Origin: Bacillota bacterium | GTDB taxonomy: Bacteria > Bacillota > Dethiobacteria > Dethiobacterales > Dethiobacteraceae | DNA length: 33,229 bases | Reading direction: 5' to 3' | Assembly (NCBI GenBank): GCA_012522335.1 | Contig: JAAYKP010000061.1 | Location: 1 to 33,229, forward strand | Part shown: positions 1-33,229 of the stretch, one piece after another | Layout: the number at the start of each line of letters is the position of its first letter | How positions within the stretch are numbered: position 1 is the stretch's first letter | Position numbers and translations under genes: made by a program | Notes under the pieces: generated by a model | Databases searched by the model: none | The model's input: only the letters and a program-made list of their open reading frames with translations | What the model was told of the DNA's origin: nothing

Positions 1-16
1 AGCAGGTAAATTATAC

Positions 17-45
17 TTGCAAATATTTCTCATCTACAGTATTAT
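17..45 (+). promoter_or_regulatory. Probable serA promoter
   Basis: A -35 box TTGCAA (17-22) and a -10 box TATTAT (40-45) are separated by 17 bases. Transcription would start near base 52, giving serA a leader of roughly 145 bases. The boxes are close to, but not identical with, the sigma-A consensus. Confidence 0.5.
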
Positions 46-57
46 AATTAGAATAAT

Positions 58-77
58 CATGTGATAAAAATCACATG
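58..77. promoter_or_regulatory. Crp/Fnr-family palindromic operator
   Basis: CATGTGAT, four A residues, then ATCACATG form a perfect 8-4-8 inverted repeat. It contains TGTGA-N6-TCACA (60-75), the classic half-sites of the Crp/Fnr superfamily. The site lies just after the likely serA start point, where a bound protein would block rather than activate transcription. It could instead serve a gene to the left of the window. Which family member binds is not shown by the sequence. Confidence 0.55.
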
Positions 78-131
78 TCTTAAGAGGTGAATCCACACAT
101 TAAGCTTGTAACTGGAAGGCGCCTTTGGTAT

Positions 132-146
132 CATGGTTTTACCATG
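132..146 (+). repeat. Short hairpin in the serA leader
   Basis: CATGGT-TTT-ACCATG is a perfect 6-base inverted repeat with a 3-base loop. A 10-base palindrome (AAGGC/GCCTT, 116-125) lies just before it. They are not followed by a T-run, so they are not a terminator. They may be leader RNA structure; I do not recognise a known riboswitch or T-box here. Confidence 0.4.
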
Positions 147-196
147 TGCGTTAAAGCAATAAACAATTAACCCTTTACAGCGTAAGGAGGAAGAAG

Positions 197-1774
197 ATGA
201 GAGTTTTAGTCAGTGATCCCATCTCTGAACTTGGTGTGGCCATACTGCAGGAAAAGGTCCAGGTTGATGTTAAAACCAATCTGACGGAAGAAGAACTGAC
301 AGCCATTATACCCGAATATGATGCCCTCATCGTAAGAAGCGCCACTAAAGTAACCCGCCCGATTATTGAAGCCGGTAAAAAACTGCAGGTGATCGGCCGC
401 GCCGGTGTAGGCGTTGATAACATTGATGTGGAAGCAGCTACAGAACACGGCATTATCGTCATTAATGCGCCGGGCGGCAATACAATTTCCGCTGCGGAGC
501 ATACCATTGCCCTGATGACGGCTTTAGCGCGGAATATTCCCGCTGCTTTTCATTCGTTAAAAGCCGGAGAGTGGAAACGCAGCCAGTTTATGGGCGTTGA
601 ACTTTATAAGAAAACTTTAGGGGTCTTTGGTACGGGGCGTATTGGCAGTGAAGTAATAAAACGTGCCAAAGCAATGGGGATGAAAATTCTGGCCTATGAC
701 CCCCATATTTCTCCCGAACGGGCTGAACAGCTGGGCATCACCTTAACTACGCCGGAAGAGATTTACCGTCAGGCAGATTTTATTACACTGCACACCCCGA
801 AAAACAAGAGTACCTTTCACATGATTGGTGAAAAGGAAATTGCCATGATGAAAGATGGCGTACGCATCATCAACTGTGCCCGCGGCGGCCTCATTGATGA
901 AAAAGCACTTTGTGCCGCTCTACAGAGCGGCAAAGTTGCCGGCGCAGCCCTGGATGTATTTGAAGAAGAACCGGCTATCGCTAATCCGCTGTGTGCACTG
1001 CCCAATGTTATTGTTACTCCCCACCTGGGAGCCTCCACGGAAGAAGCGCAAATTAATGTCGCTGTCCAGGTTGCTGAGCAAGTCATCAGTATCCTGTCCG
1101 GGAATGCTCCCGTAACAGCCGTTAATGTACCCTCTATTCCGCCGGAAACAATGTCCGAAGTCAGACCCTTTATCCCGCTCATGGAAACACTGGGCTCTTT
1201 TTACGCACAAGTCTTTGGCGGTCAGGTAGACGCCATTGATCTCTACTTTAACGGTGAAATAGCCAATTATACCGTGGCCCCTTTATCAACCGCTTTTCTG
1301 ATTGGCTTTTTATCAACTTTCCTCGAGGATACAGTGAACTCTGTTAACGCTCCGGTACTGGCCAAACAGCGCGGCATTAAAGTGCGTGAAATCATCAGCA
1401 CCTCGGTGGAAAACTTCACCAGCCTGATCACGGTGAAGGTAAAGCATGGTCCCGAAGAACACACCCTGGCCGGCACACTTTTTAACAAGCATGATCAGCG
1501 CATTGTACAGATCGATAAGTACCGCATTGAAGTTATACCCTCACGCTACATGCTGGTCACAACACATCTGGATGTACCCGGTGTCGTAGGGAATTTAGGT
1601 GTTATTCTCGGGCAAGAAAACATTAATATTGCCGGCATGCAGTTAGGGCGTCAATCTATTGGTGGTGAGGCTGTCATGGTTTTACAGATTGACAGTCCGG
1701 TGCCGGAAGAAACGCTTACTAAAGTCAGGAATCTGGAAGGAATGTTTTCCGTCAAGTTTGTACAGCTCCAATAA
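197..1774 (+). CDS. serA: D-3-phosphoglycerate dehydrogenase (long form with ACT domain)
   Basis: This enzyme oxidises 3-phosphoglycerate to 3-phosphohydroxypyruvate with NAD+, the first committed step of serine synthesis in the cytoplasm. The 525 residues match the long form of the family. The N-terminal substrate domain is followed by a nucleotide-binding fold with GTGRIG at 145-150. The catalytic set is visible: Arg229 in NCARGG, a Glu in EEEP (256-258) and His276 in HLGAS. An intervening domain (about 320-445) and a C-terminal ACT domain (about 452-525) follow; ACT domains commonly bind serine for feedback control. The ATG is preceded by GGAGG. It is the only gene of the left end on the plus strand and converges on nifJ. 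The leader holds a Crp/Fnr-type palindrome, which is unusual for a biosynthetic gene. Confidence 0.96.
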   Translation: MRVLVSDPISELGVAILQEKVQVDVKTNLTEEELTAIIPEYDALIVRSATKVTRPIIEAGKKLQVIGRAGVGVDNIDVEAATEHGIIVINAPGGNTISAAEHTIALMTALARNIPAAFHSLKAGEWKRSQFMGVELYKKTLGVFGTGRIGSEVIKRAKAMGMKILAYDPHISPERAEQLGITLTTPEEIYRQADFITLHTPKNKSTFHMIGEKEIAMMKDGVRIINCARGGLIDEKALCAALQSGKVAGAALDVFEEEPAIANPLCALPNVIVTPHLGASTEEAQINVAVQVAEQVISILSGNAPVTAVNVPSIPPETMSEVRPFIPLMETLGSFYAQVFGGQVDAIDLYFNGEIANYTVAPLSTAFLIGFLSTFLEDTVNSVNAPVLAKQRGIKVREIISTSVENFTSLITVKVKHGPEEHTLAGTLFNKHDQRIVQIDKYRIEVIPSRYMLVTTHLDVPGVVGNLGVILGQENINIAGMQLGRQSIGGEAVMVLQIDSPVPEETLTKVRNLEGMFSVKFVQLQ

Positions 1775-1805
1775 AAAAAGGAAGGCGGTTGCCTTCCTTT
1801 TTTTT
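1773..1805. terminator. Bidirectional terminator between serA and nifJ
   Basis: GGAAGGC-GGTT-GCCTTCC (1780-1797) is flanked by A7 on the left and T8 on the right, so either strand gives a GC stem followed by a U-run. It starts at the serA stop codon and lies 55 bases beyond the nifJ stop, and so can end both convergent transcripts. Confidence 0.92.
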
Positions 1806-1860
1806 ACTGCCAGAATCACGTTGGCAATAAGTAGAGCTAACTGCAGCAGCAAATTAGCGT

Positions 1861-4800
1861 TTATAAGACTTCTCTTTCTGCTAAACGCTTATATTTTGCA
1901 CCCCTGTCTTTAGCATGCTGTTCTGCCAGCTCAAACAGGTGTTCTGCTCTTTCCGGGAAAACATTCATTAATTGTGAATAACGAATTTCACCCTTAATAA
2001 AGTTTTGGAAATCTTGTGCAGGATCTTTAGAATCAAGGATAAAGGGATTCTTGCCCTGGGCACGTAAAGCCGGGTTATAACGATAGAGATGCCAATAGCC
2101 TGCTTCCACTGCTTTCTTTTCTTCCGCCATGCTTGTACCCATACCACTCTTGATACCGTGACTGATGCAGGGTGCATAGGCAATAATTAAAGATGGTCCA
2201 GGGTAGCTTTCAGCCTCTAAGATAGCTTTCATAGCCTGGTTCATATTGGCTCCCATGGCAATCTGCGCCACATAGACATAACCGTAGGTGATGGCCATCA
2301 GCCCCAAATCTTTTTTACGGACACTTTTACCGGCCGCGGCAAACTTGGCAACGCTGCCTGTAGGTGTAGCCTTGGAACTCTGCCCACCGGTATTGGAATA
2401 CAGCTCTGTATCCATAACAAAGATATTGATATCTTCTCCGGAAGCTAAGACATGGTCTAACCCACCGTAGCCAATATCATACGCCCAGCCGTCTCCGCCA
2501 ACGGACCAGATAGATCTTTTCACCAAGAAATCCTCTCTGGCCTTAATCTGCTGCAGCAAACTGTTTTCTGTCATGTTTGCCTTTGCCAGGGCTGCCCGTA
2601 CTTTGGCTGCAGCCGCTTTGGAAGCCTCGCCATTGTCTTTATCTTTAAGCCATTGTGTAAAGGCTTCTTTCAATTCCGCCGGCAGTTCCGTCTGCAGGGC
2701 CTGCTCGATCAATCCCGCCAGCTTTGCCCTGCTCTGCAGTACACCAACAGCCATACCAAAACCAAACTCTGCCGCGTCCTCAAAGAGAGGATTAATCCAG
2801 GTTGGGCCCTTACCTTCCGCATTCGTGGTGTAGGCAATGGAAGGGGCTGAGGCACCCCAAATCGAAGAGCAGCCGGTAGCATTGGAAATCATCATCCGGT
2901 CGCCAAAAAGCTGTGTCAGTAAACGAATGTAAGGTGTCTCACCGCAGCCGGGACATGCGCCGCTAAACTCTAACAGCGGCTGTACAAATTGAACGCCTTT
3001 GACTGTATGCGGGTTGATTAAATCTTCTTTAGCAGTTACAGTCAGGGCAAACTCCCAGTTGTCCGCCTCTTTTTCGATCATTTCCGCCGCGGGCTGCATA
3101 ACCAGAGCTTTATCCGGAGCCGGGCAGACATCGGCACAGTTACCACAGCCGGTGCAGTCTAAGGGTGAAAGCTGTACACGATACTGCAGATGTCCAAGGC
3201 CTTTTCCTACCGCCTTTTTAGTTTTAAAACTCTCCGGAGCGCGCTTTACTTCTTCCTCATCTAATAAATAGCCTCTAATGGTAGCGTGGGGACACACATA
3301 AGCGCACTGCCCGCATTGAATACACTTGTCAATCTGCCACTCCGGCAGCTGCGGAGCAATACCACGCTTTTCATAAGCAGTTGTACCGGGCGGGAAAGTA
3401 CCGTCTTCCATACCTGTAAAGGCACTGACAGGCAGTTCGTCACCTTCCTGTCGGGCCATCGGCCGCTGTATGTTCTTAACAAAATCCGGCTCCTCTTTTT
3501 CAGGAAGCACTTCATCTGCCGCATCCTGCCACGACTGCGGCACATCAACTTTAACTAAAGCTTCTAAAGCATTATCTACGGCGGCGTGGTTCATCTTCAC
3601 AATGTCTTCGCCTTTTTTACCGTACATCTTAACAATGGAATCCTTCAGCAGCTGTAAGGCTTCGTCAACAGGAATAACCTGCGCCAGTTTAAAGAAAACA
3701 GCCTGCATGACCATGTTAATCCTGTTGCCTAAGCCTACTTTGTTGGCGAGGGCCAGGGCATCAATGATGTAGAAGTTAATTTTATTTTTTGCCAAATATC
3801 TTCTCAGTGCCGCCGGCAGATGCTCCGCCAGCTCCTCTACCGGCCAAGCACAGTTCAAAACAAAAGTACCGCCTTTTTTCAAACCCTTAACCAGATCATA
3901 CTGGTGCACAAAGGCCGGGTTATGACAGGCTATGTAGTCAGCATCATAGACCAGATAAGGCGCATGTATCGGCTTTTGCCCGAATCTTAAGTGGGAAACT
4001 GTGGTACCACCTGACTTTTTACTATCGTATGAAAAGTATGCCTGTACATGCAGATCTGTATGGTCACCGATAATTTTTATCGCTGACTTATTGGCACCAA
4101 CCGTTCCGTCCGAACCCAGACCCCAAAACTTGCAGCTAATGGTACCGGTCGGAGTTGTGTTGATAATCTCTTCCTCCGGTAAGGAAGTGTGGCTGACATC
4201 GTCAACAATACCAATAGTAAAACTGTTTTGCGGCTGCGGACGGTTTAAGTTGTTAAAGACGGCCAAAATTTGTGAGGGCGTAGTATCCTTAGAGGATAAA
4301 CCATAGCGTCCGCCCACGATGACAGGTCTGTGTTCAGCATTATGCAGCGCTTTTACCACATCTAAATACAATGGCTCGCCAGGTGCCCCCGGCTCCTTGG
4401 TGCGGTCTAAAACGGCAATCTTCTGTACCGTCACCGGCAGAGCCTGCAGGAAATGACGCTCGGAAAAAGGACGATAGAGATGTACCTTGACAAGCCCTAC
4501 TTTCTCGCCCCGCTCCAGCAGATAGTCAATAGTTTCGCTAATTGTATCACAAACAGAACCCATCGCCACAATAACTCTGTCAGCATCCTGGGCACCATAA
4601 TACTCAAAGATTTTATAATGGCGACCTGTAATTTCAGCCAGCTGATCCATATACTCCTGCACAATCTCCGGTACCGCGGCAAAGAATGGATTCTGACTTT
4701 CCCTTTGTTGGAAATAAATATCGGGATTCTGCGCCGTTCCCCTTACTACCGGGTGTTCCGGATTTAGAGCCCGCTGACGAAATGCCGCCAGTGCCTCCTG

Positions 4801-5385
4801 ATCTACAAGGGATTTAATATCCTCATAATCAAGCACATTAATCTTCTGGATTTCATGCGAAGTCCGAAAACCATCAAAGAAATGAATAAAGGGCACCCTG
4901 GCTTTAATCGCCGACAAATGAGCAATACAGGCTAAATCCATCACTTCCTGGACATTGGAAGAGGCAAGTAAGGCTGCTCCTGTCTGGCGGCAGGCCATTA
5001 CGTCTTGGTGATCACCAAAAATAGATAAGGCATGTGTAGCAATTGCTCGCGCTGCCACATGCAGCACTCCTGGCAATAATTCACCTGCCATTTTGTACAG
5101 ACTCGGAATCATCAGTAATAAACCTTGGGAAGCTGTGTAAGTTGATGCCAGTGATCCGGACTGTAACGCCCCACGCATTGCAGCGGCAGCACCGGCTTCA
5201 GACTGCATTTCTACTAATTTAACGGGTTGACCGAAAATGTTCTTTTTGCCGTGTGCTGACCATTCGTCTACCCCTTCGGCCATGGGCGTTGATGGTGTAA
5301 TCGGATAAATAGCCGCCACTTCCGTAAAAGCATACGAGGCATAAGCGGCTGCCTGATTACCATCCATTGTTTCATACTTTGCCAT
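1861..5385 (-). CDS. nifJ: Pyruvate:ferredoxin (flavodoxin) oxidoreductase
   Basis: PFOR cleaves pyruvate and CoA to acetyl-CoA and CO2 and passes two electrons to ferredoxin. It is a thiamine-diphosphate, three-cluster cytoplasmic enzyme. The 1174 residues are the normal length of the one-chain enzyme. The N-terminal domain has YPITPSTPMAE near residue 27. Two ferredoxin-type motifs, CIQCGQC...CP (about 688) and CTGCGNC...CP (about 745), hold two 4Fe-4S clusters. CPGCGETPY (about 813) contributes ligands of the third cluster, and GDGWAYDIGYGG (about 967) is the thiamine-diphosphate/Mg site. The ATG has AGGGGAG nine bases upstream. The gene has its own promoter and stands alone. In this organism it is the likely source of reduced ferredoxin for the Rnf complex at the right end (inference). 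Confidence 0.97.
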   Translation of the reverse strand: MAKYETMDGNQAAAYASYAFTEVAAIYPITPSTPMAEGVDEWSAHGKKNIFGQPVKLVEMQSEAGAAAAMRGALQSGSLASTYTASQGLLLMIPSLYKMAGELLPGVLHVAARAIATHALSIFGDHQDVMACRQTGAALLASSNVQEVMDLACIAHLSAIKARVPFIHFFDGFRTSHEIQKINVLDYEDIKSLVDQEALAAFRQRALNPEHPVVRGTAQNPDIYFQQRESQNPFFAAVPEIVQEYMDQLAEITGRHYKIFEYYGAQDADRVIVAMGSVCDTISETIDYLLERGEKVGLVKVHLYRPFSERHFLQALPVTVQKIAVLDRTKEPGAPGEPLYLDVVKALHNAEHRPVIVGGRYGLSSKDTTPSQILAVFNNLNRPQPQNSFTIGIVDDVSHTSLPEEEIINTTPTGTISCKFWGLGSDGTVGANKSAIKIIGDHTDLHVQAYFSYDSKKSGGTTVSHLRFGQKPIHAPYLVYDADYIACHNPAFVHQYDLVKGLKKGGTFVLNCAWPVEELAEHLPAALRRYLAKNKINFYIIDALALANKVGLGNRINMVMQAVFFKLAQVIPVDEALQLLKDSIVKMYGKKGEDIVKMNHAAVDNALEALVKVDVPQSWQDAADEVLPEKEEPDFVKNIQRPMARQEGDELPVSAFTGMEDGTFPPGTTAYEKRGIAPQLPEWQIDKCIQCGQCAYVCPHATIRGYLLDEEEVKRAPESFKTKKAVGKGLGHLQYRVQLSPLDCTGCGNCADVCPAPDKALVMQPAAEMIEKEADNWEFALTVTAKEDLINPHTVKGVQFVQPLLEFSGACPGCGETPYIRLLTQLFGDRMMISNATGCSSIWGASAPSIAYTTNAEGKGPTWINPLFEDAAEFGFGMAVGVLQSRAKLAGLIEQALQTELPAELKEAFTQWLKDKDNGEASKAAAAKVRAALAKANMTENSLLQQIKAREDFLVKRSIWSVGGDGWAYDIGYGGLDHVLASGEDINIFVMDTELYSNTGGQSSKATPTGSVAKFAAAGKSVRKKDLGLMAITYGYVYVAQIAMGANMNQAMKAILEAESYPGPSLIIAYAPCISHGIKSGMGTSMAEEKKAVEAGYWHLYRYNPALRAQGKNPFILDSKDPAQDFQNFIKGEIRYSQLMNVFPERAEHLFELAEQHAKDRGAKYKRLAEREVL

Positions 5386-5422
5386 TTTCTACTCCCCTTC
5401 CTCTTACTTAACTAGTTTAAAT

Positions 5423-5452
5423 ATTATATCATGCCTACTTACAATGTATCAA
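5423..5452 (-). promoter_or_regulatory. nifJ promoter, extended -10
   Basis: On the minus strand TTGATA (5447-5452) and TATAAT (5423-5428) are 18 bases apart, and TG one base before the -10 box makes an extended -10 element. The nifJ ATG lies about 38 bases after the -10 box. Confidence 0.75.
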
Positions 5453-5502
5453 TAAATATTTAAGATGTACTGTGCCGGAGTAACACTATTAACTCTTAGC
5501 GA

Positions 5503-6510
5503 TTACTCCAGCAGGTGTTTGTACTCCCCGTATCCCTCTGCCTCCATTTTTTCATAGGGAATAAAGCGTAAGGCCGCACTATTGATACAGTACCTGAGAC
5601 CTCCTGCTTCCGGTGGACCGTCAGGAAAGACATGACCTAAATGCGAATCTCCGGCACGGCTGCGAACTTCTGTGCGCCGCATGCCAAAACTATAATCTTC
5701 TTTTTCCATGATTGCCTCCGGCTTCAGTGGGCGGGTAAAACTGGGCCAGCCACAACCGGAGTCGTATTTAGCCGTAGAAGCAAACAGCGGTTCTCCCGTC
5801 ACAACATCCACATATATACCCCGCTCATAGTGATTCCAATATTCATTGGCAAATAGCGGCTCAGTGGCATTGTTTTGTGTTACATTATACTGCATTGGTG
5901 TCAGCTTTTGCTTTAGTTCTGCGGGACTGGGTTTCCCGTATTTTGCAGCTTTGTCAGATATTTGCGGCAGTAAGGAAAAGTCAATATGGCAGTAACCGCC
6001 GGGATTCTTTTCTAAATACCGCTGGTGATAATCCTCTGCTTCATAATAGTGCTGCAGGGGCAGCACTTCCACCACCAAGGGCTGCCGGTACTTTTCCTGC
6101 TCTCCGGCAACCACCTTTTTAATTACGGCTAAATCAGCTGCATTTTGATAATAGATACCTGTTCTGTATTGTGTACCAACATCATTACCCTGCTTATTTA
6201 CAGCAGTAGGATCAATAATGCGAAAAAAATAAGTCACCAGTTCCTGTAAACTTACCTTTTCAGGATCATAGCTGACTTCGACCGTTTCGGCATGACCGGT
6301 TGCAGCAATTTCATGATAAGCAGGGTTATGGGTTTTACCATTGGCATATCCCACACTAGTTTTGGCCACCCCATAAATACGGGCAAAGTAGGCTTCCACA
6401 CCCCAAAAACAGCCACCCGCAAACCAAATTTTCTGCAGTTTATCCTCTTGATAAGCTATACCTTGATTAGGGTTCTCCGGCAGTGCGCTTTTTCTGGGGA
6501 AAACAGGCAT
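5503..6510 (-). CDS. msrAB: Fused peptide methionine sulfoxide reductase MsrA-MsrB
   Basis: The protein reduces both S- and R-methionine sulfoxide in damaged proteins. The first half is MsrA, with catalytic cysteine in [11 protein letters not shown] near the N-terminus. The second half is MsrB, with the GCGWPSF motif and the reactive cysteine of [11 protein letters not shown] near the C-terminus. MsrB enzymes often carry two CxxC zinc pairs; I do not see them here, so this looks like the zinc-free form. No signal peptide is present, so it should act in the cytoplasm. An upstream in-frame GTG (6519) and ATG (6516) exist, but GAGGTG sits seven bases before the ATG at 6510, which I take as the start (335 residues). 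The gene is divergent from the membrane ferredoxin at 6734. Confidence 0.94.
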
Positions 6511-6651
6511 AGACATCACCTCAAATCGTGTTCTGCCCTTATCTTCTCCTAATTTTTGCTTCCTATAGCCGTTACTTCTACAAGTCTACTGCACTACCTG
6601 GCAAAAGTTAAGCAGGCTGATGATATTTTAAGAAATTAGTAAGATTTAACT

Positions 6652-6680
6652 TTGACATATTTCCTCTACGCTTATATAAT
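6652..6680 (+). promoter_or_regulatory. Consensus sigma-A promoter of the membrane ferredoxin gene
   Basis: TTGACA (6652-6657), a 17-base spacer and TATAAT (6675-6680) match the sigma-A consensus at every position. Transcription should begin around 6687, inside the operator described next, so the promoter looks built to be strong but repressible. Confidence 0.9.
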
Positions 6681-6685
6681 GCTAA

Positions 6686-6704
6686 TATACCCCCTTAGGG
6701 TATA
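6686..6704 (+). promoter_or_regulatory. CsoR/CstR-like operator
   Basis: TATACCC-CCTTA-GGGTATA is a perfect 7-base inverted repeat with a 5-base centre. It has the ATACCC-N5-GGGTAT layout known for CsoR-family repressor sites, such as the Bacillus subtilis copZA operator. It covers the expected start of transcription of the next gene. Copper (CsoR) and reactive sulfur species (CstR) are the main known signals of this family. No csoR gene is in the window. Confidence 0.65.
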
Positions 6705-6733
6705 ATCCATAATAAAAAAGCCGGAGGATAAGA

Positions 6734-7465
6734 ATGAAAAAAGATAATTACCTGAAAACAAATCGTGCCTTTAGCGTAGTGCGTAAATATGGTTGGTTGT
6801 TTACTGTGCTGGTAGCAGTGGGAGGCTTGTGGCAGCCCAAACTGGGACTTTTAGTCATTCTTATTATGGCAGCCTTAACCATTACTTCTTTCTTTACCGG
6901 CCGCTACTGGTGCGGCAATTTTTGTCCTCATGGCAGTCTCTTTGATGTTATCATGCTGCCGCTCAGCCGCAATAAAAAAATCCCCGACTTCCTTTACTCC
7001 AAAGCAATGATTGTCGGTTTTTTCATCTTTTTCATGTTTAATTTTTCCCGCAAAATCTTAAAGGTGATGCAGCTGTGGGGAGAGATGGTTTTTCTTGATC
7101 GTTTAGGTTTTGTCTTTGTCACTACTTATTTAATGGTCTTAATCGCCGGCGGCCTCTTAGCCATTTTTATCAGCCCCAGAACATGGTGCCGGTTTTGTCC
7201 CATGGGCAGTATGCAGAAGATGTCTTTTAACCTTGGCAAGGCGCTGGGTATCGCACAAAAGACTGAGCGCAGGCTCACCATCACCAATCAAGAACAATGC
7301 CTCTCCTGCGGTAAATGCGCCCGCGTCTGTCCTTTCCAGCTAACTCCCTACCTGGAGTTTTCCGGGCAAAACCAATTCGATAACATTGACTGTATTAAAT
7401 GCGCCACTTGTGTGGCCCACTGTCCTGTCGGTATTCTTTCCTTTACCAAGGATCGCTCCTCATAG
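6734..7465 (+). CDS. Membrane-bound 4Fe-4S ferredoxin-type protein (NapH/NosR/CcoG-like)
   Basis: The 243-residue protein combines membrane helices with ferredoxin motifs, as in the Fer4_5 type proteins related to NapH, NosR and CcoG. Hydrophobic segments lie at about 20-33, 37-56, 91-105 and 125-147. Two conserved polytopic motifs follow membrane segments: WCGNFCP (Cys60, Cys64) and WCRFCP (Cys152, Cys155). The C-terminal domain has two full 4Fe-4S motifs, CLSCGKCARVCP (189-200) and CIKCATCVAHCP (220-231). It probably moves electrons between the membrane and a soluble or metal substrate; the exact partner is unknown. The ATG has GGAGG seven bases upstream. It is the only plus-strand gene besides serA and has its own consensus promoter and CsoR-like operator. 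A cupric or sulfur-species reductase role is only a hypothesis. Confidence 0.82.
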   Translation: MKKDNYLKTNRAFSVVRKYGWLFTVLVAVGGLWQPKLGLLVILIMAALTITSFFTGRYWCGNFCPHGSLFDVIMLPLSRNKKIPDFLYSKAMIVGFFIFFMFNFSRKILKVMQLWGEMVFLDRLGFVFVTTYLMVLIAGGLLAIFISPRTWCRFCPMGSMQKMSFNLGKALGIAQKTERRLTITNQEQCLSCGKCARVCPFQLTPYLEFSGQNQFDNIDCIKCATCVAHCPVGILSFTKDRSS

Positions 7466-7533
7466 TCCGGCGTCCCGTAGACATCTGCACCGCTGCATAA
7501 AAGTGATCAACATAAAATATTGTCTCTGCATAT

Positions 7534-7570
7534 AAAAAACCATGGAAGTGACAGACTTCCATGGTTTTTA
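7534..7570. terminator. Bidirectional terminator
   Basis: CCATGGAAGT (7540-7549), a 5-base loop and ACTTCCATGG (7555-7564) form a 10-base perfect stem with A6 on the left and T5 on the right. It can end the membrane ferredoxin transcript on plus and the tRNA-Ala transcript on minus. Confidence 0.9.
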
Positions 7571-7578
7571 TACTCATA

Positions 7579-7654
<76 letters not shown>

Positions 7655-7673
7655 ATTTGCAGTGACAAGATAT

Positions 7674-7702
7674 ATTATACTGCTATCCCCTACTCTTGTC
7701 AA
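7674..7702 (-). promoter_or_regulatory. Consensus promoter of tRNA-Ala
   Basis: On minus, TTGACA (7697-7702), 17 bases and TATAAT (7674-7679) match sigma-A consensus exactly. The -10 box ends 19 bases before the mature tRNA, which is normal for a stable-RNA gene. Confidence 0.9.
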
Positions 7703-7758
7703 CCATCTTCGGCAGGTAAATGCTGGTCTCATGCCGCGGAAGACGATAAAGCAGCGCT

Positions 7759-8214
7759 TTACCAGACTTCGGGGAAAGCTACATTCACATAGAGATTTTC
7801 AAGTTCAAATTTATGGTTCTTTTCCATAGCGGCCAAATCCTCAAAAAGCTGTTTGTGCTGAGAATTTTCCGCATGATTGGCCAAGCTTAAGTACATTCTC
7901 ATTGCTTCTTCTTCTTTCTTCATAGCCAGGGCAATAGCCTCGGCAGGTTTCATATCCAGGGAAAGTCTTGGCATGTCCACAGTTTCCGCAACCTTGTAAT
8001 CGGGCATTGTTTTAATGTCCAGAGATCTGGCTTCACCTTCCAGGAATTCCTCTAAAAAATGTTTATGCTTTAATTCTTCCTGAGCAAAATTGGTAAAAAT
8101 AGCTTTTAAGCTGCTGTCAGCAGTTTTTTCCGCAGCGCCTTGATAAAACTCGTACGCCTCAATCTCGAACTCGATGGCCGCCGCAATTATTTTTCTGTAA
8201 GCATCTGTGTTCAA
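7759..8214 (-). CDS. Ferritin-like diiron protein (rubrerythrin-type domain)
   Basis: The 151 residues form a ferritin-like four-helix protein. Two iron-binding helix-pair signatures are visible: Glu17/Glu19 with EELKH (46-50), and Glu101/102 with EKNH (131-134). There is no C-terminal rubredoxin domain, so it is a rubrerythrin-like core only. Family members reduce peroxide or handle iron in anaerobes; the exact activity cannot be read from sequence. The start is a TTG preceded by GGGAGGG eight bases upstream; no ATG or GTG nearby fits. It follows rsfS by about 120 bases and precedes the tRNA. Together with MsrAB and the Fe-S protein it gives this segment an oxidative-stress flavour (inference). 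Confidence 0.82.
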   Translation of the reverse strand: MNTDAYRKIIAAAIEFEIEAYEFYQGAAEKTADSSLKAIFTNFAQEELKHKHFLEEFLEGEARSLDIKTMPDYKVAETVDMPRLSLDMKPAEAIALAMKKEEEAMRMYLSLANHAENSQHKQLFEDLAAMEKNHKFELENLYVNVAFPEVW

Positions 8215-8244
8215 TAAAATTCCCTCCCGCTAATTGTTACTCCT

Positions 8245-8273
8245 ATATTACTACTATAGTGATGAGGGAACAA
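8245..8273 (-). promoter_or_regulatory. Possible promoter of the ferritin-like gene
   Basis: On minus, TTGTTC (8268-8273) and TAATAT (8245-8250) are 17 bases apart. Both boxes match only partly. No clear terminator separates this gene from rsfS, so read-through is equally possible. Confidence 0.33.
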
Positions 8274-8333
8274 CAACAAATGAACAAATCATTAAGACTG
8301 CTCATTAATTTTCCCGCTGACGACTTTTTGGTT

Positions 8334-8690
8334 CTAAGCCGGGAAATCGCCGGAAACTTTTGGCGCATGAGCCCATAAGCGTTCCAGATTGTAGAAATCA
8401 CGTTGTTCAGGTTGGAAGATATGAACCACGACTGAACCATAGTCTAAAAGGACCCACAGACCTTCCTCGTAGCCTTCTTTATGTAACAAAGCATATCCTG
8501 CCTCTTTTAGCTTTTCCATAATACTATCAGCAATGGCATGAACCTGGATTTTTGTCATGCCGGTGGCAATAATAAAATAATCGGCAACAAGAGATACTTT
8601 GCCAATCTCTAAAACAGTTAGATCCTTGGCTTTCTTCTCCTCTGCCGCGTCCACTATCAGTTTGACCCCTCTGTGGAGATCCTGCTTCAA
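8334..8690 (-). CDS. rsfS: Ribosomal silencing factor RsfS (YbeB/Iojap)
   Basis: RsfS binds ribosomal protein L14 on the 50S subunit and blocks joining with 30S, lowering translation in poor conditions. The 118 residues cover the whole family domain, including the conserved ADYFIIATG segment and the GYEEGLWVLLDYGSVVVHIF stretch, followed by the C-terminal REFYNLERLW-type motif (here RDFYNLERLW). The start is TTG with AGGGAGGGG upstream, and its initiation region is nearly the same as that of the following ferritin-like gene. It is the third gene of the yqeK-LCP-rsfS set, a common arrangement in Firmicutes. Confidence 0.95.
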   Translation of the reverse strand: MKQDLHRGVKLIVDAAEEKKAKDLTVLEIGKVSLVADYFIIATGMTKIQVHAIADSIMEKLKEAGYALLHKEGYEEGLWVLLDYGSVVVHIFQPEQRDFYNLERLWAHAPKVSGDFPA

Positions 8691-8702
8691 TAAAACCCCT
8701 CC

Positions 8703-9824
8703 CTATTCACTACTCTTATAGTTTTTCCCCACTATGACTGTTACTAATACTTCCGCATCACTAACTTCTTCTTTAATTAACTGCGCATTTGGAATCAGAA
8801 CAGCCACTTCCTTGGCCGGTTCCATATCATTAGTGCGGCAAATAACCTGAGAGCGTTCATAGGCAAAGTTATCGGCATTGGTAACCCGTGTTACCGTAAA
8901 ACCTTCCTGGCGCAGTATTTGTGCCACTTGATTAGCCAAGCCCGTGATGCCGCAGCCATTGAGCACTTCCACCGTGATCTGCTCGCGCGGCATTTGCGGA
9001 CTGGCGCTATCCAGCCACTCTATCAGTGCAGGAACACTCTCGGCATCGACATGCCAGTAATTTCCTCCGGTAGAAACTGCCACACTACCCGGCAGGGAAT
9101 AGATTTTTACCGTTTCACTAAATTTTGCTTTAGCAAACGATTTACTTAACTTCAGCAGATTACGCCAGGTTAAACTGCTTCTCACTAGGGGGGAAACATG
9201 CCGCAGGCGTAATATTTCCTGCAAAAAATTACCTTGTATAATGTGGTCCGCAAGGGCAGTTAACACTTGACGGCGGCGCTCTGTTTGCTGTGGTGCCGAC
9301 AGTTCAGCGTCATAAATGTAGTCAAGTACATCCAGAGTTTTAGTTTCTGCAGTAGTTAGCTTGAGGGCAGCTGTTACCTCTGGTAGTTGATCCTCCTTAA
9401 TCTCCACAAAAGCATGAATATCTGTCTGCAGTAAGTCTGCAGCAGATGTAACTAAAAATTCTCGCCCGTCCAGCTGATAAGCAGTTTCTACCAGCGTCTC
9501 CTTTTCGCTGCTGCTGTTTAATAAAGTCTCAGGAGGGATGTGCACAGCATGCACTGCCTGCCGGTCAGGATGAAGTGAAAACAGATACATGGTAGTAACT
9601 TGCTCTTCGTTAAGTGTATATAGTAAAAAATGCTGAGGCTTGCCCCTGCCGGCTCTGGGCAGACTTTTAGCCCAGTCTGAACGATCCTGCAGCTCCTGTA
9701 AGCTGCCTAAGAAACGTGCTGTAAAAAACAGCAGCAGGATAAAAGCACTGACAGCCAACAGAAACAGGAGACGGCCTTTTTTGAGACGACGGCGTTTAGT
9801 TTTCACTCTATAGTAAGCAGGCAC
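8703..9824 (-). CDS. LytR-CpsA-Psr (LCP)-like membrane protein with LytR_C domain
   Basis: LCP proteins transfer wall polymers such as teichoic acids or glycans onto peptidoglycan outside the membrane. The 373-residue protein has a basic N-terminus, one membrane helix (about 18-38) and an external region. The first part (about 60-260) resembles the LCP fold, including a strand-turn region MYLFSLHPDRQAVHAV. The conserved PRDT motif that holds a catalytic arginine reads PPET (97-100), so the usual activity may be lost or changed. A LytR_C domain (VEVLNGCGITGLANQVA, about 282-373) completes it. The start is GTG with AGAGGGGTG upstream. It lies 16 bases after yqeK and 12 before rsfS, so the three genes form one operon. 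Confidence 0.75.
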   Translation of the reverse strand: MPAYYRVKTKRRRLKKGRLLFLLAVSAFILLLFFTARFLGSLQELQDRSDWAKSLPRAGRGKPQHFLLYTLNEEQVTTMYLFSLHPDRQAVHAVHIPPETLLNSSSEKETLVETAYQLDGREFLVTSAADLLQTDIHAFVEIKEDQLPEVTAALKLTTAETKTLDVLDYIYDAELSAPQQTERRRQVLTALADHIIQGNFLQEILRLRHVSPLVRSSLTWRNLLKLSKSFAKAKFSETVKIYSLPGSVAVSTGGNYWHVDAESVPALIEWLDSASPQMPREQITVEVLNGCGITGLANQVAQILRQEGFTVTRVTNADNFAYERSQVICRTNDMEPAKEVAVLIPNAQLIKEEVSDAEVLVTVIVGKNYKSSE

Positions 9825-9840
9825 TCTAACACCCCTCTCA

Positions 9841-10395
9841 CTAACTTACTAACCAGTTCCAAAAAGCAAGCGCCTGCGGATGAATTGTCTGACGTTTCTC
9901 CAGCAGATAGCGCAGAGAATTGGCTGAGGCTTGGGTTAAGGCCTGCCGGAAATCTGTGCGAGCTAAGCGCCGCAGCTCATCTACGCCAGGATAACAGCGA
10001 TTCGGTTCAATTTTATCAGCCAGGTAAACCAACTGTTCCAAAGTGGTCATCCCGGGCTCACCTAAAGTATGTTTGCGAATAGCTGCCAATATTTCCTCAT
10101 CTGTAATCCCCCACCCTTTTACCACAAGTGCGCCTACGGGTGCGTGCAGAATAACCGGTGCCTGCCGGGCATACAAATCTACTTCAAGCTGATGTTGGGC
10201 AGCAAAGGCTAATAACTGCTCTGCCGGCCACTCCCGGGCACAGTCATGCAGCCAACCGGCCAAACGGGCTTGCTGAGGATCACAATCAAGCTGAACTGCT
10301 AGTTCAGCCGCTGTTTGTGCCACCCCTGTACAATGGGCATAAAGGGCGGGCGAAAGTATTTCTTTAAGCTGCTGCAGCAAATTATGCTCGGACAT
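9841..10395 (-). CDS. yqeK: YqeK, HD-domain dinucleoside tetraphosphate hydrolase
   Basis: YqeK family enzymes symmetrically hydrolyse diadenosine tetraphosphate, a stress nucleotide, to two ADP. The 184 residues carry the HD-domain metal ligands: His in YAHCTGVA (about 22), the LHDCAREW pair (about 49-50), His in VILHAPVGA and Asp in YLADKIEPNR. The ATG at 10395 has a weak GGTGA ribosome site. In most Firmicutes yqeK directly follows nadD; here an RRM gene with its own terminator lies between them. It leads the yqeK-LCP-rsfS operon. I see no convincing promoter in the 90 bases before it. Confidence 0.93.
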   Translation of the reverse strand: MSEHNLLQQLKEILSPALYAHCTGVAQTAAELAVQLDCDPQQARLAGWLHDCAREWPAEQLLAFAAQHQLEVDLYARQAPVILHAPVGALVVKGWGITDEEILAAIRKHTLGEPGMTTLEQLVYLADKIEPNRCYPGVDELRRLARTDFRQALTQASANSLRYLLEKRQTIHPQALAFWNWLVS

Positions 10396-10486
10396 CTCAT
10401 CACCACTGAGCTATATTCGTTAAAAAGGTAAGCTTTTCCTGCCTACTGAGCGGCTAACAACCAAATTACTATCTAAACGACCCAGC

Positions 10487-10510
10487 AAAAAAGGCAACTG
10501 ACGTTGCCTT
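10487..10510 (-). terminator. Terminator after the RRM gene
   Basis: On minus, AAGGCAAC-GTCA-GTTGCCTT is an 8-base stem followed by a run of six T, located 18 bases after the RRM stop codon. It separates the obgE-nadD-RRM unit from yqeK. Confidence 0.88.
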
Positions 10511-10527
10511 AGTGCGCGTTCATTATG

Positions 10528-10779
10528 TTAGTATTCAGGACGAGGTTTAGCCTCATTAATAACCAACTTTCTGCCGTCCAGCTCGCTGCCGTTCATTTCA
10601 ATTATGCGCTCTGCATCTTCTTCGGCTACTTCCACAAAACCGTATCCTTTTGAGCGGCCAGTAGCACGTTCCGTTATGATACGGGCATTGTAAACCTGCC
10701 CCTGTTCACTAAAGAATTCCTTCAACTGGTCCTCTGTGGTTGACCAGGGAATATTGCCGACATAAATGGTTTTTACCAC
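10528..10779 (-). CDS. Small RNA-binding protein with a single RRM domain
   Basis: The 83 residues are almost entirely one RNA-recognition motif. RNP2 is TIYVGNI (4-10) and RNP1 is KGYGFVEV (44-51), with the aromatic residues that stack on RNA bases in place. A short basic tail (NEAKPRPEY) follows. Such small bacterial RRM proteins are single-stranded RNA binders, often cold-induced in cyanobacteria; their targets in Firmicutes are largely unknown. The start is GTG with GAGGTGA about ten bases upstream. It sits 63 bases after nadD and ends at a strong terminator. Confidence 0.93.
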   Translation of the reverse strand: MVKTIYVGNIPWSTTEDQLKEFFSEQGQVYNARIITERATGRSKGYGFVEVAEEDAERIIEMNGSELDGRKLVINEAKPRPEY

Positions 10780-10842
10780 GCTCGTGCTTCACCTCACTTT
10801 CAGGCTTTATCTGTAGTATCTGAAAAATTGCTTGATTTATAC

Positions 10843-11490
10843 TTACTCCCGTGCATGACGATAAAGACCGTTTTTATAGATATATTGTGTTACTGCATCA
10901 GGAGTTAGATAGCGGATCGGTTTCCCCGCAACAACACGTTGACGAATCAGGGTTGAAGAAATCTGCATGGCCGGTATTTCCAGAACTTCAATGCGGGATA
11001 AAGCCTGCGGGCAAACTTTACCTATAGTTTCTTCTATGTTTAAATTGTAACCGGGCCTGGTTACAGCTATAAAGTGGCAGAGTGAAAATAACTCCCCGTA
11101 GTCTTTCCAGGATAAAATATCCATGATGGCATCAGCCCCGGTGATAAAATAAATCTCGGCTTTACCCTGATAATAATTATTAAAAAACCGCAGTGTGTCA
11201 ATGGTATATGTTAGTTCATATGCCCGGTCTATTTCTACTCTGGAAACAGTAAAATAAGGATTATTAATAGTTGCCAAAACCGTCATTAAATAACGATGTT
11301 CAGGATCTGTAACTTTACGCTTTGCTTTATGTGGCGGGTAACCGGTAGGTACAAAAATAACTTTATCTAATTCATATTGAATCCGTACTTCCTCCGCAAT
11401 AACTAAATGCCCCAAATGAATAGGATCAAAGGTTCCCCCCATAATTCCCACACAAAGCCCGTCCCTGCACTCTGGTAACTGTAGTGTCAT
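10843..11490 (-). CDS. nadD: Nicotinate-nucleotide adenylyltransferase
   Basis: NadD transfers AMP from ATP to nicotinate mononucleotide to make deamido-NAD, late in NAD synthesis. The nucleotidyltransferase signature GIMGGTFDPIHLGHL near the N-terminus and ISSTLIRQR near the C-terminus are both intact. The reading frame is open back to 11541, overlapping obgE, but a GGGGTG site six bases before the ATG at 11490 favours a 216-residue protein, normal for the family. The ATG at 11514, which overlaps the obgE stop, is the alternative. It follows obgE by 16 bases and is surely cotranscribed. Confidence 0.94.
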   Translation of the reverse strand: MTLQLPECRDGLCVGIMGGTFDPIHLGHLVIAEEVRIQYELDKVIFVPTGYPPHKAKRKVTDPEHRYLMTVLATINNPYFTVSRVEIDRAYELTYTIDTLRFFNNYYQGKAEIYFITGADAIMDILSWKDYGELFSLCHFIAVTRPGYNLNIEETIGKVCPQALSRIEVLEIPAMQISSTLIRQRVVAGKPIRYLTPDAVTQYIYKNGLYRHARE

Positions 11491-11506
11491 TGTCCCCACC
11501 CCGTTA

Positions 11507-12805
<1,299 letters not shown>

Positions 12806-12822
12806 TTATAATTCTCTCTGCC

Positions 12823-13356
12823 TTATTTTTCTCCCGTCGAATCGCGCTTATCCAAAAGTAAAATATACTCACCATTTTCCTGGTCCCATACTGCCTGTAA
12901 ATTATGGCGCGCAGCAGCTAATAAAGCCTGCTGCCAATCTACAGTCAACTCTTCCAGCAGGCTTAAGCGCATTTGTGACTGCTTGTCCCCCTCAAGGTAA
13001 AGACAAACAGTATAATCTTTTATTTTTGGCAGACAGGATAAAATCGCCGTTAAGATCTCCGGTAAAGCCTGCAGTGTCGCGGGTGATAAAAGCGGCAGCT
13101 TACCCTTAACCTGTAAAATATAATTACCCGTTAGCTTTTGCAAAAAACTTTCCAGTACTATTAAGGCAAAGCGGCTGTCGCCGCAGTTGATAAAATGACC
13201 GAATTGCTGTACCTCCGCACTGGCTTGTTGTATAAAGGCCAGTAAACGTTCCGTTTTATGTAACTGTGCCAGTCCACCCGCTACCTGCAGAATATTGAGA
13301 AAATCATGACGATAATGCCGCACAAGCTTATCCATGGCTTCCATTACATCATTCAT
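12823..13356 (-). CDS. spo0B: Spo0B-like sporulation phosphotransferase
   Basis: Spo0B relays phosphate from Spo0F to Spo0A in the Bacillus sporulation phosphorelay. The N-terminus has the Spo0B-type helical hairpin with the phospho-accepting histidine in YRHDFLNILQVAGGLAQL. The rest is a degenerate kinase-like C-terminal domain without clear ATP-binding motifs, as expected. The protein has 177 residues from the ATG at 13356, which has AGGGTG six bases upstream; a GTG at 13365 is the alternative. Position is as in Bacillus, after rpmA and before obg. Most Clostridia are thought to phosphorylate Spo0A directly, so the actual partner here is uncertain. Confidence 0.82.
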   Translation of the reverse strand: MNDVMEAMDKLVRHYRHDFLNILQVAGGLAQLHKTERLLAFIQQASAEVQQFGHFINCGDSRFALIVLESFLQKLTGNYILQVKGKLPLLSPATLQALPEILTAILSCLPKIKDYTVCLYLEGDKQSQMRLSLLEELTVDWQQALLAAARHNLQAVWDQENGEYILLLDKRDSTGEK

Positions 13357-13477
13357 GACTATCACCCTGTTCAGATAACATCCTGGTATAATTCGGGGAG
13401 GACATGATAAAATCCTTTATTTCCAAGGAAAAAGCCTGTGCTTTCAGTTTTTTACAACATCCTGCGGATAGGAAAGA

Positions 13478-13504
13478 ATAAACCGGAGTGAGACTCCGGT
13501 TTAT
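13478..13504 (-). terminator. Hairpin terminator after rpmA
   Basis: A 12-base perfect stem with a 3-base loop (ATAAACCGGAGT/ACTCCGGTTTAT) begins 11 bases after the rpmA stop. On minus it is followed by an imperfect T-rich tail (TCTTT). It probably reduces read-through from the ribosomal-protein unit into spo0B. Confidence 0.7.
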
Positions 13505-13514
13505 GGTTTCTCCT

Positions 13515-13802
13515 TTAAACAGCTTCACCATTTGCGTAAACGCTGACCTGTTTTTTGTCACGACCTTTACGTTCAAAGGCCACCACACCATCTATCAGAG
13601 CAAACAGGGTGTCATCTTTACCTCTGCCTACATTGACGCCGGGATGAATTTTGGTGCCGCGCTGGCGCACTAAAATGCTGCCGGCTGAAACGGTTTGCCC
13701 TGCGGCTCGCTTAACTCCTAAATATTTGGGTTTGCTGTCACGACCGTTACGGGAACTCCCCACACCTTTTTTATGTGCAAATAATTGCAGATTCATCAAC
13801 AT
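13515..13802 (-). CDS. rpmA: 50S ribosomal protein L27 with cleavable N-terminus
   Basis: L27 sits near the peptidyl-transferase centre, where its N-terminus contacts tRNA ends. The 95 residues include the conserved [15 protein letters not shown] and [21 protein letters not shown] segments. The chain starts with an extra MLMNLQLF before AHKKG. This LQLF|A junction is the cleavage signature for the protease Prp, whose gene is immediately upstream. The ATG at 13802 lies downstream of AGGAGGTG, which overlaps the prp stop codon; the spacing of about ten bases is slightly long. Confidence 0.97.
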
Positions 13803-13818
13803 CTTCAGAGTTCACCTC

Positions 13819-14142
13819 CTATTCTTCGCTCACTTGCAAAAAGCCCGGATAACTTCTATCGATCTCAGTTAAACCTACCAGCGTACTCTCCGCTAATAGT
13901 GACACCTTTTCCTGTACCGCCGGAGCTAAACCGGAGGGAATGGTGAGGCTGAAGTAGCCATCACGGATCTCCGCTGTCACGTCCAACCGCAGCAGACGCT
14001 GCAGGCTAAAAAGATATGTCTGGACCAGGGCAGAAACGGCTGCACAGATAATATCTTTTCCGTGTGGTGCGCTGCCGGCATGACCGCTGACAACTAATTT
14101 CGTCACCTGCCCGGCCACCCGTTTAATGCGCACATTAATCAT
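13819..14142 (-). CDS. prp: Ribosomal-processing cysteine protease Prp
   Basis: Prp removes the N-terminal extension of ribosomal protein L27, an essential maturation step shown in Staphylococcus aureus. The 107 residues hold the conserved catalytic pair: His21 in SGHAGSA and Cys33 in DIICAAVSALVQT. It lies between rplU and rpmA, two bases after the former and 16 before the latter, exactly as in other Firmicutes, and its substrate is encoded next door. Confidence 0.95.
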   Translation of the reverse strand: MINVRIKRVAGQVTKLVVSGHAGSAPHGKDIICAAVSALVQTYLFSLQRLLRLDVTAEIRDGYFSLTIPSGLAPAVQEKVSLLAESTLVGLTEIDRSYPGFLQVSEE

Positions 14143-14144
14143 GG

Positions 14145-14456
14145 CTACGCCTCGATTTGCTCAATTAGTACCCGGGTATAGGGCTGGCGGTGACCCTGTT
14201 TACGCCGATAATTCTTTTTGGCTTTATACTTGAAAACAACAATTTTTTTGCCTTTGCCATGTTCTAACACTTTGCCCCGCACTTTAACATCCGTTAAATA
14301 CGGTTGTCCTACCTGGAGCTTGTCATCTTTTTTCAGAGCTAAAACATGCTCAAAATCTACTTCTGCACCTGCTTCTCCCTCGAGGCGCTCTACATCGATG
14401 ATAGAACCTTCCTCGACGCGGTACTGTTTACCGCCTGTTTCAATAATTGCGTACAT
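14145..14456 (-). CDS. rplU: 50S ribosomal protein L21
   Basis: L21 binds 23S rRNA in the large subunit. The 103 residues begin [17 protein letters not shown] and contain the C-terminal [19 protein letters not shown] basic signature; both are typical. The ATG has AAGGTGAT upstream. It heads the rplU-prp-rpmA operon, with its own promoter and a leader likely to fold. Confidence 0.97.
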
Positions 14457-14540
14457 GAAAATTTATCACCTTCCTGTCAAGACTCGCCGGCAGAGGTACC
14501 TTACGGTTTACAACCTTTACCGAGCGGTTACGATGGCCGC
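14457..14540 (-). promoter_or_regulatory. Candidate L21 leader RNA
   Basis: About 80 transcribed bases precede rplU. On minus they can form GCGG/CCGC around CATCGTAA and CGG...CCG around a GGTT/AACC core. Firmicutes rplU operons commonly carry an L21 leader that mediates autoregulation, and position and length fit. I have not matched the known consensus base by base. Confidence 0.42.
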
Positions 14541-14546
14541 CTAGTT

Positions 14547-14576
14547 ATTCTAGCACAGCAGTATGCCCTTTGTCAA
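14547..14576 (-). promoter_or_regulatory. rplU operon promoter
   Basis: On minus TTGACA (14571-14576) and TAGAAT (14547-14552) are 18 bases apart, with TG one base before the -10 box. The TGA stop codon of rng lies inside the -35 box. Confidence 0.8.
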
Positions 14577-16255
14577 TTCGTAACAACTTTCGCCCGGGCA
14601 AAAGTTTTTGTAACCTCTAATATCTCCACACTTATTTCTTCGCCAACATAGGCGCCGCCCGCCTGGACATCAATGATAAAACCGTTGAGGCGTGCGATAC
14701 CATCATAAGGGTTATTGGTATGGGGCTCCTCGACCTTTACCTGGTGAATTTCCCCGACAGCAACGGGAAAGGCCTGTACTCGCACTTCTGCCTGGCTGCC
14801 AACTGCCAGGATTTTATATTTTTCTACATGAATTGTGTCACTGCCGCGAATATAGATAATCTTGCCGGTATCCTCTTCTAATTTACGCAGATAGGAACCG
14901 TTAGGACCAATCAGGAGTCCTGCTACACTTTGGTGCAGCTCAACCAAAATTGCTTCGGCGTCAAGGCCCGCCAGGAAACTGCGCAGCTGTCGTTCTGTGC
15001 GGGCACTGATCACATCGGCAGCTAAAACTTTACCGCGACCGCTGCAGTAAGGACAACTCTGCTGCAGAACCGCATCGAGACCTTGGCGGGCCTTTTTACG
15101 CGTCATTTCCACCAGTCCCAGACCGGTCATGCCCACAACATGGGATTTGGTCCTGTCTTGTTTTATTTTTTCAGAGAGCAGAGCTAGGACCTGCTGGCTG
15201 TCTTCCTCCCTATCCATATCTATAAAATCAATAATAATGATGCCGCCAATGTCACGCAGGCGGATCTGGCGGACGATCTCTTCCGCAGCCTGCAGATTTG
15301 TTTTCAGCACCGTATCAGCCAGATTTGTTTTTCCGATATATTTACCCGTATTAACATCAATAACAGTGAGAGCTTCAGTATGATCAAAAACTAAATAACC
15401 GCCGCAGCTTAACCAAACTGTTCGCGACAGTGCTTTTTCTATTTCGGCTTCGATGCCGTAAACATCAAAGATAGGGGCTTCCCCCTGATAAAGCTGTACC
15501 CGCTCCCTTAATTGGGGACCAATAACATCCAGTGTTTCCAGGATTTTTTCATATTCATAGCGCGTATCTATCAGCAGCTGATCAATTTGATCGGTAAAAA
15601 GATCACGCAGTATACGGTAAATTAGATCCAGATCCTGGTATATCAGGGCAGGCGCTGATTTCTGCAGGTAGCGTTTTTGCGTTCGCTCCCAGAGTGACAG
15701 CAAAAAAGTCAAATCCTGCTGAAAGGCAGACGCATCCTCACCTTCGGCTACTGTCCGCACAATCAACCCCATATCCTCCGGGCGCAGCTGGGAAGCCAGC
15801 TGGCGCAGCCTTTCCCGTTCAGCAGCATCTTCAATCCGCCGCGAGACACCGGTATAGTCTGCCCAGGGTATGAGCACCAGGTGACGCCCAGGAAGGGTAA
15901 TCTGCCTCGTCAAACGTGCTCCCTTGCTGCCAAATGGCTCTTTGATCACCTGCACCATAATCTCTTCACCCGGCCGCAGGAGCTGTTCAATAGTTTTTTT
16001 GCCTTTACCTTTATCTGTTTCCTCGTTGTTCAGCTGGGCATCATCTACATACAGAAAGGCATTACGCTCCAAACCAATATCGACAAAGGCAGCCTGCATA
16101 CCCGGTAAAACATTAGCCACTACGCCCTTGTAAATGTTGCCTACCACCCGCTGGTAGACAGGACGTTCCAGGTAAATTTCCACCAGTTTATTATCTTCCA
16201 GCACTGCCACCCGGGTTTGTTTATTATCGCAGTTGATAATAATCTTTTTCTGCAT
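14573..16255 (-). CDS. rng: Ribonuclease G/E family endoribonuclease
   Basis: RNase E/G enzymes cut single-stranded RNA in rRNA maturation and mRNA decay. The 560 residues contain an S1-like RNA-binding domain early on (YKGVVANVLPGMQAAFVDIG). The DNase-I-like catalytic part has metal-binding aspartates in VIDVNTGKY (about 300) and IIIIDFIDMDREED. The Zn-link CPYCSGRG (about 400) joins subunits. The long C-terminal scaffold of E. coli RNase E is absent. GAGGTG lies seven bases before the ATG at 16255, which I prefer to the ATG at 16276. It overlaps the end of the preceding TIGR03936 gene by 32 bases, indicating translational coupling. Confidence 0.95.
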   Translation of the reverse strand: MQKKIIINCDNKQTRVAVLEDNKLVEIYLERPVYQRVVGNIYKGVVANVLPGMQAAFVDIGLERNAFLYVDDAQLNNEETDKGKGKKTIEQLLRPGEEIMVQVIKEPFGSKGARLTRQITLPGRHLVLIPWADYTGVSRRIEDAAERERLRQLASQLRPEDMGLIVRTVAEGEDASAFQQDLTFLLSLWERTQKRYLQKSAPALIYQDLDLIYRILRDLFTDQIDQLLIDTRYEYEKILETLDVIGPQLRERVQLYQGEAPIFDVYGIEAEIEKALSRTVWLSCGGYLVFDHTEALTVIDVNTGKYIGKTNLADTVLKTNLQAAEEIVRQIRLRDIGGIIIIDFIDMDREEDSQQVLALLSEKIKQDRTKSHVVGMTGLGLVEMTRKKARQGLDAVLQQSCPYCSGRGKVLAADVISARTERQLRSFLAGLDAEAILVELHQSVAGLLIGPNGSYLRKLEEDTGKIIYIRGSDTIHVEKYKILAVGSQAEVRVQAFPVAVGEIHQVKVEEPHTNNPYDGIARLNGFIIDVQAGGAYVGEEISVEILEVTKTFARAKVVTN

Positions 16256-16925
16256 TAACAGACACCTCTTTTTCATTTAACAACACAGCAAGCGGTGACT
16301 GTAAAAACCCATTAATTTGTAATAGCGTTTCTATACACCGCACATTACTATGTGCCTGTAAACCTAATAATTCTAAAACTTCGCGGGGTTTGGCACTGCC
16401 CGCATTTCCCGCCGCCAGCAGCATCTCCAGACTGTCTGCCGCAGCTATTTCCAGCCGGTAAATATACGGTCTCAAATTGATTGTTTTCACGCCTTTTTTA
16501 CGCTGCCGCTGTACAGGCAGTTCTGCGGCTTGTAATAGCTGCTCCAAACTCGTTTGTACAGCAGCGGCTGACTCGATCGTTACCTGCCAGCGTTGTGCGC
16601 CGACCATGGCCATCAGTGTTTTCGCCGCGGCAGGAACAGGGCGCCAACCTTTGATCTGCAGCCCTTGGGGCAGCACACTCTGCAATTTGTCTATCTCTAC
16701 GTCAGTAATTTTTTGAGCGAAGTGAATATCTGTATATTCAGCCTCACTGGTCACACCTACCGGCAGCGCCGCCGCAAATGAGATTTTGGGATGAGGATTA
16801 AAGCCCTGACTATACTGCACCGGCAGACAAGCACGACGAAGAGCCCGCTGCCATAACCTCAGCAAATCCAGATGTGATAAAAACTGTAACGGCTGATCTT
16901 TCGCAAATTTAATCCATATCCGCAC
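16224..16925 (-). CDS. TIGR03936 family protein, radical-SAM-linked, unknown function
   Basis: This family (DUF2344) nearly always accompanies the TIGR03960 radical SAM protein, either as a neighbour or fused to it. The N-terminus WIKFAKDQPLQFLSHLDLLRLWQRALRRA and the NPHPKISFAAALPVGVTSEAEY motif are diagnostic. No catalytic residues are known and the function is unknown. The frame extends back to 16991, inside the upstream gene. A GTG at 16925 has AGGAG nine bases upstream and gives 233 residues; GTG at 16931 is the alternative. It overlaps the TIGR03960 stop region and the rng start, so the three are made together. Confidence 0.88.
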   Translation of the reverse strand: MRIWIKFAKDQPLQFLSHLDLLRLWQRALRRACLPVQYSQGFNPHPKISFAAALPVGVTSEAEYTDIHFAQKITDVEIDKLQSVLPQGLQIKGWRPVPAAAKTLMAMVGAQRWQVTIESAAAVQTSLEQLLQAAELPVQRQRKKGVKTINLRPYIYRLEIAAADSLEMLLAAGNAGSAKPREVLELLGLQAHSNVRCIETLLQINGFLQSPLAVLLNEKEVSVNAEKDYYQLR

Positions 16926-18771
16926 TTGCACATACTCCTTTATCTTCCTCGTCCAGCAGGACTGCCATACCGCAGCCCAAACAACCCTCACGACAATCTT
17001 TTGTTACCTGACCGGCTAAAGCGCGTTGATATTCACGCAGCAGATAGCCTTTACTGACGCCGGTATCAAAATGATCCCAGGGCAGCGGGTCCTCTGCCGC
17101 ATATGCTCTTTGCGCACAGCTTTCCAGATCCAGCCCATTTTCTTTAAAAGCCTGCTCCCACAATTCGTACGCAAAATGCTCGTCCCAGCCATCCAGTTTA
17201 CAGCCCAAAGCGGCGGCACGGGCCAGCACCGGCACTAGTTCGCGTCCACCGCGGGCGAGGGCAGCTTCTAACATACTGGTTTGGACACCATGGTATTGGA
17301 ACTGCACGCCGGGAAGACGCAAAGCTTGCTTGAGCAGCGCCTGTCGACGCAGCATCTCTGCTTGAGAAATCTGGCCAACCCATTGAAAAGGCGTATGTGC
17401 TTTCGGGACAAAGACGGAGACAGAAACGGTTACACGAGCCTTGCCGCGGCCGCTGCTCTGCTGATAAGCCTTTACCACCTTGCGCGCCAAGTCAGCTATA
17501 CCTAACAGATCCTCATCTGTTTCCGTTGGTAAGCCTAACATAAAATAGAGTTTTACACTGTTCCAGCCGGCGGCAAAGGCTTCTCGCACCGCCTGCAGCA
17601 GGTCTTCTTCCGTAATATTCTTATTGATTACATCCCGTAAACGCTGTGTACCTGCTTCCGGGGCAAAAGTCAGACCGCTTTTACGGACACGCTGCACCTG
17701 TTCTGCCAAGTCGCCGGAGAAAGAATCCAAGCGTAACGAAGGCAGCGAAAGTGAAACACCTTCTTGTGCCAGTTCAGCCCCTAATTCACAGACCAACTGC
17801 TCAATGCCGCTGTAGTCACCGCTGCTTAAGGAACTTAAAGCCATTTCTTCGTAGCCGGTAGACCGAACCATCTGCCGTGCCAATTTCTTCAAGGTATCCA
17901 CCTGACGTTCACGCACCGGTCGGTAAATAATCCCCGCCTGACAGAAGCGGCAGCCGCGTGTACAGCCGCGAAACAGCTCCAATACTAAACGGTCATGCAC
18001 TATCTCCCCATATGGCACGATAAAATCCGTAGGATAGGGAGCCTGATCCAGATCAGTAACCACGGCACGTTTCACTTTAGCCGGCAGGTCGGCAGCTGCA
18101 GCGACAGTACCCAGGTATTCTCCGGACTTACTGCGCTGTTCCCGGTAAAAAGAGGGCACATATACACCCGCAATCTCTGCCAGTAAGCGCAGTTTTTCCC
18201 CTCGGGCCGCCGTTTTATTCTCCGTCAGCAGCTCTAAGATCTGCGGCAGTGCTTCTTCTGCATCACCAATAACAAAAAAATCAAAGAAAGCGGCTAAAGG
18301 TTCCGGGTTAAACGCAGCCGGTCCGCCTCCCACCACCAGCGGATCGTCTTCACCCCTGTCAGCAGCTGTCAGCGGAATGTTGGCCAATGTCAGCATCTGC
18401 AGTATTGTTGCATAGGACAGCTCATACTGCAGGGTAAAGCCGACCAGGTCAAAGGCTGCCAGCGGTGTAACTGTTTCCAGCGAACAGAGCGGGAAAGACA
18501 GTTCCCGCATCATTCTTTCTGCATCGGGAGCAGGCATAAAAACACGTTCTGCCAGCCACTTCTCCTCCTGGTTGATGATATGATACAAAATCTTCAGTCC
18601 CAGGTGAGACATACCTATCTCATAGAGATCAGGAAAGGCCAAGGCTACACGCAGCGCAACTTCCTGATGATCCTTGACTACAGCGTTGACTTCATTGCCG
18701 AGATAACGGGTCGGTTTCTCTACATGTGGTAATATATGCTGCCAAAAATACTGTCGGTAATTGTTTTTCAT
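16909..18771 (-). CDS. TIGR03960 family B12-binding-like/radical SAM protein
   Basis: The 620 residues start with a cobalamin-binding-like domain (FPDLYEIGMSHLGLKILYHIIN, VGGGPAAFNPEPLA). A radical SAM domain follows with CTRGCRFCQAG near residue 270, whose three cysteines hold the SAM-binding 4Fe-4S cluster. The C-terminus adds a second cysteine motif, CREGCLGCG (about 595-604), perhaps for another cluster. The canonical His of B12 binding is not evident. Substrate and product are unknown for the family, although its constant link with rng and L21 genes hints at RNA or ribosome modification (inference). GGAGG lies five bases before the ATG. Confidence 0.9.
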   Translation of the reverse strand: MKNNYRQYFWQHILPHVEKPTRYLGNEVNAVVKDHQEVALRVALAFPDLYEIGMSHLGLKILYHIINQEEKWLAERVFMPAPDAERMMRELSFPLCSLETVTPLAAFDLVGFTLQYELSYATILQMLTLANIPLTAADRGEDDPLVVGGGPAAFNPEPLAAFFDFFVIGDAEEALPQILELLTENKTAARGEKLRLLAEIAGVYVPSFYREQRSKSGEYLGTVAAAADLPAKVKRAVVTDLDQAPYPTDFIVPYGEIVHDRLVLELFRGCTRGCRFCQAGIIYRPVRERQVDTLKKLARQMVRSTGYEEMALSSLSSGDYSGIEQLVCELGAELAQEGVSLSLPSLRLDSFSGDLAEQVQRVRKSGLTFAPEAGTQRLRDVINKNITEEDLLQAVREAFAAGWNSVKLYFMLGLPTETDEDLLGIADLARKVVKAYQQSSGRGKARVTVSVSVFVPKAHTPFQWVGQISQAEMLRRQALLKQALRLPGVQFQYHGVQTSMLEAALARGGRELVPVLARAAALGCKLDGWDEHFAYELWEQAFKENGLDLESCAQRAYAAEDPLPWDHFDTGVSKGYLLREYQRALAGQVTKDCREGCLGCGMAVLLDEEDKGVCASADMD

Positions 18772-18896
18772 TTTTCCTCCACCAGTTTGGACAAATATAC
18801 TTATCGCTTATTTTTCCCCTTACTATAATTTTACATGAATGCAGTGTTTCCCTGCCTATACTTTCCATAATCAAAACTCCCCTGCCGCAGCCTTAG

Positions 18897-18929
18897 AAAA
18901 AAGCGCCCTGCCTATTTATGACGCAGGGC
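18897..18929 (-). terminator. Terminator overlapping the end of spoIVFB
   Basis: On minus GCCCTGC, an 11-base loop and GCAGGGC are followed by GC and six T. The spoIVFB stop codon lies in the loop, so the stem uses the last codons of the gene. Confidence 0.82.
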
Positions 18930-19796
18930 AGTCCCAATGGTGGCATAAAGTCCCTCTTTAACAATGGTCTCTACAATTTCATCTTCCATCACTTCTCCTA
19001 TAACCCGACCTTCTTTATTGATTATCAGGACACGATGGAACTTTTTCATAGCAAAGTGCCGCAAAATATCTTTCATCGGGGTATCGCGCAAAGAGAGCAG
19101 GCTAACTAAGGGCATCACGCCCTGTTCATAGAGGATCCTTTTCTTTCTGCCCAAACCGCGAATAAAAGCATACATGGCGGCCGTTTTTTCTTTTTCGGAG
19201 GCGAAATATAAAAAAAAGGCGGCCGCCAGCAGTGTAAGGTGCAAATCACCTAAGTAGAAGAGATAGAGCGCCAGCACAAACAGCAGCAGTGCCAGTAATT
19301 GACTAATCCTGATGGCCAGTTCTGTTGCCTGTCGAAAGCCAAGCACCCCACTGAGACGGGCACGCAAAATCCGTCCGCCATCAAGGGGCAGAGCAGGTAA
19401 CAGGTTAAAGAAACCTAAAGTTAAATTACTGCGGATAAAAAGCAGTAACATTTTATGCTGCTGCCAGGCAGGATATTTAGCGTAAAGCAGCAGCGCCAGC
19501 GCTGCCAGTATAAAATTAAAAATGGGCCCGGCCAACGAGACCACACTCTCCACTTGTGGGTCTAACTCTAACACATCCTCCAGTTTGGCAACACCACCAA
19601 AGGGAAACAATTCTACCTCGCTCACTTCTAGACCTTGGGCCCGGGCTGTAAGCAGATGTACCAGCTCATGGGCTAATACCAAACCAAATAACATCAGCGT
19701 TTCACTAAAATAACCAAAAAAGGCCAGTAAAAACAGCAGCACAACAAACAGCCAATGAAAGCTAAAAGTAATACCGCCAAGCCGGAACAGTTTCAA
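18912..19796 (-). CDS. spoIVFB: Site-2 protease of the M50 family, SpoIVFB type
   Basis: In Bacillus, SpoIVFB cuts pro-sigma-K in the outer forespore membrane to activate late mother-cell genes. The 294 residues show several membrane helices, HELVH (43-47) zinc ligands and LPLDGG with Asp139 as third ligand. The C-terminal part (about 225-294) is a CBS domain, which binds ATP in SpoIVFB. The start is TTG at 19796, with AGGAGAGG seven bases upstream. It follows spoIVFA by 15 bases and ends in its own terminator. Membership of the sporulation branch is inferred from the CBS domain and from the SpoIVFA-like partner upstream. Confidence 0.88.
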   Translation of the reverse strand: MKLFRLGGITFSFHWLFVVLLFLLAFFGYFSETLMLFGLVLAHELVHLLTARAQGLEVSEVELFPFGGVAKLEDVLELDPQVESVVSLAGPIFNFILAALALLLYAKYPAWQQHKMLLLFIRSNLTLGFFNLLPALPLDGGRILRARLSGVLGFRQATELAIRISQLLALLLFVLALYLFYLGDLHLTLLAAAFFLYFASEKEKTAAMYAFIRGLGRKKRILYEQGVMPLVSLLSLRDTPMKDILRHFAMKKFHRVLIINKEGRVIGEVMEDEIVETIVKEGLYATIGTALRHK

Positions 19797-19811
19797 GAAC
19801 AGGCCTCTCCT

Positions 19812-20621
19812 TTAGTTGGTTTGATTGAGAAATTGTTCAGGATCTATCGGTTGTTTTTCCTGCCAGACTTCAAAATGAAGATGGCTTTCCCCCTCAACGG
19901 CTGCGGCGAGGCGGGCAATCTCTTCGCCTTTAGCCACCTGGTCACCGGCTTTAACAACAGAGTCTGTGACGCGGCCATAAATAGTTACTGTATCATCAGC
20001 ATGCTGGATGTAAACAGTCTCACCATAAACAGGATGGGCAGGATCTACCAACATCACCGTACCAGCCAGCGCTGCATAAACCGGAGAGCCGGGCTCTGCG
20101 CTGACATCAATGCCATAGTGCATTTCCACGTCATTAGTACCGGGGATGATTCGTACGCCATAGGGACTGAATAGTTCACCGTTAACGGGCGCAGTCATCT
20201 CCTCAGGCGCAGTAACTGTTTCCTTAGACAAAGGATCTTTTCCGTCGCTCTCCCGCTGCCGGCTAAAATCTCGCAGCGACTGCAGCACAGGCTGGACAGA
20301 AGCAGCAAGCTCTGCAGGATCTGTTTGCCTGACCGTCAGCTGGTAGGCCCAGTCCACTACACGATTTGCCAAGGGTGTGTTAAATAAACTAAGGACACCT
20401 AAACAGATCACGACAATAATAGCCGCCACCGTTTTTTGAAATTGATTTTCCCACCAATGTCTGGGCAGCAAAGCAGGGAGCTCCGGCACACGAGCTGCCC
20501 TGGATGTCTGCGCATAGCCATTGTAATAAGCGGCACTGCTTCTTGGCCGACGTTCCCGGCGCTGTTCCAGACGTTCCCGCAGACCAAATTGCGGTGCCTG
20601 CCAGCGGTGACCGTTTCTCAC
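19812..20621 (-). CDS. spoIVFA: SpoIVFA-like membrane protein with LytM/M23 domain
   Basis: In Bacillus, SpoIVFA anchors and restrains the protease SpoIVFB until a forespore signal removes it. The 269-residue protein has a basic N-terminal tail, one membrane helix (about 63-80) and a C-terminal LytM (M23) domain. Zinc ligands His168 and Asp172 (MHYGID) and His249 in HLH are present. The other catalytic histidine, normally in a YxHL motif, is Arg217 (YGRV). This suggests a binding or scaffolding domain without hydrolase activity. The start is GTG after a GGGGGGAG site. A large inverted repeat lies just upstream. Confidence 0.83.
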   Translation of the reverse strand: MRNGHRWQAPQFGLRERLEQRRERRPRSSAAYYNGYAQTSRAARVPELPALLPRHWWENQFQKTVAAIIVVICLGVLSLFNTPLANRVVDWAYQLTVRQTDPAELAASVQPVLQSLRDFSRQRESDGKDPLSKETVTAPEEMTAPVNGELFSPYGVRIIPGTNDVEMHYGIDVSAEPGSPVYAALAGTVMLVDPAHPVYGETVYIQHADDTVTIYGRVTDSVVKAGDQVAKGEEIARLAAAVEGESHLHFEVWQEKQPIDPEQFLNQTN

Positions 20622-20652
20622 TATACTCCCCCCTTAGAGGTTTGTCCTGATC

Positions 20653-20686
20653 CATGTATATTAACTTGTCCGCCAAGATATACATG
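20653..20686 (-). repeat. Large inverted repeat ahead of spoIVFA
   Basis: CATGTATAT (20653-20661) and ATATACATG (20678-20686) are perfect 9-base arms. Inside them CTTG (20665-20668) and CAAG (20674-20677) pair, with a TAA bulge and a 5-base loop. There is no T-run, so it is not a terminator. It lies 32 bases before the spoIVFA start, in the promoter or early leader, and could be an operator or a leader RNA hairpin. Confidence 0.6.
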
Positions 20687-20710
20687 TTTTTGTGGATAAA
20701 CATCATTAAG

Positions 20711-20741
20711 AAATCCACCTGCTGCCAACGGGTGGATTTTT
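20711..20741 (-). terminator. Probable terminator after rodA
   Basis: AAATCCACC (20711-20719) and GGTGGATTT (20731-20739) form a 9-base stem with an 11-base loop, 25 bases after the rodA stop codon. The downstream T-run on minus is short (TTTCTT). Confidence 0.65.
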
Positions 20742-20765
20742 ATGTGCCAATTATGCCGTTGTTGT

Positions 20766-21872
20766 TTAAAACATTAATTTCTGCCGCCGCATACCGATAT
20801 TGAGGACAACACCAATGGCCATCATATTCATCATCAGTGAACTGCCCCCATAAGACATAAAAGGCAGCGGAATTCCTGTGACGGGCATGATACCAATTGT
20901 CATGCCGATATTCACCAGAATATGAAAAGTCATCATTACTGCCACACCAATGCAGACTAACATCCCAAAAGTATCCTTAGCCAGAAAAGCCAGGCGGAGA
21001 ATGCGGAGAATTAAAAAAGTGTAAAGCAGAATTAAAATCACACTGCCTACAAAGCCTGTCGCCTCAGCATATGCCGAAAAAACAAAGTCTGTATGCTGCT
21101 CCAATAAAAAGTTTAAAGCATTTTGTGTGCCGGGGGCAAAAAGTCCCTTACCCTGTAACCCACCGGAACCTACAGCAATTAACGACTGGATGATTTGATA
21201 ACCGTCATTGAGAGGATCAAGGTAGGGATTAATAAAGATAATCAAGCGTTTTTTTTGATAATCCTTAAGCAAAAGCCACAGTGCCGGGGCTCCGATGGCC
21301 AAGCCAATACCGGCATAGGTCAGTAAATGCTGTACTCTGAGACCGGCCATATAAAGCATGCCAAACAAAATGACAGTAAAAACCAGTGAAGTGCCTAAAT
21401 CCGGCTGCAAAAAAACTAATCCCATGGGGAGGGCAACATGAAAAAAGGCCGGAATTGCACTGGACATATCCTCAAAATTTCCTTCCTGTGCTGATAATAA
21501 GCGAGCCAGGGAAATAATGATACCCAGTTTGGCAAACTCGGACGGCTGCAGCTCAAAAAAACCTAGATCTATCCAGCGCTGTGCGCCGCCGCCTTTAGAC
21601 CCGATGAAAAGCACGGCCACAAGCATCGCTACTATAGCCAGATACATAATGGGTGCCAGGCGAAAAAAATAGGTGTAATCAATACTTAAGATAAACAGCA
21701 TGGCTACAAAACCAACGGCAAAGCGTATCAGCTGTCGCTTGGCAAAATATAGTGGATCTCCTGTTATATTAATGGTAGTACTGGTAATAATTAGCAAACT
21801 GACTGCTACAATAGTACACACTAAAATCAGCAGCAGCCAGTCGAAATTGCGCAGCAATCTGCGGTCAAACAC
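20766..21872 (-). CDS. rodA: Peptidoglycan polymerase RodA (SEDS family)
   Basis: RodA polymerises lipid II into glycan strands during cell elongation, together with the transpeptidase PBP2. About ten membrane helices are evident. SEDS signatures include GGGAQRWIDLGFFELQPSEFAKL, FLQPDLGTSLVF with the key Asp, and the C-terminal PLPFMSYGGSSL. From the GTG at 21872, which has GAGGTG five bases upstream, the protein has 368 residues. The ATG at 21899 lacks a ribosome site. The gene is alone between two terminators. Its PBP2 partner, mrdA, lies 2 kb upstream with the Min genes between them. Confidence 0.95.
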   Translation of the reverse strand: MFDRRLLRNFDWLLLILVCTIVAVSLLIITSTTINITGDPLYFAKRQLIRFAVGFVAMLFILSIDYTYFFRLAPIMYLAIVAMLVAVLFIGSKGGGAQRWIDLGFFELQPSEFAKLGIIISLARLLSAQEGNFEDMSSAIPAFFHVALPMGLVFLQPDLGTSLVFTVILFGMLYMAGLRVQHLLTYAGIGLAIGAPALWLLLKDYQKKRLIIFINPYLDPLNDGYQIIQSLIAVGSGGLQGKGLFAPGTQNALNFLLEQHTDFVFSAYAEATGFVGSVILILLYTFLILRILRLAFLAKDTFGMLVCIGVAVMMTFHILVNIGMTIGIMPVTGIPLPFMSYGGSSLMMNMMAIGVVLNIGMRRQKLMF

Positions 21873-21952
21873 ATTCCCACCTCTGATCTGTCTATACATC
21901 TATAAAAGTTGGGAAAAAAGCAATTCAGGGCTGAGATAATTTCCTGTCCGAG

Positions 21953-21979
21953 AAAAAATAAGTGCAGGTAAACCTGCAC
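21953..21979 (-). terminator. Terminator after minE
   Basis: On minus GTGCAGG-TTTA-CCTGCAC is a 7-base stem with a 4-base loop followed by TTATTTTTT. It lies about 60 bases after minE and ends the min operon. Confidence 0.9.
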
Positions 21980-22039
21980 CTTTATTATACGGCAAGTTAA
22001 TCATTACGTAAAGCGGAAGCTGCACCTTACAACATTTAA

Positions 22040-22306
22040 CTACACATTGCGACGTATCGATTTGATAGCTAAATTTGCTTCTAAAACAGCTGTGCCCTCA
22101 CTACGGTGCATTTTAATCTGTGTCTGCTTTTCATCAATATCCATATACTTGGAAATAACCTGGATCATCTCTTCTTTTATCTTATCAAGGAACTCCGGAG
22201 AAACACTGGCTCGGTCGTGGACAAGCACCAGTCGCAAACGCTCTTTGGCTACATCTTTACTGTCCTGTCTGCCGGTTAAGATGTTAAGCAAAGCTCTCAG
22301 GTTCAT
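22040..22306 (-). CDS. minE: Division-site topological factor MinE
   Basis: MinE stimulates the MinD ATPase and drives pole-to-pole oscillation, keeping division at mid-cell. The 88 residues carry the anti-MinCD segment (KERLRLVLVHDRA) and the dimerising C-terminal half. An AAGGAAGTG site precedes the ATG, 14 bases after minD. The presence of MinE rather than reliance on DivIVA alone is typical of many Clostridia but not of Bacillus. Confidence 0.96.
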   Translation of the reverse strand: MNLRALLNILTGRQDSKDVAKERLRLVLVHDRASVSPEFLDKIKEEMIQVISKYMDIDEKQTQIKMHRSEGTAVLEANLAIKSIRRNV

Positions 22307-22320
22307 ATTCCACTTCCTTT

Positions 22321-23118
22321 CTACCCACCAAAGCCGATCAGCCTTTTCAACCGGCTAAAGAATGAGTGGTGCTGATGCAGATCTAAAAACGATACAGTTT
22401 CACCCAGCAGCCTTTGCACTACATTACGGTAAGCTTGTCCTGCCAAAGAGTTATTATTGGTGACCACCGGTTCACCGCGGTTTGTAGAAATGATTATTTT
22501 TTCATCGTCCGGGATAACGCCGATAAGTTCGATGGCTAAAATTTCTACAATATCATCAATATCCATCATGTCACCACGTTTAACCATGTCTGGCCGCAGC
22601 CGATTAATCAGCAGCCGTGAAAGCTTTATTTCTGCTGCTTCCAGCAGACCAATAATCCGGTCTGCGTCACGAACGGCAGAAACCTCCGGGGTAGTAACGA
22701 TAACAGCCTGATCAGCCCCGGCGATAGCATTGCGGAAACCCTGCTCGATACCCGCCGGGCAGTCTACCAGAATAAAATCAAATTCTTGCTTTAATTCTTC
22801 ACACAGCTTTTGCATCTGCTCAGGGCTGACTGCATTTTTATCCCTGGTCTGGGCTGCCGGCAAGAGGAAAAGATTATCATGACGTTTATCACGAATTAAA
22901 GCCTGTTTAGTGCGGCAGTTCCCCTCTACCACATCTACCAGGTCATAGACAATTCTGTTTTCTAACCCCATAACCACATCCAGGTTCCGTAACCCGATAT
23001 CGGCATCAATCAGGACTACATTCTTGTTTTTCATGGCTAAACCAACGCCCAGATTAGCGGTCGTGGTAGTTTTGCCTACTCCGCCTTTACCGGAAGTAAT
23101 GACAATCACTTCACCCAT
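22321..23118 (-). CDS. minD: Septum-site ATPase MinD
   Basis: MinD is a dimerising ATPase that sits on the membrane and recruits MinC. The deviant Walker A GKGGVGKTTTT (10-20), DADIGLRNLD and LVDCPAGIE motifs are intact. The C-terminus FFSRLKRLIGFGG is the amphipathic membrane-targeting helix. The ATG at 23118 has GAGGAG eight bases upstream (265 residues); an in-frame GTG at 23127 is too close to that site. Confidence 0.97.
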   Translation of the reverse strand: MGEVIVITSGKGGVGKTTTTANLGVGLAMKNKNVVLIDADIGLRNLDVVMGLENRIVYDLVDVVEGNCRTKQALIRDKRHDNLFLLPAAQTRDKNAVSPEQMQKLCEELKQEFDFILVDCPAGIEQGFRNAIAGADQAVIVTTPEVSAVRDADRIIGLLEAAEIKLSRLLINRLRPDMVKRGDMMDIDDIVEILAIELIGVIPDDEKIIISTNRGEPVVTNNNSLAGQAYRNVVQRLLGETVSFLDLHQHHSFFSRLKRLIGFGG

Positions 23119-23151
23119 ATTTTCCACTCCTCTTCAGATGATCAGACTTGG

Positions 23152-23817
23152 CTAGGAACCCAGCTTGGTTGTAACTGCCGCAATCATTATGCCTAAGTCG
23201 CTAACATACGCATATTCGGGCTGCTCCGGCAGCTCGGAATCATCCGGCGCCCGGGAGATAATATCGGCAATGCGCAGCTGTGTTGGAGCCAGGCGCAGAG
23301 CCACCACCGAGGCGCCGCGGTCTCCATTGACACCGGCGTGAGCAATCCCCCGCAAAGTACCAAAGACAAAGATGTCCCCGTCAGCAACTATTTCAGCCCC
23401 GGGATTCACATCCCCCAGTACAATTACATGACCGGGAAAGCGAACATACTGCCCTGAACGCAGTGTGCGTTTAATTACTATAGCACGACCTTCTTTAAAA
23501 CCGTCCAGGCGCAAATCATCCGTTTCACCCTGCCTACGTGCCGCTGCCACGGCAGGCGGACGTTCGGCAGCCGATTGTATTGCTGTTAGGTGGAGACGGC
23601 TGTTTTGCTTAATTACATCACATAGTGCCTGTTTCTCTGCTTCTGTTATTTCTCGCTGCCCCACATCAATACGTACAGGAGCCTCGCCAAAAAAGGCAGC
23701 TCTTTTTTTAAGGCGTTTCGCCAAGTCAGACAAAATGTCGCTAAACTCTGCATGGTCTAAGCAATAAATAGTTACACCGTCTCTATTACCCTTAAACTCC
23801 ACCGTTTGCTTACTCAT
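23152..23817 (-). CDS. minC: Septum-site inhibitor MinC
   Basis: MinC blocks FtsZ ring formation where MinD places it. The 222 residues have an N-terminal FtsZ-inhibiting domain and a C-terminal beta-helix with the glycine-rich RFPGHVIVLGDVNPGAE run that binds MinD. GGAGG lies five bases before the ATG at 23817, which I prefer to the GTG at 23829. It begins the minCDE operon. Confidence 0.95.
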   Translation of the reverse strand: MSKQTVEFKGNRDGVTIYCLDHAEFSDILSDLAKRLKKRAAFFGEAPVRIDVGQREITEAEKQALCDVIKQNSRLHLTAIQSAAERPPAVAAARRQGETDDLRLDGFKEGRAIVIKRTLRSGQYVRFPGHVIVLGDVNPGAEIVADGDIFVFGTLRGIAHAGVNGDRGASVVALRLAPTQLRIADIISRAPDDSELPEQPEYAYVSDLGIMIAAVTTKLGS

Positions 23818-23845
23818 AATTTCCTCCACTGCACTAGCTGTGTCA

Positions 23846-23873
23846 CAGATAGTTTTTCGTCAATCATTGTCAA
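23846..23873 (-). promoter_or_regulatory. Possible min operon promoter
   Basis: On minus a perfect TTGACA (23868-23873) is followed after 16 bases by a poor -10 box TATCTG (23846-23851). The upstream mrdA terminator makes a promoter here necessary, but the -10 is weak. Confidence 0.4.
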
Positions 23874-23893
23874 ATTCCTGCAAAACCATTACT

Positions 23894-23917
23894 AAAAACC
23901 ACGGGAGAGTCCCGTGG
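23894..23917 (-). terminator. Terminator after mrdA
   Basis: On minus CCACGGGA-CTC-TCCCGTGG is an 8-base perfect stem followed by five T, four bases after the mrdA stop codon. It ends the mreBCD-mrdA operon. Confidence 0.92.
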
Positions 23918-23920
23918 CTG

Positions 23921-25705
23921 CTATGCTTCTTCCTCCTGGGGTGCAAAATATTCTTCAAAAATAAGTTTTGCTACAGGAACACCACCATCTCCACCAAGAC
24001 CGCCGTTTTCCACAATAACAGCCAAGGCCACTTCCGGCTTTTCTGCAGGTGCATAACCAACAAATAAGCTGTGGGAGATCTTTCCCGGGCTTACTTGTGC
24101 CGAACCGGTTTTACCGGCAACCTTAACAGGCAGAGTCCGTAAAACAGAGCCGGTACCGCCGATCTCCGTTACGGCTTCCATGCCGGTGCGTACAATCTCC
24201 CAATTCTTCTCGTCATAGGGCAGAGTCTTAAGCACCTCAGGTTTGGCTTCATAAACTACTTTACCCTGACTGTTGACAGCCTTATCTACCAAATAAGGGC
24301 GGTAATGAGTACCACCATTGGCAAAAATGGCCGCGTAATTTGCCAGCTGCAGAGGCGTAATGGCATGACCCTGACCAATGGTAGCCGTTAGCACATCGCC
24401 GGGCATAAAATTGCTGCGCCGTTCCTTAGAATCAATGACCCCGGCCACCTCGCCGCGCAGATCAGTTAGTCCGGTAACTTGACCAAAACCAAAATCCTTG
24501 GCATAAGCCGCTAAACGCTCGATCCCTAAACGATAACCCATTTCATAAAAGAAAATATTGCATGATTTTTGCAGCGCCCCGACAACATTTAAACTGCCAT
24601 GGGCAGTGCCGGCATAGCAGCGGCGGCGGTCGCGGCCAAAGAAGGATTTCACACCTAAACAGGTGACGCGTGAATTACCTGTAATCACACCTTCTTCCAG
24701 AGCGGCCATGGCGCCGACAAGTTTAAAAGTAGACCCTACCGGATAAGTGCCCTGGATAGCCTTGTTAACTTCCGGTTTATCGGGATCGGCTTGAATCTCA
24801 TTATAATCCTGAAAAAATGTATTGGGATTAAAGGCAGGATAACTGGCTATGGCTAAAATGCCGCCTGAATTAGGGTCCAGTGCCACCACAGCACCCCTAC
24901 TGGCCTGCGTATTGCCTTTTTCCCGCAAATCAGCAATCACCTGAGCCAGTGCGCGCTCAGCAATATCCTGCAGCCGTGCATCTAAAGTCAGTATCAGGTC
25001 GCTGCCGGCAACCGGTTCCGTTCGCTCTAAAACACGTACCCGATTACCGAAACGATCAGTTTCAACACGCAAAATGCCGTCCTGACCGCGCAAATACTGC
25101 TCGTATGTTGCTTCCAGTCCTGCCTGACCAATAATATCTGTAAAGCGATAGCCTTCAGCTTTCATTGCTTCATATTGATAGTCACGAATGACGCCAACAT
25201 AACCTAAAACGTGCGCCGCTAAGGTCTGTAAAGGATATTCCCGGACCGGCTGCGTTTCAATAATTACACCAGGTAAATCCATCGCCCTTTCCTCCAGCTG
25301 CGCCACTATTTCCGGAGAAACATCATTGGCGATCCGAATCGGGGCAAACCTTTTATACTGCTGCTTTAATATTTTCTCCTGTATTTCCTCTTTCTCGATC
25401 CCCAGGGTCTGACTAAGATAGTCAATCACCTCAGCTGCCTTTTTGCGATCCAGATCCAGCAGAGAAACAGAAAAACCAGGCCGATTAGTGGCAAGACTGA
25501 TGCCGTTGCGGTCACGTATTTCACCACGGGTTGCAGTTATGGGTAAATCGCGCAGACGGTTATTTTCTGCCTGTACCAAATAGTGATCGTATTTATATAT
25601 CTGCAGCCAAGCTAAACGTGCCGTTAAAAGCAGAGCAACGAAAACAACAGCAAAAGTAAAGACACGCAGTCTTTTTTGCAGCGATTTGCTCATCGTTTCA
25701 CTCAC
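23921..25705 (-). CDS. mrdA: Penicillin-binding protein 2, transpeptidase
   Basis: PBP2 cross-links peptidoglycan during rod elongation, working with RodA and MreBCD. The 594 residues have one N-terminal membrane helix (about 14-32), a dimerisation/pedestal domain and a transpeptidase domain. The active site is GSTFK (Ser about 323), SCN (about 378) and KTGSAQ (about 533). The GTG start at 25705 overlaps the mreD stop (GTGA). An ATG four codons further in is the alternative. Confidence 0.95.
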   Translation of the reverse strand: MSETMSKSLQKRLRVFTFAVVFVALLLTARLAWLQIYKYDHYLVQAENNRLRDLPITATRGEIRDRNGISLATNRPGFSVSLLDLDRKKAAEVIDYLSQTLGIEKEEIQEKILKQQYKRFAPIRIANDVSPEIVAQLEERAMDLPGVIIETQPVREYPLQTLAAHVLGYVGVIRDYQYEAMKAEGYRFTDIIGQAGLEATYEQYLRGQDGILRVETDRFGNRVRVLERTEPVAGSDLILTLDARLQDIAERALAQVIADLREKGNTQASRGAVVALDPNSGGILAIASYPAFNPNTFFQDYNEIQADPDKPEVNKAIQGTYPVGSTFKLVGAMAALEEGVITGNSRVTCLGVKSFFGRDRRRCYAGTAHGSLNVVGALQKSCNIFFYEMGYRLGIERLAAYAKDFGFGQVTGLTDLRGEVAGVIDSKERRSNFMPGDVLTATIGQGHAITPLQLANYAAIFANGGTHYRPYLVDKAVNSQGKVVYEAKPEVLKTLPYDEKNWEIVRTGMEAVTEIGGTGSVLRTLPVKVAGKTGSAQVSPGKISHSLFVGYAPAEKPEVALAVIVENGGLGGDGGVPVAKLIFEEYFAPQEEEA

Positions 25706-26217
25706 TCCTCAACCTCGCTCTCCGCAAACAGCAAACTCCGTTTTTGTATACGAAAAAGATGGGGATAAATAATTCCCATAATCAAAAAATGCATGGCAAT
25801 ACGGGGTAAGGTAACCTGCTGTAGATAGGTCAAAAAGGGCAGCGTCGCCGCTATTTGGAAAAGCTTTAGCAGAATTAAGCAGAGAAAATCACTGAAAAGT
25901 GTAAAAAGAGGCATTAAAACCATGGCGGACCACGTTAATTCTTTATTGATATCAGCTGCCAGTAAACCGGCTGCTGCCCCTACCAACATTTTGCTGACCG
26001 CAAAAAAGCCCAGCGGAGCGCCAAACAAAATATCCTGGCATAAACCAGCACACATGCCGACAATGGCACCCCGACGCAAATCTGCTAATAAGGCTAAAGC
26101 AACCGTGACTACCAGTAAAATGTCAGGCTGCACACCAGCCGGGCCTGCTAAGGCTAACACAGATCCCTGCAGCGCCAGGCTGATTACAAATATGACAAAA
26201 ATCAAGAGCGGAGCCAT
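25702..26217 (-). CDS. mreD: Rod shape-determining protein MreD
   Basis: MreD is a small membrane protein of the elongation complex. The 171 residues are mostly hydrophobic, with five or six helices and little polar sequence, and are identified chiefly by position between mreC and mrdA. The ATG overlaps the mreC stop (TGATG) and has GGAGGAG eight bases upstream, showing coupled translation. Confidence 0.92.
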   Translation of the reverse strand: MAPLLIFVIFVISLALQGSVLALAGPAGVQPDILLVVTVALALLADLRRGAIVGMCAGLCQDILFGAPLGFFAVSKMLVGAAAGLLAADINKELTWSAMVLMPLFTLFSDFLCLILLKLFQIAATLPFLTYLQQVTLPRIAMHFLIMGIIYPHLFRIQKRSLLFAESEVEE

Positions 26218-27092
26218 CAGAAATTCTCCTCCTCAGAGTCGGCAGGTAAACCGTGCTCCGAGATAACCACAAAGACTTCCTCTAAACGATAGAAGTTGGC
26301 AGCAGGCTGCAGGCGGGCATACTGGGTAAGGCCCATTTCATCCTCTGCCGTTTCCACTACATAACCAATCAGCAGTCCCTTAGGGAAAACTCCTCCCAGT
26401 CCGGAGGAAATAACAGCATCACCGGTTTGAATATTGGCTTCACGCGGCAAATCTTTCATCCGTAGATAAGCAGCGTTCTGCGGATCATATTCTACCACAC
26501 CCACTTCACCAGGTTCACGTGACCGCTGTACCAAAGCACTGACACGTCGTCGCGCATCGGTTAAAAGCTGTACCTGTGCTGAATTAGGAGCGGCTGAGAG
26601 GATGCTGCCGATGAGCCCCTCGGTTGTGATAACAGCCATGTTTTCCCTGACACCGTCTTTTGTTCCCTTATTAATAGTAATAATATTAAACCAGCTGCTG
26701 GGATCTCGCGCAATTACTTCTGCCGCAATCAGCTCATATTCACTGGCTTCACGAAGCTCCAGCATACTGCGGAGGCGGTTGTTTTCCTGGCGCAGTTCGG
26801 CAATTTTTGTCTGTAAAGCAACGGCTTCGGCTAATTGCTGACGCAGTCTGTCATTTTCCTGCTGTAAATGCCGATAATTGCTTACCGCTGCAAAAAAGCT
26901 TTCCACAGAACGGGTTAAACGTTGAAAGACCCCTTGTACAGGGGCCACAACATACCGCAGCATTTCTTCCGGCCATGCAGCACCCTGTCGGTTAGCTGTC
27001 ATACCAATAAGTAAGAGCAGTACAGCGAGTGCCAGGACCAGAAAAACTACCTGTCTATTCTTCTGTTTGCGGCTATTTCTCTGAACATGCAC
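26217..27092 (-). CDS. mreC: Rod shape-determining protein MreC
   Basis: MreC links the MreB filaments to the cell-wall enzymes outside. The protein has one N-terminal membrane helix, a coiled coil (QQENDRLRQQLAEAVALQTKIAELRQENNRL in part) and a beta-rich periplasm-side domain. The reading frame is open back to 27209 within mreB. The start is uncertain: GTG at 27092 has AAAGGTG six bases upstream (291 residues); ATG at 27098 and 27110 are possible. It is cotranscribed with mreB and mreD. Confidence 0.93.
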   Translation of the reverse strand: MHVQRNSRKQKNRQVVFLVLALAVLLLLIGMTANRQGAAWPEEMLRYVVAPVQGVFQRLTRSVESFFAAVSNYRHLQQENDRLRQQLAEAVALQTKIAELRQENNRLRSMLELREASEYELIAAEVIARDPSSWFNIITINKGTKDGVRENMAVITTEGLIGSILSAAPNSAQVQLLTDARRRVSALVQRSREPGEVGVVEYDPQNAAYLRMKDLPREANIQTGDAVISSGLGGVFPKGLLIGYVVETAEDEMGLTQYARLQPAANFYRLEEVFVVISEHGLPADSEEENF

Positions 27093-27124
27093 GGGCATCA
27101 CCTTTCGCATGTGCCCCGCCATGA

Positions 27125-28180
<1,056 letters not shown>

Positions 28181-28202
28181 TCAATAAAATCAACTATTAA
28201 GT

Positions 28203-28230
28203 ATTATATCAGTTTTACCGGTCTATACAA
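28203..28230 (-). promoter_or_regulatory. mreB operon promoter, extended -10
   Basis: On minus TATAAT (28203-28208) is preceded by TGA, making an extended -10, and TTGTAT (28225-28230) lies 16 bases further up. It is 40 bases before the mreB ATG. Confidence 0.7.
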
Positions 28231-28258
28231 TACACAAGTTTGTCTTTGCAAAAATTGG

Positions 28259-28954
28259 TTAACGGGCAATCAAACCTCTTTCCCGGAAACTTACAAAGCG
28301 GCCGTCGCCAATAACCAAATGATCCAGCACTTCAATCCCCATTAAACGTCCTGCTTCTACCAGCCTTTTTGTTACTTCCACATCTTCACGACTTGGTGTC
28401 GGATCCCCACTGGGATGATTATGTATTAAGATCACACTGGCACAGGCCTTGCGAATCGCCGGGCGAAAAACTTCGCGCGGATGGACTAAGGAAGAATTTA
28501 AGCTGCCTACAGAGATATCTTCTATGCCCAGTACTTTATTTTTCGTGTCCAGTAAGAGCACACGAAAGTGTTCCCGCAGTTTATGCCGCATCTCCTCCAT
28601 CACCAACCCGGCAGCATCACCTGGTGAAGAGATTGTAACTGCTTCATAACGGGTGCGGTTAGCCAACCTTACTGCCAGCTCTGCAGCTGCCAGCAGAGTA
28701 AGTGCCTTGGCCGGCCCCAAGCCTTTGACCGACTGCAGCTCTTCCAGACTGCTGCGCGGCAGCTCTGTCAAGCCCCCTACCTTTAACAGTACTTTTTCGG
28801 CCAGCTGTACAGCCGTTTCCTGTGCCGTTCCACTCCTTAACAAAATTGCCAGCAGTTCTGCATCCGAGAGGGTGGTGATGCCGCTCACCAAAGCCCTCTC
28901 CCTAGGCCTTTCACTTGGTGGTAACTCCTTGATGGTCAGGCGCCGTGTCTTCAT
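28259..28954 (-). CDS. radC: RadC family JAB/MPN-domain protein
   Basis: RadC-type proteins have a helix-hairpin-helix region (SVKGLGPAKALTLLAA) and a JAMM-like metal site (HNHPSGDPTPSREDVEVT). Their role is not settled; the old DNA-repair assignment has been withdrawn for E. coli. The 231 residues are full length. The ATG has AAGGAG nine bases upstream and lies 44 bases inside the end of maf. The position before mreB matches Bacillus. Confidence 0.94.
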   Translation of the reverse strand: MKTRRLTIKELPPSERPRERALVSGITTLSDAELLAILLRSGTAQETAVQLAEKVLLKVGGLTELPRSSLEELQSVKGLGPAKALTLLAAAELAVRLANRTRYEAVTISSPGDAAGLVMEEMRHKLREHFRVLLLDTKNKVLGIEDISVGSLNSSLVHPREVFRPAIRKACASVILIHNHPSGDPTPSREDVEVTKRLVEAGRLMGIEVLDHLVIGDGRFVSFRERGLIAR

Positions 28955-29543
28955 TGCTCCCAGCTCCTTCCCCCAATTTAATTCCTACAGCCGTTAACAG
29001 CTGCCATAGGGCAGCCAGCGGCAGACCCACCACATTAAAATAGCAGCCTTCAATTTTTTCGATAAAAACAGCTGCCTTGCCTTGAATGCCATAGCCACCG
29101 GCCTTATCATAAGGCTCCCCGGTATTTACATACCACTTGATTTCAGCCTCTGTTAATTTACGCATATGAACAGCAGTAGTCTCCACATGCGTCCGTACTA
29201 AGCCGGCAGGTTTGCTGAACACAGCCACTCCTGTCAGTACATGATGGACATTGCCCGCTAAACGCCGCAGCATGGCAGCGGCGGCTTCTTTTGTTGCCGG
29301 CTTACCTAAAAGCTCACCTTCGCTGCTGACAATGGTATCAGCGGCAATGATAATACCTTCATCTACTTTTTCCGCCACTGCCTGTCCCTTGGCACAGGCC
29401 AAGGCTAAAGCCAGTTTAGCCGGATCTGTCTCACTGCTTGTAGTTTCATCCACAGCACTGACCTGCACAGTAAAAGGCAGACCAATTTGACGCAGCAATG
29501 CAGCGCGCCGGGGAGAAGCAGAAGCAAGAATAATTCTGGTCAT
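28911..29543 (-). CDS. maf: Maf family nucleotide pyrophosphatase
   Basis: Maf proteins hydrolyse dTTP, UTP or modified nucleotides to monophosphates, acting as house-cleaning enzymes; in Bacillus, Maf also affects septation. The 210 residues contain ASASPRR, AADTIV and the YDKAGGYGIQG motif of the dTTP/UTP class. The last residues are extended and overlap radC. An AGGTGA site precedes the ATG. Confidence 0.95.
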   Translation of the reverse strand: MTRIILASASPRRAALLRQIGLPFTVQVSAVDETTSSETDPAKLALALACAKGQAVAEKVDEGIIIAADTIVSSEGELLGKPATKEAAAAMLRRLAGNVHHVLTGVAVFSKPAGLVRTHVETTAVHMRKLTEAEIKWYVNTGEPYDKAGGYGIQGKAAVFIEKIEGCYFNVVGLPLAALWQLLTAVGIKLGEGAGSNEDTAPDHQGVTTK

Positions 29544-29553
29544 CAGTATTCAC

Positions 29554-30075
29554 CTAACTGCGTTCAAGATCTGTAATTATTTTTGTGAGCGCTTTTTGAC
29601 TGTACATAACAGCTAAGCCGGTAAAGAAGCCGGTAGGTAAAGCCAGCAGTAAGAGGATAGGCAGATAAAGTCTAATCAGATTGGCATTACCAATGATCGC
29701 ACTAGCCACCACAACCTGCGTCGTATTATGCGCCACTGCCCCTAAGACGCTCACCGCAATTAATGATATTTTGCCTCGACGCCAGAAGTACATACCTACT
29801 GCCATGATCAGGGTGGAAACTATGGCACCGGAAAAGCTTAAATAAAAGCCAATAGCTAAAAAGGTCCCGGCAAACATACTACCTAACAGAGTCCGGCAGA
29901 CAGAAACAAACATTGCTGCTCCCAAACCGTAGAGGACAAAAGTTAATAAGGTAATCACATTGGCCAAACCTAGTTTGGCCCCGGGAATAGGCATCGGGAG
30001 TGCGGACTCCACTGTATGGATCACTAGAGCAAAAGTTATCAGCATTGCCAAGTGCGTCAATTTCTTTGTCTTCAT
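29554..30075 (-). CDS. Gx transporter / heptaprenyl diphosphate synthase component I-like membrane protein
   Basis: The 173 residues form about five hydrophobic helices and resemble the small family annotated as Gx transporter or heptaprenyl diphosphate synthase component I. The conserved PGAKLGLANVITL motif is similar to that of ECF substrate-binding (S) components. It is probably a vitamin or metabolite uptake component; the substrate is unknown. The start has AAAGGTGA ten bases upstream, and it is 10 bases before maf. Confidence 0.78.
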   Translation of the reverse strand: MKTKKLTHLAMLITFALVIHTVESALPMPIPGAKLGLANVITLLTFVLYGLGAAMFVSVCRTLLGSMFAGTFLAIGFYLSFSGAIVSTLIMAVGMYFWRRGKISLIAVSVLGAVAHNTTQVVVASAIIGNANLIRLYLPILLLLALPTGFFTGLAVMYSQKALTKIITDLERS

Positions 30076-30126
30076 ATTTTATTTTTCACCTTTCAGTTAA
30101 GCTCAGGAACAAGTTTATCTGCCATC

Positions 30127-30155
30127 AGTTTATCATGGAAAGAACACCACCGCAA
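30127..30155 (-). promoter_or_regulatory. Possible promoter of the Gx-maf-radC unit
   Basis: On minus TTGCGG (30150-30155), 17 bases and TAAACT (30127-30132) preceded by TGA. Only the extended -10 feature makes it plausible. Confidence 0.35.
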
Positions 30156-30164
30156 CAAATGGAT

Positions 30165-30199
30165 AAAAAAAACAGCCAAGCAGTTTTAGCTGCTTAGCT
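30165..30199 (-). terminator. Terminator after the ion-transporter subunit
   Basis: On minus AGCTAAGCAG and CTGCTTGGCT pair over ten positions (one G-U) around a 6-base loop, followed by G and eight T. It is 7 bases after the stop codon. Confidence 0.93.
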
Positions 30200-30206
30200 A
30201 TTATTG

Positions 30207-32036
30207 TTAACGAGAATGACTTGTAAAATCCCTTGCTTTACCCTGATTTCTGGCTTCACGCAGTGGGGCTATCCAGCGCCTGAGGACTGCACGCAGCGGC
30301 TGATAAAACAGATAGTCGATACTGAGCCAGCGGGGAAACTTTACGGCAAAGAAATTGAAACGATCCATTGCCCAGAATAAAACGGCGGCTAAAGCTATAA
30401 TCACCAGCATGCCCTGAATGTCATGCCAGTTCCAGACATTAACTACATAAAGGTGCTCAACCTGATGCGGGTCAAAGGTAAAACCGGACAGCGCCGGGAT
30501 GATCAATTTATGCAGCAGAAAATGCGGAAAGAGTCCGACAGCAACAATAATTACTCCTAAAATCAGCAGCGCTGTGTAAACAGGCCAAGTAAAACGATAC
30601 TGCCTTTGATCATACTGTTCAGGCACGTCTCCCAGAAAGAGACCACGGAAGAATTTCGTAAAATAGCATAAAGTCATGGCACTGGTCAGCACAAAGATCT
30701 TTTCCGCCACCAGAAGCGGCCAGGCTTGACTATGTTCGGCGGCTTCCACCAAGGCGTGATGCAGCAATGTTTTGCTGACATAACCGTTAAAGCCCGGAAG
30801 ACCGCCAATGCCGGCAAAAGCAATGAGAAAAATGACGGTAATCAGTGGTACTTTCTTTGCCATACCTCTTACTACAGTAATATCCAATTCATGCGTAACC
30901 ATGTAAATGGCCCCGATAACTAAGAACAAGCAGGCTTTAAAGAATGCGTGGTTGACAACATGGTACAAAGCTCCGGCAAAGCCCAGTGCCCCTGCCGGAC
31001 CCAGATATGAAGCTGCGCCAATGCCCATGATAATATATCCCATTTGCGAGATGGAGCTGTAAGCAAGAAGTTTTTTGGCGTGGTTTGACAATAAAGCCAT
31101 GAAAGCTCCAAAAAACATGGATACAATCCCTACCCACAGCAGCAGATAACCAAAATTCATTGCCGGCAGCAGGGTAGTTAAGTTATGCAAAACTTCGGTA
31201 GGGGTAAAAATCATGTCAACAACCCGCAGGATACCATAAACACCGGTTTTGATAAACAGGGCACATAACAGAGCACTTACCGGCGCCGGTGCCACCGGGT
31301 CTACTTTCGGCAGCCAAATATGCGTCGGTGTCATTCCGGCTTTAATCCCAAAACCGATGGTAAAATAGATGAGCAGCCAGTAGGAATTAAGTCCGCTCTG
31401 CGCAATCTGATCAAAGAGTGGTTTAATTTCCAGCGTACCAACACCGGTGTACAGGTGATAAATTCCCAACAGCAGGAAAAAGCTGCCTATAATCCCCAGG
31501 TAAAGCATTCCGTTGCCCGCACTGTTAGCAGCAGGTGTATGCTCGTGCGTAACTAAAATGTGTGATAAAAATGTTACAGCTTCGTAAAAAACAAATAATG
31601 TTATCAGATCGCCTGCCAGAACAAAGCCCAGACAGCTGCCTAAGGTTGCTACTAAACAAATAAAAAAGCGGTTCTGCTCATGCTCATGGGCCATATAAGC
31701 AGTAGCATGCAGAGTAGCCAAAAACCAAATAATTGAAATAATTGCAGCAAACACAAAACTAAATAAATCAAGACGCAGAAACAGCTTAAATTGCGCTGGC
31801 CTGAACAGAACAAACTCCACTACCCCTTCCTGCAGTAGGGGATAGCCGGACATAACAGCTGCTGCAGTTAGCAGTGTCACCAGTACAGCACAAGCATTAC
31901 GCAGTTTGTCACTGTACCGGCCGCACAAATATGTTAACAGTGCACCCAGTAAGGGTATCATAATGAGAGCCAGTGGCAGCAATGAAGTCATAACTTCTGT
32001 AGTTGTCTTCACTTCCTGTGCAGCCGCATTAAGCAT
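30207..32036 (-). CDS. Proton/sodium-conducting membrane subunit, MrpD/NuoL/HyfB-like
   Basis: The 609-residue protein belongs to the antiporter-like subunits of complex I, Mrp and group 4 hydrogenases. About 14-16 membrane helices are evident. Key charged residues are present: Glu in LFVFYEAVTFLSHILV, the Lys of GIKAGMTPTHIWLPKVDPVAPAPVSALL, and LLAYSSISQMGYI with a preceding KK. The LPKVDPVAPAPVSA version is closer to MrpD/Hyf than to NuoL. No partner subunits are adjacent. GGGGAGGAG precedes the ATG. The 180-base leader shows an extended -10 (TGGTATAGA near 32160) and nothing else clear. It has its own terminator and lies between rnf and the Gx gene. Confidence 0.85.
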   Translation of the reverse strand: MLNAAAQEVKTTTEVMTSLLPLALIMIPLLGALLTYLCGRYSDKLRNACAVLVTLLTAAAVMSGYPLLQEGVVEFVLFRPAQFKLFLRLDLFSFVFAAIISIIWFLATLHATAYMAHEHEQNRFFICLVATLGSCLGFVLAGDLITLFVFYEAVTFLSHILVTHEHTPAANSAGNGMLYLGIIGSFFLLLGIYHLYTGVGTLEIKPLFDQIAQSGLNSYWLLIYFTIGFGIKAGMTPTHIWLPKVDPVAPAPVSALLCALFIKTGVYGILRVVDMIFTPTEVLHNLTTLLPAMNFGYLLLWVGIVSMFFGAFMALLSNHAKKLLAYSSISQMGYIIMGIGAASYLGPAGALGFAGALYHVVNHAFFKACLFLVIGAIYMVTHELDITVVRGMAKKVPLITVIFLIAFAGIGGLPGFNGYVSKTLLHHALVEAAEHSQAWPLLVAEKIFVLTSAMTLCYFTKFFRGLFLGDVPEQYDQRQYRFTWPVYTALLILGVIIVAVGLFPHFLLHKLIIPALSGFTFDPHQVEHLYVVNVWNWHDIQGMLVIIALAAVLFWAMDRFNFFAVKFPRWLSIDYLFYQPLRAVLRRWIAPLREARNQGKARDFTSHSR

Positions 32037-32214
32037 TTTATACTCCTCCCCTGCCTCAAGAAATCAGCAGCCAGATATGAATCTACCTTCTTTTAGTCGA
32101 TCCTTATGCTTGCTGACATTCATTCTCACTACCAATTTCCGGCACAGATAAAAGGGTTATCTATACCATACTATGCTAGTGAATGTGCTAACTTTCACTT
32201 ATTATTTCTGTTAC

Positions 32215-32255
32215 AAAAAAAAGGGGAACGGGGTGCGGAGGTAGCCCTCCGCACC
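32215..32255 (-). terminator. Probable terminator after rnfB
   Basis: On minus GGTGCGGAGG-GCTA-CCTCCGCACC is a 10-base GC-rich stem, with a run of eight or nine T starting nine bases later. The gap before the T-run is longer than usual, but the hairpin follows the rnfB stop by only 6 bases. Confidence 0.72.
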
Positions 32256-32261
32256 TCTGTT

Positions 32262-33077
32262 CTAAACAGCAGTATTTTTGACAATGGTATTCGCGACAAT
32301 GGTATTCTGAGGACAGACTTCCACACAAATACCACAATTATCGCACAGTGACCCATCGATTACAGCGTAATTATTTTCCAAGCGAATGGCGTTTTGCGGA
32401 CATTTCTTAACACAGAGGCCGCAGGCAATACAGCCGCGCGCACAAATAGAACGCACCTGCTTACCTTTATCCTGTGATCTGCAGAGTACATAAGGCTGCT
32501 CTACTGCCGTACTGACCATCTCAATAACCTGGCGTGGACATTCACAGACACAGTTACCACAGCTGATGCACAAATCAACATCAATAATCGGCAGTCCGTT
32601 TTCACCCATCGTAATGGCGTCAACAGGGCAAACTTTGACGCAGTTGCCCAAACCAACACAGCCAAAGCTGCAGGCGCTGGGTCCGCCGCTTAAGGCGATG
32701 GCTGCTTTACAGTCTTTCACGCCATGATATATATGCTTTGCTTTAACAGTATTACAGTCACCCAGACATTTTAACTGCGCCACAAAACGTTCCTGCTCCT
32801 CAGGCGCTTCCAGGCCAAGTATTTCCGCAATTTGTGCTGCTACCTTGCTGCCGCCGGGGGTACAGCCGCTGATGGGGGCACGGCCGGCTACTACTTCTTC
32901 GGCAAATTGCGCACAACCGGCACAGCCGCAGGCTCCACAGTTAGCGCCCGCTAATATTTCCTGCACCTGTTCAATTTTGGGGTCTACCTCAACAGCAAAT
33001 TTCTGTGATGCAAAGGCTAACAAACTACCAAAAACTAAACCTAAACTTCCCAGACTTACAACTGCTGGTATGATCAT
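32262..33077 (-). CDS. rnfB: Rnf complex subunit RnfB
   Basis: RnfB takes electrons from reduced ferredoxin into the Rnf membrane complex, which reduces NAD+ and pumps Na+ or H+. The 271 residues have an N-terminal membrane helix, the Fe-S domain CGACGCAGCAQF with its later cysteine partners, and several ferredoxin motifs: GNCVKVCP, CISCGNCVCECP, CIACGLCVKKCP and CDNCGICVEVCP. The C-terminal tail repeats NTIV-type pentapeptides. The ribosome site GGAGG overlaps the rnfA stop, 12 bases before the ATG. As in other Clostridia, it is the last gene of the rnf operon. Confidence 0.96.
   Translation of the reverse strand: MIIPAVVSLGSLGLVFGSLLAFASQKFAVEVDPKIEQVQEILAGANCGACGCAGCAQFAEEVVAGRAPISGCTPGGSKVAAQIAEILGLEAPEEQERFVAQLKCLGDCNTVKAKHIYHGVKDCKAAIALSGGPSACSFGCVGLGNCVKVCPVDAITMGENGLPIIDVDLCISCGNCVCECPRQVIEMVSTAVEQPYVLCRSQDKGKQVRSICARGCIACGLCVKKCPQNAIRLENNYAVIDGSLCDNCGICVEVCPQNTIVANTIVKNTAV
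32276..32307 (-). repeat. 15-base tandem repeat in the end of rnfB
   Basis: GACAATGGTATTC occurs at 32280-32292 and 32295-32307, a 15-base period that encodes NTIVA-NTIVK and then a degenerate NTAV. It lies in the non-conserved C-terminal tail. Confidence 0.75.
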
Positions 33078-33089
33078 TTACTACGCCTC

Positions 33090-33229
33090 CTACATCATGC
33101 CTTGGAAACCCATAAAGGCAATAGATAGTATTCCTGCAATGATTAATGCAATCGGTACGCCGCGCATAGCTTTGGGAATAAATACTAACTCTAAACGCTC
33201 ACGGATGCCGGCCATAATAACTAAAGCCA
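33090..33229 (-). CDS. rnfA: Rnf complex subunit RnfA (C-terminal part only)
   Basis: Only the last 46 codons are inside the window; the gene continues past the right edge. They encode IMAGIRERLEL followed by a hydrophobic helix ending IAFMGFQGMM, the typical end of RnfA, an integral membrane subunit. The stop codon TAG is joined to the rnfB ribosome site. The rest of rnf (C, D, G, E) is expected beyond the edge. Confidence 0.85.
   Translation of the reverse strand, partial: ALVIMAGIRERLELVFIPKAMRGVPIALIIAGILSIAFMGFQGMM

Follow-up and report, generated by a model that had tools for sequence, protein, structure and literature searches.

Which regulator controls a membrane iron–sulfur (Fe–S) protein gene of a Dethiobacteraceae bacterium (order Dethiobacterales, phylum Bacillota), and to what signal does it respond? 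The gene lies on contig JAAYKP010000061.1, of which we analysed positions 1 to 33,229 (33,229 nt; the window). An earlier note, made from the letters alone, had read a consensus promoter and a CsoR/CstR-type operator in front of the gene and had proposed a copper- or persulfide-responsive electron-transfer protein. Here we ask whether the operator is real, which regulator it belongs to and which of the two signals fits better.

A predicted CsoR-family operator at the promoter of the Fe–S gene

Direct reading of the sequence bore out the described architecture (Table 1): TTGACA-N17-TATAAT is followed at once by the palindrome TATACCCCCTTAGGGTATA (TATACCC-N5-GGGTATA), with 6 nt separating its ATACCC from the −10 hexamer. 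Because the palindrome directly follows the −10 region, we infer that it sits at the transcription start, which a repressor bound to it would cover. Read as TATAC CCCCTTAGG GTATA, it has the TAC-N9-GTA inverted repeat, G/C tracts and AT-rich flanks of a type-2 CsoR operator. It was present in none of 100 shuffles of the window, and ATACCC-N5-GGGTAT has a single exact copy in the 2.0-Mb draft genome. Divergent from the Fe–S gene is a fused MsrA–MsrB gene (window positions 5,503–6,519, minus strand), and in two loci of Tissierella (L051 and L055) the orthologue, too, has an msr-like neighbour on its upstream side, recognised by blast clustering only.

Table 1 Features of the Fe–S gene and its control region in the window
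Feature	Positions	Strand	Basis
−35 element, TTGACA	6652–6657	+	Read from sequence; promoter geometry recurs before orthologues
−10 element, TATAAT (17-nt spacer after −35)	6675–6680	+	Sequence; recurrence before orthologues
Predicted CsoR-family type-2 operator, TATACCCCCTTAGGGTATA (TAC-N9-GTA)	6686–6704	+	Sequence, conservation, promoter geometry, regulator co-variation, published consensus
Shine–Dalgarno, GGAGG	6723–6727	+	Sequence
Membrane Fe–S protein gene (ATG 6734, stop 7463–7465, 243 aa)	6734–7465	+	ORF, profiles
Cysteine motif 1, membrane-proximal, C60-x3-C64-P	6911–6928	+	No variation at C60 or C64 in 86 sequences; P65 almost invariant
Cysteine motif 2, membrane-proximal, C152-x2-C155-P	7187–7201	+	Invariant in 86 sequences
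Two classical CxxCxxCxxxCP [4Fe-4S] motifs, C189–C199 and C220–C230	7298–7426	+	Profiles, alignment

We compared the upstream regions of 75 non-redundant orthologues (44–100% identity, the window copy being one of them), mostly from drafts or metagenome-assembled genomes, with ORFs in the fetched loci called by a simple script. A box matching at 11/12 positions or better preceded 46 of the 75, compared to 0.1 in dinucleotide shuffles and 2 with a reversed pattern, and 31 boxes were perfect (12/12); owing to the shared ancestry of the sequences, these counts are not independent events. In 35 of 43 testable box-bearing orthologues, a TTGACA/TATAAT pair (at least 10/12) stood directly before the box (0.6 expected), with a modal gap of 6 nt between −10 element and box, the same as in the window. 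Nineteen orthologues had no box at 9/12 or better; four or five of these (Alkaliphilus, Tindallia, Natronincola and genome G123) carried instead a G-tract box of the Mycobacterium tuberculosis CsoR kind, here called type B, and the remainder had neither. In Desulforamulus aquiferis (L122:1150-1906), the orthologue behind a perfect box is split over three frames, reflecting frameshifts or draft errors.

Palindromes of this kind can be terminator stems, and we saw one such case in genome G005 (L274). For the window, a chance match or a terminator or attenuator part devoid of regulatory role has close to no probability: the position 6 nt after the −10 element is kept upstream of the gene in distant families, no T-run follows the palindrome in the window, and the shuffles and the conservation before orthologues led us to reject a chance palindrome. 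Conservation, promoter geometry and co-variation with regulator type (below) together strongly support positions 6,686–6,704 as a predicted CsoR-family type-2 operator. The earlier note had staked this reading on conservation of the palindrome upstream of orthologues and on a CsoR-family gene in the genome, and both were found.

The operator follows a non-copper paralogue

The genome contains two CsoR-family (PF02583) genes, L001 (G000:C22) and L002. L002 lies before copZ; it has the residue pattern Y-C-H-C and the helix motif GH, and the box at its own promoter is a different one, of type B (CCCCCC-GGTA-GGGGGAGGG). Among solved structures, M. tuberculosis CsoR is the nearest to it. L001 has D-C-H-C and the helix motif GQ and is located after aspS, with no copper gene adjoining. 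It possesses the Cys-His-Cys ligands of copper CsoR (C36-H61-C65), with Asp in place of the Tyr that precedes the first Cys in most copA/copZ-linked members examined. Across 15 L001-like members of the family this residue was D, N, S, P or G, and no copA/copZ linkage was found for L001 or its family members. L001 also has the two cysteines of CstR, C36 and C65, 29 residues apart. Since H61 (at +25) is present and L001 falls in a separate clade, we call it CstR-like in use rather than CstR; by comparison with PDB structures, its sequence is closer to copper CsoR and InrS than to CstR. In a regulator tree of 70 short sequences with rough support, it belongs to a CsoR clade whose sampled members adjoin neither copA nor copZ.

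This division holds across the family. All ten Y-C-H-C/GH genes have a downstream HMA (CopZ-type) sequence and a type-B box, versus neither in any of the 15 L001-like genes; a single outlier with GH, L326, fits neither group. In Natronincola and Tindallia the arrangement is swapped, such that the Fe–S gene has the type-B box, the non-copper paralogue has GH and the copper CsoR has GQ. Alkaliphilus fits the swapped pattern less completely: its helix motif is atypical, and one of its regulators is unread. From the family split and the swapped arrangement together, the operator follows the non-copper paralogue in both, and the repressor of the Fe–S gene is likely to be L001. GH/GQ and operator type are correlated in this data set, which falls short of a proven code, and two paralogues with two operators exchanged between lineages offer a natural test of how CsoR-family operators are kept separate. 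No CsoR gene was found in two 93%-complete drafts (G013 and G019), though boxes were present.

In several other clades, a repressor gene adjoins the Fe–S gene. These repressors are of CstR type, with C-F/Y-C, Cys-x28-Cys and no His at +25, and they group with pneumococcal CstR (SpCstR; support 94/78). Their boxes differ in spacing: a perfect box with a 4-nt spacer occurred in 12 of 12 loci with an adjacent CstR-type gene, compared to a 5-nt spacer in 30 of 34 others.

A membrane Fe–S protein, often fused to a flavin reductase

Profile searches placed Fer4_5 in two stretches of the 243-aa protein, together with two Fer4 motifs, making it a member of the Fer4_5 superfamily (PF12801; 60 bits against a Pfam gathering cut-off of 22). 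Its best curated match, NapH/MauN (TIGR02163), scored 53.5 bits over residues 120–239, well short of the cut-off of 213. The CcoG model (TIGR02745) reached 22.4 bits against a cut-off of 316.7 and covered residues 39–67 only. The protein has 12 cysteines, namely C60, C64, C152, C155 and those of two CxxCxxCxxxCP sets, all invariant or nearly so in 86 homologues. Judged by these motifs, the two sets would bind two [4Fe-4S] clusters, and the remaining four cysteines could form one further cluster or metal site. With the usual four-cysteine ligation, 12 cysteines allow at most three [4Fe-4S] clusters, so the description of the protein in the earlier note as a four-cluster ferredoxin does not hold.

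An AlphaFold model of the window protein was confident (pLDDT 93.6), and a Foldseek comparison of this model with the PDB returned no match at E ≤ 0.001; no structure or enzyme of the family was found in the databases searched. A C-terminal FAD/NAD reductase (FNR; FAD_binding_6/NAD_binding_1) was present on 40 of 69 complete orthologues (35 by both motifs and 5 by eye from an FAD-domain-like start), with the other 29 being stand-alone. The model of an FNR-fused protein was poor (pLDDT 69.6), too low for use. The window copy is of the stand-alone form, lacking the reductase of most relatives; we considered a truncated fusion and rejected it, as there is no FNR remnant downstream. In genome G148, the stand-alone form lies behind the box in an operon with a pyridine-nucleotide flavoprotein. 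This uncharacterised Fe–S/flavin reductase family is widespread in anaerobic Bacillota, and its operator now gives it a testable physiological setting.

Genes sharing the operator

Across 14 genomes of the family we identified 32 perfect boxes (7 with the reversed control pattern) and assigned genes by hand from script output, with models run on only some family members. Twenty-eight boxes precede six gene families and the other four precede other genes or are internal. The six are the Fe–S gene (10, including one contig duplicate), a small 4Fe-4S ferredoxin (7), HesB-like selenoproteins (6), CoA-disulfide reductase (CoADR) types (3), FmdB (1) and copA (1). Two of the three CoADR types are of the long rhodanese–TusA–DsrE kind by length, one of them confirmed by models. 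Operons for CcdA–ResA have one-mismatch boxes. Outside the family, the box precedes TrxB–TrxA, TrxA, a CoADR adjoining a TauE/SafE-like gene, and CcdA–TlpA; in many other Bacillota it precedes copA, csoR or copZ. In Lutispora thermophila (L059:2989-6715), the Fe–S gene is followed by a YeeE/YedE-type sulfur transporter gene and a CoA-disulfide-reductase-like gene.

In the genome of the window, a one-mismatch box (G000:C163:2293-2309; L006) lies at the start of an FmdB-like gene, probably a second regulon member. The other one- or two-mismatch boxes of this genome, in the loci read, are inside coding sequence, and no PF01521 (Fe-S_biosyn) gene was found in it.

Several genes behind the box have in-frame TGA codons. 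HesB/IscA-like proteins with this feature (GGFGUGGP) occur in L270, L276, L279, L281, L284 and L285 (family f1) and in L302 (G143). This selenoprotein family is already known; we found no description of it under an operator of the CsoR-family type. FmdB-type zinc-ribbon ORFs directly behind the box in L277 (2830-3024, minus strand), L290 (minus strand from 3013) and L293 (plus strand from 3092), representing three families, end in a conserved in-frame G-TGA-Gly-stop and are candidate selenoproteins with a C-terminal Sec-Gly. Folds downstream of these ORFs were no better than shuffles, and the same was true of two HesB-like selenoprotein controls.

Copper, thiol stress or sulfane sulfur

If copper were the signal, a copper-sensing CsoR would control a CcoG-like cupric reductase that converts Cu(II) to Cu(I) for removal by CopZ/CopA, with the fused FNR as electron donor. 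Rhodobacter CcoG does reduce Cu(II) with two [4Fe-4S] clusters, its physiological donor being unknown (review PMC7558416); the box is of the same type as CsoR operators before copA/csoR in other Bacillota, and the Cys-His-Cys pattern is retained in L001. Moreover, genome G005 carries the box before both the Fe–S gene and copA. There, the copper-type P-ATPase gene (L272) has the box (type A) and only an L001-type CsoR was found; the other paralogue has possibly taken over copper control. What lowers copper as the main signal is that the copper CsoR–copZ pair has its own operator type in this genome and family. The Fe–S operator in Natronincola and Tindallia is likewise not the type expected for their copper CsoR, the regulators adjoining the Fe–S gene are CstR-like rather than copper-like, copA appears only once in the 32-site set and the CcoG model matches just 29 residues (22 bits against 317). 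We therefore regard copper control as improbable. Of the two signals named by the earlier note, copper thus lost ground, and persulfide or thiol stress is favoured by the adjacent CstR-type repressors and by an operator shared with CoA-disulfide/persulfide reductase–rhodanese–TusA–DsrE fusions, Trx/TrxR and TauE. This gene set suggests that the Fe–S gene belongs with reactive-sulfur and thiol defence rather than with copper defence. CoA-persulfide reductase and rhodaneses are known targets of CstR in Enterococcus (PMC9405070).

A broader possibility is that the protein is a general carrier for thiol or Fe–S stress, whose regulator senses oxidants, NO, selenite/tellurite or electrophiles instead of sulfane sulfur and whose electrons go to Fe–S repair or a membrane disulfide-reducing path (CcdA–ResA). 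The box is common to ferredoxin, IscA/HesB-like selenoproteins, FmdB, TrxA/TrxB and CcdA–ResA, MsrAB is divergent beside the window gene, and CstR itself is known to react with both selenite and tellurite (PMC5016687) and to undergo crosslinking by HNO (PMC5480029). Set against this, specific sulfur functions are represented by the CoADR–rhodanese–TusA–DsrE fusions and by the TauE/SafE neighbour, and we consider a general stress carrier unlikely.

We favour, with somewhat better than even confidence, a CstR-like-controlled membrane electron transfer, fed by NAD(P)H or ferredoxin, by which sulfane sulfur or disulfides would be handled reductively. A repressor on the operator would block a strong sigma-70-type promoter at the start point. 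L001 would act in the manner of CstR: reaction of its two cysteines with sulfane sulfur (persulfide or polysulfide) or another thiol oxidant of this kind would release it from the DNA. Derepression would yield a polytopic membrane protein that has a membrane-proximal four-cysteine site besides two [4Fe-4S] clusters. Its C-terminus, to which most relatives have an FAD/NAD(P)H reductase fused, should be cytoplasmic. NAD(P)H would then supply the electrons, a role that ferredoxin or a partner flavoprotein would fill for the stand-alone form, and the protein would pass them to the membrane for reduction of sulfane sulfur or disulfides. Among anaerobes, such a system would correspond to the SQR/persulfide-dioxygenase outputs of the CstR and YrkD regulons, which depend on oxygen, and it suggests how strict anaerobes might answer reactive sulfur without oxygen-dependent enzymes. 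Several observations count against it: the +25 His of L001 and its closeness to CsoR and InrS structures, the 19 orthologues that have no box at 9/12 or better, the box before copA in G005, boxes without CsoR in two drafts, and thioredoxin, ferredoxin and IscA-like genes that fit several thiol or metal stresses.

A more specific proposal, which we put forward as speculative and rather unlikely, is that the FNR-fused form is a membrane reductase for sulfane sulfur (polysulfide/persulfide) of a new class, driven by NAD(P)H and placed under CsoR-family sulfur sensors. The type species of Dethiobacter, a related genus, reduces sulfur and polysulfide, yet no psr was identified in the draft genome of this species (PMC5609068), an observation that also speaks for the favoured model. 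If true, regulons of CsoR-family sulfur sensors would have the reductase as their anaerobic output, and it could explain how Dethiobacter-type bacteria with no psr in the draft genome reduce polysulfide. A literature search of partial coverage returned no description of the operator and Fe–S gene as a pair.

Comparison with known systems

The operator resembles CsoR type-2 operators of Streptomyces (site consensus ATATACCCCTNAGGGGTATAT), Bacillus, Listeria and Staphylococcus in its TAC-N9-GTA dyad, G/C tracts around a 5-nt centre, AT-rich flanks and repressor site at the promoter (PMC3902906). It differs in that the gene is not a copper ATPase, a chaperone or csoR, and the predicted repressor is a non-copper paralogue.

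Among membrane ferredoxins, NapH/MauN provides the best curated match and shares Fer4_5 with two Fer4 motifs, but the score is far below the cut-off, FNR fusion sets the present family apart and no nap or mau genes were recognised alongside in the loci read. CcoG/RdxA/FixG cupric reductases likewise are membrane proteins of Fer4_5 type with a CxxxCP motif and two [4Fe-4S] clusters. Unlike these, the Fe–S protein has no Ig-like domain, is often FAD/NAD reductase-fused and has different neighbours, and the match is confined to 29 residues far below the family cut-off.

The CstR/YrkD sulfane-sulfur regulons of Staphylococcus, Enterococcus and Bacillus also combine a CsoR-family repressor with CoADR/CoA-persulfide reductase, rhodanese, TusA, DsrE and TauE among the targets, and a CstR-like gene adjoins the Fe–S gene in several clades. 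In contrast to these regulons, the window-type regulator has the +25 His and the targets read here include no SQR or oxygen-dependent persulfide dioxygenase; they are instead a membrane Fe–S reductase, a ferredoxin, the thioredoxin system and HesB-like selenoproteins.

Follow-up and report, generated by a model that had tools for sequence, protein, structure and literature searches.

A likely sigmaE-type promoter underlies an inverted repeat upstream of spoIVFA in a Dethiobacter-like metagenome lineage

Introduction

In Bacillus subtilis, spoIIID is itself under the control of sigmaE. SpoIIID operators carry an 8-base core, RRACARNY (WWRRACARNY in the full 10-base form), and are found near the polymerase site. 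Among described systems, the B. subtilis spoIVF operon is closest to the locus analyzed here; the portion of the published work that we draw on reports that spoIVF has a sigmaE promoter and that spoIVFA and spoIVFB are repressed by SpoIIID (PMC517825). According to the same portion, SpoIIID shifts DNA from upstream of spoIVFA in vitro, and additional bands suggest two or more sites; as a rule, sites that act in repression overlap the polymerase site, the SpoIIID footprint near spoVE P2 runs from +16 to -1, and B. subtilis sigmaE promoters, scored with longer boxes, have a gap of 12 +/- 1 between them (PMC517825). In Clostridioides difficile, the mapped sigmaE promoter of spoIIID has the form ATA-N16-CATATATA, and the relevant sections of the source report no homologs of SpoIVFA or SpoIVFB in this species (PMC3789822). 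The open-licence literature that we searched names no spoIVF promoter of sigmaE type that is palindromic or works in both directions.

Here we describe a 34-base inverted repeat that precedes a spoIVF-like operon in a 33,229-nt stretch of DNA (hereafter the window) from a metagenome-derived member of the Bacillota. We think it very probable, judging from sequence comparisons, that in this Dethiobacter-like spore former the feature is a sigmaE-type promoter of the spoIVFA-spoIVFB operon, on the minus strand, with a likely SpoIIID operator, an arrangement that would deliver SpoIVFA and SpoIVFB as a pulse. So read, the locus extends the sigmaE and SpoIIID logic of the pro-sigmaK checkpoint, described in Bacillus, to a Dethiobacter-like metagenome lineage through conservation alone.

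Results

An inverted repeat lies in front of a spoIVF-like operon

The two genes of the operon lie on the minus strand of the window. The first (19812-20621) encodes a protein with a C-terminal Peptidase_M23 domain (E 2.2e-24) and with no NCBIfam match above cut-off; we call it spoIVFA-like because of synteny. The second (18912-19796) encodes a spoIVFB-like intramembrane metalloprotease with an M50 protease domain (E 8.2e-23) and a CBS match under its cut-off; this protease matches the solved SpoIVFB chain 8vjl_A (E 1.5e-15), and matches MJ0392 better (3b4r_A; E 2e-24). Upstream are rodA (20766-21899, minus strand), minE and minD, and farther away in the window is an ordinary tRNA gene (7582-7654, minus strand). 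The near relatives of this genome are metagenome genomes titled Bacillota, Firmicutes, Clostridiales, Clostridium or Dethiobacter.

The minus strand between the end of rodA (20766) and the GTG of spoIVFA (20621) reads ...TTATCCACAAAAACATGTATATCTTGGCGGACAAGTTAATATACATGGATCAGGACAAACCTCTAAGGGGGGAGTATAGTG. It includes a Shine-Dalgarno region of spoIVFA, AAGGGGGGAG (20626-20635, minus strand), which has its counterpart in a similarly placed G-rich stretch in relatives, as well as a stem-loop between rodA and the promoter (20711-20739), which was flagged as a terminator-like site on the plus strand only and may be a terminator that insulates spoIVF from rodA.

The repeat (20653-20686) has the nested 9- and 4-base arms and the bulge that the initial annotation described: outer arms at 20653-20661 (CATGTATAT) and 20678-20686 (ATATACATG), complementary over all 9 bp (100%), and an inner pairing of CTTG with CAAG, with a loop of 5 nt and a bulge of 3 nt. 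Folded as RNA, the minus strand reaches -10.5 kcal/mol (z -3.87) and the plus strand -9.0 kcal/mol (z -4.12). That annotation had placed the repeat far beyond chance, and it is indeed significant, although the effect is milder than claimed: when the intergenic stretch (144 nt) was shuffled 5000 times with its dinucleotides preserved, 48 of the shuffles contained a 9-bp perfect repeat with a loop of 3-20. With such a repeat in about 1% of shuffles, the inverted repeat is thus unusual but short of extraordinary; the intergenic stretch itself contains two such 9-bp repeats, this one and the stem-loop at 20711-20739. The exact 9-bp arms, 8-24 bases apart, were found in only one of 59 genomes, none of them of the same genus, and in a single place, that of the window.

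We also considered a terminator at the repeat and rejected it, as the initial annotation had done. A terminator scan made no call at 20653-20686, despite five T directly after the arm at 20678-20686 on the plus strand, and the only gene-sized DNA preceding these T on that strand is antisense to spoIVFA.

The arms coincide with promoter boxes conserved upstream of spoIVFA

We compared the upstream regions of spoIVFA at 27 loci: that of the genome itself, 25 others (match E <= 1e-20, 59 genomes searched), and one more (L105), the sole addition from 77 further loci. Fourteen near loci among these 77 (L095-L104, L106-L109) were taken as genomes already included, and the remaining ones had weaker query matches, many of them confined to the M23 domain. 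Also left out were L110, with 24% identity over 9-269, and the upstream regions of L111, L118, L126, L162 and L166. The pattern GYATAW-N15/16-ATATAH occurs in 26 of the 27 regions, whereas in 200 shuffling rounds the count averaged 0.04 and never exceeded 1, a contrast that overstates the independence of the loci because they have common ancestry. The one region that lacks the pattern (L057; best matrix score 1.5) is outside the 26-row alignment, yet is counted among the 27 loci.

Since the pattern was composed after the sequences had been viewed, the invariant columns of the alignment are partly forced, but neither the spacing nor the contrast with shuffles is forced by it. Moreover, unforced columns are also conserved: an A at column 29, just 5' of ATATA, in 25 of 26 rows, and a T at column 37, three bases past ATATA, in 22 of 26. 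Alignment with MAFFT, with no pattern imposed, produced the same block in 11 loci (one unrelated row in that alignment, L007:1-30, is in no count). Within the spacer between the boxes, most columns have no base that exceeds half of the rows.

In the window, both boxes fall within the arms of the repeat. The -35 element, GTATATC (20677-20683, minus strand; mostly GCATAT in relatives), lies within the arm at 20678-20686, and the -10 element, TAATATACAT (20654-20663, minus strand; core AATATACA at 20655-20662), lies within the arm at 20653-20661. The initial annotation had noticed a resemblance to sigmaE boxes while calling their spacing and match poor; the resemblance is there, but the second part of that judgment looks wrong, since the geometry is ATA-N16-AATATACA and 26 of 27 loci have the boxes.

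To score these sites we used a matrix built from the 25 relatives, with the window excluded. The promoter site ranked first among 199,134 window scores (21.9 bits), and the third-ranked site had only 12.0 bits. The same matrix gave 7.9-11.6 bits for the regions upstream of spoIIID in all 9 genomes in which they were scored, compared to a 95th percentile of 6.2 for 200 stretches of 250 nt drawn at random from the window; these spoIIID regions have TCATAW...ATATATT with like spacing. Scores upstream of other sporulation genes were mixed: -6.4 to 11.6 bits for spoIIIAA (4 of 9 above 6.2), 3.2 to 19.2 bits for spoIVA (2 of 9), and -7.8 to 10.3 bits for sigK (1 of 9), while no such promoter was seen in 9 upstream regions of bofA (250 nt each; -5.3 to 4.8). 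Thus, the matrix, which finds other sporulation genes poorly, describes the spoIVF promoter and not sigmaE promoters at large.

We assign the promoter to sigmaE because of its geometry and of what has been published on B. subtilis and C. difficile. The relevant regulators are encoded: sigE in the genome itself, where alone it was sought (402.1 bits, cut-off 348.6), and, in family checks that covered 9 of the 59 genomes and also included sigK, spoIIID, spoIIIAA and spoIVA in 9 of 9 and bofA in 9 of 9 (7 over cut-off). The genome's own SpoIIID matches the solved structure 2l0k (E 2.8e-27). Two features of the boxes speak against this reading: the -10 in the window starts with A, whereas sigmaE -10 boxes usually start with C, and the -35 has T at a base that is C in 22 of 26 loci. 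A sigmaK promoter is less likely than a sigmaE promoter, because the -35 has ATA, which sigmaE promoters also have; for sigmaK, the -35 is given as AC in the part of the source used here (PMC3789822).

Transcription is likely to start near 20648, ~7 nt past the -10 and about 27 nt before the GTG. RNA polymerase with sigmaE would read GTATATC (20683-20677) and AATATACA (20662-20655), start near this position and so turn the spoIVF operon on in the mother cell.

We note that L110 shows no promoter in the upstream stretch first inspected but has a 22.8-bit match to the matrix 307 nt before the match start (position 2001), ahead of a distant M23-domain relative; no GGACAA was found in the 400 nt searched.

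A candidate SpoIIID operator covers the predicted start point

Just downstream of the boxes is GGACAAAC (20640-20647, minus strand), which spans about +1 to +8 and is most likely, by its sequence and placement, a SpoIIID operator covering the start point that we predict. This sequence is found downstream of the promoter boxes in 22 of the 27 loci (shuffle mean 0.055), 8 or 9 nt after ATATAN in 17 loci and 6 to 14 nt after it in the other five; all 17 matching loci of the family (the genome itself and 16 relatives) have it, and so does L105. If the RRACARNY core is considered, one more locus is added (GGACAACC), and 4 of the 27 have no RRACARNY box at the operator position. By itself, GGACAAAC occurs in the window about as often as chance predicts (once, with 0.91 expected), and a search of the genome for the layout ATATA-N3-16-GGACAAAC gave no second site, with one hit also for the reversed-pattern control. 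The longer form in the window, CAGGACAAAC, deviates from WWRRACARNY at base 1, is absent from the 31 matches of that pattern, and agrees at 8 of 10 positions with the SpoIIID consensus TAGGACAAGC, as quoted in the section of PMC11180830 consulted.

There may be a second SpoIIID site in the promoter spacer, GGACAAGT (20664-20671, minus strand), which also supplies the inner CAAG arm of the repeat. An RRACARNY core is present at this spacer offset in 3 of 27 loci, as GGACAAGT in the window and L046 and as GGACAGGT in L050.

SpoIIID would cover the start point by binding GGACAAAC and then switch the promoter off, with the result that SpoIVFA and SpoIVFB would be made in an early mother-cell pulse. 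A role in timing sporulation proteolysis, which the initial annotation had proposed to be exerted through the dyad or an RNA switch, is not upheld in that form, but may be recast as the joint action of sigmaE and the likely SpoIIID operator.

The symmetry arises mostly from the promoter boxes

The palindrome is mostly the -35 and -10 boxes mirroring each other in this one genome, because a -35 like GTATAT and a -10 like ATATAC are reverse complements. The second base of the -35 is C in 22 of 26 aligned loci and T in the window, and it is this T, together with matching flanks, that completes the 9-bp arms here. When promoters were generated by sampling each alignment column of the relatives, 1.3% had 9-bp arms, compared to 0.085% when the same letters were shuffled. 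Among the 25 relatives, the length of the longest arms varies between 3 and 9, with L052 also reaching 9, in another register. Thus, comparison with relatives, which the initial annotation had suggested, divides the feature in two (59 genomes, none of the same genus): the promoter is conserved but the palindrome is not. We take the inverted repeat to be incidental to the promoter boxes, and a lineage-specific role of the symmetry is possible.

Weighing other explanations of the repeat

We considered whether the repeat is an RNA switch or a leader hairpin within the spoIVFA message, one of two functions raised by the initial annotation, together with the idea that compensatory changes would reveal it. 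The fold is stable (z about -4), and pairing and covariation are slightly above those in shuffled alignments: 62.0% of cells are paired, compared to 58.4% (3 of 500 shuffles reach 62.0%), and the covariation score is 0.144, compared to 0.105 (10 of 500), while none of the slid versions of the structure equals the observed pairing or covariation. Even among the sampled promoters, moreover, a stability of -10.5 kcal/mol is rare (0.27%). These signals are partly expected, however, because the structure came from one row of the alignment. RNAalifold found no consensus structure in the aligned loci, a search of Rfam up to E 1 gave no match, and the window structure loses one of its pairs (5-30) in 22 of 26 rows, owing to a -35 of GCATA; the three pairs that never vary are the ATA/TAT common to both boxes. 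Furthermore, none of the 25 relatives has a fold more stable than -6.7 kcal/mol in the corresponding stretch, and the hairpin would lie upstream of the predicted start, outside the message. We therefore find an RNA element hard to credit. The other proposed function, an operator for a dimeric regulator that recognizes the 9-bp dyad, is very unlikely as well: the dyad is perfect and above chance, but neither the genome itself nor the 58 relatives has a further copy of the exact arms, and where conserved half-sites had been predicted, the aligned loci show no conservation at the outer three bases of the -35 arm. That the repeat is due to chance, with no tie to any element, seems to us next to negligible; although about 1% of shuffles of the stretch contain one, both arms fall on boxes shared by 26 of 27 loci.

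The symmetry does have one consequence that bears on function, in that it creates a strong sigmaE-like match on the plus strand, GTATATT (20656-20662) with AGATATACAT (20676-20685), such that the promoter might be bidirectional and yield a short divergent transcript toward the end of rodA. This match ranks second of the 199,134 scores, at 17.9 bits, above the 9 spoIIID upstream regions scored with the same matrix, and antisense scores of 9.6 to 14.2 in 7 of 25 relatives are within the range of the spoIIID scores. On the other hand, a palindromic promoter gives scores on both strands regardless of use, and the divergent product would probably run into the stem-loop at 20711-20739 after some 20-50 nt. 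In addition, the antisense score stays below 6 in 18 of the 25 relatives and is 14.2 at most; these scores speak against general conservation of a two-way promoter. We regard such a promoter as unlikely, and equally doubt the regulatory scheme that it would permit, in which the symmetric spoIVF promoter of this lineage serves both spoIVFAB and a short divergent RNA, with polymerase competition tuning the dose of the pro-sigmaK protease.

Discussion

The reading that we favor, a sigmaE-type promoter with a SpoIIID operator, brings this locus close to the B. subtilis spoIVF operon, as far as the latter is known from the published description consulted here: the operon is the same, the boxes are of sigmaE type and there is a SpoIIID-like site, possibly several, but the -10 in the window begins with A and its boxes form a perfect dyad (PMC517825). 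The position of the candidate operator over the start point resembles the SpoIIID footprint near B. subtilis spoVE P2, although binding in the window is only predicted (same portion of PMC517825). The spacing from the ATA of the -35 to the -10 octamer is identical to that of the C. difficile spoIIID promoter, in which the -10 starts with C and not with A (PMC3789822, in the part considered). More generally, near-complementary promoter boxes can masquerade as a regulatory palindrome.

Several further observations concern the surrounding sporulation genes. The sigK-like gene of this genome (L084 1270-1629, contig C26) matches TIGR02846 over positions 2-117 only (183.4 bits, under cut-off), compared to nearly full-length matches over cut-off in all 8 relatives searched; the gene appears to be broken in two, and a skin-like insertion or a break in the assembly could be the reason. 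Elsewhere (C109:21601-21666), a 28-aa frame has a weak match to positions 205-226 of the same family, and the 102-aa ORF adjoining the sigK-like gene has no Pfam match. Directly upstream of the promoter is a perfect TTATCCACA (20691-20699, minus strand), which we take to be DnaA-box-like; it is the sole copy in the window, with 0.33 expected. Upstream of spoIIIAA in 9 genomes (L073-L081), we noticed by eye a GTCCYCAT-like stretch at the -10, the reverse complement of which, in the genome itself, resembles the SpoIIID core. Finally, inspection by eye of the 9 spoIIID upstream regions (L064-L072) revealed that TCATAW...ATATATT is followed by TAACAAA or similar, a possible site of autoregulation.
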